Below, one piece after another: positions 1 through 64,000 of a stretch of DNA of 64,000 nt (its first letter is position 1; each line of letters begins with the position of its first letter). Location: contig NZ_JAKEVY010000001.1 in assembly GCF_021491375.1 (NCBI RefSeq), positions 1,116,001 through 1,180,000 on the forward strand, in the 5' to 3' direction. The notes under the pieces were generated by a model. It made no database searches and was not told where the DNA came from. It saw nothing but the letters and a program-made list of their open reading frames with translations. The stretch is from Flavihumibacter fluminis. Lineage in GTDB: Bacteria > Bacteroidota > Bacteroidia > Chitinophagales > Chitinophagaceae. A program made the position numbers and the translations under genes.

Positions 1-325
1 CGTATATGGCAGAGATACCTCCCACAAAAACACCTTCTACCAAACCATAGGCAGGTACAGTGTATTGTCCGTATTGAGGACGAAAACTGGTAACCAGAAC
101 CAGGATCAAGCCAACAATTGCGGATCCGATTACCCAGGGCATTACATTAACCCCTTCGAAATGGGCTTTCCAGGTAAGTAAAGCAGAAGCCATCAACAGG
201 AAGAAGAGGAAGATAAATTTGTTCATCGTGCCTCTTTCGGTCATGGTTTCGGTACCAGCACCGGTAAGAGAAGCTTCAAAACGTTTTTCAGAAAGTGCCG
301 GGTTTCCGGACTTAAAAATTGCCAT
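1..325 (-). CDS. Bax inhibitor-1/YccA-like membrane protein (partial)
   Basis: The reading frame starts at an ATG at 323-325 on the minus strand and runs off the window, so only about 108 N-terminal residues are visible. The visible part begins MAIFKSGNP, has a polar stretch of about 35 residues, then two hydrophobic segments (KFIFLFFLLMASALLTW and VMPWVIGSAIVGLILVLV) followed by a Phe-Arg-Pro-Gln-Tyr-Gly-Gln loop and the start of a third segment. That N-terminus and spacing match the bacterial YbhL/YccA-type Bax-inhibitor-1 family of multi-pass inner-membrane proteins, whose role in bacteria is poorly defined. The upstream region carries the 21-bp phased repeat array. Family assignment rests on the N-terminal part only. 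Confidence 0.75.
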   Translation of the reverse strand, partial: MAIFKSGNPALSEKRFEASLTGAGTETMTERGTMNKFIFLFFLLMASALLTWKAHFEGVNVMPWVIGSAIVGLILVLVTSFRPQYGQYTVPAYGLVEGVFVGGISAIY

Positions 326-385
326 AGGTCTGAGTTTAGGGGATCAAAGTAGTAAATACTGGTTGAAAATCAAAACATTCGAGGC

Positions 386-490
386 ATGAGCCAATTATAG
401 GGTTTTATGAGCCAATTATTGGCAAAAATGAGTCTTTTAGGGGATAAAATGAGCCAATTATCAAAAAGCATGACCCCATTAAAAAAACAC
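386..490. repeat. 21-bp phased direct repeat array (5 units)
   Basis: Units beginning with ATGA start at 386, 407, 428, 449 and 470, exactly 21 bp apart. Units 1, 2 and 4 share the 13-mer ATGAGCCAATTAT exactly. Unit 3 keeps ATGAG and unit 5 keeps ATGA followed by a degenerate CCCCATTA. The remaining 8 bp of each unit are unrelated and A/T-rich. A fixed 21-bp period is two helical turns, so all cores face the same side of the DNA, as expected for cooperative regulator binding. LytTR-family regulators are one known class that binds direct repeats with this spacing, but the protein here is unknown. Confidence 0.8.
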
Positions 491-542
491 AATTCATTGA
501 TTTTCATTTAAATATCTGAAATTTTCAAAAATCAAAACCCGT

Positions 543-572
543 AATCCTCCGCAATCCTTCGCCATCCTCCGT
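543..572. repeat. Three imperfect 10-bp tandem units
   Basis: AATCCTCCGC (543-552), AATCCTTCGC (553-562) and CATCCTCCGT (563-572) are head-to-tail copies differing at one to two positions. They lie in non-coding DNA downstream of the VOC gene. No function can be assigned. Confidence 0.6.
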
Positions 573-648
573 CTTCCTAGGATATTGAACCAGCCCAGCT
601 TCGACCCACCACCACCCATGGTCCGATAAAGAACACCCACACGGCCCC

Positions 649-683
649 TCTCACGTCTCACGTCTCACATCTGACGTCTCACT
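649..683 (-). repeat. GTGAGAC-type heptad repeat, copy A
   Basis: Five consecutive 7-bp units read TCTCACG, TCTCACG, TCTCACA, TCTGACG, TCTCACT on the plus strand (GTGAGAC-like on the minus strand). The array includes the stop codon and the last codons of the VOC gene. Related arrays are at 23942-23976 and 34752-34779. Confidence 0.85.
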
Positions 684-1073
684 TCTTCCATACTCAATCA
701 AATCCCAAAGATTTCCATACAAATCTTCGAAAACGGCTACTGTTCCGTAGGGTTCAATACTTGGTCCCCGGACTATTTTAATCTTATTGTCAAGCAGGTT
801 CTGATAATCTCTCTCGAAATTGTCCGTGCACAAAAAAAGAAATACACGTCCGCCTGTTTGATTTCCAATCCTGCTTTTTTGTTCATCTGTTGCCGCTCTG
901 GCTAACAAGATTGAACATTCGGTTGCACCCGGTGGACTTACTAAAACCCAGCGTTTGGTATCTGAAAGAACAACATCTTCCAATAAGATGAAATGCAATT
1001 TTTGTGTGTAAAACTCAATGGCTTTATCATAATCGTCAACTACAATTGCTATGTGCGCTAAGTGCTGTTTCAT
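651..1073 (-). CDS. VOC (glyoxalase/bleomycin-resistance fold) protein
   Basis: This is a 140-residue protein of the vicinal-oxygen-chelate superfamily. Its first strand reads HLAHIAIVVDDYDKAIEFY, followed by the usual beta-alpha-beta-beta-beta order and a C-terminal FEDLYGNLWDLIEY motif. The His near the N-terminus and the Glu/Asp near the end are in the usual metal-binding positions. The substrate cannot be predicted. I start it at the Met before KQHLAH; the frame stays open 24 codons further upstream, but that extension has no family resemblance. The last ten or so residues (ending SDVRRET) are encoded by the heptad repeat, so the natural C-terminus has probably been replaced or extended by repeat DNA. 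The toxin gene ends 32 nt upstream. Confidence 0.85.
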   Translation of the reverse strand: MKQHLAHIAIVVDDYDKAIEFYTQKLHFILLEDVVLSDTKRWVLVSPPGATECSILLARAATDEQKSRIGNQTGGRVFLFLCTDNFERDYQNLLDNKIKIVRGPSIEPYGTVAVFEDLYGNLWDLIEYGRSETSDVRRET

Positions 1074-1105
1074 TTGCATTATGATCCAAAAACAGAAAAT
1101 GTATT

Positions 1106-1408
1106 TTAGTATTTCAATTGACCTGGATCCTGTCTGGTATTCCAAAAGCTTAAAAGGATGATTTTCTTTCGAGTAGTGTAATACCGATAATATAGTGTAG
1201 TATATTTATTGAGACGCGCTCTTCGAACTTGTTTTTGCTTTAACGATGGATTATATGACTCTGGATATTCTTGTAAACGACTAATTACATATTCTGTTTG
1301 CTGAATAAAACGCTTAACTTCCTTTTCTGACCATTTTCTGAGCAAATAAGAGACTATTTCATCAAAGGTTTTCTTCGCTTCCTCAGACCATGTTACTTCG
1401 ATAGCCAT
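1106..1408 (-). CDS. RelE/ParE family toxin
   Basis: This 100-residue basic protein has the RelE/ParE fold signature: an N-terminal strand with W-S-E-E-A, a helical region with IVSYLLRKWSEKEVKRF, the IQQTEYVISRLQEYPES helix and C-terminal strands with YYRYY, KIILLSFWNTRQDP. ParE-type toxins poison gyrase and RelE-type toxins cleave ribosome-bound mRNA; the sequence does not decide between them. It overlaps its antitoxin gene by 16 nt (1393-1408), which is typical translational coupling for such pairs. The C-terminal FWNTRQ with a downstream Arg/Lys is common in Bacteroidota members of the family. Confidence 0.85.
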   Translation of the reverse strand: MAIEVTWSEEAKKTFDEIVSYLLRKWSEKEVKRFIQQTEYVISRLQEYPESYNPSLKQKQVRRARLNKYTTLYYRYYTTRKKIILLSFWNTRQDPGQLKY

Positions 1409-1629
1409 TTGCGGTATTTTTTCATTACCACATCATGTGATATAACACGACCCGCTCTTGCGTCTTTTAACCCTTGCTCAATGGAAGCTTTCGTTTCGTC
1501 CCCCAAATCATCCCACCAATCGCTTTCATGTTCCACTTCCAGCATGGCATGTATCATCTTTACCACCTTTTCATCTGCCATGTCTATATATTGCTTTACT
1601 TCTTCGCGTAAAATGGATACTCCCTTCAT
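1393..1629 (-). CDS. Antitoxin of the RelE/ParE pair
   Basis: This 78-residue acidic protein lies directly upstream of the toxin and overlaps it. It has an N-terminal helical part (REEVKQYIDMADEKVVKMIHAML) and an acidic middle with DWWDDL, followed by GLKDARAGRVISHDVVMKKY, a tail seen in Bacteroidota antitoxins that partner RelE/ParE toxins. The ORF is open further upstream from a TTG at 1677, but the ATG at 1627-1629 (MKGVSIL) is the better start. It should neutralise the toxin by direct binding and may repress the operon, although I see no clear DNA-binding motif. Confidence 0.8.
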   Translation of the reverse strand: MKGVSILREEVKQYIDMADEKVVKMIHAMLEVEHESDWWDDLGDETKASIEQGLKDARAGRVISHDVVMKKYRKWLSK

Positions 1630-1717
1630 AGCAATTATACTTTGAATAAAATTACTTTTAAAAAAACTTTTATCCAAATGAGCAGTTGCTCCCTACAATT
1701 GCCCACTATTAATTCTG

Positions 1718-2035
1718 CTAAGCCGCTTCACCTACTGATTTTTGCAAGGCTTTCTGCTGACGGCGCAATTCTTTCTCCTGGCGTTTTTTTTCTTTATCCT
1801 GACGTTTCAATTGCTTCTGGTGTTGCTTTTGTTGTTTATCCAATTTCTTTTGCGACTTCTTCAGCTTCTTTTGTTTTTTTTTCGCCTTTTTAGCATGCTT
1901 CTGCGTTTTCCTATGCTGCTTAGCCATCTCTTTCTGTCGTTTGATAGCCGCATTATCGGGAGCCTGCGCATGTACAGTTCCTGCGACTGTAAAGAACAGG
2001 GTCAATAGCAGTAAAATCTTTTTCAACTTATTCAT
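1718..2035 (-). CDS. Secreted Lys/Gln-rich coiled-coil protein
   Basis: This 105-residue protein has a clear signal peptide (KKILLLLTLFFTVAGTVHAQ, cleavage after Ala-Gln around residue 24). Beyond it, almost the whole mature chain is Lys, Gln, Arg, His and Glu in a continuous charged helix with repeats of the type KKxQKKLxK and KQxQHQKQLKRQ. It ends in a short neutral tail (SVGEAA). No enzyme motif is present. A single very basic helix exported to the periplasm or surface could bind polyanions such as LPS, nucleic acid or teichoic-like material, but that is inference. Similar hypothetical proteins occur in Chitinophagaceae. Confidence 0.7.
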   Translation of the reverse strand: MNKLKKILLLLTLFFTVAGTVHAQAPDNAAIKRQKEMAKQHRKTQKHAKKAKKKQKKLKKSQKKLDKQQKQHQKQLKRQDKEKKRQEKELRRQQKALQKSVGEAA

Positions 2036-2062
2036 ACCTGAGATTTCATATGATTAAATCAA

Positions 2063-2662
2063 TCAGCTCCTTTGCCTGATAAAAAAGAGACGCTTTAATC
2101 TCTTTTTGTAGTTGTTGCTCACAGGATATTTTCGATTCGGTGTAATATTATTGAATATCAGCGCCACCAGCAAAAGTACGAGTGCCCCGCTTAATACAGG
2201 AAACAGGATGTAATTATACCCCAATAACTTTATTTTATCCGAACCGATTACCGCCAATAAGGCGGTAGCACCACCAGGAGGGTGCAGAGTTTTGGTGAAT
2301 TGCATCGCAATGATAGAAAGCGATACTGCCAGGGGTGCAGTCAGCCAAATGATTTCAGGAAGCAGCGACTGCACACTAACGCCCACGAATGCAGAAACGA
2401 GATGGCCTCCAATTAAATTACGGGGTTGCGCCAACGGACTTTGGATCAAACCAAACACCAGTACACTGGATGCCCCGAATGATCCAATTAAAAATAAACT
2501 GTCAGAATCTTTAAGTAAAAAAATTTGCCAGAAAGCAATCAGTCCAATTCCGATGAAAGAACCCAGGAAGGACCAGAACTTCTCTTCCCGGTTTACTAAG
2601 GTTTCTCTGTAATAAATGTATCTGGTGTAGCGTAGTGTTCTTTTGACTCTCTTTTTCAGCAT
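2063..2662 (-). CDS. HPP family membrane protein
   Basis: This 199-residue integral membrane protein carries the family hallmark TKTLHPPGGATALLAV about two thirds along, with four to five hydrophobic segments and strongly basic termini. HPP proteins are predicted transporters or transporter-like membrane proteins; plant and cyanobacterial members have been linked to nitrite movement, which should not be assumed here. It is followed 16 nt upstream on the minus strand by the cold-shock gene, so the two may be cotranscribed. Confidence 0.85.
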   Translation of the reverse strand: MLKKRVKRTLRYTRYIYYRETLVNREEKFWSFLGSFIGIGLIAFWQIFLLKDSDSLFLIGSFGASSVLVFGLIQSPLAQPRNLIGGHLVSAFVGVSVQSLLPEIIWLTAPLAVSLSIIAMQFTKTLHPPGGATALLAVIGSDKIKLLGYNYILFPVLSGALVLLLVALIFNNITPNRKYPVSNNYKKRLKRLFFIRQRS

Positions 2663-2678
2663 AGACGGGTATCTGTGC

Positions 2679-3134
2679 TTATTTCATTTTTCTTACGTTG
2701 ATCGCACTATACCCTTTTGGTCCGCTTACTACTTCAAAATTTACTTTATCATTCTCAACCAGCCGGGTTTGCATCTCATTTACATGCACGAAAATGCTTT
2801 CCTGGCTTTGTAAATCACGTATAAAGCCAAACCCTTTTGCCTCATTCATAAAGGAAATGATACCGGAGCGAATCAAATCTTCCGGGGAAGGTTCTGCCTG
2901 CTTGGGAACACCGATCTGGATATCTTCCAGATTTACTTCCACCATGGTAGAAGGATCAGGCGGAGTGCTCACAATATTGCCATCGGCATCTATATAAGCC
3001 ATCATATCCTCGAGGGACTTACCTTTTTTTGCATCATTCTTCCTTTCTTCCTTGCGTTCTTCCTTCTCCTGCTTCTTTTTCGCCCGCTTTTTCTCCATCT
3101 CCTTTTTATTAAACGAATCCCTCGACCTAGCCAT
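2679..3134 (-). CDS. Cold-shock domain protein with basic N-terminal extension
   Basis: This 151-residue protein has a C-terminal cold-shock domain (about residues 88-150) with both RNA-binding motifs, KGFGFIRD and IFVHVNEM. The N-terminal 40 residues are a run of Lys, Glu and Arg (KKRAKKKQEKEERKEERK) followed by an acidic linker. Cold-shock domains bind single-stranded RNA or DNA, and the charged extension may add RNA contacts. It precedes the HPP gene on the same strand. Confidence 0.88.
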   Translation of the reverse strand: MARSRDSFNKKEMEKKRAKKKQEKEERKEERKNDAKKGKSLEDMMAYIDADGNIVSTPPDPSTMVEVNLEDIQIGVPKQAEPSPEDLIRSGIISFMNEAKGFGFIRDLQSQESIFVHVNEMQTRLVENDKVNFEVVSGPKGYSAINVRKMK

Positions 3135-3170
3135 AAGCGATGTATTTGATGAGGTATAAAGGTCGGCTTT

Positions 3171-3977
3171 TTATCCGCCATCAGCAAAACTTTCATAAAC
3201 GGCCATACCTCCGTCGATGAAAATGCTGGTGCCAGTTATATAGTCGGAATCGTCGGAAGCCAGGAATACCGCGAGTTTGCCTACATCATCCGGCTCACCA
3301 ATCCGGTTGTAGGGAATCAGGCTCATGAGCGACTGATAAGCTTCTTTTGTCTCCCAGGCTTCCCGGTTGATTGGAGTACGAATGGCACCCGGACAAATAC
3401 TATTAACCCGGATTTGCTGCGGACCGTATTCCTGCGCCAGGCTCTGCATCAGCATTTTAATGGCTCCTTTGGAGGCGGCATAGTTTACATGTCCGGCCCA
3501 TGGAATTAATTCATGCACAGAACTGATACAGATAATCTTTCCGCAAGCTTTGGATCTTTCGGGCTGATGTCCCCTTCTCAAAAACTCCCGGATCGCTTCC
3601 CGGGCACAGAGAAACTGTCCGGTCAGGTTTACATCAATCACTTTCTGCCATTGCTGCAAGGTCATTTCGTGAAAAGGAGCATCCTGCTGCAGGCCTGCAT
3701 TATTGATCAAAATATCAAGTGTGCCATATTGTTGAATTATTTCCCCAAACATGGAGAATACATCCTCTTCCTTACTGACATCTGCTTTAATGGCAATGGC
3801 ATCAGAACCATTTGTACGAATGGTGCTAACGACTTCCTCAGCTGCTTCCGCACCGGAATAATAATTCACAATAACTGCGGCACCGGCTTCGCCGAGGGCG
3901 ATCGCGATGGCTTTTCCTATGCCGGAACTGGCCCCGGTAACCAGGGCGATCTGGCCTTTTAATTTTTTCTCACTCAT
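3171..3977 (-). CDS. SDR family oxidoreductase (glucose 1-dehydrogenase-like)
   Basis: This 268-residue classical short-chain dehydrogenase has the dinucleotide-binding TGASSGIGKAIA at the N-terminus, NNAG near residue 90, the catalytic Ser in CISSVHE, the YAASK catalytic Tyr/Lys pair and the C-terminal ITGTSIFIDGGM. Family members of this subgroup are often annotated as glucose 1-dehydrogenases. The substrate is not fixed by sequence. It is transcribed divergently from prmC with only 62 nt between the start codons. Confidence 0.85.
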   Translation of the reverse strand: MSEKKLKGQIALVTGASSGIGKAIAIALGEAGAAVIVNYYSGAEAAEEVVSTIRTNGSDAIAIKADVSKEEDVFSMFGEIIQQYGTLDILINNAGLQQDAPFHEMTLQQWQKVIDVNLTGQFLCAREAIREFLRRGHQPERSKACGKIICISSVHELIPWAGHVNYAASKGAIKMLMQSLAQEYGPQQIRVNSICPGAIRTPINREAWETKEAYQSLMSLIPYNRIGEPDDVGKLAVFLASDDSDYITGTSIFIDGGMAVYESFADGG

Positions 3978-4012
3978 ACGATAAGATACAAAAAAATTGC
4001 GCCAGCCTCCAG

Positions 4013-4020
4013 TACCTTTG
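4013..4020 (+). promoter_or_regulatory. Candidate -7 box for prmC
   Basis: TACCTTTG matches the Bacteroidota -7 consensus TAnnTTTG and ends 20 nt before the proposed TTG start. No well-spaced -33 box is evident. Confidence 0.45.
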
Positions 4021-4039
4021 ACACCTACAACAACAAATA

Positions 4040-4885
4040 TTGCCTACACCCAGAACACATATTATCCGTCAGCTGGAATCCATTTATGGCAACACAGAAG
4101 CCAGTTACATCGCGGACCTGGTGTTAGAAAAACTAACCGGACTGCCCAAACGCGAGGTAAGAACCCTGGAGGTTACCAATCTTTCGGATCAACAGCAATT
4201 GTTACTGGAGGAAATGCTGGCGCAATTACAAAAGCACCGGCCGGTTCAATATGTAATCAATGAAGCCTGGTTCCAGGAAATGCCTTTCTATGTAGATGAG
4301 CGGGTGCTCATACCCCGGCCCGAAACAGAAGAGTTGGTGGAATGGGTGGTAAAAGATCTCAAAACCGAAAAAGCGCCCACAATTTTAGACATTGGTTCCG
4401 GCAGTGGCTGTATTCCTGTGAGCTTGGCTAAAAAACTACCCACTGCGGAAGTGCACAGTTGTGATATCAGCAGTGAAGCCTTATCGGTAGCACAATTGAA
4501 TGCGGCACATTTACAAGCCATTGTACACTGGCATGAAATGGATTTTCTGGATGCAGGCAACTGGGAGCGATTGCCTGTGCCTGACTGCATCGTCAGCAAC
4601 CCGCCCTATATTCCTAAAAAAGGGGCAGCTGAAATGAGTGCGCATGTGGTGAAGTATGAACCAGGCATTGCCTTGTTTGTGCCTGATGAAGATCCCTATG
4701 TATTTTATAAAGCCATTGCAAGCTTTACGCAATCGAGATGCCAACCCGGAACAGCTATCTACCTTGAAATACATGAAGACCTTGCTGCTGGCGTACAGGA
4801 AACACTTCAGCAAGAAGGTATCAACAACATTGAAATCCGCAGGGATATGCAGGGAAAGGAACGCATGATCAAAGCGATCCGCTAA
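4040..4885 (+). CDS. prmC: Peptide chain release factor N5-glutamine methyltransferase
   Basis: This 281-residue protein transfers a methyl group from S-adenosylmethionine to the Gln of the GGQ motif in release factors RF1 and RF2. It has an N-terminal helical substrate domain, the SAM-binding motif ILDIGSGSGCIPVSL around residues 115-129 and the catalytic NPPYIP at residues 187-192. Length is normal for the family. The start is a TTG at 4040; no in-frame ATG precedes the conserved N-terminal domain, and the -7 box just upstream supports this choice. It converges on exbD with a 3-nt gap. Confidence 0.93.
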   Translation: MPTPRTHIIRQLESIYGNTEASYIADLVLEKLTGLPKREVRTLEVTNLSDQQQLLLEEMLAQLQKHRPVQYVINEAWFQEMPFYVDERVLIPRPETEELVEWVVKDLKTEKAPTILDIGSGSGCIPVSLAKKLPTAEVHSCDISSEALSVAQLNAAHLQAIVHWHEMDFLDAGNWERLPVPDCIVSNPPYIPKKGAAEMSAHVVKYEPGIALFVPDEDPYVFYKAIASFTQSRCQPGTAIYLEIHEDLAAGVQETLQQEGINNIEIRRDMQGKERMIKAIR

Positions 4886-4888
4886 TGA

Positions 4889-5293
4889 TTACTGAACACC
4901 GTTTTTATCTACCGCCAATACAGATCTGGCACCTAATTCTCTTGCCACGCGCATAACAGCCACCACATTCTCCACCGGTACATTTTTATCGGCATTGATC
5001 ACCACGGAAGGCTGATCGGTTTCTTTTGCCAGGATGGGTTGAAGTTTGGCTTTCAGTTCTTCCAGGCTCACTTTGGAGGTTCCTACATAAAACTGGTTAT
5101 TCGCGTCAATGGATACCACCACTGTCTGTTTGGCCTTGGTATCACTCTTAGCTTTCGGCTGTGAGAGTTTGATCACGTTAGGATTGGCCAGCGTGGATAC
5201 AATCAGGAAGAAGAGCAACAGAATGAACAGAATGTCATTCAGTGCTCCGGTATGAACTTCGGCATGTCCTCTTAATCGACGTTTTAAATTCAT
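4889..5293 (-). CDS. exbD: ExbD/TolR family biopolymer transport protein
   Basis: This 134-residue protein has a short cytoplasmic N-terminus, one transmembrane helix (NDILFILLLFFLIVSTL) preceded by the proton-relevant Asp, and a periplasmic domain with VVVSIDANNQFYVG and a C-terminal VMRVARELGARSVLAVD. With ExbB it forms the proton-driven motor that energises TonB-dependent receptors or, as TolR, the Tol system. It lies 6 nt downstream of the exbB-type gene. No tonB gene is adjacent, so TonB versus Tol assignment is open. Confidence 0.9.
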   Translation of the reverse strand: MNLKRRLRGHAEVHTGALNDILFILLLFFLIVSTLANPNVIKLSQPKAKSDTKAKQTVVVSIDANNQFYVGTSKVSLEELKAKLQPILAKETDQPSVVINADKNVPVENVVAVMRVARELGARSVLAVDKNGVQ

Positions 5294-5299
5294 GTTCGC

Positions 5300-5998
5300 T
5301 TATCTGGTAGGTTCCTGAAGGGTATCAATAAAATCGGAGCTGGCAACTTCCATGCGGTTCACGGTTTTATCTACCTGGGCATTTAAAAAACTATGTCCCA
5401 CATAAGCCAGCAAACCAATGATCAATCCGGTTGCGGAGGTGATCATTTTCACATAAATACCACTAGCAATGGTACTGAGGGTATATTCACCGGTAGAAGA
5501 AATTCCGTAGAACAACTGCACCATCCCTACGATGGTACCAAGGAATCCAAACATGGGAGCAATGCCCGAAACCAGCGATAACACTGAAAGATTTTTTTCC
5601 AGTTTATACATTTCCAATCGCCCTACATTTTCCATGCTTTTTTCAATCGCATCAATGGGTTTACCAATACGCTGAATCCCCTTGTCAATGATTCTTGCAA
5701 CGGGGTTATTGGTATTCTTGGCCAGTGATCGGGCTGCAGCCACATTACCACTCAGGATATGATCCTTAATAATGCTCATGAAGTTCTCATCGATCTTACT
5801 TGCTTTATTGATGGCCAGGTAACGCTCGAAAAAGAAATACACAGCAACTACCAGCAATAAAAACAGGGGAATCATCAGCGGGCCGCCCTGGAAGAGCAGA
5901 TTGATCATACTGAGATCTTTGTTTTCATTGGTAGCAGCCTGGGCAGCATTGGCGATCTGTTGGGCCGTATCTGCAATCTGAAGAAGAAACAAATTCAT
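5300..5998 (-). CDS. exbB: MotA/TolQ/ExbB family proton channel protein
   Basis: This 232-residue protein has an N-terminal Gln/Ala-rich segment, a first transmembrane helix (GPLMIPLFLLLVVAVYFFFERYLA), a long cytoplasmic helical domain and two further helices, including GIAPMFGFLGTIVGMVQLF with the conserved Gly-Thr-Val-Gly-Met signature. It is the channel partner of the downstream ExbD. Together they convert the proton motive force into mechanical work at the envelope. Confidence 0.92.
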   Translation of the reverse strand: MNLFLLQIADTAQQIANAAQAATNENKDLSMINLLFQGGPLMIPLFLLLVVAVYFFFERYLAINKASKIDENFMSIIKDHILSGNVAAARSLAKNTNNPVARIIDKGIQRIGKPIDAIEKSMENVGRLEMYKLEKNLSVLSLVSGIAPMFGFLGTIVGMVQLFYGISSTGEYTLSTIASGIYVKMITSATGLIIGLLAYVGHSFLNAQVDKTVNRMEVASSDFIDTLQEPTR

Positions 5999-6079
5999 CT
6001 GGTTGGTTTATTCTTTTGTCGGGTGTGAAAATAAGGCTATTATTTGCTAAGGAATTCTAAAGATTCTACCACAACCGGA

Positions 6080-7009
6080 TCAGGCGCCTACCTGCTTTAC
6101 CATCATGGCCTGTATTTGCTTCATGGTTTTCTCCATTCCTTCGGCACTTCCGTCCAGGAAAATAACATTCCCTTTACCATATTCAGCAAAGTTTTTCACG
6201 GCTTCGGTCCACATACTGAAGAGAATCACATTGGTATCAAGGTTGGCCTGGCGCATGCGATCTGCTGCCTCGCTCATACCCTTGGCCACTTCTTCTCTGA
6301 AGAGTGCCACACCCTGGCCTCTCAGGCGGGCTGCTTCTCTTTCCGCTTCTGCGGCAATTTTGATGGCATTACCTTCTGCTTCCGCACCCTTGGTTTTGGT
6401 GATCAGCAAAGCCTGTCCCTCGTTTTCAGCAGCTGCTTTGAGGTTATGCGATGCCACCACGCGGCTCATGGAATCCATAATTACCTGGTCAAACGTGATA
6501 TCATTGATCTGGAGATCGAGCAGGTGATAGCCCCATTCTTCCAGTAGTTGGTCGATCTGATCTTTAACATATTCCACGATTTCTTTTCGCAGGGCAAGAA
6601 TTTCTGCCTGGCGTTTGGTTGCCACAAAGGAACGGATGGTCCCTTCAATCGTGCGACTTAAAGCCTGCATCAGATCGCGATCGCTGATGAATTTAAAAGC
6701 CACTTTTTTGATGGTATCTTCCTGTTCATTCTGCACGGCATAGAGCAACATGTTTTTAAAATAAACATTTGCCTGGTCTGCCGTAACCGCCTGGAACTCC
6801 AGTTCCACCGAACGGTTCTGCACAGACACCCTTTTGGAAATCTGTTCAATAAAGGGAATGATGAAATTAAGTCCGGGTAAGAGGATACGCCGGTACTTAC
6901 CAAACATCGTAACCACCCCAATCGTACCCTGGTTAATGGTTTTCAATCCGGCGAATACCACCAGGATTACTATAAGAATCCACCAACTGGAAGTAAGAAA
7001 ATCTAACAT
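6080..7009 (-). CDS. SPFH/band 7 domain membrane protein
   Basis: This 309-residue protein has an N-terminal transmembrane helix (WWILIVILVVFAGL), then the SPFH core starting GTIGVVTMFGKYRRILLPGLNFIIPF with the characteristic sequence of stomatin/prohibitin-like proteins. A long Ala/Glu-rich coiled coil follows (about residues 190-250, with repeated AEAEGNAIKIAAEAEREAARLRGQ). Such proteins form membrane microdomain scaffolds and often regulate membrane proteases. No NfeD-type protease partner lies beside it. It follows pepT on the same strand with a 24-nt gap. Confidence 0.88.
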   Translation of the reverse strand: MLDFLTSSWWILIVILVVFAGLKTINQGTIGVVTMFGKYRRILLPGLNFIIPFIEQISKRVSVQNRSVELEFQAVTADQANVYFKNMLLYAVQNEQEDTIKKVAFKFISDRDLMQALSRTIEGTIRSFVATKRQAEILALRKEIVEYVKDQIDQLLEEWGYHLLDLQINDITFDQVIMDSMSRVVASHNLKAAAENEGQALLITKTKGAEAEGNAIKIAAEAEREAARLRGQGVALFREEVAKGMSEAADRMRQANLDTNVILFSMWTEAVKNFAEYGKGNVIFLDGSAEGMEKTMKQIQAMMVKQVGA

Positions 7010-7033
7010 ATTCGAATTTTGAGTTTAATATAA

Positions 7034-8287
7034 CTATTCTGCAGCGTTCTTTTCCCAAAGCTGCACCAATTCTACCAATACTGCTAATGATTTTTCCATA
7101 TCCTGCACACTTACATATTCCTGTTTGCTATGAAGCGACATTTCTCCCGTGAACAGATTCGGACAGGGAAGTCCCATAAAGGAAAGTCGCGCACCATCTG
7201 TTCCACCTCTTATTGGAAATTTCCGGGGCTGAACGCCACAGTTGAGCATAGCTTGTTCTGCAAGGGCTGTCACCTGCGGATGATGCTGCAGTACTTCTTT
7301 CATGTTGCGGTATTGTTCCTTCACTTCATACGTAGTTCGGGAACCGGGGTATTTCAATACGATTTCATCTGCCAGGTGTTGCAGCAAAAATTCATGTTCA
7401 CCCAGTTTCTGCGTGTCAAAGTCGCGGATGATAAAATCCACCTGGGCTAATTCTGCGGAGCCGGTGATGCGTACCGGATGCACAAAACCTTCTCTGCCTT
7501 CAGTCAGTTCAGGGGCCAGTTTTTCTTTGGGCAGCGACGCAACAAATTCTCCTGCCAGTTTGATGGCATTGATTAGTTTACCTTTCGCGGAACCGGGATG
7601 AGCTGCGATACCGTGGAAGTAAACTGTCATGCCATCTGCGGAGAAGTTCTCATCTTCCAGGCTGCCGAGTTCACCGGCATCCAGGGTATAGGCGATATCG
7701 GCACCCAGTTTTTTCAAATTCACTTTATCTACTCCCCTGCCGATTTCTTCATCCGGGGTAAAGAGGATTTTAATTTCGCCGTGAAGCAGCTGCGGGTTGG
7801 CTACTAAGTAGGCTGCCAGCTCCATGATGATGGCTACACCAGCTTTATCATCTGCGCCTAACAAGGTAGTACCTGAGGCAGTAATGATATCGTCCCCGAT
7901 TTTTTCTTTCAGGTAGGGATGCTCTTCAATAGTAATTACCTGGGAAGGATCCTGGGGCAATACGATGGGTGCACCAGTATACGCTGTATGCACAATTGGC
8001 TGTACGCCTGTACCACTGCAATCGGGAGCTGTATCCACATGCGAGCAAAAACAGATCACCGGAACTTTTCGGGTACTGGTAGCCGGGATCGTCGCATATA
8101 CGTAACCGTATTCATCCAGGTGAGCGTCTCCGATGCCCATGTCCAGTAGTTCCTTCACCAGCAAACGCGACAGGTCTTTCTGCTTTTCCGTGCTGGGCTG
8201 GGTTGGACTAAGCGGATCGCTTTGTGTATCAATCTGAACATAGCGAAGCAAACGATCTTTTACAGCTGGTCGATCCATTTCCGGCAT
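7034..8287 (-). CDS. pepT: Peptidase T (tripeptide aminopeptidase)
   Basis: This 417-residue M20 metallopeptidase removes the N-terminal residue from tripeptides. Zinc ligands and catalytic residues are visible: His83 and Asp85 in CSHVDTAP, Asp146 in GADDKAG, Glu180-Glu181 in TPDEEIGRG, an Asp in YTLDAGELGS and a C-terminal His in EMSLHSKQEYVS. Length matches the E. coli enzyme closely. It is divergent from the CPBP protease gene with a 34-nt gap. Confidence 0.95.
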   Translation of the reverse strand: MPEMDRPAVKDRLLRYVQIDTQSDPLSPTQPSTEKQKDLSRLLVKELLDMGIGDAHLDEYGYVYATIPATSTRKVPVICFCSHVDTAPDCSGTGVQPIVHTAYTGAPIVLPQDPSQVITIEEHPYLKEKIGDDIITASGTTLLGADDKAGVAIIMELAAYLVANPQLLHGEIKILFTPDEEIGRGVDKVNLKKLGADIAYTLDAGELGSLEDENFSADGMTVYFHGIAAHPGSAKGKLINAIKLAGEFVASLPKEKLAPELTEGREGFVHPVRITGSAELAQVDFIIRDFDTQKLGEHEFLLQHLADEIVLKYPGSRTTYEVKEQYRNMKEVLQHHPQVTALAEQAMLNCGVQPRKFPIRGGTDGARLSFMGLPCPNLFTGEMSLHSKQEYVSVQDMEKSLAVLVELVQLWEKNAAE

Positions 8288-8321
8288 GATTGGTTAATTT
8301 TCGCCCCAAATTACAGTATTG

Positions 8322-9122
8322 ATGGCAAAGCATTGGCGAGCAATCATTTTCACCTTACTTTTTTTAAGTGTATTAATAGGTGCTGGATGGATCGGCACCC
8401 TGCTGGGACTGGATATCTATACCACTACCATTTTCCTTGGGGTACTATCCACCCTGCTTGCATTTGGTATGCGAAAACTCGTAGACCGGGAAAGCATTGG
8501 CTCCATGGGCTGGAAGTGGAAAGGATATGAAACTGATTTTGCAGTAGGGAATTTAATCGCGATAGCAATATTAGGAACAGGTACCTGCGGACTACTCTTA
8601 TTTGGTGCCATTGAATGGGCTGGAGCTGAAATGAACAGCAGCGCTTTTTTTTATTCGCTGCTATTGATGATCGTAGTGTCTCTATATGAAGAACTGGCCT
8701 TTCGGGGATATATCCAGCACAACCTGATGGAAAGTATACATCCTGTGAAAGCCTGGGTAATCACGGCGGTGATCTTTGCATTTTTTCATGGCACCAATCC
8801 AAATGGATCCTTACTGGGCACCTTTAATGTATTCCTTGCAGGTTTGTTATTAGGCGTGAATTATCTCTATACACGCAACCTCTGGTTTGGAATCGGGCTG
8901 CATTTTACCTGGAATTTTTTACAGGGCCCCGTATTAGGATATGGGGTAAGTGGCTTGCGTCTGCCATCGGTGTTAAGTCAAAACCAGCAGGGCGCTGAAC
9001 TATGGACAGGAGGAAAATTCGGATTTGAAGCATCTTTACTCAATACCCTGTTATGCCTAACGGTAACGGCTGTGTTATTTTGGGTTTACGGAAAGCAGCA
9101 TAACAAAAAATGGTTGCCCTAA
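8322..9122 (+). CDS. CPBP family intramembrane metalloprotease
   Basis: This 266-residue multi-pass membrane protein contains the three CPBP (Rce1/Abi) active-site motifs: YEELAFRGYIQ with Glu123-Glu124 and the Arg four residues on, FFHGTNPNG, and GLHFTWNF with the second His. Family members cleave prenylated or other membrane substrates, or act in peptide resistance; the substrate here is unknown. The frame is open from a TTG one codon earlier, but the ATG at 8322 is preferred. Confidence 0.9.
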   Translation: MAKHWRAIIFTLLFLSVLIGAGWIGTLLGLDIYTTTIFLGVLSTLLAFGMRKLVDRESIGSMGWKWKGYETDFAVGNLIAIAILGTGTCGLLLFGAIEWAGAEMNSSAFFYSLLLMIVVSLYEELAFRGYIQHNLMESIHPVKAWVITAVIFAFFHGTNPNGSLLGTFNVFLAGLLLGVNYLYTRNLWFGIGLHFTWNFLQGPVLGYGVSGLRLPSVLSQNQQGAELWTGGKFGFEASLLNTLLCLTVTAVLFWVYGKQHNKKWLP

Positions 9123-9137
9123 GGACAACCACTTTTT
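9111..9137 (+). terminator. Rho-independent terminator of the CPBP gene
   Basis: TGGTTG (9111-9116) pairs with CAACCA (9126-9131), extended by CC/GG across a one-base bulge, and is followed by CTTTTTAA. The stop codon of the gene lies in the loop. Confidence 0.6.
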
Positions 9138-9158
9138 AATTACTTGAATCAAACCGGA

Positions 9159-9614
9159 TTAGGGCATGATGATGCGGGAAGGTGCACCAACAATCTCAAC
9201 CAGTTCGATGTCGAAAACCAAATCTTCACCAGCCAGCGGATGATTGGCATCCAGCAGGATAGCAGTTTCCTGGATCTCGGTGATAACAACAGGAACCACC
9301 TGGCCCTGGCTGTTATTCAGATTCAGACGCATACCCACTTCGAGTGGCATATCAGCAGGCACCTGCTCTTTTGGAAATTCGATAATCATATCCGGATTCT
9401 TGGGACCATACGCATCGTCAACAGGAATATGCACGGTTTTCTTATCTCCCACAACCATCCCCATCACACCGTTGTCGAAACCAGCGATTACCATTTGGCT
9501 CCCAACCTGAAACTCCAATGGATCCCGACCTTCTGAACTATCGAAAGTGGTTCCATCGGTAAGGCGACCATGGTAATGAACCTTTACGGTATCGCCAGAC
9601 TGTACTTGTTGCAT
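9159..9614 (-). CDS. FKBP-type peptidyl-prolyl isomerase (SlyD-like)
   Basis: This 151-residue protein begins with the FKBP strand VKVHYHGRLTDGTTFDSSEGRDPLEFQVG, has the GFDNGVMGMVVGDKKTVHIPVDDAYG motif, then the inserted-in-flap chaperone region (about residues 70-125, with LLDANHPLAGEDLVFDIELVE) typical of SlyD. The His-rich metal-binding tail of E. coli SlyD is absent. It should catalyse proline isomerisation and assist folding in the cytoplasm. Start and length are normal for the short SlyD type. Confidence 0.9.
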   Translation of the reverse strand: MQQVQSGDTVKVHYHGRLTDGTTFDSSEGRDPLEFQVGSQMVIAGFDNGVMGMVVGDKKTVHIPVDDAYGPKNPDMIIEFPKEQVPADMPLEVGMRLNLNNSQGQVVPVVITEIQETAILLDANHPLAGEDLVFDIELVEIVGAPSRIIMP

Positions 9615-9699
9615 AAAAAAAATTTAAATTGATCAAATCAGGGCACAAGGTAAGGGAAAAGCGGCAGAGCGCCTGCTACCAAACCGTTATATTTGAGCC

Positions 9700-10902
9700 A
9701 TGAAAAGGATTTTTTTTGTACTGCTTTGCTGCCTGTTTGCCGGCGCTGATCTTTTTGCACAAAGGATTGAACCGGGCGCTGAACAATTCGACCAATACCT
9801 GCCCAAACTAGCCGGGCTGCGGGTTGGAATTTTTGCCAACCAGACCACCGTTGTATATGACACCCTCCACCTGGTGGATGTATTGAAACAAAAAGGCGTT
9901 CGCATCACCCGCCTCTTTTCACCTGAACATGGATTCCGCGGAACTGCTGATGCAGGAGAAAAAGTGGGCAATACAGTTGATCCTAAAACTGGCATCCCGG
10001 TGATTTCACTCTATGGCAAAAACCGGATTCCCAAGAAAGAAGACCTGGACGCAGTGGACATCCTGATATTTGATATTCAGGATGTTGGCGTTCGATTTTA
10101 TACCTACATTTCTTCATTGGAAGAATTTATGGAGGCAGCGATTGCAGCTAAAAAACCACTCCTGGTGCTGGACCGCCCCAACCCGAATGGTTTTTATATT
10201 GATGGCCCCATTCTTGAAAAACCCTATCGCTCTTTTGTGGGCATGCAGCCCGTACCTGTGGTGTATGGTATGACCATTGGAGAGTATGCCAAAATGCTGC
10301 TGGGTGAAAAATGGCTGAACACCAACCTGTCTACAGAAGGCTTCCAGCTCACGGTGATCCCCTGTAAAAATTATACACACGAGAGCAAGTATCAATTGCC
10401 GGTAAAGCCCTCTCCCAACCTGCCGGATATGTCATCCATATACTGGTATGCATCAACCTGTTTTTTTGAAGGAACAGTATTAAGTGAAGGCCGGGGAACC
10501 GATTACCCTTTCCAGGTATTTGGTCATCCATCTCTTCCAAAGAATTTGTATTCCTTCACGCCGCGTTCCAAAGAAGGTGCTAAAAATCCCAAACTGAAAG
10601 ATCAGTTATGTTATGGCTGGAACCTTGCTGCGGAACCAGCTGTGGTGCTTTCAAAAGTTGGCAACCAGATGCAACTGGATTACCTGCTGGAAGCTTATCG
10701 CCTGTTTCCTGATAAAGCCAGCTTTTTCCTGGGCAAACCAAATGCTGAACCAACCGCTTATTTCTTCAATAAACTGGCGGGCAACAGTCAGTTGATGCAA
10801 CAAATAAAAGAAGGGAAAACCATGGAAGAGATCAGGGCATCCTGGCAACCGGGATTGGAAAACTTTAAAAAGATTCGCGCCCGTTACCTGATTTATCCCT
10901 AA
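9700..10902 (+). CDS. namZ: DUF1343 protein, NamZ-like exo-beta-N-acetylmuramidase
   Basis: This 400-residue protein has a signal peptide (KRIFFVLLCCLFAGADLFAQ) and the DUF1343 domain over almost its whole length. Landmarks are GLRVGIFANQTTVVYD, LFSPEHGFRG, IPVISLYGKN, ILIFDIQDVGVRFYTYISSL, LDRPNPNGFYIDGP and LSEGRGTDYPFQ. Characterised family members (NamZ) release N-acetylmuramic acid from the non-reducing end of peptidoglycan fragments. A periplasmic role in cell-wall recycling is therefore likely. It precedes fmt by 22 nt. Confidence 0.88.
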   Translation: MKRIFFVLLCCLFAGADLFAQRIEPGAEQFDQYLPKLAGLRVGIFANQTTVVYDTLHLVDVLKQKGVRITRLFSPEHGFRGTADAGEKVGNTVDPKTGIPVISLYGKNRIPKKEDLDAVDILIFDIQDVGVRFYTYISSLEEFMEAAIAAKKPLLVLDRPNPNGFYIDGPILEKPYRSFVGMQPVPVVYGMTIGEYAKMLLGEKWLNTNLSTEGFQLTVIPCKNYTHESKYQLPVKPSPNLPDMSSIYWYASTCFFEGTVLSEGRGTDYPFQVFGHPSLPKNLYSFTPRSKEGAKNPKLKDQLCYGWNLAAEPAVVLSKVGNQMQLDYLLEAYRLFPDKASFFLGKPNAEPTAYFFNKLAGNSQLMQQIKEGKTMEEIRASWQPGLENFKKIRARYLIYP

Positions 10903-10924
10903 CCCTTCTTACTAAATTCATAGT

Positions 10925-11875
10925 ATGGATTATCGCTCTCTGCGAATTGTTTTTATGGGCACGCCGGAATTTGCAGTTGCTTCCCTGGATGCACTGGTGC
11001 GTGCGGGATGTAACATCGTTGGAGTTGTAACAGCACCCGATCGTCCGGCTGGCAGAGGATTGCAATTGCAGCACAGCGCCGTGAAAGCATTTGCGCTGAC
11101 TCATGATATCCCTGTTTTACAACCTGAAAAATTGCGCGACCCACATTTCCTGGAAGCACTTGATCACTTGAAAGCAGATCTGCAGGTGGTAGTTGCTTTC
11201 CGGATGTTGCCTGAAATGGTATGGAACCGGCCACCTATGGGAACAATTAATGTACATGGGTCTTTACTTCCGAACTACCGGGGAGCTGCACCCATCAACT
11301 GGGCTGTGATCAATGGAGAAAAAGAAACCGGTGTAACCACCTTTAAACTGCAGCATGAAATTGATACCGGCAATATTTTATTGCAGGAACACATGCCCAT
11401 AGGTGAAGAGGAAGATGCCGGCTCTGTACATGACCGGATGAAAGAACTGGGAGCCAAATTGCTGGTGAAAACCATTGAAGGACTTGCTAATGGAAGCATC
11501 AATGAGATACCACAGACCAAACTGGTGGATAGCACCCACCCTCCCAAACACGCACCCAAGATCTTTACAGAAACCTGCCATATCAACTGGTTTCAGCATG
11601 TAGATGCGATTCACAACCTGGTAAGGGGATTATCACCCTACCCTGCTGCCTTTACTTCATTGGAAGGAAAGACTCTGAAAGTATTTAAAACCAAAAAAGA
11701 AAAAACCCAACCGGCAATCGCACCCGGACAATTTGAAACCGACCACGCTACTTACCTGAAATTTGCTACACCGGATGGATACATTCATTTGGAAGAAGTG
11801 CAATTGCAGGGCAAAAAAAGAATGGGCATCCAGGATTTTTTACGCGGCTATCGCTTTACTACCCAACCCAATTAA
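10925..11875 (+). CDS. fmt: Methionyl-tRNA formyltransferase
   Basis: This 316-residue enzyme transfers a formyl group from 10-formyl-tetrahydrofolate to initiator Met-tRNA. The N-terminal Rossmann-type domain starts RIVFMGTPEFAVASLDAL, and the active-site region HGSLLPNYRGAAPINWAVINGE carries the catalytic Asn-His-Asp context of the formyltransferase family. The C-terminal OB-fold tRNA-binding domain follows with RGLSPYPAAFT. It is followed by the bestrophin gene after 3 nt. The initiator tRNA itself is also in this window at 24981-25055. Confidence 0.96.
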   Translation: MDYRSLRIVFMGTPEFAVASLDALVRAGCNIVGVVTAPDRPAGRGLQLQHSAVKAFALTHDIPVLQPEKLRDPHFLEALDHLKADLQVVVAFRMLPEMVWNRPPMGTINVHGSLLPNYRGAAPINWAVINGEKETGVTTFKLQHEIDTGNILLQEHMPIGEEEDAGSVHDRMKELGAKLLVKTIEGLANGSINEIPQTKLVDSTHPPKHAPKIFTETCHINWFQHVDAIHNLVRGLSPYPAAFTSLEGKTLKVFKTKKEKTQPAIAPGQFETDHATYLKFATPDGYIHLEEVQLQGKKRMGIQDFLRGYRFTTQPN

Positions 11876-11878
11876 CCA

Positions 11879-12754
11879 ATGATATCTTATAACACCAAAG
11901 ACTGGCTCTCTGTCCTGTTTAAGTTTCACAAGGCAGATACAATCCGGCAATTGTTACCATTAATCGCATTGATATCATTGTACTCATGGGGTGTTGCCTA
12001 TGTAGAAGTGGAAGTATTGAAATTATCACAAAATAGTCACCTGAAGCAGATATCTCTCATGCATAGTCTGCTGGGTTTTGCGATATCCATGTTGCTGGTA
12101 TTTCGCACCAATACAGCTTATGATCGTTGGTGGGAAGGAAGAAAACTCTGGGGAGCATTGACCAACAATTCCCGCAACCTTGCATTGAAGCTGGATAGTA
12201 TGTTAGCTGTGGATGATCATGTAACCCGAAATTTTTTCCGTAAGTCCATTGCGCTTTATGCCAGCATGCTCAGAGATCATCTTCGCTCCGAGAAAACAAG
12301 GCTGGCACTGGATGAAATTGATCATCCGGAATTGGCAGTAGATCAATCCAGGCACCTACCTAACCAGGTAGCAGCATTGATGATGCGAAGAGTGCAGGAG
12401 CTCTACCGGAAAAATGTAATCACGGGAGATCAGCTTATCACCATTAATACAGAACTGCAATCCTTTACCGATATCTGTGGCGCCTGTGAACGAATCAAGA
12501 ATACACCGATCCCCTATTCCTACAGTGTGTTTATTAAAAAATTCATCTTCATTTATGTGATCACACTGCCCATTGGGTTTGTATTCAATATGGGCTACCT
12601 GGTGGTTCCGGTTGTGGCATTTATCTTTTATGTGCTCGCCAGTCTGGAGCTGATCGCGGAAGAAATTGAAGACCCATTTGGTGGCGATGCCAATGATGTA
12701 CCAACCGAAAAAATAGCTGAGAATATCCGTATCCATGTAAACGAAATCCTTTGA
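11879..12754 (+). CDS. Bestrophin family ion channel protein
   Basis: This 291-residue protein belongs to the bacterial bestrophin (YneE/UPF0187) family of pentameric anion or cation channels. It shows LPLIALISLYSWGVAYVEVEVL as a first membrane segment and the family signature LLGFAISMLLVFRTNTAYDRWWEGRKLWGAL, then the C-terminal FIYVITLPIGFVFNMGYLVVPVVAFIFYVLASLELIAEEIEDPFG. The closing acidic IEDPFG motif is characteristic. It lies in a compact run fmt-bestrophin-DUF4403. Confidence 0.9.
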   Translation: MISYNTKDWLSVLFKFHKADTIRQLLPLIALISLYSWGVAYVEVEVLKLSQNSHLKQISLMHSLLGFAISMLLVFRTNTAYDRWWEGRKLWGALTNNSRNLALKLDSMLAVDDHVTRNFFRKSIALYASMLRDHLRSEKTRLALDEIDHPELAVDQSRHLPNQVAALMMRRVQELYRKNVITGDQLITINTELQSFTDICGACERIKNTPIPYSYSVFIKKFIFIYVITLPIGFVFNMGYLVVPVVAFIFYVLASLELIAEEIEDPFGGDANDVPTEKIAENIRIHVNEIL

Positions 12755-12762
12755 TCACGACT

Positions 12763-14181
12763 ATGAATAACCGAATCCTTCTTCTTGGAATCCTTCCCTT
12801 GTTTGCATTGTTTATCTCTTGTGGAAGCAGTAAGAAAACAGTAGCACCTGAAGTGCCCCCTGTTGTGAAAACATTACCTCCGCTCACAGAATCTGTCATA
12901 CATATACCAGTCAAAATTGTAGTCAAACCTTTTTTACAGCAGGCAGAACAATTAGCGCCTACTACCATCACCTCGGATGGATGGCCGGCTTATCTGCAGA
13001 GTGGTTGCGATTTCCGGTACAAGTATCGCTTTCTTCGATCCGGCTTTCAGTTTAGTTGTGTGAACAACCGGGTAACCATGACCATGAATGGGCGGTACCA
13101 GATCGCCGGAAGCAAAACCGTATGTGTGTTGGGGCAATCGGTTTCTCCCTGGATCAATGGAAGTTGTGGCTTTGGTGATGAACCGATGCGAAGAGTGAAT
13201 ATTCAGTTGGTATCCGATTTAAAGTTTACTCCTGATTATCGGTTGCAAACCAGCACCCGGGTAGAGAAAGTGCAGGCCATTGACAAATGTGTTGTAACCA
13301 TTTTCAATAATGATGTTACCCAGCAGGTAATGGACAGCATCGCAGCAGCGGTTAATTTTTATGGCACCACAGTAGATCAGAATATGCGCAACCTTCGGTT
13401 TGATGAAGTATTAAATCCGGTTGCGGAAAAAGCAGGAAAGAAAATCCCGCTCAGCACGTATGGGTACATGAAATTAAATGCCAACTCTATCAAACTGGGT
13501 GCTATCAATTTAACTGGAGATACGTTGAAATTCATTGCCGGATTATCCTGTTTTCCGGAGATCAGTTCCGACAGCATCAATACGGCAGTGACGCAGCACC
13601 TGCCTCCTTTAAGCGGCACCGTAAATGGAGATGGGTTTAATCTAACTACCAATGCGATCTATGATTACCGTACGATTGACACCTTATTGACCAGAACCTT
13701 AAAGGGCAGAGAGTTTGATGTAAAAGGAGAAAAGATACGTATCTCTGGAGTGGAGGTATCCGGGCTCGACAATTACAAAGTTCGGTTTAAGGTTGATTTT
13801 ACCGGCACCAAAAGAGGCACGCTGTTTCTCACCGGAACACCGGAGCTTGACATACTAACACAGCAATTACAGGTGCCGGACCTGGAATATGATTTGAACT
13901 CCTCCAGCCTGGTACTGGCAGTCGGGAAAACATTCTTCAACCGGCAGATCCTGGAGAGTTTACGTCAGCAGGCAAAGATCAACGTGCGTGAGCTCTACCT
14001 GAAAAATAAAATGAAGATTGATACCCAGCTCAATCGGGCTATTATGGATGGAATCCAGATGACAGGCAATACGCAGGAACTTCGGTTAACCGGCCTTGTT
14101 ATCAACAAAGACAATGTTAAGGTGCAAGCGCAGGTGAAAGGGCAGGTGAATCTTGTCATCACCAAATTGCCGATGCAATAA
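12763..14181 (+). CDS. DUF4403 family lipoprotein
   Basis: This 472-residue protein has a lipoprotein signal (RILLLGILPLFALFISC, lipobox Phe-Ile-Ser-Cys) and matches the DUF4403 family, with features such as ITSDGWPAYLQSGCDFRYKYRF and a C-terminal LRLTGLVINKDNVKVQAQVKGQ. The alternating beta pattern resembles lipid-binding TULIP/SMP-like proteins, but I cannot verify that. The frame is open from a TTG at 12751 overlapping the bestrophin stop; the ATG at 12763 gives a proper signal peptide. It is probably an outer-membrane or periplasmic lipoprotein of unknown role. Confidence 0.82.
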   Translation: MNNRILLLGILPLFALFISCGSSKKTVAPEVPPVVKTLPPLTESVIHIPVKIVVKPFLQQAEQLAPTTITSDGWPAYLQSGCDFRYKYRFLRSGFQFSCVNNRVTMTMNGRYQIAGSKTVCVLGQSVSPWINGSCGFGDEPMRRVNIQLVSDLKFTPDYRLQTSTRVEKVQAIDKCVVTIFNNDVTQQVMDSIAAAVNFYGTTVDQNMRNLRFDEVLNPVAEKAGKKIPLSTYGYMKLNANSIKLGAINLTGDTLKFIAGLSCFPEISSDSINTAVTQHLPPLSGTVNGDGFNLTTNAIYDYRTIDTLLTRTLKGREFDVKGEKIRISGVEVSGLDNYKVRFKVDFTGTKRGTLFLTGTPELDILTQQLQVPDLEYDLNSSSLVLAVGKTFFNRQILESLRQQAKINVRELYLKNKMKIDTQLNRAIMDGIQMTGNTQELRLTGLVINKDNVKVQAQVKGQVNLVITKLPMQ

Positions 14182-14565
14182 TCAGAGGGCGTCAAACCAC
14201 AAAGGTTTGGGATCATTCCAGTCGCCATTGTAATTGATAAACAATTCCTCTCCGGCATTGATCGCGCGTACTGTTTTGATACGGATCATTTGGGATTCCA
14301 TATCCATTTCATATTCGCAATTACTCTGAAAACTGTGGTTGTACAAAGAGACATATCCGAGTGCCACGCAACAGGCTTTGTTATCTTCTCCCCATTCAAA
14401 AATATAGTAGTGCAGCAGGGTCTTGTCCAGTAACTGGCGGTCCGTTTCAGAAAGCACAATAACCGGACTGATCTCTACCAGGGTATCGGCCTCCAGTGGC
14501 TCGAGGGTGAACACACCTCTGCCCATGGAGGGGGTTGGGGCAATTATCAGGCAGGGTAAAATCAT
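14182..14565 (-). CDS. Small SET domain protein
   Basis: This 127-residue protein is little more than a SET lysine-methyltransferase core. It has GRGVFTLEPLEADTLVEISPVIVL at the N-terminus, the NHS signature in YVSLYNHSFQSNCEY, and EELFINYNGDW (the Glu-Glu-Leu-x-x-x-Tyr motif) near the C-terminus. SET proteins transfer methyl from SAM to lysine; bacterial substrates are mostly unknown. There is no post-SET cysteine cluster. Its stop codon directly abuts the stop of the convergent DUF4403 gene, and its start overlaps the leader of mgtE on the opposite strand. Confidence 0.85.
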   Translation of the reverse strand: MILPCLIIAPTPSMGRGVFTLEPLEADTLVEISPVIVLSETDRQLLDKTLLHYYIFEWGEDNKACCVALGYVSLYNHSFQSNCEYEMDMESQMIRIKTVRAINAGEELFINYNGDWNDPKPLWFDAL

Positions 14566-14594
14566 CCTGCAATATAAAAATGTATTTTTACCGC

Positions 14595-15989
14595 ATGACC
14601 GAAGATCTGGAAACCCCTGCGTCTATCAGTGAACAATTTGCTTCCATCATTCACCTGGAAGACAAACTGCGCATACGCGAGTTTCTGAACAATCAGAACA
14701 TCAGCGATGTGGCTGAACTGGTGGATGAGTTTGATGAATTTGCCAGCCAGATCATCGGCAATATGAGCACGCACCGGGCCGCCAGTGTATTCAAGATCCT
14801 GGACACTTCCGTACAGAAACAAATCATACAGGAGCTGCCGCCATTAAAGTCGGCCGAACTACTGAATGAACTACCTGCGGATGACCGGACCTCCTTCCTC
14901 GAAGAGTTACCCAGTGAAGTGGTAAAAGAACTGATTAAAACACTGGATCCGGAAGAAAGAAAAATCACACTCTCATTGCTTGGGTATCCTGAAGGTAGCG
15001 TAGGGCGATTGATGACTCCTGATTATATCGCGGTGAATGCAGACTGGACCATGACCGAAGTGTTGGATCATATCCGGGAAGTGGGACGTGAATCGGAAAC
15101 AATTGATGTGATCTATGTGGTGAATGATAAGGGAGAATTTGTGGATGACATGAGAATCCGGGATGTGATCATGACGAGTCCGGATAAAGTGGTAAGTGAC
15201 ATAATTGATTATAGATACATCGCACTAAATGTAAATGACGACCAGGAAGTAGCCAACCAGACATTCAAGATGAATAACCGGGTGGCCTTGCCTGTGCTGG
15301 ATGATCAGAACATATTGCTGGGTATTGTAACCATTGATGATGTGTTGTGGGTAGCCAATGAGGAATTCAGTGAAGACATGCAACGGATTGGTGGTACGGA
15401 GGCATTGGATGAGCCTTATCTTGAAATGCCCATCTTCAAATTATTCCAGAAACGCATCGTGTGGATGGTGGTACTCTTTATCGGAGAAATGCTGACAGCC
15501 TCGGCGATGGGGTATTTTGAAGATGAAATCGCGAAAGCGGTAGTGCTGGCCTTATTTGTTCCATTGATCATTTCAAGTGGAGGGAACAGTGGATCACAGG
15601 CCTCCACCCTGATTATCCAGGCGATGGCGGTGGGAGAAATTACCATTTCGGATTGGTGGAGGGTACTCAAGCGTGAAATCATATCAGGATTATTGTTGGG
15701 AACGGTGCTGGGCATCATTGGTTTTGCAAGAGTAATTGTGTGGTCGCAGTTTTTCCCGGAAGTATATGGCATCTATTATATTCAGTTGGGAGCTGCTGTT
15801 GGAATATCCCTGATGGGCGTGGTATTATGGGGTACGATCAGCGGATCCATGTTACCCATCTTCTTAAAAAGAGCTGGTGCAGATCCGGCTGTTTCCTCCG
15901 CACCCTTTGTTGCAACATTGGTTGATGTAACCGGGTTAATCATCTATTTCAGCGTTGCTTATCTCTTTTTGCGGGGCCTCATGCTCTGA
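14595..15989 (+). CDS. mgtE: Magnesium transporter MgtE
   Basis: This 464-residue protein has the three parts of MgtE: an N-terminal superhelical domain with LPPLKSAELLNELPADDRTSFLEELP, a CBS pair (about residues 140-260, with GRLMTPDYIAVNADWTMTEVLDHIRE and NRVALPVLDDQNILLGIVTIDD), and the five-helix pore domain with SSGGNSGSQASTLIIQAMAVGEI. It imports Mg2+ and is gated by cytosolic Mg2+ through the N and CBS domains. The frame is open from 14535, but the upstream part overlaps the SET gene and is not conserved; ATG 14595 fits the family (14580 is an alternative). Confidence 0.94.
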   Translation: MTEDLETPASISEQFASIIHLEDKLRIREFLNNQNISDVAELVDEFDEFASQIIGNMSTHRAASVFKILDTSVQKQIIQELPPLKSAELLNELPADDRTSFLEELPSEVVKELIKTLDPEERKITLSLLGYPEGSVGRLMTPDYIAVNADWTMTEVLDHIREVGRESETIDVIYVVNDKGEFVDDMRIRDVIMTSPDKVVSDIIDYRYIALNVNDDQEVANQTFKMNNRVALPVLDDQNILLGIVTIDDVLWVANEEFSEDMQRIGGTEALDEPYLEMPIFKLFQKRIVWMVVLFIGEMLTASAMGYFEDEIAKAVVLALFVPLIISSGGNSGSQASTLIIQAMAVGEITISDWWRVLKREIISGLLLGTVLGIIGFARVIVWSQFFPEVYGIYYIQLGAAVGISLMGVVLWGTISGSMLPIFLKRAGADPAVSSAPFVATLVDVTGLIIYFSVAYLFLRGLML

Positions 15990-16011
15990 GTCTACCGGCT
16001 TACGCAAACGA

Positions 16012-16040
16012 TTGCTTAAAAAATAATTTAACTATGTTTG
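16012..16040 (+). promoter_or_regulatory. Candidate promoter of glmS
   Basis: TATGTTTG (16033-16040) matches the TAnnTTTG -7 box, with a TTG at 16012-16014 18 nt upstream as a -33 element. Transcription from here would give a leader of about 38-40 nt before the glmS ATG. Confidence 0.6.
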
Positions 16041-16083
16041 CGTTTTATTGCCGGCACCTTATAACAAAAAAAGATAATAAATT

Positions 16084-17919
16084 ATGTGTGGAATTGTCGC
16101 TTACATCGGACACAGAGAAGCTTATCCTATTATTTTAAAAGGGCTGAAAAGATTGGAATACAGGGGGTACGACAGTGCGGGGGTGGCTCTTTTGAACAAT
16201 GGAATGAAAGTGTATAAAAAGCAGGGAAAGGTTGCTGACCTGGAAGAGACGCTGATTGGAAAAGACCTGCATTCGAATATCGGAATTGGTCATACCCGAT
16301 GGGCAACACATGGTGAACCCTGCGATCGGAATGCTCACCCTCATACCTCCAAAAATGGCAAGTTATCCATGATCCACAACGGGATCATTGAAAATTATGC
16401 CCAGATCAAAGGAGAACTTATCAAAAAAGGATACAGCTTTCAGAGTGATACGGATACGGAAGTGCTGCTGAAATTCATTGAAGACATCTATGTGAACAAT
16501 GAAGGAACACTCGAAGAAGCAGTACGAATTGCATTGAAACGGGTGGTGGGCGCTTATGTGATTGTATTACTGGATGAAGACAATCCGGATACCCTGATTG
16601 CAGCAAGAAAAGGATCACCACTGGTAATCGGAATCGGCAAAGGAGAACATTTCCTGGCATCGGATGCCTCTCCTATTATTGAATACACCAAAGAAGTGGT
16701 GTATGTAAATGACTATGAAGTGGCGATTATTCGTCCGGATGAACTGATCCTGAAAAACCTGGGTAATGAAAAGATAACCCCCTTCATTACCAAACTGGAT
16801 ATGGAACTGGCAGCCATCGAAAAAGGTGGCTATGATCACTTCATGCTGAAGGAAATTTTTGAACAACCGCATACCATATTTGACTGTTTGCGTGGCCGAC
16901 TGGATGCCAGTGCCGGAACCATCACGATGAGTGGTATACAGCAATATGCAGAGCAACTGATGACCGCCAACCGCATCATCATGATAGCCTGTGGAACCAG
17001 CTGGCATGCGGGACTGGTAGCAGAATACATATTTGAAGAGCTGACCCGGATACCGGTTGAAGTGGAATATGCTTCTGAATTCAGGTATCGTAATCCTGTA
17101 ATTAATAAAGGAGATGTGATCATTGCGATTTCACAGAGTGGTGAAACCGCAGATACCCTGGTAGCCATTGAGAGTGCGAAAGAAAAAGGAGCCATCATAT
17201 TGGGAGTAGTGAATGTGGTAGGATCATCCATCGCCCGTACCTCTCACGGCGGGGCCTATACGCATGCTGGTCCGGAGATTGGAGTAGCCAGCACCAAAGC
17301 CTTTACAGCGCAGTTGGCGGTATTAACCATGATGGCATTGAAGTTAGGTTACATGAAGGGTTGCATCAGTGAAAAACGCTACATGCATTTGCTGAATGAA
17401 TTGAATGATGTACCTGAAAAAGTGGCTACCGCTTTATTGCAGAAAGATGCCATTCATGAAATCGCGCTTAAATACAAAGATGCTTCAGATGCACTCTATC
17501 TGGGTCGCGGTTATAATTTCCCGGTAGCGTTGGAAGGTGCGTTGAAACTGAAAGAGATCTCTTATATCCATGCGGAGGGTTATCCGGCTGCAGAAATGAA
17601 ACATGGTCCCATTGCATTGGTAGATGACAAACTGCCGGTATTCTTTGTGGCAACAAAAGACAGTTTCCATGAGAAAGTGCTGAGCAATATGCAGGAGATC
17701 AAAGCACGTAAAGGAAAGGTGATTGCTGTAGTAAGTGAGGGTGATGATGCAGCCAATCAACTGGCAGATGACCTGATCGTGGTGCCATATGCAGATGAGC
17801 TGATCGCGCCTATTATCAATGTAATTCCCATGCAGCTCCTCGCCTATTATATCGGTGTAGCAAAAGGACTGGATGTTGACAAGCCCCGGAATCTCGCCAA
17901 AAGCGTAACAGTAGAATAA
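16084..17919 (+). CDS. glmS: Glutamine--fructose-6-phosphate aminotransferase (isomerizing)
   Basis: This 611-residue enzyme makes glucosamine-6-phosphate from fructose-6-phosphate and glutamine, the first step towards UDP-GlcNAc. The nucleophile Cys2 follows the initiator Met (MCGIVAYIGHR). The glutaminase domain shows RGYDSAG and GHTRWATHGEP, and the two SIS domains show ACGTSWHAG with ISQSGETADT and LGRGYNFPVALEGALKLKEISY. It ends in the canonical KPRNLAKSVTVE. No glmS ribozyme-like leader is evident, which is expected outside Firmicutes. It is followed by the DUF4954 gene after 9 nt. Confidence 0.98.
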   Translation: MCGIVAYIGHREAYPIILKGLKRLEYRGYDSAGVALLNNGMKVYKKQGKVADLEETLIGKDLHSNIGIGHTRWATHGEPCDRNAHPHTSKNGKLSMIHNGIIENYAQIKGELIKKGYSFQSDTDTEVLLKFIEDIYVNNEGTLEEAVRIALKRVVGAYVIVLLDEDNPDTLIAARKGSPLVIGIGKGEHFLASDASPIIEYTKEVVYVNDYEVAIIRPDELILKNLGNEKITPFITKLDMELAAIEKGGYDHFMLKEIFEQPHTIFDCLRGRLDASAGTITMSGIQQYAEQLMTANRIIMIACGTSWHAGLVAEYIFEELTRIPVEVEYASEFRYRNPVINKGDVIIAISQSGETADTLVAIESAKEKGAIILGVVNVVGSSIARTSHGGAYTHAGPEIGVASTKAFTAQLAVLTMMALKLGYMKGCISEKRYMHLLNELNDVPEKVATALLQKDAIHEIALKYKDASDALYLGRGYNFPVALEGALKLKEISYIHAEGYPAAEMKHGPIALVDDKLPVFFVATKDSFHEKVLSNMQEIKARKGKVIAVVSEGDDAANQLADDLIVVPYADELIAPIINVIPMQLLAYYIGVAKGLDVDKPRNLAKSVTVE

Positions 17920-17928
17920 CTGTCTCTT

Positions 17929-20118
17929 ATGAATTTGATCAAAAAAAATCCCCTTCAATCCCTGGGATATGGATTTGTAGAAAATCAATATCTCAAGGAA
18001 GGGAAGGATGAGTATTTCCATAGAAATCGCCAGAACAACAGTGGCATCAAATACCGGCAGCTGACAGCTTATGAGATCGAGGTATTGGTGCGCAACCGCA
18101 ATCAAAGTGACGACTGGAATAAGTTACTGGTATCTGATGCCTTCAATCCGGAGCTGGTGAAGAACTGTAAGTTTTACGGACTGGTTAGGATTGGTAAACT
18201 TGAGCCTTATTGCCTGGAGTTTAATAACCTCAAGATGGCAGTGGGCTTGTATAACAGCACCATCATCAGTTCTGACTTTGGAGATAATGTGGTAGTGGAT
18301 AATGTAAACTATCTCTCTCATTTCATCATTGGAAATGAAGTGATGCTGGTAAATATCAACGAGCTGGCTACTTCGAGTCACTCTAAATTCGGAAATGGGA
18401 TTTTGAAAGAGGGCGAAGAAGAGAAAGTGAGGATCTGGCTGGAAGTCTGCAATGAAAACGGTGGTCGCAGAATCCTCCCCTTTGATGGCATGTTACCAGG
18501 AGATGCTTATTTATGGAGTCGGAACAGGCAGGATGACCAGTTGCAACAGCGCTTTGTAGAGATGACCAACAATCGTTTCAGCAAAGAAAGAGGTCAGTAT
18601 GGTCAGATTGGTGACAGAACTGTGATTAAGAATTCCAGGATACTGAAAGACGTATACATTGGAAGTGATGCCTATATCAAAGGCGCGAATAAAATCAAAA
18701 ATGTAACTATACATTCCAAACCCGATGCCCGCAGCCAGGTTGGTGAAGGGTGTGAACTCGTGAATGGCATTATTGGAGAAGGCTGCAGGATCTTTTATGG
18801 AGTGAAGGCGGTGCGCTTTATTATGGCAAGTCATTCGCAATTGAAATATGGTGCGCGACTTATTAACTCCTATCTCGGAAACAATGCAACGATCTCCTGT
18901 TGTGAAGTATTGAATTCCCTGATCTTTCCGGCTCATGAACAGCACCACAACAATTCCTTTTTATGTGCTGCACTGGTAATGGGGCAATCCAATATGGCGG
19001 CGGGCGCAACAATAGGATCCAATCATAACTCAAGAGCAGCTGATGGCGAACTCATTGCTGGCAGAGGATTCTGGCCAGGTTTGTGTGTTAGCCTCAAACA
19101 CAATTCACGATTTGCTTCTTTTTCCATATTAGCCAAAGGGGATTATCCTGCTGAATTGGATATCCGGCTACCCTTTTCACTCATCAGCAACGATGTAACA
19201 CAGGACCAGCTGATTGTGATGCCGGCTTACTGGTTTGAATACAATATGTATGCGCTGGCAAGGAACTCCTGGAAATACGTGGCGAGGGATCAGCGCATTG
19301 AAAAACTCCAGCACATCGAATACGATTTTCTGGCACCGGATACAGCAAATGAAATGCTGGAGTCGTTGGATATTTTAACACTTGCAACCGGAAAAGCTTG
19401 GTTTAAGCAGCAGGGAAAAGAAGCAACAGCAAGGCAGTGCCATACAAAAGGAAAGAGGTTATTGGAGGAAGGGGAAATGGCAATACAGGATCTTACCATA
19501 GAATTAGAACTGGCTGAAAACAGTCAACGTCCTGTAGTGATAAAAAAAGCGGCGATGGCCTATCAATGGTTCAGCCGCTTGCTTGATTATTATGCAGCCA
19601 AAGAGATCCTGCTTGCCTTTGAGAGAAATCCATTGAGTACACTGAACCGCATGGTAGCAAAATTGCCCAAAGCAGGAAAGGTTTCCAGGTGGACCAATAT
19701 CGGAGGTCAGTTAGTAGAAGCTGCAACAGAAGAACAATGGTTATCTGCTATCCGGTCGGGCAAATTAAAAAGCTGGGAAGAACTGCATGCCCGCTACCAG
19801 CAGGAAACGGATCAATATGCTGAGCAAAAACTAAAACATGCGCTGGCCATATACAAGCAACGACATGGGGTAGATTTATCAACAAGTTCAGCCCAGGTTC
19901 GTCAGCTACTTGAAAATGCCATCAGTACCCGTCAACTCATGACCGAAAAGATTTTCGAAAGCAGGGCCAAGGATTACCAGAACGAATTCCGAAAGATGGT
20001 ATATGCAAATGACGAGGAAATGGAAACCGTAGTGGGCAAACTGAAAGAAAACAGTTTTATCTCGGATGAGCAGAAAGGATTCCGTCAGTTTAAAAAGAAA
20101 GTGGAAGGTTTGTTATAA
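17929..20118 (+). CDS. DUF4954 family protein with left-handed beta-helix repeats
   Basis: This 729-residue protein is a recognisable member of the Bacteroidota-restricted DUF4954 family. Residues about 100-380 contain hexapeptide-like repeats of the left-handed beta-helix type (ISSDFGDNVVVDNVNYLS, GDRTVIKNSRILKDVYIGS, GCRIFYGV, GARLINSYLGNNATISCCEV, GATIGSNHNSRAADGEL), resembling nucleotide-sugar acyltransferases such as the C-terminal domain of GlmU. The rest is helical, with a Lys/Glu-rich end. It sits 9 nt after glmS, so the two are almost certainly cotranscribed. A role connected with amino sugars is plausible but is inference. Confidence 0.85.
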   Translation: MNLIKKNPLQSLGYGFVENQYLKEGKDEYFHRNRQNNSGIKYRQLTAYEIEVLVRNRNQSDDWNKLLVSDAFNPELVKNCKFYGLVRIGKLEPYCLEFNNLKMAVGLYNSTIISSDFGDNVVVDNVNYLSHFIIGNEVMLVNINELATSSHSKFGNGILKEGEEEKVRIWLEVCNENGGRRILPFDGMLPGDAYLWSRNRQDDQLQQRFVEMTNNRFSKERGQYGQIGDRTVIKNSRILKDVYIGSDAYIKGANKIKNVTIHSKPDARSQVGEGCELVNGIIGEGCRIFYGVKAVRFIMASHSQLKYGARLINSYLGNNATISCCEVLNSLIFPAHEQHHNNSFLCAALVMGQSNMAAGATIGSNHNSRAADGELIAGRGFWPGLCVSLKHNSRFASFSILAKGDYPAELDIRLPFSLISNDVTQDQLIVMPAYWFEYNMYALARNSWKYVARDQRIEKLQHIEYDFLAPDTANEMLESLDILTLATGKAWFKQQGKEATARQCHTKGKRLLEEGEMAIQDLTIELELAENSQRPVVIKKAAMAYQWFSRLLDYYAAKEILLAFERNPLSTLNRMVAKLPKAGKVSRWTNIGGQLVEAATEEQWLSAIRSGKLKSWEELHARYQQETDQYAEQKLKHALAIYKQRHGVDLSTSSAQVRQLLENAISTRQLMTEKIFESRAKDYQNEFRKMVYANDEEMETVVGKLKENSFISDEQKGFRQFKKKVEGLL

Positions 20119-20124
20119 TTCCGC

Positions 20125-22206
20125 TTACCAAATTTGTTTCAGAATAGTACTATTTCCTTTTTGATCCGTAAGGCGAATCAGGAGCCATTGGTTTGATTTG
20201 CGTGGCAAAGGAATCCAATGATTGGCTATTCCCGCTGGTTGATCAATTGGATGGCGCAGCAATAGTTGTCCGGCTGCAGTGTAGACCTCCAGTAAATAAC
20301 GCCCCGCTTCCCTGCTCTCAATTTGAATAGACGAAGCTGTTGCAATCAAACGAAGCTGGTTCTGCAACGGAACTATGTTGCCTGGAAATCTTAGAACCTT
20401 CGAATACTGTTGAGTGCCATTGCCCTCAATCAATTTCACTCTGCACATGGCGCTGGTTTGGCGGATTGGTAAAGTATGGTAATAGACTTTTTGTCCGGGT
20501 ATAGGCTGAAGCGTCGCAATAGCTTTAAACGGTTCACCTTTTTCAGCCAATTCTACTTCCATGGCTGCTGGTTCAATTCCACCAGCCAGTTCCCAGTTAA
20601 CGCTCCAATAACCTGCATTTCTGCTGATCCAGAAGGACTCCACCAGCACAGGTAAAATATTTATACCACCTGTTTTATTGGCCAATGCAAACCTGGAAGC
20701 ACTCAACAGGTTTCGGTCCAGTGCAATAGTTCGGATCCTGCCCTGTTCATAATTTGAACCAGGTGTTAGTCCATCCCTGACAGAGCTCCATTGATTATTA
20801 GTAAAAGCAGCGATACTAAGTGCTGCCGTATCCTGGAGGGTTCCACTATGTGTTCCGGAATAACTAAACTCAAAAACAGGATCGGGAGAATTGAGATCGG
20901 GCACACTGATAATATTCCAAAACTCAAGAGAAGAAATTGTGCTGATACCGGCCGATAGTTGTTGTCCTTCCATGTTGGCATCTTCACGATGATAAGAAAG
21001 ATGCATAGTGCCGGAAAAGTTGGCAACCTGAACCAAGCTAACAACATCTTTATCAATGAGAGGGAAGCTGATAGTATCATTTGCATTAAATCGCTTTTGA
21101 ATAGTGCCTGCGATTCCCGTACCAACAGTTCCAACGGCATGGGTAAATCCGGCTTTTTCACTTAATACCAACTGATGCGCCATCGTACGAATGGGTCCCT
21201 TTTTAAGAGTTAAACCATAAGGCAGGATAAGATCTGACAACAATTGCAAACCAGCAGTATTGTCAATCATCAACAATATACTATCCAGCAGTTGCCCGGA
21301 TGAATAAATTGTTTGTACAGAATTACCTCCAAATAAGAGGCAACCGGTAGACCCGGATAGATTTGTTTCGAGGATACGGGAGTTAAGCTGTTCCAGGTTC
21401 CCCATTAGCTTCAGGCAGGAACTCCTGTTACCTGTTGACATATTTAAGGTGGCATCTTTGAGATGAAGTGTACCATTCACCTGAATGGTATCACTGAAAT
21501 GCAGACTGAAAACAGTTCCGCTGTCCAATACCAGATCACCTCTGATCAGTGAGGAATTGGTACCGGAAGAGGAATAGGTACAAATACCAGCCGGACTCGC
21601 ATCTGAAGACAATTCCAGGCTACCGAAGACTCTGCCACTGATAGACAAAGTAGAAGCAGCATCTGTGTTTTCCATTCGGAACACCCCTTTTTCTGTGCCA
21701 ACAGATCTGCTCAGTTGATTAATCAGGTCAGCATGCCCGGTTCTGCTACGATGGATATATTTTGCGCCATTTTCTACCCGGATGGAATCACTGATCCGAA
21801 TAGAGTAACCACTGTTGCTACCCGAGGCGTTTATAAATTCGGCATTGTTATGTAGTATAAGGGAATAGCCTTCTCTCAAAGTTGTAAATCCTCTTGGCAA
21901 AATTGACCCGCTTGTACTTGTAACCGTATTGGTAACAGGCAGGAGTAACCGAATGAAGGAAGTACCAGCCGGATGAATCTCAAGCGACTGTATAACAACG
22001 CCTGTATCGGGGAGAATCACTTCATAACTGCCTGCAAGAAAGCTGTTATCCAGCAAGATCTGATCCAGAGAATCAGGAACTGTCTCCCCTTCCCAGTTAA
22101 GAGGATTATTCCAATAGGTTGTATTACCATTGCCGGTCCACTTTTTTTGGGCATAACTGCATGGGACCACAAGCAGCCAGACAATACCCCAACACCACCT
22201 TTTCAT
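20125..22206 (-). CDS. Large secreted surface protein, probable T9SS cargo
   Basis: This 693-residue protein has a signal peptide (CWGIVWLLVVPCSYAQ) followed directly by KKWTGNGNTTYWNNPLNWEGETVP, a start typical of Bacteroidota adhesin-like proteins. A long Ser/Thr/Gly/Asn-rich beta-helical region follows (repeated short strands such as GSLELSSDASPAGICTY and VNGTLHLKDATLNMSTG). The last 75 residues resemble a type 9 secretion sorting domain (RYLLEVYTAAGQLLLRH, then LLIRLTDQKGNSTILKQIW), although the terminal residues differ from the commonest form. It is convergent with DUF4954, with a 6-nt gap. Function is unknown; adhesion is possible. Confidence 0.72.
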   Translation of the reverse strand: MKRWCWGIVWLLVVPCSYAQKKWTGNGNTTYWNNPLNWEGETVPDSLDQILLDNSFLAGSYEVILPDTGVVIQSLEIHPAGTSFIRLLLPVTNTVTSTSGSILPRGFTTLREGYSLILHNNAEFINASGSNSGYSIRISDSIRVENGAKYIHRSRTGHADLINQLSRSVGTEKGVFRMENTDAASTLSISGRVFGSLELSSDASPAGICTYSSSGTNSSLIRGDLVLDSGTVFSLHFSDTIQVNGTLHLKDATLNMSTGNRSSCLKLMGNLEQLNSRILETNLSGSTGCLLFGGNSVQTIYSSGQLLDSILLMIDNTAGLQLLSDLILPYGLTLKKGPIRTMAHQLVLSEKAGFTHAVGTVGTGIAGTIQKRFNANDTISFPLIDKDVVSLVQVANFSGTMHLSYHREDANMEGQQLSAGISTISSLEFWNIISVPDLNSPDPVFEFSYSGTHSGTLQDTAALSIAAFTNNQWSSVRDGLTPGSNYEQGRIRTIALDRNLLSASRFALANKTGGINILPVLVESFWISRNAGYWSVNWELAGGIEPAAMEVELAEKGEPFKAIATLQPIPGQKVYYHTLPIRQTSAMCRVKLIEGNGTQQYSKVLRFPGNIVPLQNQLRLIATASSIQIESREAGRYLLEVYTAAGQLLLRHPIDQPAGIANHWIPLPRKSNQWLLIRLTDQKGNSTILKQIW

Positions 22207-22296
22207 AACACACTGTTTGTCCCGACCAAGTTACAGTTACCTGGTGGTACAAAAAGCGCGTTAAAGTGGAATGGGTGAAAAAACGGTGGCAGAATT

Positions 22297-22506
22297 TTAT
22301 TGCGCGGAACTATCAACCGCGGTAGAATCAAGCGCTGCCTGCACGGTAGAATCTATCGCTTTTGCAGCATCTCTTGCTACCCTGGCTGCAGAGTCAGTTG
22401 CCGCTTGTATTGCAGTGCTATCAACAGTTGTTCCGGAAGAATCTGAACCATTGGAACAGGCAACCATACATGCAGTCAATCCAATTACAAGCAATACCGT
22501 TTTCAT
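22297..22506 (-). CDS. Small Ala/Asp/Ser-rich lipoprotein
   Basis: This 69-residue protein has a lipoprotein signal (KTVLLVIGLTACMVAC, lipobox Met-Val-Ala-Cys). The mature part is a low-complexity helix rich in Ala, Asp, Ser and Thr with repeats of the type DSTAxQAATDSAARVARDAA and DSTVQAALDSTAVDSSAQ. I start it at the ATG at 22504-22506; the frame is open further upstream into the end of der, but only this start gives a signal peptide. No function can be assigned. It lies 10 nt downstream of der. Confidence 0.7.
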   Translation of the reverse strand: MKTVLLVIGLTACMVACSNGSDSSGTTVDSTAIQAATDSAARVARDAAKAIDSTVQAALDSTAVDSSAQ

Positions 22507-22516
22507 ACTAAAGGAT

Positions 22517-23830
22517 TTATTTTTTACGGAAGAAAATACGAACCGGCACTCCTTTGAAATCAAAGGTTTCACGCAACTTGTTTTCGAGATAATTGCGATA
22601 CGGCGTTTTTATATCATCCGGATAGTTACAGAAAAACGCAAAAGAGGGCACATGCGTAGGTAACTGGGTTACGTATTTGATACTAACCGGATTACCTCTT
22701 ACAACCGGCGGATGATACGCTGCGATCGCTTTCAGCATTACATCGTTTAGCTGGGAAGTAGGGATTTTTTTCTTTTTATTCTCTACCACTTCCAGTGCAA
22801 TTTCAATTGCCTTGAAGATGCGCAATTTGTCTTTGGCGGAAATAAATAAAACAGGTACATCTGTGAAAGGCGCCAGTCTTTCTTTCAACTGCTTTTCATA
22901 ATCTCTTGCCGTATTGGTTTGCTTTTCAACCAGGTCCCATTTGTTTACGAGGATAACAATCCCCTTTCCTTTTCTTGCAGCCAGGCTGAAGATGCTGAGA
23001 TCCTGGGCAGAAATTCCTTTCTCCGCATCCAGCACCAGCAAACAGACATCGGCTTCATCCATCGCTTTAATAGCACGAATCACGGAATAGAATTCCAGGT
23101 CTTCATGTACTTTTTGTTTTCTGCGAATACCCGCTGTATCGATCAATACAAATTCCTTCTGGAACATATTGTAGTGGGTATGGATGGTATCTCTGGTTGT
23201 TCCGGCGATATCACTCACGATGGTTCTCTCCTGCCCCACCAGCGCATTCAACAAGGAGGATTTACCAACATTGGGCTGTCCGATGATAGCAAACTTTGGA
23301 ATGTCCGCTGTTTCATCATCCGCCAGGCGATCTTCGGGAATTGCTTCCACCACAGCATCCAGGATTTCACCTGTTCCACTACCGCTGATGGCGGATACAA
23401 AAAATATCTTTTCGAAGCCCAGGCTGTAAAATTCAGTAGCCTCAAGCATTCGCTGATTATTATCCACTTTGTTGACAACCAGGTAAACCGGTTTGGTAGT
23501 GCGACGTAACACATCTGCCATTGCTTCATCCAGGTCTGTGATACCGGTGGCGGTATCGGTCATAAAGATGAGGGCATCGGCTTCATCCAGTGCGATCAGC
23601 ACCTGCTTTTTGATCTCCTGTTCAAACACATCATCACTCTTGGGCACAAAACCGCCGGTATCAATGACGTTAAAGGTTTTGCCATTCCACTCTGCAATAC
23701 CATACTGACGATCGCGGGTTACGCCACTCACATCATCTACGATTGCTTTTCGCTGCTCCAGCAGCCTATTGAAGAAAGTACTCTTGCCAACATTCGGCCT
23801 ACCAACTATTGCTACAGTATATCCTGACAT
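22517..23830 (-). CDS. der: Ribosome biogenesis GTPase Der (EngA)
   Basis: This 437-residue GTPase has two tandem G domains, with GRPNVGKST at residues 9-17 and GQPNVGKSS in the second, DTGG/DTAG switch motifs, NKVD and NKWD base-specificity motifs, and a C-terminal KH-like domain. It acts in 50S ribosomal subunit maturation. The start codon is immediately preceded by a GAATTAT-type heptad array rather than a visible ribosome-binding site. Era, another ribosome assembly GTPase, is the next gene upstream on the same strand. Confidence 0.97.
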   Translation of the reverse strand: MSGYTVAIVGRPNVGKSTFFNRLLEQRKAIVDDVSGVTRDRQYGIAEWNGKTFNVIDTGGFVPKSDDVFEQEIKKQVLIALDEADALIFMTDTATGITDLDEAMADVLRRTTKPVYLVVNKVDNNQRMLEATEFYSLGFEKIFFVSAISGSGTGEILDAVVEAIPEDRLADDETADIPKFAIIGQPNVGKSSLLNALVGQERTIVSDIAGTTRDTIHTHYNMFQKEFVLIDTAGIRRKQKVHEDLEFYSVIRAIKAMDEADVCLLVLDAEKGISAQDLSIFSLAARKGKGIVILVNKWDLVEKQTNTARDYEKQLKERLAPFTDVPVLFISAKDKLRIFKAIEIALEVVENKKKKIPTSQLNDVMLKAIAAYHPPVVRGNPVSIKYVTQLPTHVPSFAFFCNYPDDIKTPYRNYLENKLRETFDFKGVPVRIFFRKK

Positions 23831-23832
23831 GG

Positions 23833-23867
23833 GAATTATGAATTATGAATTAGGAAGTATGAATTGG
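23833..23867. repeat. GAATTAT-type heptad repeat
   Basis: Five head-to-tail heptads on the plus strand read GAATTAT, GAATTAT, GAATTAG, GAAGTAT, GAATTGG. The array ends 3 nt before the der start codon (minus strand). It occupies most of the der-proximal half of the era-der gap. Confidence 0.8.
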
Positions 23868-23941
23868 GGACGCTCACATTATAAACACCAAATCCAACTC
23901 CTACTCTATGATTATTTTGTTTTTAATTTTTGTTTTGTCTT

Positions 23942-23976
23942 TCTCACGTCTCACTTCTCACTTCTCACATCTCACT
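23942..23976 (-). repeat. GTGAGAC-type heptad repeat, copy B
   Basis: Five heptads on the plus strand read TCTCACG, TCTCACT, TCTCACT, TCTCACA, TCTCACT. The array begins exactly at the era stop codon, which itself lies in a degenerate sixth unit. Confidence 0.85.
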
Positions 23977-24855
23977 TCACTTATATCCATATTCCCTCAA
24001 ATACAAATCATTATCCCTCCATTTCGGACGCACTTTTACAAACAGCTCCAGAAACACTTTTTGTCCGAGGAACTTTTCAATTTCAACCCGAGCTCTTGTG
24101 CCGAGCTCCCGAATCATTTTACCACGTTCCCCCAGGATGATTCCCTTTTGGGTATCGCGATGAACAATAATATCAGCCATAATTTTCACCAGGGTTGATT
24201 TCTCCTTGAATTCCTGCACCAATACAGCCGCATGGTAGGGTATTTCATCCTGGTATAACTGGTAGATCTGCTCGCGAATCAGTTCCCCCACAAAAAAGCG
24301 GGTAGGCAGATCCGTTAGGTTATCCTCGTCGAAGAAGGGCTCACCTTCCGGCAGGTAACTCAGGATTTTTTCCAGCAGCGCCGGCAAGCCGGTTTTCTTC
24401 AGGGCTGAAATCATCAGTATCTCCCGCACATAAGGTTTGTTCTCAAAAAACTGCTTGGCAACTGTCAGTTTCTCTTCCGGGATACCATCAATTTTATTGA
24501 GTACCAGCAGCGCCGGAACCTTCAATCGCAAGGCAGTGAAAATAGCATCACTTTCCTCCAGGTTGTCAGAAACATCCACCAGCAGAATGGCCAAATCAGC
24601 ATCTTCCAGGGCGCTTTTAACGGCCTGCATCATGCGCTCATGCAACTTGTACTTTGGTTCAATAATACCGGGCGTATCCGAAATGATAATCTGGTAACCG
24701 GGTTCTGTCAGAATGCCCTTGATACGATGGCGGGTGGTTTGCACTTTGTGTGAAACAATAGCCAGTTTTTCACCCAGCAGTGCATTAAGGAGGGTGCTCT
24801 TACCGGCATTAGGCCGACCAAAAATATTTACAAATCCAACTTTCATCTTTAGCAT
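23977..24855 (-). CDS. era: GTPase Era
   Basis: This 292-residue GTPase binds the 3' end of 16S rRNA and helps assemble the 30S subunit. It has GRPNAGKST near residue 14, the DTPG switch (SDTPGIIEP), NKIDG, and a C-terminal KH domain with KGIILGERGKMIRELG. Two closely spaced starts exist: MLKMKVGF (24855) and MKVGF (24846); the shorter fits the family slightly better. The gene ends at the GTGAGAC heptad array, with normal length for Era. Confidence 0.96.
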   Translation of the reverse strand: MLKMKVGFVNIFGRPNAGKSTLLNALLGEKLAIVSHKVQTTRHRIKGILTEPGYQIIISDTPGIIEPKYKLHERMMQAVKSALEDADLAILLVDVSDNLEESDAIFTALRLKVPALLVLNKIDGIPEEKLTVAKQFFENKPYVREILMISALKKTGLPALLEKILSYLPEGEPFFDEDNLTDLPTRFFVGELIREQIYQLYQDEIPYHAAVLVQEFKEKSTLVKIMADIIVHRDTQKGIILGERGKMIRELGTRARVEIEKFLGQKVFLELFVKVRPKWRDNDLYLREYGYK

Positions 24856-24950
24856 TTAAGACAGGAGTTTACGCTAAAGAAGATCAGGGAGGTAATCAAA
24901 TTCCAGCGCGAACATCCGGTCGCATAGAATAAACGAGTATAAAGCTACAA

Positions 24951-24977
24951 TAAAAAACCAGCAAGTCTCCTTGCTGG
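24951..24977 (-). terminator. Terminator downstream of tRNA-fMet
   Basis: On the minus strand a perfect 8-bp stem (CCAGCAAG at 24970-24977 pairing with CTTGCTGG at 24958-24965) with a 4-nt loop is followed by TTTTTTA. It lies just after the tRNA 3' end. Confidence 0.85.
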
Positions 24978-24980
24978 CTT

Positions 24981-25055
<75 letters not shown>

Positions 25056-25110
25056 ATTTGGATTGCAAATGTACAGCGATAACTCTTCCCTTCCAAAAAA
25101 TTCTTTTAAA

Positions 25111-25830
25111 TCATCCATCCTTACGCGAAATGGAGCTTGCTCCACTGCTTTTCATATCCCGGATCAGTCCTTCGCCTTTAATTCTGATATCTGATGCGCC
25201 GCTTGCTTTGGCTGAAATTTCTTTGTTCACAACAACATTGATAGAAGATGCACCACTGGCATCGAGCTCACAATAATCTGTTACCAGGTCCCAGCCTTTT
25301 ACTGAGCTGGCTCCACCTACGCTGGCTGCCAGTTTTCCGATCTTGCCTTTCAGACGGGTATCACTGGCACCTCCCAGGTTCATGGTCAGTTCACGGCATT
25401 CCAGCTCTCCTTTCATATCACTGGCACCTCCCAGTTGAATATTCAGGACATCCTGTTTTAATACCCCCATAATGGAAATATCACAGGCACCATTTGCCTT
25501 TATCATAGTAAGGGTTTTAACAGACACATAGGCTTTCATTTTCTTATCACCTCTCCAGTCGTTCCATCCTTTTCCATCAAACCAGATTTTCAGCACGCCA
25601 TCCTTCACCTCGGTCCGGATCCTGTCATTCACTTTTTTATCAACAGAACTAACCGCTACACCAGTTTCATCTCCCTGGGATATATATATATCAATGGCGC
25701 TGCTTGCATCAATAGCAGTAAAGTTGCCTACAGATCGTTGTTCCGCATTCGCATCATTGATCAAAAATTTCTGAGCCTGACCGGCAACTACACTCATTAC
25801 CAGTCCCATTAATAGCAGGTATTTTTTCAT
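25111..25830 (-). CDS. DUF2807 (head GIN domain) secreted protein
   Basis: This 239-residue protein has a signal peptide (KKYLLLMGLVMSVVAGQAQ) and a DUF2807 domain. The domain starts with RSVGNFTAIDASSAIDIYISQGDETGVAVS and continues as a regular beta-solenoid in which short turns GGASD, GASS and SGAS recur about every 20 residues (GGASDMKG, GGASDTRL, GGASSVKG, SGASSINV, SGASDIRI, SGASSISR). Such proteins are exported, often to the outer membrane or surface; biochemical function is unknown. It lies 4 nt downstream of a paralogue. Confidence 0.88.
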   Translation of the reverse strand: MKKYLLLMGLVMSVVAGQAQKFLINDANAEQRSVGNFTAIDASSAIDIYISQGDETGVAVSSVDKKVNDRIRTEVKDGVLKIWFDGKGWNDWRGDKKMKAYVSVKTLTMIKANGACDISIMGVLKQDVLNIQLGGASDMKGELECRELTMNLGGASDTRLKGKIGKLAASVGGASSVKGWDLVTDYCELDASGASSINVVVNKEISAKASGASDIRIKGEGLIRDMKSSGASSISRKDG

Positions 25831-25834
25831 ATGC

Positions 25835-26557
25835 TTATTTACTTTGAGATTTTACACTTCCGCCGCTACCGGTACGTAAGTTACGGATCAATCCACCACC
25901 CTTGTAATGAATAGCGCCCCCGCTGCTGGCTTCGGCATTTAATTCTTTGGTAACAGTAATATCAACTACACCACCGCTGCTGACATCAGCAGAACAATAA
26001 TTGCTGGTTAAACCATATCCTTTGAAGATCGCGCCACTGCTGGCTTCTACAGACAATTTTTCTGCAGAACCGCTTATTTCTGTAATGGCTCCACTGCTGT
26101 TATCAGAACTGATTTCGGAAGCATTGAAACTGGCTTCAATAATGGCACCGGAGCTGGCGTCCAATTTAATTTTAGCTCCTTTAATGGTACTGGCAGTTTT
26201 TGCGATAGCGCCGGAGGAGGCACTCAATTCAGTCAGTTCACGAACAGAAACATAGGCTTTAAACTTCAGGTTCTTCCTCCATTTCCAGTTACCATCGGTA
26301 TGGTCAATATATACTTTCAGCACCCCATTATCTACCACTGTTTTAATGCGGTCAGTATATTCCGGATTAGAACAGCTTACTGCCACCGCTTCTTTATCTC
26401 CCTGTTGTAACAAGAGTTCAATGCCGGTAGATACTTTAACCCCGGTAAACCTTCCCACAGAACGCTCGCGGGCATTGTTATCAGTAATGGTTGTGGTTTG
26501 GGCCAGGAGGCTGGAGCTGACAAAAAGCAGCAGGAAAAGGTTTATCAGTTTACGCAT
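25835..26557 (-). CDS. DUF2807 (head GIN domain) secreted protein, paralogue
   Basis: This 240-residue paralogue of the following gene has the same start (RSVGRFTGVKVSTGIELLLQQGDKEAVAVS) and the same beta-solenoid plan. Here the repeated turn is SSGAI/SSGGV (ASSGAIAKT, ASSGAIIEA, NSSGAITEI, ASSGAIFKG, VSSGGVVDI, ASSGGAIHY) instead of GGASD. The signal peptide is RKLINLFLLLFVSSSLLAQ, which fixes the start at ATG 26555-26557 rather than the upstream ATG at 26587. The pair forms a two-gene operon. Confidence 0.87.
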   Translation of the reverse strand: MRKLINLFLLLFVSSSLLAQTTTITDNNARERSVGRFTGVKVSTGIELLLQQGDKEAVAVSCSNPEYTDRIKTVVDNGVLKVYIDHTDGNWKWRKNLKFKAYVSVRELTELSASSGAIAKTASTIKGAKIKLDASSGAIIEASFNASEISSDNSSGAITEISGSAEKLSVEASSGAIFKGYGLTSNYCSADVSSGGVVDITVTKELNAEASSGGAIHYKGGGLIRNLRTGSGGSVKSQSK

Positions 26558-26663
26558 GACGGTTGTATTTTCAGTAGGACGGATCAAATCTCCAAAATGT
26601 TACAGCTATTTTATTTTTTTTGGCCTTAACTTGCAGCCAGATTACGGCCGTAGTCAAATATCA

Positions 26664-26748
26664 GTTTCCCGGGGTGCTGAGGATCTCCGATCCAAGGCTG
26701 AGATAATACCCGTTGAACCTGGTCAGGGTAATGCCTGCGCAGGGAAGG
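26664..26748 (+). promoter_or_regulatory. TPP riboswitch (THI element)
   Basis: The conserved blocks are present in order: closing stem TTTCCC (26665-26670) pairing with GGGAA (26742-26746), GGGGTGCT, a variable P3 stem GGATCTCCGATCC, GCTGAGATAATACCC (pyrimidine-binding T-loop region), GAACCTGGTCAGG (pyrophosphate-binding arm) and GGTAATGCCTGCGCAGGG. It sits 78 nt upstream of the TonB receptor start on the same strand, so that gene should be repressed when thiamine pyrophosphate is abundant. No clear terminator follows, suggesting translational control. Confidence 0.95.
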
Positions 26749-26825
26749 TGGTTGAATAACGTTTATTCCTCCTTTTGCTTTCGCAGCATTTCTCTCAAAT
26801 CATTTTTTCAACTTAATGAAACACA

Positions 26826-29177
26826 ATGAAAAAAATGTTTTTGGGGATATGCGCATCCATGTTATGTATCCCTCTTTTTGCTCAAATCAGACCAATTGTT
26901 ATTGCCGACCAGCAAACCCGTAAGCCACTTGGCAGGGCCAGCCTGGAATGGCCAGACGGTTCTGGCAGGATCAGTGACGAACAAGGCAAAATCAGCCTGA
27001 ATGCACCATCCGGCTCTGCTGTAATTTCCAGTGTGGGGTACCGTCCTGCTCTTATTCAGTTTCCAATCAATGGCGACACAATTTTTCTGGACCCCCTGAA
27101 TCTTTTTCTTGAACCGGTTGAAGTGACTGCTCTGAGGGCCGGCGACAAAGCCCCCTTTGCACGAACGAATATTTCTGCCAAAGACCTGGCAAAACAAAAC
27201 CTGGGACAGGACCTCCCCTTTCTTCTGAACCAGACGCCTTCCGTGGTGGTCAGTTCAGACGCCGGGAATGGCGTGGGTTATACAGGCATCCGGATTCGCG
27301 GTTCAGATGCCACCCGCATCAACATGACCCTGAATGGCATTCCGTATAATGACGCGGAAAGCCAGGGTATGTTCCTGGTTAACCTGCCCGATTTTGCCTC
27401 TTCCGTGGGGAGCATCCAGGTGCAACGCGGGGTTGGTACTTCCAGCAATGGAGCCGGTGCATTTGGCGCCACGCTGAACCTGAGTACGAATGAATTCCGC
27501 GAGGAACGGTATGCTGAAATCAACAACAGTTACGGTTCTTTTAATACCTGGAAAAACACGGTGAAACTGGGCTCCGGATTAATAGGGGATCATTTTACCA
27601 TTGATGCCCGCCTCTCCCGGATCAACAGCGATGGCTATGTAGACAGGGCCAGTACCGATTTGCAATCCTTTTATCTTTCGGGTGCCTATCTCACTGAGAA
27701 ATCAAGCCTGCGACTGAATATTTTTTCCGGGAAAGAGAAAACGTACCAGGCCTGGAATGGTATCCTTCAATCAGAAGCCAGAGGTCCCAACCGCCGGTTT
27801 AACAGTGCGGGTACTGAGAAACCAGGCAGCCCTTACAACAATGAAACTGATAATTACCAGCAGGATCATTATCAACTCTTCTTTAATCATTCCGTATCAG
27901 AGCAGCTTTCCTTTAATACAGCTGCCTTCCTGACCCGCGGTCGTGGTTACTATGAGCAATACAAAGCAGAAGAAGATTATGGAGATTATGGACTAAGCAA
28001 CCCGATCATCAATGGGAGTCCGGTTACCAGCACAGATCTCATCCGGCAGCTCTGGCTGGATAATTATTTCTATGGCGGCATTTATTCAGTTCAGTATAAA
28101 AAGAAAGGAACCGGAATTACAGTAGGTGGTGCCATTACCCGGTATGATGGCGATCATTATGGCAGGGTTATTTGGGCCGATAAAGGCATTCGGCCCGGGC
28201 ACGAATGGTATAACAATGATGCCTTGAAAAATGATTTTAATATGTATGCCAAGTGGACCCAGCAACTGGGATCCAGATGGCAGAGTTTTCTGGATATCCA
28301 GGGCCGCACTGTTAAGTATAAGATCAGTGGATTCAGAAACAATCCCGGCATTAGTACGGATAACAGCTATCAGTTTTTTAATCCCAAAATCGGAATCAGT
28401 TATTCTCACCAGGGTTGGCAGGCATTTGCTTCTTATGCAATCGCCAATAAGGAACCCAATCGGGATGATTTTGAAGCAGGACTAACACAACAACCCAAAC
28501 CAGAACGTTTACAAGACCTGGAAGTTGGAATAGAAAGAACATCCGGTCGATATAGTTGGGGCGCCACGCTGTATTACATGAATTACCGCGACCAACTGGT
28601 ACTAACCGGACGAATCAATGATGTGGGAGCTTATGCAAGAACCAATATCGACAAGAGCTATCGCCTGGGATTGGAATTGCAGGGTAGTTTCAAAGCAAGT
28701 TCCTGGCTGAAGCTTACCGGTAATTTGACGCTCAGTGAAAATAAGGTGATCGACTTTGAAGAATTCTATGACGACTATGACGAAGGCACTCAGAAATCAG
28801 TAAAGTATGAGAAAACAGATATCTCATTTTCTCCTGCTTTGATGGGTAGTGCAACAGCCATCCTTACTCCAATCAAGAATGGAGAAATAGCCCTGATCGG
28901 TAAATATGTTGGAAGGCAATACCTCGATAATACATCCAACAGGAACAGAAGCCTGGATGCATTTTACACACAGGATCTTCGGTTGTCCTATACTGTGATA
29001 GGCAAAGCGGTGAAGGACCTGACGATGATCTTCCAGATCAACAACTTGTTCAACAAACTATATGAACCAAATGGTTACACATTCAGTTATATTTTCAACC
29101 AGGAACTGATCACGGAAAATTACGTATACCCTATGGCGGGAATTAACTTTATGGGTGGCGTAAATATCAGGTTGTGA
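26826..29177 (+). CDS. TonB-dependent receptor, probable thiamine importer
   Basis: This 783-residue outer-membrane receptor has a signal peptide (KKMFLGICASMLCIPLFAQ), an N-terminal carboxypeptidase-like beta-sandwich region (residues about 20-95), a plug domain (LGQDLPFLLNQTPSVVVSSDAGNG, then GIRIRGSDATRINMTLNGIP and IQVQRGVGTSSNGAGAFGATLN), and a 22-strand barrel ending in MGGVNIRL. TPP-riboswitch control points to thiamine, a precursor or TPP as substrate, as shown for the riboswitch-controlled OMthi receptor of Bacteroides. No thiamine biosynthesis genes are beside it, so it acts as a salvage importer powered by TonB/ExbB/ExbD. Confidence 0.92.
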   Translation: MKKMFLGICASMLCIPLFAQIRPIVIADQQTRKPLGRASLEWPDGSGRISDEQGKISLNAPSGSAVISSVGYRPALIQFPINGDTIFLDPLNLFLEPVEVTALRAGDKAPFARTNISAKDLAKQNLGQDLPFLLNQTPSVVVSSDAGNGVGYTGIRIRGSDATRINMTLNGIPYNDAESQGMFLVNLPDFASSVGSIQVQRGVGTSSNGAGAFGATLNLSTNEFREERYAEINNSYGSFNTWKNTVKLGSGLIGDHFTIDARLSRINSDGYVDRASTDLQSFYLSGAYLTEKSSLRLNIFSGKEKTYQAWNGILQSEARGPNRRFNSAGTEKPGSPYNNETDNYQQDHYQLFFNHSVSEQLSFNTAAFLTRGRGYYEQYKAEEDYGDYGLSNPIINGSPVTSTDLIRQLWLDNYFYGGIYSVQYKKKGTGITVGGAITRYDGDHYGRVIWADKGIRPGHEWYNNDALKNDFNMYAKWTQQLGSRWQSFLDIQGRTVKYKISGFRNNPGISTDNSYQFFNPKIGISYSHQGWQAFASYAIANKEPNRDDFEAGLTQQPKPERLQDLEVGIERTSGRYSWGATLYYMNYRDQLVLTGRINDVGAYARTNIDKSYRLGLELQGSFKASSWLKLTGNLTLSENKVIDFEEFYDDYDEGTQKSVKYEKTDISFSPALMGSATAILTPIKNGEIALIGKYVGRQYLDNTSNRNRSLDAFYTQDLRLSYTVIGKAVKDLTMIFQINNLFNKLYEPNGYTFSYIFNQELITENYVYPMAGINFMGGVNIRL

Positions 29178-29217
29178 GTTGTACGAGGTAAATATCCCGG
29201 TATATTTCCTATATAAA

Positions 29218-29262
29218 AATTTGGCATTTGGCACTATTTAGGATAGTGCTAAATGCCAAATT
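29218..29262. terminator. 20-bp perfect hairpin after the TonB receptor
   Basis: Left arm 29218-29237 and right arm 29243-29262 pair over 20 bp with one G-U, loop TTAGG. On the minus strand the stem is followed by TTTTT ATATAGG, so it can terminate leftward transcription from the rhodanese operon; on the plus strand no T-run follows, but the stem may protect the receptor mRNA 3' end. Confidence 0.65.
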
Positions 29263-29271
29263 CCGTATCTG

Positions 29272-29349
29272 ATGAAAAAAACCATTGTAATCAATGTATT
29301 GATCATCCTGATCTTTTACATCCTGTTCAGTCTTGCAGCCGGAAAGTAA
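29272..29349 (+). CDS. Possible 25-residue single-helix membrane peptide
   Basis: A short open frame from ATG 29272 to TAA 29347-29349 encodes 25 residues: a Met-Lys-Lys-Thr start, then a strongly hydrophobic helix (IVINVLIILIFYILFSLAA) and a Gly-Lys end. It sits between the 20-bp hairpin and the rhodanese stop codon. The charge asymmetry and uninterrupted hydrophobic core are what a small single-pass inner-membrane protein would show. I see no strong ribosome-binding site and no own promoter. Chance occurrence is possible at this length. Confidence 0.4.
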   Translation: MKKTIVINVLIILIFYILFSLAAGK

Positions 29350-29358
29350 CGGTGAGGC

Positions 29359-29667
29359 TTAGCTGCCGAATTTTTCCTGCCAGGCCAGCATACCGCCTTC
29401 CACGTTCTTGGTATTGGTGAAGCCCATCGAATCAAGAATCAGGCAGGCGGTCATGCTTCTTTTACCACTTCTGCAATGAACGATAACTTCTTCGTCTTTA
29501 AGAGGCATCAACTCATCCACATCCATCATCTGGAAACGTCCCAGCGGAATAAGTTTCGCCCCAATATTAAAGGCTTCAAACTCTTCCGGCTCACGAACAT
29601 CTATGATATGCAGTTTCTCACCTGCATCCATTCTTGCTTTTAATTCTTCAACGCTGATTATATCCAT
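29359..29667 (-). CDS. Rhodanese-like domain protein
   Basis: This 102-residue single-domain rhodanese has the catalytic loop Cys65 in VHCRSGKRS and the conserved LHIIDVREPEEFEAFNI near the N-terminus. Such stand-alone cytoplasmic rhodaneses carry sulfur as a persulfide on the Cys. It ends the ddl-PASTA-rhodanese run, 11 nt after the PASTA gene. Confidence 0.92.
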   Translation of the reverse strand: MDIISVEELKARMDAGEKLHIIDVREPEEFEAFNIGAKLIPLGRFQMMDVDELMPLKDEEVIVHCRSGKRSMTACLILDSMGFTNTKNVEGGMLAWQEKFGS

Positions 29668-29678
29668 ATGGCAACAGT

Positions 29679-30509
29679 TTAATAATTATTTTCTACAGGA
29701 GTAACAACCCTGGGAGTTGTTACAGTGGTATCCCGTACCGGTTTTTTAGTACTCAGCCAGATATCAATCATTTGTCCGGGCCGGATTCTGTTTGCTCTGC
29801 GGTCGGCAGTTAATCGATCCGGGCTTTGCCTGTACACAAAAGCAGTAGCAGTATCCTTAACATCCGGATCCAGAACGATGGCACCAAAATTAATGCCACT
29901 GGTTTGCAGCAGATCACGGGCACTTGAGTAAGTTAGACCAAATAAATTAGGAACAGCCATATCCACATTGGAAAGGCCACTGCCCAGTACCAATGAAATC
30001 GGTGTACCCATAGGCAGTTTGGTTCCTGCCTTGATTTCTTTTCCGTCATACTTCTGAACCAGCACGGAATTTTTGGCAAAATCTGGCCGATAACTGGTAT
30101 CTCCCATCTTTAATCCAAATTGTTTCAGCACGATAGCAGCATTGCGTACACTCATCCCAACCAGGTTGGGCATCACTACTTCAGGAGGTACCGCCCGGTT
30201 TACAGTGAGGTAAATGGTACGATTGGATTTTACTTTGGATTCAGACTCCGGGAACTGGCGGATTACAGCCAGGGGCTTAACAGTGTCTCTGTAAATAGAG
30301 TCCTGGATTACCACTTCAAAACCTTCGGCCTCCAAAGAAGAAGTTGCTTCCTCCAATAGTTTCCCGGTTACATTGGGAACCTCAACCTCTTCACCATGGC
30401 GGGTAAAAAAATCAAGGGAACTGAAAAATGCCAGTACGATTACTGCAACAATTGCAAAAGCTATTAAAAGGCTAACCCAGAGTGGTTTTTTTGTAATGGA
30501 TTGGAACAC
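29679..30509 (-). CDS. Membrane-anchored triple-PASTA protein
   Basis: This 276-residue protein has a short cytoplasmic start, one transmembrane helix (PLWVSLLIAFAIVAVIVLAFF) and three PASTA domains: EVPNVTGKLLEEATSSLEAEGFEV (about residues 42-105), MPNLVGMSVRNAAIVLKQFGLKMG and VPNLFGLTYSSARDLLQTSGINFG. The tail is Pro/Thr/Val-rich. PASTA domains bind peptidoglycan or beta-lactams in kinases and penicillin-binding proteins, but no kinase or transpeptidase domain is present here. The start is GTG. It follows ddl by 45 nt, consistent with a cell-wall role. Confidence 0.88.
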   Translation of the reverse strand: MFQSITKKPLWVSLLIAFAIVAVIVLAFFSSLDFFTRHGEEVEVPNVTGKLLEEATSSLEAEGFEVVIQDSIYRDTVKPLAVIRQFPESESKVKSNRTIYLTVNRAVPPEVVMPNLVGMSVRNAAIVLKQFGLKMGDTSYRPDFAKNSVLVQKYDGKEIKAGTKLPMGTPISLVLGSGLSNVDMAVPNLFGLTYSSARDLLQTSGINFGAIVLDPDVKDTATAFVYRQSPDRLTADRRANRIRPGQMIDIWLSTKKPVRDTTVTTPRVVTPVENNY

Positions 30510-30554
30510 GAATTAGTATATTTTTTAAAGGATCGGATTCAAAGAAAAGTAAAA

Positions 30555-31547
30555 TTATTTAACCGTCAAGGCTTCTTCAATAAGAGCCGAGTAAAAGTCG
30601 CGCAATGTCCAACCCATTGCCCTAACCTGCTGGGGCACAATACTGGCCTCACTTTGTCCGGGTACCGTATTAATTTCCAGCATATAAGGTTCTGCTTCCA
30701 GTTCATTATAAATGAAGTCGATCCGGATAATTCCCCGGCAGTTAAAAACTTCATAAACCCGGCGGGCAGCCGAACGGATTTTAACTGCAACATCCTCATC
30801 TACCTGGGCAGGTGTGATTTCTTCACTGAGTCCCTCGTATTTGGCTTCAAAATCGAAAAACTCTTTTTTGGTAATGACTTCTGTGAAGGGCAGGGTTACA
30901 ATCTCACCCTTTTGGCGGAAGACGCCGATAGTGAATTCCCTGCCGGAGATAAACTCTTCCACCAGCACCTGCTCATCTTCCCGGAAAGCTTTTTCGAGCG
31001 CATTAGCCAGGTCACCCGGATCTGTCACCTTACTCATCCCGATACTGCTGCCACCATTGTTTGGCTTAACAAAAACCGGCATCTGTAGATGAGCCGCAAT
31101 GCTGGCCGGAGCCATTGAACGATCTTTAAATAGGTGCAGTGATCTTGCTACTTTAATACCGGCAAATGCAGCTACAGCAACTGTATAGCGTTTGTTGAAA
31201 GTAAGTGCTGATGTGGCAGCATCGCAGCTGGTATAGGGAATTCCCAGCATATCAAAGTACCCCTGCAGTTTACCATCTTCTCCTGGCGTACCATGGATAC
31301 CAATCAGGACTGCATCAAAATGAATACGTTTGGTTTCCAGAGGAATCGTGAAATCATTTTTATCAATTGCAATTTCAACGCCAGCTGCTGTTTTATACCA
31401 CCAGCCATCGGGTCGGATATCTATCTGGTAGACATCAAATTTATCGGTATCAACATTCTTTTCAATTGTGAGGGCAGATTTGTAAGAAATTTCAGCTTCT
31501 CCGGAATATCCACCGGTAAGAAATGCGATCACAGGTCGCGTGTTCAT
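30555..31547 (-). CDS. ddl: D-alanine--D-alanine ligase
   Basis: This 330-residue ATP-grasp enzyme joins two D-Ala for the peptidoglycan stem peptide. The N-terminal domain begins VIAFLTGGYSGEAEISYKSA, the central domain has VFVKPNNGGSSIGMSKV and VEEFISGREFTIGV, and the C-terminal metal-binding region has IIRIDFIYNELEAEPYMLEINTVPGQSEASIVPQQ. Length is normal. It is preceded by two hairpins with T-runs (31571-31648), so it is either expressed by readthrough of terminators or controlled by a leader. Confidence 0.96.
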   Translation of the reverse strand: MNTRPVIAFLTGGYSGEAEISYKSALTIEKNVDTDKFDVYQIDIRPDGWWYKTAAGVEIAIDKNDFTIPLETKRIHFDAVLIGIHGTPGEDGKLQGYFDMLGIPYTSCDAATSALTFNKRYTVAVAAFAGIKVARSLHLFKDRSMAPASIAAHLQMPVFVKPNNGGSSIGMSKVTDPGDLANALEKAFREDEQVLVEEFISGREFTIGVFRQKGEIVTLPFTEVITKKEFFDFEAKYEGLSEEITPAQVDEDVAVKIRSAARRVYEVFNCRGIIRIDFIYNELEAEPYMLEINTVPGQSEASIVPQQVRAMGWTLRDFYSALIEEALTVK

Positions 31548-31570
31548 GAATTTTTCAGTTGGATGTTAAG

Positions 31571-31598
31571 AAAAAGGTGAAGGACTGTTTCCTTCACC
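31571..31598 (-). terminator. Hairpin with T-run before ddl
   Basis: On the minus strand GGTGAAGGA (31590-31598) pairs with TCCTTCACC (31576-31584), loop AACAG, followed by TTTTTC. It lies only 24 nt before the ddl start, so it is either the distal terminator of the ferredoxin gene or an attenuator in the ddl leader. Confidence 0.7.
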
Positions 31599-31629
31599 CG
31601 TTACCCGGCGGGAAATATCACCCACCTAT

Positions 31630-31648
31630 AAAAAGTAGCATAGCTACT
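31630..31648 (-). terminator. Small hairpin with T-run downstream of ferredoxin
   Basis: AGTAGC and GCTACT pair across a 3-nt loop, followed by TTTTATAGG on the minus strand. It is a weak candidate terminator of the ferredoxin gene. Confidence 0.5.
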
Positions 31649-31703
31649 AGTAAACGCTTTCAGTTCTAAGTTCGAAAATTACCCTGAAACAGGAAAATAA
31701 ATT

Positions 31704-32051
31704 TTAGAGATGCAGGCGTTCTTTTTTAGCCATCAGTTCATCAACAGTTTCCTGGTACATTTCATCCGGTACGCAGCAGTCAACCGGACAAACTGCAGCA
31801 CACTGAGGTTCTTCGTGGAAACCCTGGCATTCGGTGCACTTATTGGGAACAATATAATAGGTATCTACGCTGATTGGAGAATTCCGCTGGTCAGCATCCA
31901 TGACAGTTCCATCCATCAGGGTAAAACTTCCCTTTACAGAAGTGCCATCGCTAAGGGCCCATTCAACGCCACCTTCGTAAATCGCATTATTGGGACATTC
32001 CGGTTCGCAGGCACCGCAATTGATACATTCTTCAGTTATTTTGATTGCCAT
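31704..32051 (-). CDS. 4Fe-4S dicluster ferredoxin
   Basis: This 115-residue ferredoxin has a first cluster motif Cys9-x2-Cys12-x2-Cys15-x3-Cys19-Pro (CINCGACEPECP) and a second set in NKCTECQGFHEEPQCAAVCP. A 38-residue insert separates them, as in the YfhL-type ferredoxins of Bacteroidota. It transfers electrons at low potential in the cytoplasm. It is divergent from acyl-CoA reductase, an arrangement seen repeatedly in this phylum, with -7 boxes that face each other. Confidence 0.94.
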   Translation of the reverse strand: MAIKITEECINCGACEPECPNNAIYEGGVEWALSDGTSVKGSFTLMDGTVMDADQRNSPISVDTYYIVPNKCTECQGFHEEPQCAAVCPVDCCVPDEMYQETVDELMAKKERLHL

Positions 32052-32081
32052 GTTTTATAGATTAATGGGTTCGAGATGAGT

Positions 32082-32123
32082 TAACTTTGCACGCAAATTT
32101 AGAGGTACATGTTGAATTTACAA
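32082..32123. promoter_or_regulatory. Facing promoters for ferredoxin and acyl-CoA reductase
   Basis: Plus strand: TAACTTTG (32082-32089), ending 20 nt before the acyl-CoA reductase ATG. Minus strand: TAAATTTG (32101-32094), with TTG at 32123-32121 19 nt upstream, for ferredoxin. The predicted start sites fall in each other's -7 region, so the two promoters should compete. Confidence 0.6.
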
Positions 32124-33110
32124 CACCGGATTGATTTATTGGTTCAGCTGGGGGCATTTATATTGGCAAATACACCGGAATGGCAGGAGGCAAAAGCACG
32201 TGCGCATGCTGCGAATGCCTGGTTCATCCCGCAATTCACGGACTTGGCCTCAAATGCCATTGCCACGCAGTTTTTAAGTCGCCCGGTGCTGGAAGCCATC
32301 GCAACCGAATATGCAGTACCTGATCTGCCGGTCAGCCCCAAAACAGTTGGGCTTGTAATGGCCGGAAATATTCCAATGGTAGGCTTTCACGACTGGTTAT
32401 GTGTTTATCTGGCGGGGCACAACGCCCGGGTAAAATTATCTTCCCGGGATTCCATACTCCTGTCTTTTCTGATTGCAAAGCTGAATGAATGGGATTCCTC
32501 AGACCAAGGAACAACTGAATTTGCTGACCTATTAAAAGGCTGTGATGCCTATATCGCCACCGGGTCTGATAACAGTGCCCGCTATTTTGAATACTATTTC
32601 AATAAATATCCTCATATCATCCGGCGGAACCGAACCTCGGTAGCCATAATGGATGGCTCAGAAACCAAGGCGGAGCTGGATTTGCTGGCTGATGACACGC
32701 ATCTCTATTTCGGATTGGGCTGCAGAAATGTGACCAAATTATACGTTCCAAAGGACTATAATTTTGAGTCCATGCTGGATTCTATGAGGAAGTATGGTTA
32801 CTTTTTTGATCATTCCAAGTATAAAAACAACTACGATTACCAGTTGGCGCTTCACCTGCTAAACAACCAATACTATATGACCAATGGGTCGGTCCTGCTC
32901 TCAGAAAACCAGGCCTTGTATTCTCCCATCAGCCAGCTGAATTATGAATTCTACGAGGAAAAAACAGCGGTTGAGGAGCTGCTTAAGAATAATCAGGGTG
33001 TACAATGCGTTGTAGGACATGGACACACGGCTTTTGGTCAGGCTCAATGCCCCGAATGGAAAGATTATGCCGACGGAATTGACACAATGACATTTTTGGT
33101 AACTTTATAA
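32109..33110 (+). CDS. Acyl-CoA reductase (LuxC-like)
   Basis: This 333-residue protein matches the Bacteroidota acyl-CoA reductase group related to LuxC and aldehyde dehydrogenases. It shows VGLVMAGNIPMVGFHDWLCVYLAGHNARVKLSSRD, a glycine-rich nucleotide site, and LYFGLGCRNVTKLYVPKDY with the putative catalytic Cys. LuxC-type enzymes reduce fatty acyl-CoA or acyl-enzyme to aldehyde using NADPH. No luxD/luxE or luciferase is nearby, so bioluminescence is not implied. Role in this phylum is uncertain. Confidence 0.85.
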   Translation: MLNLQHRIDLLVQLGAFILANTPEWQEAKARAHAANAWFIPQFTDLASNAIATQFLSRPVLEAIATEYAVPDLPVSPKTVGLVMAGNIPMVGFHDWLCVYLAGHNARVKLSSRDSILLSFLIAKLNEWDSSDQGTTEFADLLKGCDAYIATGSDNSARYFEYYFNKYPHIIRRNRTSVAIMDGSETKAELDLLADDTHLYFGLGCRNVTKLYVPKDYNFESMLDSMRKYGYFFDHSKYKNNYDYQLALHLLNNQYYMTNGSVLLSENQALYSPISQLNYEFYEEKTAVEELLKNNQGVQCVVGHGHTAFGQAQCPEWKDYADGIDTMTFLVTL

Positions 33111-33226
33111 GTATGTCCTGACAAGGTTCCAGTGATCTACGAAGACCTTAGTAAAACTTCTGTTAAACTGGAAGGCCGTGCAACTGAAAAGGTGTCGGCT
33201 TCGTTATTTTGTAAGAGTCAGGCATA
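33100..33226 (+). ncRNA. Candidate structured leader or small RNA upstream of htrA
   Basis: The 152-nt gap before htrA folds by eye into a multi-branched structure. An outer helix pairs TATGTCCTGAC (33112-33122) with GTCAGGCATA (33217-33226), about 10 bp with one bulge. Inside it, TTCCAGT (33127-33133) pairs perfectly with ACTGGAA (33167-33173), enclosing GAAG/CTTC, and a second arm pairs GCCG (33175-33178) with CGGC (33196-33199). A near -7 box TAACTTTA (33100-33107) with TTG at 33079-33081 (18-nt spacing) lies right before the outer helix. No frame is open across it. Confidence 0.4.
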
Positions 33227-33262
33227 TGCTTTGACGAACAAAAAGAAAAAAGGAAGAATCAT

Positions 33263-34747
33263 ATGAAACTACAGCAAATTGTACCCGTAATCCTGATCAG
33301 CGCGGTTACATCGGTAGGAAGCATGTGGGCCTACAACAAATATGTAGGTGTGGAGAAAGTGGTTTATAACAGCTCCGACAGTAATCGTATCCCCTCTAAT
33401 TATGCCGGATTTTTTGATGGCATAAACAACTCCCCAACCGATTTCAGCCAGGCTGCAGAGGCAGCGATTCCAGCTACGGTACACATAAAGACCAAAGCTA
33501 CCCGAACTGCCAGCAATAACCTGCCCAGGAGAAGTCCCCTGTTTGACCTTTTCGGGTTTGACTGGGATGAGGGAATGACACCTCGCAGTATGCCACAAAT
33601 GGCATCTGGTTCCGGGGCCATCATCAGTGATGACGGATATATTGTTACCAATAACCACGTTATTGATGGGGCCGATGAAATTACGGTAACCATGAGTGAT
33701 AAGAAGACACACAAGGCCCGCCTCATTGGTGCTGATCCAAGCAGTGATTTGGCTGTTCTGAAAATAGAAGCAAAAAATCTGCCATTCCTGCTGTATGGAA
33801 ATTCAGATGATGTGAAAGTGGGACAATGGGTACTGGCTATCGGTTATCCATTGAACCTTCAGACCACTGTAACAGCAGGTATTGTAAGTGCGAAAAGCCG
33901 TACACTGGAGATCAACCGCCGGCAGAGCAATACACCAATAGAATCATTCATTCAGACAGATGCTGCGGTGAACCCTGGAAACAGTGGTGGTCCGCTGGTA
34001 AATACAGCTGGTCACCTGATTGGTATTAACTCAGCCATTGCCTCCCCTACCGGATCCTATGCAGGTTATTCTTTCACGATTCCGGTGAACATGGTGAAGA
34101 AAATTGTTGCTGACCTGATGAAATTCGGAACTGTTCAGAGAGCTTATCTGGGTATTAACTATGCACCGGATAACCTGAGCGAAGAAGTGAAAAAGCAGGA
34201 AGGCATCACCAGTGGAAATGGTGTATATGTACTGGATGTAACGAAGGACGGAGCAGCTGCTGCATCCGGCATTAAAAAAGGGGATATCATCACCCGCATC
34301 AATAATGCTCCTGTAACATCTGGTGCTGAAATGGTGGGACAGATTGCAACGTATCGTCCTGGCGACAGGGTGAAAATTGGATTTGTTCGCGATGGCAAAG
34401 AAATGATCAAGGAAGTTACTCTGCGTAACAGCAGTGGCACCACTGAGATAGTAAAAGTAAGTGTGCTGGATAAACTGGGTGCCGAGTTTGGTAATATCGA
34501 CGCTAAACTGGCCAAGGAAATGGGCGTTCGTGGAGGCGTGATCGTGAAAAGCATTTCCGAAAGTGGCGCCTTTAGTAAGACCCGGATGGAAGCTGGTTTT
34601 GTTATCCTGAAAGTAAATGGAAAGGAAGTGAGCAGTATTGATCAGTTCCGGGCAGAATTGGAAAAAGCAGGGAATTCGGTAACACTGGATGGAATGTATC
34701 CTGGATACGAGGGCGTGTTCCGGTATCCGATGAAGATAGTGGAGTAA
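33263..34747 (+). CDS. degP: HtrA/DegP-type serine protease (Do family)
   Basis: This 494-residue periplasmic protease has an N-terminal signal anchor (VPVILISAVTSVGSMWAY), a trypsin-like domain with the triad His132 (TNNHVIDGAD), Asp162 (PSSDLAVLK) and Ser241 (VNPGNSGGPL), and two PDZ domains (about residues 290-375 and 395-490). It degrades or refolds misfolded envelope proteins. A GGAAG ribosome-binding site lies 6 nt before the ATG. The 152-nt leader can fold. A GTGAGAC heptad array begins 4 nt after the stop, followed by a terminator. Confidence 0.95.
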   Translation: MKLQQIVPVILISAVTSVGSMWAYNKYVGVEKVVYNSSDSNRIPSNYAGFFDGINNSPTDFSQAAEAAIPATVHIKTKATRTASNNLPRRSPLFDLFGFDWDEGMTPRSMPQMASGSGAIISDDGYIVTNNHVIDGADEITVTMSDKKTHKARLIGADPSSDLAVLKIEAKNLPFLLYGNSDDVKVGQWVLAIGYPLNLQTTVTAGIVSAKSRTLEINRRQSNTPIESFIQTDAAVNPGNSGGPLVNTAGHLIGINSAIASPTGSYAGYSFTIPVNMVKKIVADLMKFGTVQRAYLGINYAPDNLSEEVKKQEGITSGNGVYVLDVTKDGAAAASGIKKGDIITRINNAPVTSGAEMVGQIATYRPGDRVKIGFVRDGKEMIKEVTLRNSSGTTEIVKVSVLDKLGAEFGNIDAKLAKEMGVRGGVIVKSISESGAFSKTRMEAGFVILKVNGKEVSSIDQFRAELEKAGNSVTLDGMYPGYEGVFRYPMKIVE

Positions 34748-34751
34748 GGAA

Positions 34752-34779
34752 AGTGAGACGTCAGACGTGAGACGTGAGA
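34752..34779 (+). repeat. GTGAGAC-type heptad repeat, copy C
   Basis: Four heptads (AGTGAGA, CGTCAGA, CGTGAGA, CGTGAGA) start 4 nt after the htrA stop codon, in the same orientation relative to the gene as copies A and B. Confidence 0.85.
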
Positions 34780-34792
34780 CAAGAAAAAATTC

Positions 34793-34822
34793 GGGCGATC
34801 CTGGTTGGATCGCCCTTTTTTT
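34793..34822 (+). terminator. Bidirectional terminator between htrA and amylase
   Basis: GGGCGATCC (34793-34801) pairs perfectly with GGATCGCCC (34807-34815), loop TGGTT, then TTTTTTT. An A-run to its left gives a T-run on the minus strand, so it can also serve the convergent amylase gene. Confidence 0.9.
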
Positions 34823-34824
34823 GC

Positions 34825-36114
34825 TTAACGTTTTAAAGCGAAAACTTTGTAACCCCAGGCATTCAGCTGGAAATAGCGATATCCCGGATGGAAAACAAAA
34901 TTCCCCCCGTCTAAAACATCTTCATAAGAGCCATCAATAGCTGCATCCAGAAAGCCAAATCCTACATTGTCATGTGGCGAAAGATTAAGCATGACCAGCA
35001 CCTGGTCATTTTCCGAGGTACGCAGAAAGGCGAAAATATGCTGATTGGCACTGGTTTTCACTCTGAATGTATAATTGTCCTGGGATCCGGCCTGAAGGCA
35101 ATCGTATTCCTTTCGTAGCCTGAGCAGTTTGCGATAGAAATCGTGGTATTCGGGTTGTTCTGTCCATTCAATGGGGTCCCGGTCAAAAAATTTGAGTCTT
35201 TTTTTATTGGGCAATTCCTGTCCGCTGTATATAAGAGGCATGCCATTCCAGGTGGCACTGAATACTGCCAGTGCCTGGTGAGCAGGACCATATTTCTCAA
35301 ATTCGGTTCCATTCCAGCTATTTTCATCGTGGTTGCTGGTAAAATAAAGTCGCATTGCCCCGGCAGGAAATTGATGATTGTATTTCCACAATTGGTTTTC
35401 CAGGCCATTGACATCGGTGTGCCCCTTGATGAAATCACTGGTTTTGTGCATCCATTCCCAGGTATAGGTCACATCAAATGCCTCGTGATAATGAGGTTCT
35501 TCGCATTCAGCCAGCCAGAACAGTTGTTTTTCCCGATCCAGGATGGTTCTGGCCTCCACCCAAAAATCCAGTGGAACAAGCATCGCCATATCACAACGGA
35601 AACCATCAATATTACATTCCTGCACCCAGAAGCGCATGGCCTTTATCATGGCCGCGCGCATGCCCGGGTTGGTATAGTCGAGGTCGATTACATCATCCCA
35701 GCCATTGGAATCAAAAAAATGTCCCGCTGCATTTTTCTTATAGTATTCCGGATTGGAAACCGTCCAGGTATGGTCCCAACCGGTATGATTAGCCACCCAA
35801 TCGATTATGACTTTAAACCCGTGTTGATGGGCTTCTTCTACCAGGGCCTTAAACTCTTCAAGGGTTCCATATTCCGGGTTGGTAGAATAAAAATCACTGC
35901 TGGCGTAATAGCTACCGAGGGTTCCTTTTCTTTCTTTTAGAGCGATGGGGGTGATAGGCATGAACCATAAAACTTCCACCCCCATATCCTTCAGTCTGGG
36001 TAGAGCTTTGGCAAAACCTGCAAAATTACCTTCTGGTGAATATTGACGCAGATTCACTTCATAAACATTACTGTTTCTCGACCAGCTAAGAGGCGTAAAA
36101 GGCAATCTCGACAT
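34825..36114 (-). CDS. GH13 alpha-amylase family glycosidase
   Basis: This 429-residue enzyme has the (beta/alpha)8 barrel motifs of GH13: VIIDWVANHTGWDH (region I), the nucleophile Asp175 in GFRCDMA, the acid/base Glu203 in LAECEEP and the stabiliser Asp263 in FTSNHDENSW. A small C-terminal beta domain follows (DNQVLVMLNLSPH). There is no signal peptide, so it acts in the cytoplasm on alpha-glucans or maltooligosaccharides. Catalytic residues are all intact. It is convergent with htrA. Confidence 0.92.
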   Translation of the reverse strand: MSRLPFTPLSWSRNSNVYEVNLRQYSPEGNFAGFAKALPRLKDMGVEVLWFMPITPIALKERKGTLGSYYASSDFYSTNPEYGTLEEFKALVEEAHQHGFKVIIDWVANHTGWDHTWTVSNPEYYKKNAAGHFFDSNGWDDVIDLDYTNPGMRAAMIKAMRFWVQECNIDGFRCDMAMLVPLDFWVEARTILDREKQLFWLAECEEPHYHEAFDVTYTWEWMHKTSDFIKGHTDVNGLENQLWKYNHQFPAGAMRLYFTSNHDENSWNGTEFEKYGPAHQALAVFSATWNGMPLIYSGQELPNKKRLKFFDRDPIEWTEQPEYHDFYRKLLRLRKEYDCLQAGSQDNYTFRVKTSANQHIFAFLRTSENDQVLVMLNLSPHDNVGFGFLDAAIDGSYEDVLDGGNFVFHPGYRYFQLNAWGYKVFALKR

Positions 36115-36224
36115 TTGAAACTTTTTTCTAATAAATAAATACCCAACTGAACCGTTGTTGATTTCAGAGGTTATTAGTGAAAATAAGATAAAAATGCCTT
36201 TAGCGGCGTGCTCATCAAACTAAG

Positions 36225-36232
36225 TACATTTG
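36225..36232 (+). promoter_or_regulatory. Candidate -7 box of ispH, leaderless arrangement
   Basis: TACATTTG matches TAnnTTTG and ends only 4 nt before the ispH ATG, which would place the transcription start at or next to the A of the ATG. The -33 region shows only a weak TTTAG. Confidence 0.5.
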
Positions 36233-36236
36233 CACT

Positions 36237-37460
36237 ATGAAGCAATTTGAGGTTCCAGCAGAATACCGTAGTCCACTGATTACCGCTATCAAACAAAAAA
36301 GAAAACAGGAGGATCGGCTGAAAAAAGATTTTAGTCCCACCCTCTTGAATTTCGGCAAGCTGCATGTTTACCTGGCCCGGCACTTTGGGTTCTGCTATGG
36401 TGTGGAGAATGCCATTGAAATTGCTTTCCGGACGGTGCATGAAAATCCTGGCAAACGGATATTTCTGCTAAGTGAAATGATACACAACCCACAGGTAAAT
36501 AAAGACCTGCAGGAAGCGGGTGTACAATTTCTGCAGGACACATATGGACGGCAACTGATTCCCTTTGATTCAATTACTCGTGAGGATGTGGTATTAATTC
36601 CGGCATTTGGAACTACCCGGGACATAGAGCGTATGTTACAGGAAAAGGGGATTCCTACTGATAAATACAATACTACCTGTCCGTTTGTTGAAAAGGTTTG
36701 GAACCGGGGGGAGCAGATAGCCAAAAAAGGATATAGTATAGTAATACACGGTAAACCCAAACATGAAGAAACCAGGGCTACTTTCTCCCATGCAGCAGCG
36801 AATGCACCTGCTGTGATCGTAAATGACATGGAAGAAGCAATACAGTTGGCAGCTTACATTAAAAAAGAGAAACCGGCGGATCAGTTTTATGAGGAATTCA
36901 AAGGCCGGTATTCGGAAGGTTTCAATATCGAAAAAGACCTGGAGCGATTTGGTGTAATCAACCAAACCACCCAATTGGCAACAGACACCCAGGCGATTGC
37001 TGAATACCTGAAGGAAGTAATGATCCAACAGTTTGGGTTAAACGCTGAAACGGTTCAGGATCGTTTTGCAGACACCAGGGATACCTTATGTTACGCCACC
37101 AATGATAACCAAACTGCCGTAAAAGGCATGCTAGATACCGAAGCTGATCTGGCGATTGTAGTGGGTGGATATAATTCTTCCAATACAACTCACCTGGTTG
37201 AAATATTGGAAACCAAACTGCCCACCTATTTTATCAAGGATGAATCATTAATCCTGGATGAATCATTAATCCGGAGTTTCAATATTCATACAAAAACGGA
37301 ATCAGAAATAGCCGGTTTCCTGGGCTCAAAAACTCCAGTGAAAGTCCTGCTGACCAGTGGAGCCTCCTGCCCGGATGCCATTGTGGAAAAAGTGATTGAG
37401 AGACTGGTAGATATTATGGGCCTGGATATTGATTTACAAAATTTTTCGGAGGGGTTGTAG
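36237..37460 (+). CDS. ispH: 4-hydroxy-3-methylbut-2-enyl diphosphate reductase
   Basis: This 407-residue iron-sulfur enzyme makes IPP and DMAPP in the last step of the MEP isoprenoid pathway. Cluster and substrate motifs are FCYGVENAIEIA (first Cys), NTTCPFVEKVW (second Cys), SSNTTHLVE and SGASCPDAIVEKV (third Cys). It belongs to the longer Bacteroidota form, with an extra N-terminal 45 residues. An 18-bp tandem duplication (37239-37274) makes residues 335-346 read DESLILDESLIR. A polyprenyl synthase that would use its products is at 50701. Confidence 0.95.
   Translation: MKQFEVPAEYRSPLITAIKQKRKQEDRLKKDFSPTLLNFGKLHVYLARHFGFCYGVENAIEIAFRTVHENPGKRIFLLSEMIHNPQVNKDLQEAGVQFLQDTYGRQLIPFDSITREDVVLIPAFGTTRDIERMLQEKGIPTDKYNTTCPFVEKVWNRGEQIAKKGYSIVIHGKPKHEETRATFSHAAANAPAVIVNDMEEAIQLAAYIKKEKPADQFYEEFKGRYSEGFNIEKDLERFGVINQTTQLATDTQAIAEYLKEVMIQQFGLNAETVQDRFADTRDTLCYATNDNQTAVKGMLDTEADLAIVVGGYNSSNTTHLVEILETKLPTYFIKDESLILDESLIRSFNIHTKTESEIAGFLGSKTPVKVLLTSGASCPDAIVEKVIERLVDIMGLDIDLQNFSEGL
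37239..37274 (+). repeat. 18-bp tandem duplication inside ispH
   Basis: GATGAATCATTAATCCTG is followed directly by GATGAATCATTAATCCGG, differing at one base. It is in frame and duplicates six residues (Asp-Glu-Ser-Leu-Ile-Leu/Arg) between catalytic motifs. Confidence 0.9.
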
Positions 37461-37625
37461 TTCCAATAATTACCTGGTCTTAATTTCTTGTAGGCATTAT
37501 TGATATCTGCTTGGAAAGTACATTTCCAAATTTTACTACTATTTGACAATAAATAGATCCTGCTGAAACACCTTTAGGAAAAGGGTGAAAACACCCTCTG
37601 AAATTTCCGATTTACAATTTAATTT

Positions 37626-37640
37626 GGTACTTAAAGTACC
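37626..37640. promoter_or_regulatory. Perfect 15-bp palindrome before the first 7-TM gene
   Basis: GGTACTTAAAGTACC is a perfect 7-1-7 inverted repeat ending 3 nt before the ATG of the 7-TM gene. It could be an operator or, in RNA, a hairpin hiding the start codon. Confidence 0.6.
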
Positions 37641-37643
37641 GAC

Positions 37644-38318
37644 ATGACGCCACTTTTAGAGTTTTACATTTTTCAAACCTTTATAATAATAACCGGAACA
37701 ATAATATGTTTTCTATTTTCTAAAAACGGAAGTGAAAAAGAAAAACGTTATATTTTGCCATATTGCATTATTAGTGCGATTCTGATGTGCTTATTAATAC
37801 ATGCAAACATAATTTATGCGTCTCATTCTTACATATACGCATTAATGTATTTAGCTGGATGCAGTGAAATTCTACTAATTCCAAATTATATATCAACAAT
37901 AATGGGCAAGAAAAAACAAATTTTTACACAAATTGGAATTTGTTTGACTTCATTTATGATATCCAATTACTTTGTTCAAAATCCTACAACCCTACTTTAT
38001 TTATTTAGCAATCTGTATATAACCCTTTATACAGGAAAATATTTTATATGGTTGTTTAAAAATAATGAAAAATTGGATTTAAAGAATACACCCCATTACT
38101 GGATAATTATGGGTATTTGTATATGCTTTACTGGATCTATCCCCTATTATCTTTCTGAACTATTAATTATAAAATTCGAATCTATAGAAGTTTTTGCTGA
38201 AATTTCAAGCACATTTCATTCGACATTTATTATACTTAATATTACAATGTACTTTTTTTTTATTAAAGCATTTTTATGCAAGAAAAAATTTCTGAAGTCC
38301 TATTCTGGACAATATTAA
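37644..38318 (+). CDS. 7-TM membrane protein, putative sensor of triad A
   Basis: I do not recognise a named family. This 224-residue protein has seven hydrophobic segments at about residues 4-26, 36-58, 62-84, 92-110, 115-138, 150-173 and 180-211, with a Lys-rich C-terminal end. It resembles the product of 40656..41336 in length, topology and in the sixth helix (HYWIIMGICICFTGS here, SFWVVVGIMIYFSGT there). It overlaps the histidine kinase gene by 43 nt, so the two are translationally coupled. It probably supplies the membrane sensing part for the kinase. The gene is notably AT-rich. Confidence 0.75.
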   Translation: MTPLLEFYIFQTFIIITGTIICFLFSKNGSEKEKRYILPYCIISAILMCLLIHANIIYASHSYIYALMYLAGCSEILLIPNYISTIMGKKKQIFTQIGICLTSFMISNYFVQNPTTLLYLFSNLYITLYTGKYFIWLFKNNEKLDLKNTPHYWIIMGICICFTGSIPYYLSELLIIKFESIEVFAEISSTFHSTFIILNITMYFFFIKAFLCKKKFLKSYSGQY

Positions 38319-39082
38319 GCTCTGTACTTACGATCTTGCCTTTCATTTTATTCATAAATTATATAATCACATTATATAATAAAAAAAATATTGAATTTAA
38401 TACACAATTACAACTGAGAAATTTAGAAAAAGAGAAAGAAATACTAAAAACAAGAATTGATGTTCAAGAAGAAACTATTCAAAAAATATCTAAAGAATTA
38501 CATGATAATGTTAATCAAATTCTGACGCTAGCAAAACTCAATCTAAACGATTCCAATAATGAATTCAAGATTGACAAGATAAATGTTTCAAAGGATCTTA
38601 TCACCAATGCAATAAATGAATTATCTAACTTGTCTAACAGCCTTAGTTCGCAGCAGGTTAAAGATCTTGGAATAATTAGAAGCTTAGAAATCGAATGTGA
38701 TCGGATAATGAAAATAAAAAATATAATATTCTTAATTGAAAGTAACATTGCACATAATAACATCAATACAGAAGATCAAATAATTTTATATAGAATTTTC
38801 CAGGAAGGAACACGAAACTCTTTAATACATGGCCAGGCAAGCGCTATAGATATTAAATTCTTACAAACTGATGATTTCGAATATGTTTTTGAAATATCAG
38901 ATAATGGAAACGGCTTTGATCTAAACAACGAAGAGTTTATTGAAAAAAATAAATTGGGCACTCACCAAGGATTAAAAAATATGCAACGTAGGGCATCTAT
39001 TTTAAATGCTATTTTTTCCATTGAATCATCAATCAATTCGGGAACAATAATCAGTATCAGAAAACCTCGTACTAATCAATGA
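38276..39082 (+). CDS. Sensor histidine kinase of triad A (HisKA_3 type)
   Basis: This 268-residue kinase has one N-terminal transmembrane helix (FWTILSSVLTILPFILFINYIITLY), a coiled linker, and the dimerisation/phosphoacceptor helix with His76 in KELHDNVNQILTLAKLNL. The ATPase domain has QEGTRNSLIHG (N box), SDNGNGFDL (G1 box, Asp209 intact) and GTHQGLKNMQRRA (G2 box). This is the NarX/DesK/NreB class that works with NarL-type regulators. It lacks a periplasmic sensor of its own, so the overlapping 7-TM protein is the likely input. The convergent regulator gene overlaps its 3' end by 11 nt. Confidence 0.9.
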   Translation: MQEKISEVLFWTILSSVLTILPFILFINYIITLYNKKNIEFNTQLQLRNLEKEKEILKTRIDVQEETIQKISKELHDNVNQILTLAKLNLNDSNNEFKIDKINVSKDLITNAINELSNLSNSLSSQQVKDLGIIRSLEIECDRIMKIKNIIFLIESNIAHNNINTEDQIILYRIFQEGTRNSLIHGQASAIDIKFLQTDDFEYVFEISDNGNGFDLNNEEFIEKNKLGTHQGLKNMQRRASILNAIFSIESSINSGTIISIRKPRTNQ

Positions 39083-39731
39083 TTTTATTTCTCATTCCAT
39101 ACATGATTAATCCGGCTATAGTTTTTGCGCCAACTTTCGATTTCATGTTTTGACGAATAGTTTCTATTGTCCGTGGACTCAAAAAAACCTCTTTTGATAT
39201 TTCTTCTGTGGTCTTATCTTCAGCTAACAACTTAAGAATACGAACCTCTTTTTCTGAGAATTTTACAGGATTGGGATAAAATTGTTTTACGGCTTTCTTG
39301 GTCTGAAGTTTTGATAATACCGCCTTATTTACCAAATCGTTAAAATAGAAATCGTCATTCATGCAGGTCAATATTGCCTGATAAATTTCCTCCGGATCTG
39401 TTGTTTTTGTTAAGTAGGCATTAGCGCCCATTTCCATCATTTTCGAAATCATCTCCTGATCATCATACATTGTGAGAACAATAATTCTCACATCATCATA
39501 TTCTTTTCTCAACAAATTAATGGCATTAACCCCATCAATTTCTGGCATCCGAATATCCATTAAAAGCACATCCGGCTTTTTTAGCTGCATCTTATGCATC
39601 AGATCTTTTCCATCTTCAGCCTCCCATAAAATTTTGAGGTATTCTTTATTCTTTAGGGCCATCTTTATTCCATCCCTAAATATTTTATGGTCATCTGCTA
39701 TACTAACCTTTATGCTTAACTCGGAACTCAT
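39072..39731 (-). CDS. NarL/FixJ-type response regulator of triad A
   Basis: This 219-residue regulator has a receiver domain with the acidic pair in SIADDHKIFRDG, phosphoacceptor Asp59 in VLLMDIRMPE and the Lys in YLTKTTDP. A LuxR-type helix-turn-helix follows (FSEKEVRILKLLAEDKTTEEISKEVFLSPRTIETIRQ). It ends MRNKIID, closely like the regulator of triad B. It is convergent with its presumed kinase and divergent from the 128-residue protein gene, sharing a 467-nt AT-rich control region. Confidence 0.92.
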   Translation of the reverse strand: MSSELSIKVSIADDHKIFRDGIKMALKNKEYLKILWEAEDGKDLMHKMQLKKPDVLLMDIRMPEIDGVNAINLLRKEYDDVRIIVLTMYDDQEMISKMMEMGANAYLTKTTDPEEIYQAILTCMNDDFYFNDLVNKAVLSKLQTKKAVKQFYPNPVKFSEKEVRILKLLAEDKTTEEISKEVFLSPRTIETIRQNMKSKVGAKTIAGLIMYGMRNKIID

Positions 39732-40198
39732 GGTTTTTAGGGAGTTTGTGGATTTCGTTAAAGTATTCTAAGAACGATAAAAATGCTATTATCGTACTTT
39801 CACTCAAATTATTTTAATTAAACGTAATTACACTTTCTTTTTTTACGACCAATTTTCTTCTTTAATATACTCTCAAATAAGAATTCTAAAGTTCAATTAA
39901 AATGGCGCATACATTATTATTTAAATTAATACTTGTGTAAGCTTCCTTAAAAATCTTCTATATTAAGTAAATTATCTTAGTAGATCAACTATTATGTAAA
40001 TGTGGTTTTTACTAAAAAAGTAACGTATTTCTACTCGTTTTTTAATAGTAGATTAACTATCATATTCTTCGTAAACCTACTACCAGCCTGAATTTTATCC
40101 AATTTATAACAAATCGGGCAAGAAACACCCCATTGCCACTAGTTTTTTTTTAAAGGTTATTACGTCCCAAACCAACCCTTCACTAAAAACTTACTACT
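39732..40198. other. 467-nt AT-rich control region with duplicated dyad
   Basis: No credible gene is present. The region separates a leftward regulator gene from the rightward 128-residue protein gene. It contains two copies of AGTAGATYAACTATYAT (39979-39995 and 40047-40063), each embedding TAGTnGATYnACTA, a near-palindrome, 68 bp apart. A small TTACT/AGTAA inverted repeat lies near 40007-40023. No clean TAnnTTTG promoter box was found. Confidence 0.55.
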
Positions 40199-40585
40199 AT
40201 GATGCAAAATGAAATTTTGAACACCTCCCTGGCAGCTGTAGGAGAAGATATAGGTCCTGAGCTGGGTGCCAAAATGGTTAAGGACTTCCAGGATGCGTTC
40301 CCTAATGAGAACCCTTGGCTTTTTTGCGGGAAGAATATTATCCAAAATATTCTGAACCAACCGGATTGCCAGGGAATCAGATTTTATCATGCCTTGAATG
40401 AAAAAGGTGAAAAAACTCTAGTTTCAGTTGGAATTGATTCTTCAGGTAGTATTATCAGTCAAATTACAGTTATTGACACTTATGGTGAAATGAAGAAATA
40501 TAACGCAATAGTTGCAGATAGGAAAGAACCACCAGGCATAAAAACAACCGGAACTACCACCACTACTCTTGATTGGTGGTTTTAA
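40199..40585 (+). CDS. Unrecognised 128-residue protein with Thr-rich, Trp-Trp-Phe tail
   Basis: I do not recognise a family. Residues 1-55 look helical (VGEDIGPELGAKMVKDFQDAF, then CGKNIIQNILNQPDC, with two Cys at 43 and 57). Residues 58-105 look like beta hairpins (GIRFYHALNEKGEKTLVSVGID, then SQITVIDTYGEMKKYNAIVAD). Residues 107-128 are a flexible tail, Arg-Lys-Glu-Pro-Pro-Gly followed by a Thr run and ending Leu-Asp-Trp-Trp-Phe. There is no signal peptide or membrane helix. It heads the triad B gene run and is followed by a strong hairpin, an arrangement that would give far more of it than of the receptor genes. A signal, substrate or cofactor of the relay is possible but unproven. Confidence 0.7.
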   Translation: MMQNEILNTSLAAVGEDIGPELGAKMVKDFQDAFPNENPWLFCGKNIIQNILNQPDCQGIRFYHALNEKGEKTLVSVGIDSSGSIISQITVIDTYGEMKKYNAIVADRKEPPGIKTTGTTTTTLDWWF

Positions 40586-40613
40586 TACTATTTCGTAGTA
40601 TCAAAAAAATAAT

Positions 40614-40664
40614 AAAACACAAAAGCATTGTTATATTTGATGTAACAATGCTTTTGTGTTTTTA
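40614..40664 (+). terminator. 20-bp hairpin overlapping the start of the second 7-TM gene
   Basis: Arms 40614-40633 and 40643-40662 pair perfectly around a 9-nt loop, and the right arm runs into TTTTTATT. It should terminate most transcripts from the 128-residue protein gene. The GTG start of the next gene (40656) lies in the right arm, so readthrough RNA would have its start codon buried. Confidence 0.85.
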
Positions 40665-41336
40665 TTAGACTTTACATATATTTCTTATATAATAACAATT
40701 ATCATCTTCTTTGTATTCGCTAAAAACAATAGGAATACGGGTTCATTAATTGTTATTGTTTATACATGCTATTCATTAATAAATGATATTGTAATTGAAA
40801 AAAAACTATTGAATAGTATTGGTATAGACTCTACTTTTTTAATGTCTATTTTTACGATTGTAGAATTTACGTTTCTTTTCTACTACCTATCCCATATCTT
40901 GGCAAACAAGAAGATAAAAGCTTTCTTATTTGTTTCTACATTTATTTTTTTTATTGTAGCTTTTGTCAATATTTATAAAAATTTTGTTCAAAATTCCCTA
41001 TCGCTTGACACAATTCCAATAGCAGTAAGTTCAATAATTTTAATCATTGGATCAATAGCATATTTTTTTGAACAAATTCAAACTCCCGAAGTTTCATTTA
41101 TTTATAGCAAACCTAGTTTTTGGGTTGTAGTTGGTATTATGATTTACTTTTCAGGGACTTTCTTTCTTTTTTTGCAATACGAAAATCTTTCTGATACTGA
41201 TAAAAAGACTTTCTGGATTATCAACATGTTTTGTCTGATCCTGAAAAATATTTTCTTTTCAATATCGTTTATCTTAAAACCTGAGAATCAACAAATTTCG
41301 AATGTTGATGATTATTATTTAAATAAACTAGAATAA
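40656..41336 (+). CDS. 7-TM membrane protein, putative sensor of triad B
   Basis: This 226-residue protein has seven hydrophobic segments at about residues 6-22, 29-47, 59-82, 87-107, 119-141, 152-173 and 183-206, and a polar C-terminal tail (KPENQQISNVDDYYLNKLE). The sixth helix region KPSFWVVVGIMIYFSGTFFLF is shared with many Chitinophagaceae proteins encoded beside kinases, as far as I recall. It is a paralogue of the 37644 gene. The start is GTG, aligned with the N-terminus of its paralogue (LLDF versus LLEF). The kinase gene follows after 26 nt. The gene is very AT-rich. Confidence 0.75.
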   Translation: MFLLDFTYISYIITIIIFFVFAKNNRNTGSLIVIVYTCYSLINDIVIEKKLLNSIGIDSTFLMSIFTIVEFTFLFYYLSHILANKKIKAFLFVSTFIFFIVAFVNIYKNFVQNSLSLDTIPIAVSSIILIIGSIAYFFEQIQTPEVSFIYSKPSFWVVVGIMIYFSGTFFLFLQYENLSDTDKKTFWIINMFCLILKNIFFSISFILKPENQQISNVDDYYLNKLE

Positions 41337-41362
41337 AACAACCAGCTAACCCTACCCCCTAA

Positions 41363-42190
41363 ATGTTGCTTTTACAGGTAAATACCTCAGGTGCAAATGT
41401 GTCCCTAGTGCTCTTTTTTGGCACTATTGGGATGCTCGCATTAACTATCGGCCTCATCGTTTTCATCATTTTCCACCAGCGAAAGGTTATCCGGTACCAG
41501 ATGACCCTGCAAAAAATGGAACAGGAACAGCAGAAAATGTTGCTGAATGCATCCATCCGCTTACAGGAAGAAGAACGCCAACGCATAGCTGCTGACCTGC
41601 ACGACGATGCCGGTCCTCTCCTTGCCACCGCCCGACTTTACCTCAACGAAAACCTGGTAAACCTGGACAAAACAACCCAGCTCCAGAGTATTTACAATGC
41701 CAAACAAATCATTGACGATACCATCCAGCTGATCCGGAATATCTCCCACAGCCTGATGCCCCCTACCCTGAAAAATTTCGGTCTTGAATCCGCCGTAAAT
41801 GATCAGTTTCAAAAGATCAGCAGCTCCGGAATCATCAATGCCAGTTGCCGTTTTCATGATTACAAAGAACGCCTTCAAACTGATAATGAACTGATTGTAT
41901 TCCGGGTAATCCAGGAATTGATCAATAATATACTCAAACACAGCAACGCCAGTTTTATCCATTTGACCCAAAACACAAATGGAAATAAATTCTATATAAG
42001 GATGCACCACGATGGAAAAGGCATCACTCAGGCAGACTTTGAACGGATGAATAAAAGCGCTGCCGGACTGGGGTTGAAAAACATCCAAAGTCGCCTTAAA
42101 GTGCTGCACGGCAGAATCTTCTTTGAAAAAGATGCATCCCAAACCTATTACAAGGTCACCATTGAGCTAAACAGAGAGGATAATCAGTGA
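41363..42190 (+). CDS. Sensor histidine kinase of triad B (HisKA_3 type)
   Basis: This 275-residue kinase has one transmembrane helix (VLFFGTIGMLALTIGLIVFIIF), a coiled linker, phosphoacceptor His80 in RQRIAADLHDDAGPLL, and an ATPase domain with IQELINNILKHSNAS (N box) and AAGLGLKNIQSRL (G2 box). The G1 box reads His216-Asp-Gly-Lys-Gly where the family has Asp-x-Gly-x-Gly, so the adenine-contacting Asp appears replaced by His. Base composition is much more GC-rich than the 7-TM gene before it and like the rest of the chromosome. It should phosphorylate the regulator encoded 42 nt downstream. Confidence 0.9.
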   Translation: MLLLQVNTSGANVSLVLFFGTIGMLALTIGLIVFIIFHQRKVIRYQMTLQKMEQEQQKMLLNASIRLQEEERQRIAADLHDDAGPLLATARLYLNENLVNLDKTTQLQSIYNAKQIIDDTIQLIRNISHSLMPPTLKNFGLESAVNDQFQKISSSGIINASCRFHDYKERLQTDNELIVFRVIQELINNILKHSNASFIHLTQNTNGNKFYIRMHHDGKGITQADFERMNKSAAGLGLKNIQSRLKVLHGRIFFEKDASQTYYKVTIELNREDNQ

Positions 42191-42232
42191 GGAATCCTTA
42201 TTTTTACTACTCGCGAATAGTGCAAGATTCCT

Positions 42233-42883
42233 ATGAGAGTAATCAAAGTAGCCATTGCTGACGACCATAAGATTTTCAGGAAAGGAGTTATACTTTCCCT
42301 TCGACCCTTCACCAATATCAAATTTGTTCAGGAGGCCGAAAACGGCAACGAATTAATTGAAGGACTGGCTGAATCAGCCCCTGATGTCATTTTGATGGAT
42401 CTCAGAATGCCTGTTAAAGATGGAATCGAAACCACCAAGTTTATCGCCAAAACCTACCCCAACATCCATATCGTTGTACTGACCATGTTCGAGGATGAGC
42501 GATTTGTAAGTCATCTGATGGAGATCGGTGCCAATGGGTATTTATTAAAAAGTGCAGACCCCTCAGAAATCCGGAGGGCTATCATGGAAGTATTTGAGAA
42601 GGGGTATTACCTGAACAATTTCGTCAACCGCATCCTTCTAAAAAAATCCCACGCTAAACAAAAAGTAATTCCCAGCCTGAGCAGCGAAATTACACTTACA
42701 GACAGGGAGCGGGATGTTATCAAATATATCTGCATGGAATTCACCGCCTCGGAAATTGCTCAGAAAATGGAAGTGAGTCCCCGAACAGTTGAAGCCATCA
42801 AGGATCGACTTATGGAAAAGTTCGGCACTAAAAACACTGCCGGACTCGTTTTCTACGCAGTTAAAAACAACCTGATTGATTGA
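42233..42883 (+). CDS. NarL/FixJ-type response regulator of triad B
   Basis: This 216-residue regulator has a receiver with AIADDHKIFRKG, phosphoacceptor Asp56 in VILMDLRMPV and Lys in YLLKSADP. The LuxR-type helix-turn-helix reads LTDRERDVIKYICMEFTASEIAQKMEVSPRTVEAIKD. It ends VKNNLID, matching the end of the triad A regulator. A 7-bp inverted repeat (AGGAATC at 42190-42196, GATTCCT at 42226-42232) spans the gap to the kinase gene and abuts the ATG. Convergent with the CoA-transferase operon. Confidence 0.93.
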   Translation: MRVIKVAIADDHKIFRKGVILSLRPFTNIKFVQEAENGNELIEGLAESAPDVILMDLRMPVKDGIETTKFIAKTYPNIHIVVLTMFEDERFVSHLMEIGANGYLLKSADPSEIRRAIMEVFEKGYYLNNFVNRILLKKSHAKQKVIPSLSSEITLTDRERDVIKYICMEFTASEIAQKMEVSPRTVEAIKDRLMEKFGTKNTAGLVFYAVKNNLID

Positions 42884-42888
42884 GTCAA

Positions 42889-43548
42889 TCAGTCCAGTTG
42901 CATTTCAGGGATCTCCCCCATCACTACCAGTCGACCTGCAGTTTTCTGAACGATTTCCTCCACCGAAACACCAGGTGCTCTTTCAAGCAATTTGAATCCG
43001 GCGGGTGTCACATCCAATACAGCAAGTTCTGTCACGACTTTTTTAACACAACCCACCCCGGTTAACGGGAGTGTACAGGAAGGCAATAACTTGGATTCTC
43101 CTTTAGGGTTGGTGTGCATCATGGCAACAATAATATTTCGTGCACTCGCCACCAGGTCCATCGCGCCTCCCATCCCCTTTACCATTTTACCCGGAATTTT
43201 CCAGTTGGCGATATCACCGGAATCACTGACTTCCATTGCACCCAAAACAGTCAGATCTACTTTGCCTGCGCGGATCATTCCAAAACTTTCTGAACTGTCA
43301 AAAAACACACCGCCAGGTAATATGGTAACCGTTTCTTTTCCTGCATTGATGAGATCCGCATCTACCTCCTCTTCCTTTGGATAGGGTCCCATACCAAGCA
43401 TACCATTTTCGCTCTGCAAAAAGATATGCATACCTGCCGGAATATAATTCGCAACAAGTGTGGGGATACCAATTCCTAAATTCACATACATCCCATCCTG
43501 CAATTCCTGGGATATCCTTTTGGCAATACCAAATTTGTCTAAGGCCAT
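42889..43548 (-). CDS. scoB: 3-oxoacid CoA-transferase subunit B
   Basis: This 219-residue beta subunit transfers CoA between succinyl-CoA (or acetyl-CoA) and acetoacetate-type acids. The catalytic Glu is in the loop [15 protein letters not shown], and the family start [31 protein letters not shown] is present. It is the last gene of the run scoA-unknown-scoB. It suggests use of ketone bodies, branched-chain amino acids or short-chain fatty acids. Confidence 0.94.
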
Positions 43549-43549
43549 A

Positions 43550-44296
43550 TCAATGATTTAAGATATGTTGGAAATACGGTGTCTGAATTTTCTTATCAAG
43601 CGCTGTTTCGAAAAATTCACAAAGCGTCGGATTCAGTTTCTTTAATTCCTGAAAATTTTGTTTCGCTGCTGCAATTGCTTTTTTAATTCCGTCTGCATGA
43701 TACCCGTAAAATGAAAGTGAGTTTTCCTCCTGGTTTTGGCGGTCTTCCTGAAAATCCATTATGTCATCCAATAATAAAAAACTGGGCACTAAATTATACC
43801 AGCTATCCAGTACTACCGCTAACACGGGTTCAGGAATTTGTATGGTTGCAAGCAGGTAAAGAAAGGCATCGCCTCTATTAAGGGCGGGATTCTCAGTACC
43901 AATACGGCCTTTACGAACTAAGTTTTGCTGACTGAAATAGGCCTGCAGCTCTTCAAAAAAAGAATGATTCAAAAGTTTGGGGGCCACCAATCGTTCAATC
44001 TCCTGAATATGGGTTGCAAAATCCTTCTCTCCAAACTCGTATTGAGCGGCAATATGCAGTATTTGCTCCATGGTCTGCACATAGTCCTCATTCAAAAGGA
44101 TGCCTCTTGGCACACCTGCCTTGAGCTGAAGATCAAAAAACAAGGGTATGAACAAATAACCAGTGCCCCTTGCAACATAGAGGTATCGGCCTTTCCAATA
44201 TAAATTTCCGGCGGGAACTTTCCTGTCTACAAAAAATGCGGCTATCTCTGGGTCCACTCCCATTGATTCCACCAATTCGTTTTTACTGGTAAACAT
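43550..44296 (-). CDS. Unknown protein between the CoA-transferase subunits
   Basis: I do not recognise this 248-residue protein. It is soluble and mostly helical, without signal peptide. Residues 172-190 read [19 protein letters not shown], which resembles the Asp-rich DDxxD-type metal site of isoprenoid synthase folds (Asp177, Asp178, Asp181), followed by helices. The similarity may be chance because no second Asp-rich motif is evident. The gene lies 1 nt from scoB and 14 nt from scoA, so it is certainly cotranscribed and splits two subunits that are normally adjacent. Confidence 0.75.
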
Positions 44297-44310
44297 CCTG
44301 ACTACTCCTT

Positions 44311-45009
44311 TTACTTTGTTAATTGCACCGTTCGGCGTTCAATTCGCTTTTCGTATGAATCCGCCTGGAAAATGCGATGAACATAAATTCCGGGAACATG
44401 GATCTGGTCGGGATCAAGTTCTCCCGGCTCTACCAGTTGTTCCACTTCTGCGATGGTTATCTTGCCAGCCCTGGCCATGGAAGTAGAGAAATTGCGCGTT
44501 GTTTTTCTAAAAACCAGGTTTCCATAGCGGTCCCCTTTCCAGGCTTTAATCAGTGCAAAGTCAGCAGACAAGGCTAATTCCATGAGGTACTGCTTTCCAT
44601 TGAATTCACGTATTTCTTTTCCTTCTGCGATTTCAGTACCAACACCTGCAGGTGTAAAAAAGGCAGGTATCCCCATTCCTGCCATCTGGATCCTTGTTGC
44701 GAGGGTACCCTGGGGCACGAGGTCAACTTCCAGTTCCCCTTGCAGAAGCTGCCTTTCAAATTCAGCATTTTCTCCTACATAAGAACTGATCATTTTTTTT
44801 ATCTGCCGGGTTTTAAGTAAAAGTCCCAGGCCAAAATCGTCAACTCCGGCATTATTCGAAATACAGGTAAGATTTTTTACTCCCTTTCTCACAAGGGCTG
44901 CAATGGAAGCTTCCGGAATTCCGCAAAGACCAAAGCCACCTAACATAAGGGTAGCCCCGTCCTGGATATCCCGGATGGCTTCATCCGCATTGGACATGGT
45001 TTTATTCAT
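44311..45009 (-). CDS. scoA: 3-oxoacid CoA-transferase subunit A
   Basis: This 232-residue alpha subunit has the family features [24 protein letters not shown], the [15 protein letters not shown] motif and a C-terminal [21 protein letters not shown]. With ScoB it forms the CoA-transferase heterodimer. It is separated from scoB by the unknown 248-residue gene. Confidence 0.95.
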
Positions 45010-45032
45010 ACAGCAATCGTTTTATTCCGGTT

Positions 45033-45440
45033 TTACTCCGGTTTCTTATCCCGGTTCAATAGTTTCGGTTTGGTAACAGGTTGAGAGGCCGAAGGAACCA
45101 TCCTTGCCAAACGATCCCGGTTACCATAAGCTTCTACCGAATCAAAAATCACTTTTAACTGATCCGGGCGGGCAAGATAGTAATCATAACTTTCTTTAAA
45201 AGTTTTATAGTCGACTTTGTTGAGATCAAATACCTGGTCGTATTTTCTTGACCGGATTGAATCCATACGACGGGTAGAATCCCGGTTCTGATAATCCAGA
45301 CTGATTTCATCCACCAACATCAATTGATAAACCAGGGGCACCATATCCATTTGGCTTAGCGCGGGTTTTTCATCCTTATCTTCAGAACAGGAAAGAAACC
45401 CAAGCAGGGCCAGCATCAGGAAGAATGAAAAAAATCTCAT
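45033..45440 (-). CDS. DUF4296 family lipoprotein
   Basis: This 135-residue protein has a lipoprotein signal (RFFSFFLMLALLGFLSC) and the DUF4296 domain, with a helical region containing LVYQLMLVDEISLDYQNRDS and FKESYDYYLARPDQLKVIFDSVEAY. The tail is Pro/Lys-rich. The family is Bacteroidota-restricted and regularly follows DUF4835 and coaBC genes; its function is unknown. Its start codon shares one base with the stop of the DUF4835 gene. Confidence 0.85.
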   Translation of the reverse strand: MRFFSFFLMLALLGFLSCSEDKDEKPALSQMDMVPLVYQLMLVDEISLDYQNRDSTRRMDSIRSRKYDQVFDLNKVDYKTFKESYDYYLARPDQLKVIFDSVEAYGNRDRLARMVPSASQPVTKPKLLNRDKKPE

Positions 45441-46360
45441 TATCGGAGTTCCTGTTTATAGGTATTTGCATTTGTGATATCCAGCCGGCTTAACAGATCC
45501 AGCGCAGCAGCTTTTTCATCAGGTGGCGACTTTTTAAACATCTTGCTTAGTTCCCCGGTTCTGCCCTGGAAAAAAAAGGGCAGCACCATAGAATTCGGAA
45601 TTTCGCTATTGACAGTATTAAATTGTTGCAAGGCATTTAAAACGGCTTTACGGGCCTCTGCTTCCTTGTCATAGAATTGATCCAGTCCCAGTCTGAAATA
45701 ACCGTAAATGGCGTCATGAATGAGATTATAACGTGCACTGGTCAGGTTCTCCATTAACCAGTACCGGTTTCGTTGTCCATCAAATGCTTTCCAGCCCAGA
45801 ATATCCCGGCTATCTGGAGAGTTATTTACAATATTCTGGGCTTTTATGAAGTACGGTTCGCCTCCTTTTAATGAAAAGGAATCACCATCCATGCCCAGGA
45901 TAATATTCACATAAAATGCCAGGACCGCAGTCAGATTAGATACCAGTGGGTCATTTCCGCTAACCCTGTTTTCATTGAATTCAAGTTGCTGAAACTCGAC
46001 ATAACGGAATAAGAGATTCTCATCCATGAAATTGATCAGCGGAGTTTCATAAGCGGAATTGTAAACCGGTCGGGCAGCCTGTACAGTAAGCGTCGCCTGG
46101 TAGATATTACCATCCAGGGCGGTCTTAACCGTAATTAAAAAATTGCATTTGATTTTTTCATTCGTCTGGTAGGTATCCTTTGTCCATTTCCGGTTGTTCA
46201 GAAAATTAGTGAGCGCATTCTGCAGTGTATTGAAAATTTTTCTGTCTACTCTTGAACCCACTTCATTGGACAACACCACAACTTTGGCCTGCAATTCCTG
46301 TGCCTGGCTGTAAAAAGACAGGAAGAACATACAAACAGCTATTAGCAATCTTCTACACAT
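45440..46360 (-). CDS. DUF4835 family secreted protein
   Basis: This 306-residue protein has a signal peptide (RRLLIAVCMFFLSFYSQAQ) and matches the DUF4835 family. Typical parts are LQAKVVVLSNEVGSRVDRKIFNTLQNALTNFLNNRKW, FEQQ-like QLEFNE, YVNIILGMDGDSFSLKGGEPYFIKAQNIVNNS and a C-terminal FFQGRTGELSKMF. It is a periplasmic or outer-membrane protein conserved next to coaBC in Bacteroidota; the role is unknown. It overlaps coaBC by 8 nt. Confidence 0.88.
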   Translation of the reverse strand: MCRRLLIAVCMFFLSFYSQAQELQAKVVVLSNEVGSRVDRKIFNTLQNALTNFLNNRKWTKDTYQTNEKIKCNFLITVKTALDGNIYQATLTVQAARPVYNSAYETPLINFMDENLLFRYVEFQQLEFNENRVSGNDPLVSNLTAVLAFYVNIILGMDGDSFSLKGGEPYFIKAQNIVNNSPDSRDILGWKAFDGQRNRYWLMENLTSARYNLIHDAIYGYFRLGLDQFYDKEAEARKAVLNALQQFNTVNSEIPNSMVLPFFFQGRTGELSKMFKKSPPDEKAAALDLLSRLDITNANTYKQELR

Positions 46361-47549
46361 AAAACTTTTTCTGAATCAGGTCTACAATATCTGCAGCCAC
46401 TTCCGATTTGGACTTTACCGGGTAACTGATTTCTTCTCCAGCTTTATCAAAAACGGTGATTTTGTTCGTGTCATATCCAAATCCAGCACCAGCATCCTGC
46501 AGAGAATTCAGTACGATGAGGTCGGCATTCTTGGAATGCAGTTTCTGAAGTGCATTGGCTTTCTCATTATTGGTTTCGAGCGCAAATCCCACCAGCACCT
46601 GGTGTTGTTTTTTCAGGAGCCCCAGTTCCTTTAAAATATCCTTTGTCTTGGTTAACCTCAGTTCCATCCCGCCATCCGTTTTTTTGATTTTTTCGGAGGC
46701 TACAGTTTCAGGCGTATAATCAGCCACTGCGGCAGACATAATAGCTAAATCCATGGCAGGATAGTGCTCGATACAAACAGTATACATTTCCTGAGCTGTA
46801 GTAACGCGGTGCAGTTGGATGCCTTTATTGGCAGGATCCTGCACACCCGGACCCGCAACCAGTTCAACCTGGGCTCCTCTTGCCGCCAGTTCATTTGCCA
46901 AAGCAACACCCATCTTACCAGAGGAATGATTTCCAATAAAGCGGACCGGATCAATTGGCTCATAGGTTGGTCCTGCAGTTACCAGGACTTTCTTACCTGC
47001 CAAACTTTGTTTCGTATTGAAATGATGGGTGATCATCTCAAGAATTTCCTCGGGTTCTGCCATTCGTCCTTCTCCAGTTAAACCACTGGCCAATTCACCA
47101 GCACGAACCGGGATTACATGGTTGCCAAAAGAAGTAAGTATATCAAGATTTTTCTTTGTAGAGGGATGGTGCCACATGTCTTCATCCATGGCAGGAGCCA
47201 CCCAAACCGGACAGGTAGCAGAAAGATAGGTGGCCAGCAACATGTTATCGCAATGACCATGTGCCATCTTCGCCAGCGTATTACACGATAAAGGAGCAAT
47301 TACAAACAGATCTGCCCACCGGCCAAGCATTACATGATTTGCCCAGGTTGCTTCATCAAAAAGATCACTAAGGACTTCCTGTTTAGAAAGCGTGGAAAGA
47401 GTAAGTACCGGAACAAAATCCCGGGCAGCGGGAGTAATTACCACTTTTACGGTTGCGCCCTGTTTTATCAACAAACGCACCAGGGATATGGATTTATAAG
47501 CAGCAATGCTGCCGGTAATACCAAGCAGGATTTTTTTTCCTTGCAACAT
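46353..47549 (-). CDS. coaBC: Phosphopantothenoylcysteine decarboxylase/synthetase
   Basis: This 398-residue bifunctional enzyme makes 4'-phosphopantetheine for coenzyme A. The N-terminal CoaC flavoprotein domain starts KILLGITGSIAAYKS, with VAPAMDEDMWHHPS. The C-terminal CoaB domain has VLVTAGPTYEPIDPVRFIGNHSSGKMGVALA and IKKTDGGMELRLTKTKDIL. Both active-site regions are intact. It is separated from rpoZ by a terminator, so it may have its own promoter. Confidence 0.95.
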   Translation of the reverse strand: MLQGKKILLGITGSIAAYKSISLVRLLIKQGATVKVVITPAARDFVPVLTLSTLSKQEVLSDLFDEATWANHVMLGRWADLFVIAPLSCNTLAKMAHGHCDNMLLATYLSATCPVWVAPAMDEDMWHHPSTKKNLDILTSFGNHVIPVRAGELASGLTGEGRMAEPEEILEMITHHFNTKQSLAGKKVLVTAGPTYEPIDPVRFIGNHSSGKMGVALANELAARGAQVELVAGPGVQDPANKGIQLHRVTTAQEMYTVCIEHYPAMDLAIMSAAVADYTPETVASEKIKKTDGGMELRLTKTKDILKELGLLKKQHQVLVGFALETNNEKANALQKLHSKNADLIVLNSLQDAGAGFGYDTNKITVFDKAGEEISYPVKSKSEVAADIVDLIQKKFYV

Positions 47550-47560
47550 GTGATAAAATT

Positions 47561-47591
47561 AAAAAAAAAGCGACAGCCCTGCCGTCGCTTT
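47561..47591 (-). terminator. Terminator between rpoZ and coaBC
   Basis: On the minus strand AAAGCGAC (47584-47591) pairs with GTCGCTTT (47567-47574) around a 9-nt loop, followed by a run of T (A-run 47561-47569 on the plus strand). Confidence 0.8.
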
Positions 47592-47611
47592 AACAAATAT
47601 ATGGATAAGAA

Positions 47612-47953
47612 TCAACTGAACAGTTTATCCTCATTTTTGCGGTAATACACTTTTTCCTCCATAAACTCCTGGGTTGCCAGCAAAGCAGGATTCGGCATTC
47701 TTTCATAAGCCCTGGATATTTCAATCTGCTCCTTGTTTTCATGGATTTCTTCCAGGCTGTCTGTATGCGTAGCAAACTCTTCAAGTTTATTATGCAGTTC
47801 TTCTTTCAGGGCAATATTAATCTGATTGGCCCTTTTGGCAATAACGGCAATTGACTCATAGAGATTACCAGTTCTACCTTTGATTTCCAGCAGATTTTTA
47901 GCTTCCGCCACATTACTGGTATTGGAACTAAGCTGACGTCTTAACTTGCTCAT
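47612..47953 (-). CDS. rpoZ: RNA polymerase omega-type subunit
   Basis: This 113-residue protein is the Bacteroidota form of the RNA polymerase omega subunit. The core helix region GNLYESIAVIAKRANQINIALKEELHNKLEEFA corresponds to the RpoZ/Rpb6 signature, and the acidic end with PNPALLATQEFMEEKVYYRK is typical of this phylum. It overlaps the 3' end of bamD by 26 nt. It stabilises the polymerase assembly. Confidence 0.88.
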   Translation of the reverse strand: MSKLRRQLSSNTSNVAEAKNLLEIKGRTGNLYESIAVIAKRANQINIALKEELHNKLEEFATHTDSLEEIHENKEQIEISRAYERMPNPALLATQEFMEEKVYYRKNEDKLFS

Positions 47954-48743
47954 TTTTTATTGCTTTAATATTATTTTGCGATATACTCAGGAAGTTACTA
48001 ACCTCCGCTTTTAATGCACTTTCCGGAAACCGGTCTGCGAATTCGTTACACTGCTCAATCACTTTATTGAATCGTTCTTCTTTCTTCTCATCTATACTCA
48101 GAACAGCATATTCAAAATAAGAACGGATCACTTCCAGTTTATAGGTATCACTTTTGTCCGAATCCGGGTAATTCTCCATCAGATTTGTAAAAGCAATAGC
48201 CGCCGCTTTATACTGACGAAGATTAAAATACAGTTCAGCTGATTTAAATTCCTTTAGTTCCAGTTTTGCCCTGCCTTCATCAATAATAGCAGCAGCTTCT
48301 TTATTCTTTTCTGATCCAGGATGCGTATTGATAAAAGCCTGCATCAATCCAATTGCCTTTATGGTATTGGTCTGGTCCAGTTCTACCTTCGGAGATTGTT
48401 TATAATAGGTATACGCCCTCATATATTCCATCTCCTCTGCCCGTTTACTGGTTGGGAAAACCTCTACGAAGCCTTTAAAGAGATTCTCCGCATTCATATA
48501 ATCCCGCATATAGTATGCACAGTACGCGAAATTATAGTAGACCGCCTCAAACTTATCTCCACCTTTCAACAATGGGAATAGTTCTTCATACAACTGCTGG
48601 GCATACATGTATTTCTTTTTTGCGAAATACTGATCAGCCATACGCAGCTTATAATCATAGTCGGTACTTTTCTGCACTTTAGCAAACTTGGAGCAGCCGG
48701 TGCTCAATAGGGCTATCATGCAAACAAAAAGGATTGATCTCAT
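47928..48743 (-). CDS. bamD: Outer membrane assembly lipoprotein BamD
   Basis: This 271-residue lipoprotein (signal RSILFVCMIALLSTGC) has five TPR-like helical repeats, with YDYKLRMADQYFAKKKYMYAQQLYEELFPLLKG, FAYCAYYMRDYMNAENLFKGFVEVFPTSK and FNLRQYKAAAIAFTNLMENYPDSDKS. It is a partner of BamA in inserting beta-barrel proteins. The start at ATG 48743 gives a proper lipobox; the frame is open seven codons further. A TAnnTTTG box lies 9 nt upstream. Confidence 0.93.
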   Translation of the reverse strand: MRSILFVCMIALLSTGCSKFAKVQKSTDYDYKLRMADQYFAKKKYMYAQQLYEELFPLLKGGDKFEAVYYNFAYCAYYMRDYMNAENLFKGFVEVFPTSKRAEEMEYMRAYTYYKQSPKVELDQTNTIKAIGLMQAFINTHPGSEKNKEAAAIIDEGRAKLELKEFKSAELYFNLRQYKAAAIAFTNLMENYPDSDKSDTYKLEVIRSYFEYAVLSIDEKKEERFNKVIEQCNEFADRFPESALKAEVSNFLSISQNNIKAIKNEQVKTSA

Positions 48744-48752
48744 AAAGGCTGG

Positions 48753-48760
48753 CAAAGTTA
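48753..48760 (-). promoter_or_regulatory. Candidate -7 box of bamD
   Basis: TAACTTTG on the minus strand matches TAnnTTTG and ends 9 nt before the bamD ATG, predicting a leader of only a few bases. No good -33 element is seen. Confidence 0.5.
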
Positions 48761-48778
48761 ACACATTTGCTCAAATAT

Positions 48779-48808
48779 AAAAAAACCCCGCATTAGCGGG
48801 GTTCTTTT
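48779..48808 (-). terminator. Terminator between ompA and bamD
   Basis: CCCCGC (48786-48791) pairs with GCGGGG (48796-48801) around ATTA. On the minus strand it is followed by TTTTTTT, ending the ompA transcript; on the plus strand by TTCTTTTAT. Confidence 0.85.
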
Positions 48809-48827
48809 ATAGTATTCTTAACCATTA

Positions 48828-50489
48828 TTAGTTTCTTCTACGCAGGTTCGGGTGTGGTGCAGGTACTGCATTTGGACCCTCTTCAGCGGTGCCATCACGC
48901 AGGTCAACCGTATTCGGGTCACCACCGCCTTCACCGTACTTGAAGATAAAGCGGTCTGCGCTAATTCCCTCCTGTTCAACCAGGTAGTTGATTACAGCGT
49001 TTACGCGATCCCAACTTAACTGCTGTGCAGATTTGCTGGATTCACCATAACCGATAACTGCGATACGACAGTTCGGGTTGGTACGGATTTTCTCAGCAAC
49101 GCTTGCCAATACAGCTTTTGAGTCATTGTTCAGAGAAACTGTACGTCCGGTGAAGGAGATGCTCGGCAGGTCACCAATATTACACTGGCTCGCTGAACCA
49201 CCAATAAATCCACCCTCTCTAAGTTCTTTACAACATGCAGGCTCCGGACACTTACCAATACCATCTGCATCAACAGGCTGACACTGGGTTGGAGTGATGA
49301 GTTCTTTGTCCTTGAAATCAGGTACACCGTCGCCGTCTGTATCCTTGCTCACCCCATGGCTGTCAACCGGAGCGTTAGCAGGAGTATTGGGCTCCAGGTC
49401 AAACTGATCAGTTACACCGTCACCATCAGCATCGTCCAGGATCGGCTTGGGAAGCTTCATGTGCTTGGGCGCATTCAGCTCGTTGTAAGCATAATCCAGG
49501 GGGTTCATCCAGTACAGGGGTTCTGTGGATTTTCCACCCAGGTTAAAGTTGGCACCTACGGTGAAATAATTGTAGGTATCGTAGTCTGGAGTCAGAATTG
49601 AACCAAACGGCCTCTCTGGATTTCCTGTTCTGGCCGCCTGCCAACGTTGACCATCCAGCAGGTCATTTTTGGTAACAGTAAAGCGATTTTCAACTGCAAG
49701 ATTAACTCTCGGACTAACACGGAAAGCCATACCAGCACCGAAGTGAAAATTACCCAATAAGGTATTGCCTCCCAGTTTTGCACGGGCATCACCATCAGTT
49801 TCTGCAGGTGTTTCATAACTGTCATCCAGCAGATCTTTCAGCTGATTCTTTGTTTCTTTTCTTTCTTTATAGATATTGGCTACTGTAATTGAACTGAAGT
49901 TGTAAGGGTTACCGCCGTCATTTAAAGCATTTATATTTGTTTTATACCAGCTGGCTCCCAAACCAACGATACCATACGCATTCCAATTGGATTTTGCCTG
50001 GTGGAATCGAATGTTATTGAATGATATAATCGCTTGTAGATTTAAATCTTTCATTACAGTGCGATAGTTATCAAAAACAATTCCGAATGGGGCAACACCA
50101 TATCCTTCTGCTTCCCATGCTTTGTTAATACCTGAACCACGCCCCTTCCAACTCAAACCTTTTCCAACACCGTACATGAATTCACCCCTAAGTGAAAACA
50201 TGTAACCTAATGCTTTACGAACGTGGATACCTCCTCCAAAAGTTGGAAAAACTGTTGGAACGTCTCCGAAAATATTAAACAACCCACCTTTGATACCAAC
50301 TTCCCACTGGTTGCGGGGCTTGGCAGGGAATGGATAGGCATTGTTCATGAACTCATTGTGCTGCGGCAGTCTTTTTCTGGTTATCAGCGAGGAGTCTTGT
50401 ACATCATAACTCGTACCAATCTGCGCATACGAGCCAGATGCCAATAAACACAGTAACCCTATGAGTGCTGTGTATTTTTTGATTGCCAT
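48828..50489 (-). CDS. OmpA family outer-membrane protein with TSP3 repeats
   Basis: This 553-residue protein has a signal peptide (KYTALIGLLCLLASGSYAQ), an N-terminal beta-barrel region (residues about 55-330), two calcium-binding thrombospondin-type-3 repeats (DADGDGVTDQFDLEPNTP and DTDGDGVPDFKD) and a C-terminal OmpA peptidoglycan-binding domain (SKAVLASVAEKIRTNPNCRIAVIGYGESS, then AQQLSWDRVNAVINYLVEQEGISADRF). It tethers the outer membrane to peptidoglycan. A strong Bacteroidota promoter precedes it and a terminator follows, so it is a single-gene, probably abundant transcript. Confidence 0.92.
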   Translation of the reverse strand: MAIKKYTALIGLLCLLASGSYAQIGTSYDVQDSSLITRKRLPQHNEFMNNAYPFPAKPRNQWEVGIKGGLFNIFGDVPTVFPTFGGGIHVRKALGYMFSLRGEFMYGVGKGLSWKGRGSGINKAWEAEGYGVAPFGIVFDNYRTVMKDLNLQAIISFNNIRFHQAKSNWNAYGIVGLGASWYKTNINALNDGGNPYNFSSITVANIYKERKETKNQLKDLLDDSYETPAETDGDARAKLGGNTLLGNFHFGAGMAFRVSPRVNLAVENRFTVTKNDLLDGQRWQAARTGNPERPFGSILTPDYDTYNYFTVGANFNLGGKSTEPLYWMNPLDYAYNELNAPKHMKLPKPILDDADGDGVTDQFDLEPNTPANAPVDSHGVSKDTDGDGVPDFKDKELITPTQCQPVDADGIGKCPEPACCKELREGGFIGGSASQCNIGDLPSISFTGRTVSLNNDSKAVLASVAEKIRTNPNCRIAVIGYGESSKSAQQLSWDRVNAVINYLVEQEGISADRFIFKYGEGGGDPNTVDLRDGTAEEGPNAVPAPHPNLRRRN

Positions 50490-50549
50490 AATAGAATTTT
50501 ATAAATAATGGTTAATGAATTGACAGGATACAGTATTCCAAACTAAGCA

Positions 50550-50580
50550 CAAAAATATCAATTGAACGCAAAATACCAAA
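50550..50580 (-). promoter_or_regulatory. Consensus promoter of ompA
   Basis: On the minus strand TTTG (50580-50577), a 19-nt spacer and TATTTTTG (50557-50550) give the best match in the window to the Bacteroidota TTTG-N19-TAnnTTTG consensus. The leader to the ATG would be about 57 nt. Confidence 0.75.
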
Positions 50581-50700
50581 TAAAATACTCATATAAACCT
50601 GCTTTAATATCCACAGAATCAATTGAAAGACATATTACAAAAGAACTGTTTTGCTCGAATTTGGACAGCATTACCGTAATTTGCCGCGGTATTTAAATTC

Positions 50701-51663
50701 ATGAAACTAGCACAGACTATCATAGCCGGAGAGCTGAAGATCTTTGAAAAAAGGTTTCAGGAAGCTGTCAAAAGCCAGGTTCCCATGCTCGACCGGATTA
50801 CCAGTTTTATTGTAAAAAGGAAGGGTAAGCAGCTCAGGCCTATGTTTGTTCTGTTATCTGCCAGGTTATGCGGCAATATCACGGATTCAACCTACCGGGC
50901 AGCTTCCCTTGTGGAATTGCTTCACACTGCCACGCTTGTTCATGATGATGTAGTAGATGAATCCATGGAAAGAAGAGGTTTTTTCTCCACCTATGCACTC
51001 TGGAAAGCCAAGGTTTCGGTCCTGATCGGTGATTATCTCCTTGCAAAAGGACTTCTTTTATCATTGGATAACAACGACTTCCGCATTCTTCAGCTGCTTT
51101 CAGACGCTGTCCGGAGAATGAGTGAGGGAGAACTCCTCCAAATCGAGAAAAGTCGGAGTCTCAACCTGGATGAAGGCATCTATTTTGACATTATCAGCAA
51201 TAAAACAGCCTCCCTGCTGGCATCATCCTGTGCAGCCGGCGCTTTTTCTGCACAAAATGATGAAAAACAGGCTTCTATGCTGAAAGACTTCGGTGAAAAG
51301 GTAGGCATCGCATTCCAAATCAAAGACGACCTTTTTGATTACGGCTCCGAAGACATCGGTAAACCCACCGGAAACGATATCAAGGAAAAAAAACTTACCT
51401 TACCCCTTATATATTCTCTTAACCAGGCGGATAAAGCAACCCGGCGCCGTTTGGTCAATATCATTAAAAATGACCACAAAACCCCTGAACAGGTTAGGCA
51501 GGTTATCGATTTTGTGGTTCAGACAGGAGGCATCCGCTATGCCACCGACAAAATGATACAATATAGAGATGAGGCTTTATCCATCTTACATGAATTCCCT
51601 GAAACGGATTCCAGATTGGCCCTAGAGGAACTGGTTAGGTTTACCACCGACCGAAAATATTGA
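50701..51663 (+). CDS. Polyprenyl diphosphate synthase
   Basis: This 320-residue trans-prenyltransferase condenses IPP onto allylic diphosphates to make a long-chain polyprenyl diphosphate, probably the quinone side chain. The first Asp-rich motif is DDVVDE (residues 82-87) and the second is KDDLFDYGSED (Asp209, Asp210, Asp213); GKQLRPMFVLLSARL is the usual IPP-binding start. It precedes recJ by 5 nt. Confidence 0.94.
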   Translation: MKLAQTIIAGELKIFEKRFQEAVKSQVPMLDRITSFIVKRKGKQLRPMFVLLSARLCGNITDSTYRAASLVELLHTATLVHDDVVDESMERRGFFSTYALWKAKVSVLIGDYLLAKGLLLSLDNNDFRILQLLSDAVRRMSEGELLQIEKSRSLNLDEGIYFDIISNKTASLLASSCAAGAFSAQNDEKQASMLKDFGEKVGIAFQIKDDLFDYGSEDIGKPTGNDIKEKKLTLPLIYSLNQADKATRRRLVNIIKNDHKTPEQVRQVIDFVVQTGGIRYATDKMIQYRDEALSILHEFPETDSRLALEELVRFTTDRKY

Positions 51664-51668
51664 GTTGA

Positions 51669-53381
51669 ATGGAAAAAAGATGGAAACTACTGGAAGCTCC
51701 CAACAGGGAGGTGAAATCTTTGCAGGAAAAACTGGGCATTCATCCCGCCCTGTGCAAAATCCTGGTGCAAAGAGGTATCCGGACTTTCCAGGATGCCAAA
51801 TCTTTTTTCCGGCCAGAACTCTCCTCGCTCCATGATCCCTTCCTGATGAAGGATATGCAAAAAGCGGTAGATAGGATCGTTACAGCCTTACAGGCACGGG
51901 AAAAAATCATGGTGTTTGGAGATTATGATGTTGATGGAACAACCGCAGTTGCCTGTCTTTACCAGTTTCTCCTCGATAACTATGAAACTGATAAAGTTGA
52001 TTATTATATCCCCCACCGGTATAAAGAAGGTTATGGTGTGTCAAAGAAAGGGATTGATGTCGCTTTTGAAAAGGACGTTACGCTTATCATCTCCCTGGAT
52101 TGCGGTATTAAATCAGTGGAGCTGATCCGGTATGCGAAAGAAAAAGGAATTGATTTCATTGTTTGCGATCACCATATGCCGGATGCCGAACTGCCGCCGG
52201 CAGTAGCCATCCTGAATCCCAAACAAAGTGATTGCCCTTATCCCTATAAAGAATTGTGTGGTTGCGGGGTTGGCTTCAAACTTATCACAGCCCTCTGCAA
52301 ACACATGCAGATGCCGGATGAATATTACCTGAGATACCTGGACCTGGTAGTTACCGCCATCGCTGCAGATATTGTTCCCATAACTGGCGAGAACAGAGTG
52401 CTTGCCTACTACGGATTAAAGCGTGTCAACGAACACCCCTCCCCTGGCATCAAAGCCCTTATTCAGTTATCTAAACTGGAACACCAACAACTGACTATCA
52501 ACAACCTCATCTTTGTGATTGCTCCCCGCGTAAATGCAGCGGGAAGAATGGATGATGCCAGCATCGCGGTTCAGCTCTTTATTGAAAAAGACCCGGTTAA
52601 ATCAGCCACCCTCGCCGAACTCCTGCATTCGCATAATGATGATCGTAAGGAAGCAGATCTATCCATAACCGTTGAGGCGCTTGAAATGATTGAAAAAGAC
52701 CTTGAACAGGCTTCCAGAAAATCCACTGTGGTTTATCAACCGCACTGGCATAAGGGCGTAGTTGGCATTGTAGCGTCGAGATTGATCGACCGGTATTACC
52801 GACCTACTATTGTTCTTACTCAAAGTGGAGATATAGTAGCCGGCAGTGCCCGATCTGTTGCAGGTTTCAATCTATATGAAGCCATTCATGCCTGCAGAGA
52901 ACACCTGATTGGATATGGCGGTCATTTTGCTGCTGCGGGCATGACCTTGCTGCCAGAACAGGTGCCGGCTTTCCGGGAAAAATTTGAGGCCATCGTTTCA
53001 GCCACCATCCTGGAGGAACAATTGGTTCCGGAAATTGTGATCGATGCAGAAGTTCGACTCGCTGATCTAAAACCCGCTTTCTATAATATTCTCAGGCAGA
53101 TGGAGCCCTTCGGCCCGGATAACAGCCGCCCCATTTTTATTGCCAGGGATGTAAAAGATAATGGCTGGTCCAAAATTGTTAAGGACCAGCACATTAAATT
53201 CTGTGTTGTTCAGGATAATATTCTCTTTAATGGAATCGGCTTCGGGATGGCTGAAAAATTTTCTTTGTTACAGCATGATCAGCCAGTCGATATCGTATTC
53301 ACTCTGGATGAAAATGAATGGAACGGATCCAAACACCTGCAGCTCCGGATTATGGATCTCCGGGCTGCAGCGAATGATTAA
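51669..53381 (+). CDS. recJ: Single-stranded-DNA-specific exonuclease RecJ
   Basis: This 570-residue exonuclease degrades single-stranded DNA 5' to 3' in recombination and mismatch repair. DHH-family metal motifs are visible: DYDVDGTTA (residues 85-93), DCGI, and CDHHMP. The DHHA1 domain has VGIVASRLIDRYYRPTIVL, GSARSVAGFNLYEAI and GGHFAAAGMTL, followed by an OB-like C-terminal domain. It is convergent with htpG with a 4-nt gap. Confidence 0.96.
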   Translation: MEKRWKLLEAPNREVKSLQEKLGIHPALCKILVQRGIRTFQDAKSFFRPELSSLHDPFLMKDMQKAVDRIVTALQAREKIMVFGDYDVDGTTAVACLYQFLLDNYETDKVDYYIPHRYKEGYGVSKKGIDVAFEKDVTLIISLDCGIKSVELIRYAKEKGIDFIVCDHHMPDAELPPAVAILNPKQSDCPYPYKELCGCGVGFKLITALCKHMQMPDEYYLRYLDLVVTAIAADIVPITGENRVLAYYGLKRVNEHPSPGIKALIQLSKLEHQQLTINNLIFVIAPRVNAAGRMDDASIAVQLFIEKDPVKSATLAELLHSHNDDRKEADLSITVEALEMIEKDLEQASRKSTVVYQPHWHKGVVGIVASRLIDRYYRPTIVLTQSGDIVAGSARSVAGFNLYEAIHACREHLIGYGGHFAAAGMTLLPEQVPAFREKFEAIVSATILEEQLVPEIVIDAEVRLADLKPAFYNILRQMEPFGPDNSRPIFIARDVKDNGWSKIVKDQHIKFCVVQDNILFNGIGFGMAEKFSLLQHDQPVDIVFTLDENEWNGSKHLQLRIMDLRAAAND

Positions 53382-53385
53382 AATT

Positions 53386-55203
53386 TTATTGCTTCATCAA
53401 ATCCACACTCCGCTCAATAAAGGATGTCAGATTGCTACCTTTCAACAAGCCCTGTGAAAGAAGCGCCAGGTCTGCCAGATTCCTTGTTAGCTTTTCCTGT
53501 TTCTGTTCATCTCCTACCGAAAGAATTTGCTGGTATATCGGGTGGTTACCATTTACAGTAAGTGTTACTTCATCCGGCATATTGGCATAGAAGCTTCCCA
53601 TCGGTCCGCTGATCGCAGACATATCCTTCATCCTGCGCATGAACTCAGGTCGGGTTGCCAGAACCGGTGCAGTTTCCGGACTCAGTCCTTTTACCTCTAC
53701 TGTCAGATGTAAACCCGACGGCTGCTGCTCAAATAATTTCTTTAACCGTTCTTCCTGCTCTTTGCTTAATACAGTGGAACTGTCTTCCTGCTTGTCAATC
53801 AAGTTGTCTGTAATGTCAGCATCTACCCGGGTAAACTGAACATCACTCCATTTCATTTCCATCTGATTGATAAAGGCAGCATCCACAATTGTTTCCAGTT
53901 TCACAACAAGATAACCCTTATCTGTAGCCGCTTTTATATAAGCATCCTGCTGCACGGGATCGGTTGCATACAATATAACCAGTTTCCCATCTTTGTTTTT
54001 CTGCAATGTTGCAGCCGCTGTTTTATATTCCTCAAGCGTGTAAAATTTAGATTCACGGGCATCCTGCATGATATGAAACTTCTCCGCTTTTTCCAGGAAC
54101 TTATCATCAGTCATCATACCATACTTCACAAACAATCCAAGGCTTTCCCATTTGGATTCAAATTCCGCCCGATCTGTCTTGAAAATTTCTTCAAGCTTGT
54201 CAGCTACTTTCTTTGTAATATGGTTATTGATCTTCTTTACATTGGGATCACCCTGCAAATAACTCCGGCTAACGTTTAACGGGATATCCGGACTGTCAAT
54301 CACTCCCTGCAACAGCATCAGAAACTCCGGAACAATATCTTTTACTTCATCTGTAACGAATACCTGGTTGCTGTAGAGCTGAATTTTATCTTTCTGAATC
54401 TCATAGCTCTGTTTGATTTTCGGGAAATATAAAATCCCAGTGAGGTTAAACGGATAGTCCACATTCAGATGAATCCAGAATAAGGGAGGCTCATTAAAGG
54501 GATACAACTCCTTGTAAAAGGACTGATAATCCTCCGTAGTCAATTCAGATGGCTTCCTGGTCCAGGCCGGAACCGGATTATTAATCTGCTCCCCTTCAAA
54601 GAAAATCGGAACAGGCAGGAAACGACAGAATCTTTTCAAAACAGTTTTGATCCTGTCCGCTTCCAGAAATTCCTGGCTTTCTTCGTTGATGTGTAAAATG
54701 ATGTCTGTTCCCCTTCCCTCTTTTGCAGCTTCTTCCAACTGATACTCCGGACTTCCATCACAATCCCATCTAACCGCCGGAGCTTCTTTAAAACTTTTCG
54801 TCAGGATTTCCACTTTGTCACTTACCATGAAGGAGGAGTAAAAGCCAAGCCCGAAATGCCCGATGATATTGTTTTCATTCTGGCCTTTGTATTTATTCAA
54901 GAACTCTTCAGCACCTGAAAAAGCCACCTGGTTGATGTATTTATCCACCTCCTCGGCAGTCATACCTACCCCCTTATCGGAGATCGTCAGAGTTTTGGCA
55001 TCCTTATCAATTGCCACCGTAACCGACAGGTCGCCCAATTCCCCCTTGGCTTCACCAATAGACGAAAGTGTCTTTAATTTCTGGGTGGCATCCACCGCGT
55101 TACTGATCAATTCCCGCAAAAAAATATCATGTTCACTGTATAGAAACTTCTTGATAATGGGGAAAATATTCTCCGTTTGTACCCTGATATTACCTTTTTG
55201 CAT
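53386..55203 (-). CDS. htpG: Molecular chaperone HtpG (Hsp90)
   Basis: This 605-residue Hsp90 homologue has the N-terminal GHKL ATPase (ELISNAVDATQKL with the ATP-lid GVGMTAEEV and GHFGLGFYSSFMV), the middle domain with the catalytic Arg loop (VSRSYLQGD) and the C-terminal dimerisation domain. It folds or stabilises client proteins under stress. No CIRCE or other heat-shock operator is obvious in the 169-nt gap to tamB. Confidence 0.96.
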   Translation of the reverse strand: MQKGNIRVQTENIFPIIKKFLYSEHDIFLRELISNAVDATQKLKTLSSIGEAKGELGDLSVTVAIDKDAKTLTISDKGVGMTAEEVDKYINQVAFSGAEEFLNKYKGQNENNIIGHFGLGFYSSFMVSDKVEILTKSFKEAPAVRWDCDGSPEYQLEEAAKEGRGTDIILHINEESQEFLEADRIKTVLKRFCRFLPVPIFFEGEQINNPVPAWTRKPSELTTEDYQSFYKELYPFNEPPLFWIHLNVDYPFNLTGILYFPKIKQSYEIQKDKIQLYSNQVFVTDEVKDIVPEFLMLLQGVIDSPDIPLNVSRSYLQGDPNVKKINNHITKKVADKLEEIFKTDRAEFESKWESLGLFVKYGMMTDDKFLEKAEKFHIMQDARESKFYTLEEYKTAAATLQKNKDGKLVILYATDPVQQDAYIKAATDKGYLVVKLETIVDAAFINQMEMKWSDVQFTRVDADITDNLIDKQEDSSTVLSKEQEERLKKLFEQQPSGLHLTVEVKGLSPETAPVLATRPEFMRRMKDMSAISGPMGSFYANMPDEVTLTVNGNHPIYQQILSVGDEQKQEKLTRNLADLALLSQGLLKGSNLTSFIERSVDLMKQ

Positions 55204-55372
55204 ACTGATTATTTAAGTTGGTTTCAGGAAGCCCCTGCTCAAATCGGGTGCCATGGCGTTATTTAGCGCCAGAATCAGCAAATTTGGCAGAATTGCTGCA
55301 CTACCTGTCAGCCTGAAGGCCTTTTCTAAGTAGCTTCGGTATGGTTTTTTAAGTACAACCAGGCAGAACCCA

Positions 55373-58300
55373 TTGAAAGTGATTCGACTTTATCCCAAAC
55401 GCAGCCCACGCTGGCTTCGCATTCTTATGCGGATCCTTTTGGCGTTGCTTTTATTGGTTTTATCACTTCTGCTTTTTATTCAGTCAGATTGGGGCCAGCA
55501 ATTGCTGACCCGTAAAGCCAAATCGATCCTGGAAGACCAATTTCAGACCCGGGTTGAGCTTCAGCGCATCCGGCTGGACGGATTTAACCGGGTGTCTGTT
55601 GAAGGCCTGACCGTCTTTGATCAACAAAACAAGGTGCTTTTACACAGCGGCGACCTCTCCGTCCATTTTGCACTCCTTCCGCTTTTTTCAAATACCGTAG
55701 TAGTTCATGCACTGGAATGGAAAGAGCTTACTGCCAGGGTTTATACACTCAGCAATGATCAACTCAATTACCAATTTCTGCTGGACGGATTTCAGCCTTC
55801 CGGCAAGGATACCACCCAGGCAGAACTACCGGCTGGCAAGGCCTGGAAAATTTCCCTGGGAAGGATAGAGTTCAACAACATCAGGCTCCAGTATGATGAT
55901 CAAACTTCCGGAATGCATGCAGCCCTTGTACTGAAAAACCTGAGCTGGCGGTTTAAAGAAACAGATATTTCAGGCGGGACATATGATTTCAATGATTTAC
56001 GCATAACCGGGTTGAATGGATTTTATACTCAAGAATACCGGAGAAAAAATCCAGTTGAAAAACCTATTGATTCAATTGCAAACAATCCCCTTTCATTATT
56101 GATAAAGGGGAAACTTATTCAACTGGATGACATCTGTTTTGCCTACCGGGATGAAGGCAGTGGCATCCATACAGGCTGGCAACTGGAGCAGGGCCGGATC
56201 GAATTGTTGAATGCAAATGTGGGGGCTAACAAGTACTTGTCTGGAAATATTAAACTGCAATCCCCCAAAGGATATCTCATCTGGCACGAAGGACTTGAGA
56301 CACTGGACGGAATGGCTGAAGCATCCCAGCCCCTGGTAGTAAACCTGCAATCAATTGATCTGAAAGGTGGTGCATTTGGCATGCAAAATCTGGAAGAGAA
56401 AAGAAGCCCCTACTCCAGTTCCATCGATTTCAATTATCTCGGACTATCTGCCATACAAACCAATATAACCCGTATCAACTGGAAAGAAAATAAATTAACG
56501 GCTGTACTTGATCATTTGTCAGCAAAAGAAAGATCTGGTTTCAGACTGGAGCAGGCTGGCGGAAAACTTGCCTATGAAAACCAACGGTTATCCTTAACCG
56601 ATTATGCAATCAAAACGGGCTCGAGCCAGTTATCCAATTCCCTTCTACTCTATTTACCTTCCAACCAACAAGGAGAAATTATAACAGATCAGATTGGTAT
56701 ACAGGCGCAACTCACTGCATCCAGGCTTGCGCTCAGCGAAGTATTGTTCTTTGTGCCAGAACTGAAACAGGATACCAATTTTAGAAAGTGGTGGAATAAG
56801 GAAATCCGGCTCAACGGTAAGGTATCCGGCAATTTATCAGCACTCCAACTTCAGACTTTTCATATTCAGGATAATGCAGGCAACGATGTTCATCTTACAG
56901 GGGTAGTTCGATCGCTTACTGTTCCGGATAAATTTGGTGCAGAGCTTTCCAGTCTATCGATTGAAACCGGAAAATCAGCTATCACTTCCTGGATAGCTGC
57001 AAGCCAGCTTCCTGCTAACCTTGAATTACCGGAACGAATTGATTTGCGCGGAAGGCTTTCAGGAAACATGAATAATGCGAATGCTGCGCTTACACTGAAT
57101 TCAAGTTATGGGTTGATTCGATTTCAGGGTCGGATTAACGGGATCAAACAAACATCTACTGCCCGCTATGAACTGGATCTTCAGGAACTTAATATGAATG
57201 TTGGGCAATGGATTCGGGATACATCCCTTGGATTGATTGTAGCATCCGGAAACGTTAAGGGCCGGGGATTGGATCCGGAAACCATGAACGGTGAAGCTGC
57301 TATCCGGATTCAGGAAGCAAGTATCAATGGGTACAACTATCAACAGATTGATATAACCGGGACTTTGAATCACCAACAGTATACCGCTTACATAAATAGC
57401 CTGGATACCAATCTTCAAACCCAGGTGGAACTGACCGGTGTGCTCACCGATGGATATCCTTCCCTGAATGGCAAACTAACTATAAATCGTGCCGATTTGC
57501 AGGCTGTTGGATTAAGTACCAGTCCATTTATTGTAAAGGGTGAAATCGACCTGGATCTGAAAGATACAAGACCTCGCAAGCTGGAAGGAACTGTATTTAT
57601 TCATCATGTTCAATATGCGAATGATCAGGATCTGATACAGCTTGACAGCCTTGCTATACTGGCCCTAGCAGATTTGGACAGTCAGCATATAAAATTGGAA
57701 GGCCCAATTGGCTTCATAACCCTGGATGGGAACTATGATTATACTCAACTTGCAACTGCTGTCAGCAATATCATCGAAAGACAGTTAAATCCTGCTGACA
57801 GTTTAGCTATAGCAAAATCCGATTCCATGGCATCTCAATCAGCCCGGCTTACTGCATCGCTGTTGCTGCCCCGCTCCATGGAAAAGCTCCTGCCTGATCT
57901 GCAAATCAGGCAACCATTAACACTGGAAGGCAGCATGAACACAGATAGCAGCATGCTTTACCTGGAAGCTGCCCATCCGCAATTCAGGTATACCACAGCG
58001 ATCGTTGACAGCTTCAGACTTAAATTACTTTTTGATGAGGATACAATTAATACTACCATTCAGGTTGCACAGATAGAACATCCTGCTTTTCCTGTCTATA
58101 ATATGGCCGTAACAGCAAAAGGAAAACCCGGAAATATCAACTGGTTATTGGCAGTAGATGATGCCGAAAAAAAACCATCCTATCGGGTTGGCGGCAACTG
58201 GCAGGGGACTTCGACGAGTGACTGGAGTTTTGGTTTGGATCCGGAAATTGTATTAAACAAAGAGCGTTTTACAACAGTTGCAGACTCAGCCATCGTTTTC

Positions 58301-60385
58301 AGGAAAGGGCAACTATGGGACGCCGCTTTTGAAATTCAGTCCGACAGTCAATCGGTTAAGCTGGAGCATATCCGGCTGGATAGTTTTAAAAACATAGCTT
58401 ATCAGTTATTGATCAAGGATTTTGAAGCACGAACGATCAGTTCTTTTATTTCCAAAGACACAACGCTGGCTGAGGGAACGATAAATGCCAGGTTGCGATT
58501 AAATCAAACTGTAACAGACTCCTCCATTACCGGAACAGTATCTGTGGATAGTCTTCGGCTGTTCGGAAAACCCATTGGCAACGTAAACACTGAGTTGACA
58601 AAAGAAGGCGCCAGCATAGGCGTACTTGCTACCTTGGAAGGATATGGAAACAATGTAAAAATGGAAGGCAGTTATGCTGATCGTATAAATGCAACCATTC
58701 GATTTGACAGTTTGCAATTGGCAAGTGCGGAACCATTCACAGCTGGGGCAACCACCAATATGAGTGGTGCCATTACAGGCAATCTGGATATTACTGGTGA
58801 AATTACCAATCCGGATATCAATGGATCACTGGTGTTTCACAAAGGAAAATTACGCGTTTCATACCTCAATAATCCATTAGAGATTGATCAGCAGGAGCTG
58901 AGATTTACCAACCGGAACCTGTTATTAAGCCAATTCACACTTACCGATACAACAGGAGGGAAAGCGATCATGGATGGTTCCGTCAGGTTGGAAAACCTGC
59001 TCAATCCAGGCTTTGACCTGGGAGTAGATGCGCGTAATTTTTTGGTATTGGGACCCAAAAGTTCAGAAGAGCAAATGATATGGGGACCTGCCAGAATCAA
59101 CAGTACCATTGCTATCAAAGGTGATCTCTCGCTGCCCAAAGTTGACATGCAACTGAAACTGGTAGACAAATCAGCAATCGGATTTGTTGTGCCGGATGAG
59201 GAACCTGGCATTGCCAACCGGGAAGGTGTTATTGAATTTGTAAACCGGCAAAATCCGCCTGATTCGACATTGATTATCCAAACCATTAAGAAAAAAAGCC
59301 CGGCCACGCAATTTAGCGGGATTGAGTTTTCAGGAGATATTGAATTAACACCAGCATCCACATTAACTATTGTAATAGATCCTTACAATGGAGATTTTCT
59401 CGAGGTAAAAGGCAGTACCAGTTTGAATGTAAAGGTTGAACAGGGAAATCGAATAGGCATTACCGGTGTATATGAAATTGAGGGAGGCAAATATGAAATG
59501 TCGCTCAACCAGTTAATCAAACGGAGTTTTGGTATTGAAAAAGGAAGCACTATAACCTGGAATGGCGATCCGCTTGAAGCTGCTATCAATATTCGCGCAA
59601 AATACCAGGTTGATGCGCCCGCAATAGATCTGATCCGGGACCAGAGCAGTGGGTCCAGGGCAGAACTGACAAGACTCAGACAAAAAGTGCCGATAGATGT
59701 TTACATGAATATTCGTGATGAGCTGATGCAGCCGGATATCAGTTTCGAACTCGACATGCCGGAAAAAGACCGGAACTTCTTTAACGGTGCCGTATATACG
59801 CGACTTAAACAGATTAACAACAACGAATCAGAGCTTACCAAGCAGGTGATGGCATTGCTGGTATTACAAACTTTCCTGTCGGAAAATCCGCTTGCAAGTT
59901 TGGAGAACAGAAGTGGCGGAGGCATCGGGCTGGCAGCAAAACAGAGTGTAAGCAAGATTCTATCCCAGCAACTGAATACATTGGCCGGCACCCTGATTAG
60001 TGGAATCGATCTGAACTTCGACCTGGAAACCAGGGAGGATTATATGAGTGGAAGTCGGCAGGAATCAACTGTCCTGAGTGTAGGAGCCAGCAAATCGCTG
60101 TTCAATAATCGGTTAACCGTATCCGTTGGTTCAAATATTGGATTATTGGGAAATGCACCCACGAATGGCGCACAACTAATTGGGGATGTACTGATCGAAT
60201 ACAAATTGAGCAGAGATGGCCGGTATCGGATCAGAGCCTACCAGCAAAATCAGACGGATGCCATTCTACTGGGACAGATCATTGAAACAGGGGTGTCTTT
60301 TATACTGGTAATGGACTTCGATCAATTCAGACAGATATTTGAAAAAGCAAAAAAGCAGCAGGAGAATGCACGCAATTCAGAATAA
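55373..60385 (+). CDS. tamB: TamB-like translocation/assembly module protein
   Basis: This 1670-residue protein has a short basic N-terminus, one transmembrane helix (RILLALLLLVLSLLLFIQSDW), a very long beta-taco/AsmA-like region and the C-terminal TamB (DUF490) domain with FSGDIELTPASTLTIVIDPYNGDFLEVKGST and YEIEGGKYEMSLNQLIKRSFGIEKGSTI. TamB proteins bridge inner and outer membranes and assist outer-membrane protein insertion or lipid transport. The start is TTG (GTG at 55379 is possible); no ATG is available before the membrane helix. The downstream tamL overlaps its 3' end by 20 nt. Confidence 0.92.
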   Translation: MKVIRLYPKRSPRWLRILMRILLALLLLVLSLLLFIQSDWGQQLLTRKAKSILEDQFQTRVELQRIRLDGFNRVSVEGLTVFDQQNKVLLHSGDLSVHFALLPLFSNTVVVHALEWKELTARVYTLSNDQLNYQFLLDGFQPSGKDTTQAELPAGKAWKISLGRIEFNNIRLQYDDQTSGMHAALVLKNLSWRFKETDISGGTYDFNDLRITGLNGFYTQEYRRKNPVEKPIDSIANNPLSLLIKGKLIQLDDICFAYRDEGSGIHTGWQLEQGRIELLNANVGANKYLSGNIKLQSPKGYLIWHEGLETLDGMAEASQPLVVNLQSIDLKGGAFGMQNLEEKRSPYSSSIDFNYLGLSAIQTNITRINWKENKLTAVLDHLSAKERSGFRLEQAGGKLAYENQRLSLTDYAIKTGSSQLSNSLLLYLPSNQQGEIITDQIGIQAQLTASRLALSEVLFFVPELKQDTNFRKWWNKEIRLNGKVSGNLSALQLQTFHIQDNAGNDVHLTGVVRSLTVPDKFGAELSSLSIETGKSAITSWIAASQLPANLELPERIDLRGRLSGNMNNANAALTLNSSYGLIRFQGRINGIKQTSTARYELDLQELNMNVGQWIRDTSLGLIVASGNVKGRGLDPETMNGEAAIRIQEASINGYNYQQIDITGTLNHQQYTAYINSLDTNLQTQVELTGVLTDGYPSLNGKLTINRADLQAVGLSTSPFIVKGEIDLDLKDTRPRKLEGTVFIHHVQYANDQDLIQLDSLAILALADLDSQHIKLEGPIGFITLDGNYDYTQLATAVSNIIERQLNPADSLAIAKSDSMASQSARLTASLLLPRSMEKLLPDLQIRQPLTLEGSMNTDSSMLYLEAAHPQFRYTTAIVDSFRLKLLFDEDTINTTIQVAQIEHPAFPVYNMAVTAKGKPGNINWLLAVDDAEKKPSYRVGGNWQGTSTSDWSFGLDPEIVLNKERFTTVADSAIVFRKGQLWDAAFEIQSDSQSVKLEHIRLDSFKNIAYQLLIKDFEARTISSFISKDTTLAEGTINARLRLNQTVTDSSITGTVSVDSLRLFGKPIGNVNTELTKEGASIGVLATLEGYGNNVKMEGSYADRINATIRFDSLQLASAEPFTAGATTNMSGAITGNLDITGEITNPDINGSLVFHKGKLRVSYLNNPLEIDQQELRFTNRNLLLSQFTLTDTTGGKAIMDGSVRLENLLNPGFDLGVDARNFLVLGPKSSEEQMIWGPARINSTIAIKGDLSLPKVDMQLKLVDKSAIGFVVPDEEPGIANREGVIEFVNRQNPPDSTLIIQTIKKKSPATQFSGIEFSGDIELTPASTLTIVIDPYNGDFLEVKGSTSLNVKVEQGNRIGITGVYEIEGGKYEMSLNQLIKRSFGIEKGSTITWNGDPLEAAINIRAKYQVDAPAIDLIRDQSSGSRAELTRLRQKVPIDVYMNIRDELMQPDISFELDMPEKDRNFFNGAVYTRLKQINNNESELTKQVMALLVLQTFLSENPLASLENRSGGGIGLAAKQSVSKILSQQLNTLAGTLISGIDLNFDLETREDYMSGSRQESTVLSVGASKSLFNNRLTVSVGSNIGLLGNAPTNGAQLIGDVLIEYKLSRDGRYRIRAYQQNQTDAILLGQIIETGVSFILVMDFDQFRQIFEKAKKQQENARNSE

Positions 60386-62651
60386 TAGATGGATCATCTG
60401 GCTGCTCCTGAGCTTTTGGTTGTCAACAGGATGCAGTACAACCCGCACCGTGCCGGAAGGAGACCGACTCTACCTTGGTGCGGAGGTTAAATGGGAGGGG
60501 AAAAAACCTGATCGGCATAAAGAGTTGGGAGAGGCATTGGTTTCCTTAAGCAGGCCGAGTCCAAATCGCAAATTTTTGGGAATGCCGGTTCGGTTATGGT
60601 TGTATAATCTTGGAAATAAGCCGACCGGAAAAGGGCTCAATCACTTATTAAGAAATAAATGGGGGGAACCTCCGGTATTGTTAAGTAAAGCGAAGCCCTC
60701 CTATTCTGCTGATGTATTGACAAGTCATATTGAAGACCTAGGCTTTTTGCAGGCTTCCACCGGTTATGAAACCAAACCAATCGGTAAAAAGAAAGCAAAA
60801 ATCGAGTATGCCGTTACTGCCGGCACCAGGTACAGAATAAGGGAAGTAAAAATGGAACTGGATAGTTCAAGACTCGGAAAACAGATACAAAGAAGCACTG
60901 ATAACAGCAGGTTAATACCAGGGCGGTTTTACAATTTGGAGCAAATCAAGAATGAAAGGGAACGAATCAGCAATTATGTTCGCCAGCGGGGCTTTTATTA
61001 TTTCAATCCGGATCATCTTCTGGTAGAGGTCGACAGCAATTACAATGGCGAGGTGGTATTATATGTCCGATTGAAGGATTCTATTCCTGCAAATGTAAAA
61101 TTTGCCTACCGGATGGGAAGCATCACCCTCTTTCCAACTTATAATCTTTCGGAAGACAGCCTGGTTCGAAACAAAGAAGCAGAAGATCTTGGTCCCTACC
61201 GGGTTAAGGATATTCACGATCTTTTTCTCCCTAAAATATTCAGCCGATACGTGTTACTGAAAGAAGATAGTCTATACCGGTTTCGGGCACATGAACGAAC
61301 GCTCGAGCGTTTGATGAGCCTGGGCACTTATAAGTTTGTAAAAACGGAAATGGAGGCGGCAGACAGCAACCGGCTGAATGCCCGCTTTTTCATGACACCT
61401 ATTCCAAGAAGAAGTTTGCAGGTTGAATTAAACGGCAATAGTAAGTCGAACAATTTCGTAGGCTCACAGATCACAATTACATCCCTGAACAGAAACTGGC
61501 TGAAAAGAGCCAACCGGCTGGAAGTAAAACTCGCAGGAGGATTTGAATGGCAGGTTGGAGGTAACCGGGTGAACCAGGCAAATACCAGGGGATATAGCTT
61601 AACAGGAGAAGTCGCTTTTAATCTTCCCGGAATAATCGTTCCCTTTTGGAAGATCCGAACCAGTAATGCTTTTATTCCACGAACCAGGTTAAGTGCCGGC
61701 TATGAATTGTTGAGCAGGCCTGGTTTATACAACCTGAACTCCTTCACGATTCAACAGGCTTATCAATGGAAAACAGGGCAATTGACGGATCATTTGCTGG
61801 TACCGGTGTCAATCTCCTATGTATTGCCTTCCAGGATATCGCCGGAGTTTCAGGAAATCCTGGACAGAGATCCTGCATTGAGGCAGTCAATAGATAAGCA
61901 GTTTATAATCGGAAGCAATTATACCATTACCTATAATAACGTCAACAAAAAAAGGATTCATAGTCTGTTTTTGCAGGGTAACCTGGATGCAGCCGGGAAT
62001 TTATTGGGATTGATCATTCCGGCAAATAGCCAGGGGCAAAAAAACATCGGCTATCAGCCATTTGCACAATATGTGCGTCTAACCGGAGAGATCCGGCATT
62101 ACTGGAAACTGGGAAAAGAGAGTCAATGGGTAAACCGATTGCTGGCTGGTACTGGTTTCTCGTATGGAAACAACAGTACGCTACCTTTTGTGAAACAATA
62201 TATGACCGGGGGCAGTAACAGTTTAAGGGCTTTTCGGGCAAGGACCCTGGGTCCGGGCTCCTATCGTTCAGAGACAAGTACCTTTGCAGCCAGTGAGGCA
62301 GGTGACATCAAGCTGGAATTCAATACAGAGTGGCGTTTTAAAATATTCAGTGTACTGAAAGGAGCGATCTTTGCGGATGCGGGCAATATCTGGCTACAGC
62401 GGGAGAATCCTGAAAAGCCAGGAGCAGCCTGGCCAGGAAGCCGGTTTATGAATGATATGGCGGTAGGTGCCGGACTTGGCCTCCGGATAGACGCTTCCAT
62501 CCTGGTTATCAGGGCAGACCTTGCGATTCCTCTCCGGAAACCCTGGCTACCGGATGGGGAAAAATGGGTGCTAAATCAATTGGAATGGGGTCAACCTGCC
62601 TGGAGGCGGGAAAATCTGATCCTTAATATTGCGATAGGTTACCCCTTCTAG
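60366..62651 (+). CDS. tamL: TamA/BamA-family outer-membrane lipoprotein (TamL)
   Basis: This 761-residue protein has a lipoprotein signal with Cys23 (LLLSFWLSTGC), POTRA-like domains (about residues 30-330, such as YRIREVKMELDSSRLGKQI and RERISNYVRQRGFYYFNPDHLLVEVD) and a 16-strand Omp85 barrel (GGSNSLRAFRARTLGPGSY, ending LILNIAIGYPF). Lipid-anchored TamA homologues of Bacteroidota are called TamL. ATG 60366 with a GGAGA ribosome site is preferred over the TTG at 60339. It forms a two-gene operon with tamB. Confidence 0.93.
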   Translation: MHAIQNNRWIIWLLLSFWLSTGCSTTRTVPEGDRLYLGAEVKWEGKKPDRHKELGEALVSLSRPSPNRKFLGMPVRLWLYNLGNKPTGKGLNHLLRNKWGEPPVLLSKAKPSYSADVLTSHIEDLGFLQASTGYETKPIGKKKAKIEYAVTAGTRYRIREVKMELDSSRLGKQIQRSTDNSRLIPGRFYNLEQIKNERERISNYVRQRGFYYFNPDHLLVEVDSNYNGEVVLYVRLKDSIPANVKFAYRMGSITLFPTYNLSEDSLVRNKEAEDLGPYRVKDIHDLFLPKIFSRYVLLKEDSLYRFRAHERTLERLMSLGTYKFVKTEMEAADSNRLNARFFMTPIPRRSLQVELNGNSKSNNFVGSQITITSLNRNWLKRANRLEVKLAGGFEWQVGGNRVNQANTRGYSLTGEVAFNLPGIIVPFWKIRTSNAFIPRTRLSAGYELLSRPGLYNLNSFTIQQAYQWKTGQLTDHLLVPVSISYVLPSRISPEFQEILDRDPALRQSIDKQFIIGSNYTITYNNVNKKRIHSLFLQGNLDAAGNLLGLIIPANSQGQKNIGYQPFAQYVRLTGEIRHYWKLGKESQWVNRLLAGTGFSYGNNSTLPFVKQYMTGGSNSLRAFRARTLGPGSYRSETSTFAASEAGDIKLEFNTEWRFKIFSVLKGAIFADAGNIWLQRENPEKPGAAWPGSRFMNDMAVGAGLGLRIDASILVIRADLAIPLRKPWLPDGEKWVLNQLEWGQPAWRRENLILNIAIGYPF

Positions 62652-62693
62652 TAAAAAGACCGGGCTATTTATGGTCATATGACAGAAAGCTCT

Positions 62694-62701
62694 TACCTTT
62701 G
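62694..62701 (+). promoter_or_regulatory. Candidate -7 box of the rpsF operon
   Basis: TACCTTTG matches TAnnTTTG and gives a leader of about 33 nt before rpsF. The -33 region has no clear TTTG. Confidence 0.55.
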
Positions 62702-62739
62702 CAGCCCAATTAATTTTTTTATTTAACAAATCAGGGATC

Positions 62740-63093
62740 ATGAACAATTACGAATTGATGGTGATTTTTACCCCTGTTCTGAGTGAAGAAGATTACAAAG
62801 CTGCTCAGAAGAAATTTATCGACCTGGTTACCGCAAACGGTGGCGAGTTGGTAAATTCCAATCCCTGGGGATTAAAATCACTGGCGTATCCTATCCAGAA
62901 AAAAACCACTGGTTTATACTGGGTAATGGAGTACAAGGCGCCATCCGACTTCAATGAGAAGCTGAAGATTCAGCTGTTGCGTGACGACAACGTTCTTCGT
63001 CACATGTTTACTGTACTCGACAAATACGCCGTTGAGTATAATAATAAAAAGAGAAGTGGCGTACCAACCGGAACTGAAAAAGTGGAGGCTTAA
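62740..63093 (+). CDS. rpsF: 30S ribosomal protein S6
   Basis: This 117-residue protein has the S6 fold markers [45 protein letters not shown] and [19 protein letters not shown]6 pairs with S18 on the platform of the 30S subunit. It leads the rpsF-rpsR-rplI operon. Confidence 0.97.
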
Positions 63094-63095
63094 TC

Positions 63096-63359
63096 ATGGC
63101 AAAGAATGAAATCAAATACCTTACCGCGATTAAGACCGAGAAGCGTGCGAAGAAATTCTGTCGTTTCAAGAAGTACGGTATTAAATACGTGGATTACAAG
63201 GATGCTGAATTCCTGAAAAAGTTCCTGAATGAGCAGGGTAAAATGTTACCACGCCGTATTACCGGGAACAGTCTGAAATTCCAGCGGAAAGTATCTGAGG
63301 CTGTTAAAAAAGCGCGTCAGATGGCAATTCTGCCCTATGTAACAGATTTGCTGAAATAA
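63096..63359 (+). CDS. rpsR: 30S ribosomal protein S18
   Basis: This 87-residue protein begins with an extended basic N-terminus and has the core [62 protein letters not shown]. It binds S6 and the central domain of 16S rRNA. It starts 2 nt after rpsF. Confidence 0.97.
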
Positions 63360-63478
63360 GCAACTCAATATCTAGTAACCAATCCCTAATCCGTTTTGGC
63401 GTAAGCGAAACCGGAGACAGTCTGAATCAGATTTAAACAGATTTGATTGGGCTCTTTGGGGTACTAAAAAAGAACAAA

Positions 63479-63925
63479 ATGCAAGTAATTTTAATTCAGG
63501 ATGTAGATAATCTGGGTGGTGCGAACGAACTGGTAACAGTGAAGAACGGATATGCCCGGAATTACCTGATTCCCCAGAAATTCGCGGTTGAGGCTTCCCC
63601 TTCTAACCTGAAGCAGCTGAATGAAAAGCTGAAAGTAAAGAAGAAGAAGGAAGATAAAATGCTGGCTGAAATCAACCAGGTAATTGCCAAATTGCAGGAA
63701 GGAGCCATTAAACTGGGCGCCAAGACTGGTACAAGTGGCAAGATCTTCGGTAGCATTACAGCGTTGCAGATTTCCCGTGCTATTCGCGAGCAGAAAGGAT
63801 ACGAAATTGACCGTCGGAAAATTTCCATTCCGGATGATGTGAAGGAACTGGGTCAATACAAAGCCAGTGTAGATTTCGGTAACGGAATTACAACTGAGCT
63901 TGATTTTGAGGTAGTTGCAGAATAA
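63479..63925 (+). CDS. rplI: 50S ribosomal protein L9
   Basis: This 148-residue protein has the L9 N-terminal domain (MQVILIQDVDNLGGANELVTVKNGYARNYLIPQKFAV), a central helix rich in Lys (KLKVKKKKEDKMLAEINQVIAKL) and a C-terminal domain with TGTSGKIFGSITALQISRAI. It binds 23S rRNA near the L1 stalk. The frame is open from 63443, but the ATG at 63479 is the family start. The gap of 119 nt after rpsR is longer than within the rest of the operon. Confidence 0.97.
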   Translation: MQVILIQDVDNLGGANELVTVKNGYARNYLIPQKFAVEASPSNLKQLNEKLKVKKKKEDKMLAEINQVIAKLQEGAIKLGAKTGTSGKIFGSITALQISRAIREQKGYEIDRRKISIPDDVKELGQYKASVDFGNGITTELDFEVVAE

Positions 63926-63945
63926 CACATCCCTAAAAAGCTGAA

Positions 63946-63988
63946 AAAGGCGATTCGACGGGTCAAACCGGAGAAATCGCCTTTTTTT
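63946..63988 (+). terminator. Terminator of the rpsF-rplI operon
   Basis: AAAGGCGATT (63946-63955) pairs with AATCGCCTTT (63975-63984) around a 19-nt loop, followed by a T-run. Confidence 0.88.
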
Positions 63989-64000
63989 ATATTTAGATAT

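Follow-up and report, generated by a model that had tools for sequence, protein, structure and literature searches.

The window analysed here, a 64,000-nucleotide stretch of the Flavihumibacter fluminis genome, carries seven open reading frames between positions 37644 and 42883, all present in the place and order claimed in a preliminary description of this DNA (Table 1). Four adjacent genes form a unit, SM-7TM-B-HK-B-RR-B, beside which lie a second 7TM gene and a second kinase gene, whose reading frames overlap by 43 bp, and a second regulator gene.

Table 1. Genes, intergenic elements and divergent block at the SM locus (positions in the window).
Feature	Position	Strand	Description
7TM-A	37644-38318	+	224 aa; paralogous 7TM without its own SM
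HK-A	38276-39082	+	268 aa; histidine kinase of 7TM-A
RR-A	39072-39731	-	219 aa; second NarL-type regulator, divergent to SM
Palindrome, copy 1	40025-40034	.	operator-like, GTA-N4-TAC, 5' of SM
Palindrome, copy 2	40071-40080	.	operator-like, GTA-N4-TAC, 5' of SM
SM	40199-40585	+	128-aa small protein
Divergent block	40352-41258	+	SM codon 52 to 7TM-B codon 201; saturated synonymous divergence against nearest species found
Hairpin/large dyad	40610-40667	+	between SM and 7TM-B; z -7.2; contains TATATTTG (40632-40639)
7TM-B	40656-41336	+	226 aa, GTG start; separate membrane protein, putative receptor
HK-B	41363-42190	+	275 aa; HisKA_3 kinase, one N-terminal membrane helix, no sensor domain
RR-B	42233-42883	+	216 aa; NarL-type response regulator of the SM unit

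The kinases and regulators have the domains of a HisKA_3/NarL two-component system. HATPase_c was found by Pfam in both HK-A and HK-B, HisKA_3 scored above its cut-off in HK-B only (30.5 bits; 16.3 in HK-A against a cut-off of 24), and both regulators carry Response_reg, the receiver, and GerE. HK-B, RR-A and RR-B thus resemble NarX/DesK-type HisKA_3 kinases and their NarL-type regulators, with the difference that the putative sensor here resides in a separate 7TM protein. The two sets of genes had been read as equal paralogous triads flanking SM. Their paralogy stands: RR-A and RR-B share 39% identity over 213 aa and HK-A and HK-B 27% over 248 aa, and although 7TM-A and 7TM-B align at merely 29% across 51 aa (E 2e-4), iterated profiles seeded from either one pull in the other. 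The symmetry does not stand, because RR-A, taken as the regulator of triad A, lies divergently beside the SM unit in 46 of 47 loci from Chitinophagaceae (73-100% identical), whereas an upstream 7TM was recognised in only 10 of these 47. Triad A lies next to the SM unit as a lineage-specific set of genes and has no SM of its own.

The association of SM with 7TM is strongly conserved among relatives, and the unit of four genes recurs across many Bacteroidota. A 7TM open reading frame follows SM in 63 of 66 named loci, two Gemmatimonadetes records among them, and the full order SM-7TM-HK-RR is kept in 54 of the 66. When whole genomes were searched for SM alone, 36 of 41 matches had a 7TM match just downstream (coordinates compared by hand); of the remaining five, one proved to have a 7TM on further check, one lies at a contig end, and three precede an unrecognised reading frame with 6-7 hydrophobic segments that is followed by a kinase. 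Starting from the 7TM genes, 65 of 77 same-strand reading frames upstream were recruited as SM relatives, and seven further recruits in those 80 7TM loci were all SM-like by eye. Kinases are likewise regular companions: in loci from across the phylum, 79 of 86 7TM genes lead to one (76 by kinase profile, plus three kinases that the profile missed), spanning HisKA_3, PAS-HisKA, LytS-type and hybrid types, and in 65 of 67 adjoining kinases the first 90 residues hold exactly one hydrophobic segment. These counts bear out the earlier proposals that the small protein belongs with the 7TM and that the 7TM is paired with kinases lacking a sensor domain, and they do not fulfil the grounds for rejection named in the earlier description, a neighbourhood that is not conserved or 7TM proteins without kinases. 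The arrangement is also flexible, in that 7TM-A, like other 7TM copies, lacks an SM, 7TM-HK pairs without SM recur elsewhere (L271, L276), and runs such as SM-7TM-7TM-7TM-HK occur (L182, L206). Among 195 sampled genomes of the family, SM was present in 44 and 7TM-B in 118, some with several 7TM copies. Viral contigs yielded no SM relatives and plasmids no 7TM-B match, and a phage or plasmid cargo was rejected on these grounds.

7TM-B is predicted to fold into a seven-helix bundle (mean pLDDT 93.5, pTM 0.89), with its N-terminus placed outside by structure prediction and charge counts. The best Foldseek matches to this model are G-protein-coupled receptors (GPCRs), with Ste2 (7ad3) at probability 1.00 and a query TM-score of 0.53, but the best E value is 0.016 and nothing reached 1e-3 or better. 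The seven-helix, N-out bundle is confidently predicted, and its shape is GPCR-like without significant homology. With GPCRs and microbial rhodopsins it shares seven sequential helices, the N-out orientation and a short C-terminal helix, all as predicted; it differs from GPCRs in lacking significant sequence or structural homology and in having histidine kinases as neighbours, and from microbial rhodopsins in lacking a conserved helix-7 lysine. No lysine occurs in columns conserved at 55% or more across 52 7TM sequences, and a retinal-type receptor was rejected for this reason; Bac_rhodopsin matched one of the 52 members (E 0.025). When these members were scanned against Pfam at E 0.1, no match rose above cut-off, the cut-offs being shown for the first member's matches only; 19 families were listed, each matching a single member, the best being Nucleos_tra2_N at E 0.0009. 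The known Pfam 7TM sensor domains do not account for the family, with 7TMR-DISM_7TM matching one of 52 members at E 0.08. BtsS, a LytS-type histidine kinase, resembles 7TM-B in having seven helices that serve a kinase as its sensor and in placing its N-terminus in the periplasm (PMC10653868). The seven helices of BtsS lie within the kinase, whereas here they make up a protein of their own, from an unclassified family, which has a small protein as partner and is found with several kinase types.

SM consists of an alpha/beta core of ~108 aa, in which 11 positions are invariant across 22 sequences, and a variable tail ending in an aromatic DWWF. Its structure prediction was of moderate quality (pLDDT 66.8, below 50 in the tail). 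Neither SM nor the 7TM proteins of the window matched a Pfam or NCBIfam family above cut-off. A known fold for SM was dropped, as the sequence search of the PDB gave no convincing match (best E 0.59) and the model matched no known structure at E 1e-3. Tails are aromatic in Chitinophagaceae and CPxxC-like or PP-rich elsewhere; tail-motif matches (60/70, 67/77 and 13/19 in three sets) are descriptive only, since the pattern was devised after viewing the sequences.

Export signals bear on the side of the membrane on which SM may act. By a crude rule that accepts a signal peptide, lipobox or N-terminal anchor, proteins upstream of 7TM carry an export signal in 0 of 70 cases in the named loci (about 65 SM plus five ispH-like proteins), 25 of 77 in the phylum set and 9 of 19 in a third set, the latter two including a few non-SM proteins. 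SM of the window has no export signal, whereas the upstream protein of a third unit in the same genome (L261) does by this rule. Within one genus, the SM relatives of L230 and L235 are found respectively with and without a lipobox (SM 55%, 7TM 41% and HK 59% identical) in unchanged gene order, and no leader was seen upstream in three frames in L234, L235 or L245. On these results one type of partner would be located on differing sides of the membrane, which counts against SM as the cognate signal of the 7TM, the reading favoured below. Alternatively, SM could act inside the cell to control gain or as an adaptor, bound to the cytosolic face of the 7TM and kinase and setting their sensitivity, the true stimulus being an environmental molecule in the 7TM bundle. 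The named-locus proteins without export signals, the kinases without a sensor domain and the lipobox difference at constant gene order would all fit such an adaptor. The proteins with export signals by this rule, about a third of the phylum set and that of L261, speak against it, as does the finding that 7TM varies more on its periplasmic side than on its cytosolic side (entropy 2.19 vs 1.86; p 0.003 if the C-tail is left out, 0.096 if it is kept), and we regard it as possible but on the unlikely side.

The genes of the locus diverge at very different rates. Across 39 loci, the median identity to the window is 90% for RR-A, 84% for HK, 83% for RR-B, 45% for SM and 31% for 7TM, and among ten more close pairs SM pN exceeds HK pN in all ten and 7TM pN in nine. 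SM and 7TM change much faster than HK and RR, as could be expected of a signal and its receiver. A comparison of SM between L224 and L210 was left out as invalid, since the upstream reading frame of L210 runs on the opposite strand. In the comparison with the closest species found, a block from the SM tail into 7TM-B, whose borders were picked after the divergence scan, reaches a pS of 0.77, compared with 0.31 for ten genes flanking it, and its edge at 7TM-B codon 201 is sharp. 7TM-B is AT-rich (25% GC), but the equally AT-rich 7TM-A and HK-A have a pS of 0.30 in the same comparison, excluding base composition as the source of the raised divergence. This pattern probably reflects allele exchange, clear in one species pair only: the pair of the window and L079 shows 7TM pS 0.72 and HK 0.38, yet RR-A 0.64, and nine other close pairs show no clear rise. 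Changes in 7TM between the window and L077 are not one-sided (34/105 periplasmic, 36/96 cytosolic). Distances of SM and 7TM are correlated (partial correlation 0.233, 0 of 200 permutations as high); this counts as weak support, since similarly high values arise for other pairs of genes (7TM-RR-A 0.39, SM-RR-B 0.22).

The AT-richness of 7TM-B and the rapid divergence of 7TM might instead be explained by ordinary accessory linkage, in which 7TM is a little-constrained anchor, SM an unrelated passenger and fast change a result of relaxed selection. We consider this very improbable, given that the SM-7TM linkage holds across classes, and in records from Gemmatimonadetes, even where identity is very low, that the SM core retains its invariant positions, that helix 6 is the most conserved helix of 7TM, and that 7TM-B residues 152-201 hold a pN of 0-0.06 at a pS of 0.85-1.19.

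The intergenic regions may bear on regulation of the unit. GTA-N4-TAC is present ahead of SM in all 47 intergenic regions, with 98 sites against 10.2 in shuffles, although the motif was selected from the very regions in which it was counted; single copies are no rarity in the window, which has 12 sites where 6.6 are expected. A genome-wide regulon search with the two-site palindrome found the SM promoter only, but says little, because a backward control pattern, also found at one place per strand, is equally frequent. The gap between SM and 7TM-B contains a strong hairpin, its coordinates taken from the folding output by reading, within which the GTG start of 7TM-B falls; the enclosed TATATTTG resembles the Bacteroidota -7 promoter element. 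This hairpin may represent a 7TM-B promoter, an SM transcript end or both, and its position between the genes together with TATATTTG suggests that, in this genus, transcription of SM may not simply run on into 7TM-B. As a general feature the gap hairpin was rejected, with z below -3 in only 16 of 48 Chitinophagaceae gaps (40 mononucleotide shuffles per gap).

A conserved palindrome before a fast-changing small protein and membrane protein, with probable block exchange, could also describe a bacteriocin-like toxin with an immunity protein in the membrane, both produced under two-component control. We think this quite improbable: the 7TM-HK pairs without SM, the runs of three 7TM genes behind one SM and the several families of sensor-less kinases beside 7TM do not suit such a system, and a PADLOC search for anti-phage defence returned 0 matches for six proteins at E 0.01.

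Among known systems, the unit resembles the quorum-sensing locus agr (agrBDCA), likewise four genes, whose products are a kinase and a regulator together with a polytopic membrane protein and a small protein that varies. The agr kinase carries a polytopic peptide-binding sensor, whereas 65 of the 67 adjoining kinases have the single hydrophobic segment described above. Unlike agr, the unit has a polytopic protein without a match to any peptidase family and a kinase that spans the membrane with one helix and is conserved rather than variable, and while agr uses an exported, processed signal that acts on other cells, no processed or exported peptide is known here. Recombination of a variable block apart from a conserved regulator would be a further likeness, such a pattern being clear here in one pair and not in ten others; in agr, agrBDC are mutually linked but not linked with agrA (PMC8768832). 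In DbfQRS of Vibrio cholerae, a small protein encoded beside the HK/RR genes modulates their pathway (PMC12714742). That small protein is periplasmic, and here a separate 7TM stands between small protein and kinase.

On balance, we lean towards a split-receptor two-component module in which the 7TM reads its own small protein. In this model, 7TM-B would be the receptor and SM its cognate partner, whose folded core presents a flexible C-terminal tail serving as a ligand or plug of the 7TM bundle. The state of 7TM-B would pass to the single membrane helix of HK-B, most likely through the conserved helix 6 (perhaps 7), and the cytosolic kinase would phosphorylate RR-B and possibly RR-A. A regulator of the unit could act on the palindromes 5' of SM, closing a feedback loop, while SM and 7TM diversify upon a slowly evolving HK/RR chassis. 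The model builds on what the data show, namely the conserved linkage, the predicted fold, the rapid change of SM and 7TM relative to HK and RR, and the palindrome conserved before SM, together with the divergent block. Counting against it are the lack of an export signal in this SM, the moderate confidence of the SM model, the weak distance correlations, a block clear in a single pair, 7TM changes on both sides of the membrane, the way the palindrome was chosen and the 7TM copies without SM. That SM binds 7TM directly, what its tail does, which way the signal runs, that phosphate is transferred and which regulator binds the palindrome are what we infer here. A bolder extension, which we offer only tentatively and consider rather unlikely, is that Bacteroidota, with some Gemmatimonadota, possess an undescribed self-recognition or quorum-type system, in which SM is a gene-encoded protein signal and a GPCR-shaped seven-helix receptor senses its C-terminal tail on the outer side, with interchangeable kinases, species-specific block-exchanged alleles of signal and receptor, and feedback on the signal gene.

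Literature searches gave no paper describing an SM-7TM system among the matches listed, and SM and 7TM, despite lacking a Pfam or NCBIfam match above cut-off, recur in the sampled genomes of the family. The 7TM offers a plausible receptor for many sensor-less kinases and would represent a putative bacterial seven-helix receptor made as a separate protein. If SM is its ligand, the module would constitute a protein-based signalling system in Bacteroidota.

All seven open reading frames (ORFs) claimed for the window in the preliminary description were found at the positions given there, and they encode a 128-residue small protein (SM) and two sets, A and B, of a seven-helix membrane protein (7TM), a histidine kinase (HK) and a response regulator (RR). 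In a Pfam and NCBIfam scan, HATPase_c was detected in both kinases, HisKA_3 passed the cut-off in HK-B only, and both regulators combined Response_reg with GerE; SM matched no family in either database, and 7TM-A and 7TM-B gave matches below cut-off only. We take the flanking genes, from their sequences, to be ispH, scoA, scoB and coaBC.

Coordinates of features in the window and, where a locus is named, in relative loci
Feature	Coordinates	Strand	Description
TPP riboswitch	26660-26763	+	
7TM-A	37644-38318	+	
HK-A	38276-39082	+	
RR-A	39072-39731	-	
Palindrome	40025-40080		two sites
SM	40199-40585	+	128 residues
Block	40352-41258	+	SM codon 52 to 7TM-B codon 201
7TM-B	40656-41336	+	
HK-B	41363-42190	+	
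RR-B	42233-42883	+	
Locus L261, window's genome	2844-3248	+	lipoprotein SM ending PCPTVCGKNP, then 7TM, HK and RR: third complete unit
Locus L188	3086-3997	-	303-aa 7TM-like protein adjoining a DUF4440/SnoaL protein, not a kinase
Locus L189	about 2381-3133	+	single ORF holding two SM domains
Locus L137, Hymenobacter	6046-7267		SM genes in tandem, no 7TM recognised

The proposed conservation of this neighbourhood in Bacteroidota genomes was upheld: among 66 loci retrieved through SM, with ORFs called mechanically, a 7TM ORF lies directly 3' of SM in 63 (exceptions L136, L137 and L140). The kinase is the next recognised gene in 61 of these (in L124 and L130 its place is taken by a regulator ORF, and a small opposite-strand ORF intervenes in L134), and the regulator then follows in 54; it is absent in L117, L119, L120 and L123, and in L101, L118 and L134, where the stretch ends at its expected place. 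Whole-genome searches, with coordinates compared by hand, gave 36 of 41 SM matches with a 7TM match just downstream; of the other five, one also had a 7TM, one lay at a contig end, and three were followed by an unrecognised ORF carrying 6 to 7 hydrophobic segments and then an HK. The order is SM-7TM-HK-RR-7TM in 16 of the 47 loci from Chitinophagaceae, RR-B being followed there by an extra 7TM that has neither SM nor HK (L086-L089, L091, L095, L098, L099, L102-L105, L107 and L110-L112).

From the receptor side, we called 86 7TM genes in 76 of 80 stretches, 78 of which came from the better-scoring 7TM places of a wider alignment outside Chitinophagaceae and two from SM matches. Immediately downstream lay an HK (67), a 7TM (7), an SM (3), an RR (2), another gene (3) or an opposite-strand gene (4); skipping 7TM and SM genes, an HK is reached from 76, and three more 7TM reach kinases missed by the profile (L185, PAS; L192, hybrid; L219, LytS-type). 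The expectation that 7TM proteins would not occur without kinases thus held for 79 of 86 genes and failed for seven (L188, two in L208, L214, L228, one in L231, L242). One membrane segment is present in 65 of the 67 adjoining kinases; by Pfam, the kinases found in this position include HisKA_3, PAS-HisKA, hybrid and LytS types. Upstream, 77 7TM genes have a same-strand non-7TM ORF; iterated SM profiles recruited 65 of these, together with 7 more ORFs in the same loci that by eye are all SM-like, and 10 of the 12 unrecruited ORFs show, by eye, a proline/cysteine or similar tail end, which the L209 second copy and L221 lack. An additional 20 stretches, 19 from Chitinophagaceae, contain 22 recognised 7TM genes, of which 21 lead to an HK; the 22 are preceded by a recognised SM (13), an unrecognised ORF (6), or none or another 7TM (3).

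Searches with SM gave matches in 44 of 195 family genomes and in 31 of 296 from the phylum; 7TM is found in 118 of the 195 with 7TM-B as query, in 16 with 7TM-A, and in 62 of the 296 with the wider alignment. The 66 SM loci, from a scan of named genomes, include Pontibacter, Hymenobacter, Mucilaginibacter and Fluviicola, and also Gemmatimonadetes metagenome assemblies, possibly contaminated.

The predicted structure of 7TM-B has seven helices (pLDDT 93.5, pTM 0.89). Charge counts put the 7TM N-terminus outside, and on the inner side loops 1-2 and 3-4 (K+R 2.56 and 1.38 per sequence) and the C-terminus (2.92). The top Foldseek matches of the 7TM-B model are mostly GPCRs and some rhodopsins, with query TM-scores near 0.5 and none reaching E 1e-3; the modelled likeness to GPCRs is one of shape, which does not in itself prove kinship.

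The SM core is invariant in 22 aligned relatives at G15, G44, I47, L52, Q54, P55, C57, G59, V75, G78 and G96, and its AlphaFold model, of moderate confidence, shows three helices, four strands and a disordered tail. This tail varies in length, ending in aromatic residues in most Chitinophagaceae and often in a CPPxC..NxLNS type in distant relatives; L117 is among those having both forms. By a crude rule, about one in three proteins encoded ahead of 7TM in the phylum-wide loci has an export signal; the SM of the window has none. Within one genus, SM relatives occur without (L234, L235, L238, L245) or with (L230, L244) a lipoprotein signal in identical gene order.

RR-A had been assigned to triad A, which comparison does not bear out. 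A divergent regulator 73-100% identical to RR-A precedes SM in 46 of 47 Chitinophagaceae loci (partial in L099; the exception, L086, begins at a contig edge), and a recognised 7TM lies upstream in 10. Because RR-A is fixed and the upstream 7TM is not, we partner RR-A with SM, with which it travels; upstream forward regulators, where they occur, are 27-31% identical to it. Between the window and L079, 7TM-A and HK-A are 46% and 67% identical versus 92% for an ispH-like gene and 100% for HK-B; triad A, too, may therefore pass from one species to another. GTA-N4-TAC, a word picked from the 47 RR-A/SM intergenic regions themselves, occurs in all 47, with 98 sites versus a mononucleotide-shuffle mean of 10.2 (largest 18). 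The two-site palindrome has a single place in the genome, as does a backward control pattern, and a strong hairpin occupies the SM/7TM-B gap in Flavihumibacter. SM expression is probably under the control of its own module.

Across 40 loci (window included), median percentage identity to the window is 45 for SM, 31 for 7TM, 84 for HK, 83 for RR-B and 90 for RR-A. Once both regulators are accounted for, the partial correlation between SM and 7TM distances is 0.233, unmatched in 200 permutations (SM-HK, -0.31; 7TM-HK, -0.17); because 7TM-RR-A (0.39) and SM-RR-B (0.22) are equally high, specific SM/7TM co-evolution is only weakly evidenced. In the nearest species found, Flavihumibacter cheonanensis (L077), HK-B, RR-A and RR-B are 100% identical (rounded), SM 80% and 7TM-B 69%. 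Synonymous divergence (pS) between the two climbs along SM from 0.12 at codons 2-26 to 0.82 in the tail, stays high to 7TM-B codon 201, and then drops (0.07 across 7TM-B codons 202-226, 0.00 across codons 2-26 of HK-B). Within this block, whose borders were set after seeing the pS plot, pS is 0.77 versus 0.31 in ten flanking genes (Fisher p 1e-32; maximum flank window of equal length 0.45) and 0.30 in the AT-rich control 7TM-A+HK-A. On these sequences, the simplest reading would be that the SM tail and 7TM were swapped jointly between species. None of ten other Chitinophagaceae pairs shows as clear a block rise; window/L079 pS is 0.72 for 7TM, 0.66 for SM, 0.38 for HK, 0.47 for RR-B and 0.64 for RR-A. 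Nonsynonymous divergence (pN) in those ten pairs exceeds that of HK for SM in 10/10 and for 7TM in 9/10, and in ten non-Chitinophagaceae pairs 7TM identity is below that of HK in 8 and above it in L235/L245 and L220/L222. Between the window and L077, 7TM-B residues 152-201 are nearly unchanged (pN 0-0.06), consistent with a putative conserved output face. The periplasmic 7TM half varies more than the cytosolic half across the 40 loci with the C-tail excluded (p 0.003), a difference not significant with it (p 0.096), and the window/L077 pair shows no periplasmic bias of 7TM changes.

Among the openly licensed papers listed by literature searches, no title or abstract opening describes this unit. 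In kind it is a two-component system, but with a separate receptor and a partner protein, neither matching a family above cut-off. From the position, variability and exchange of the SM tail, we infer that this tail may be the ligand; that it is sensed from outside by 7TM in a quorum-type or self-recognition system whose alleles are exchanged as a block strikes us as rather unlikely. We lean, by a modest degree, towards a split-receptor two-component module in which SM is 7TM-B's own partner, both assessments having been lowered because the distance correlations are unspecific and the genome-wide palindrome search was uninformative. We conclude from the comparisons that 7TM would be the kinase's receptor and SM the cognate partner of 7TM.
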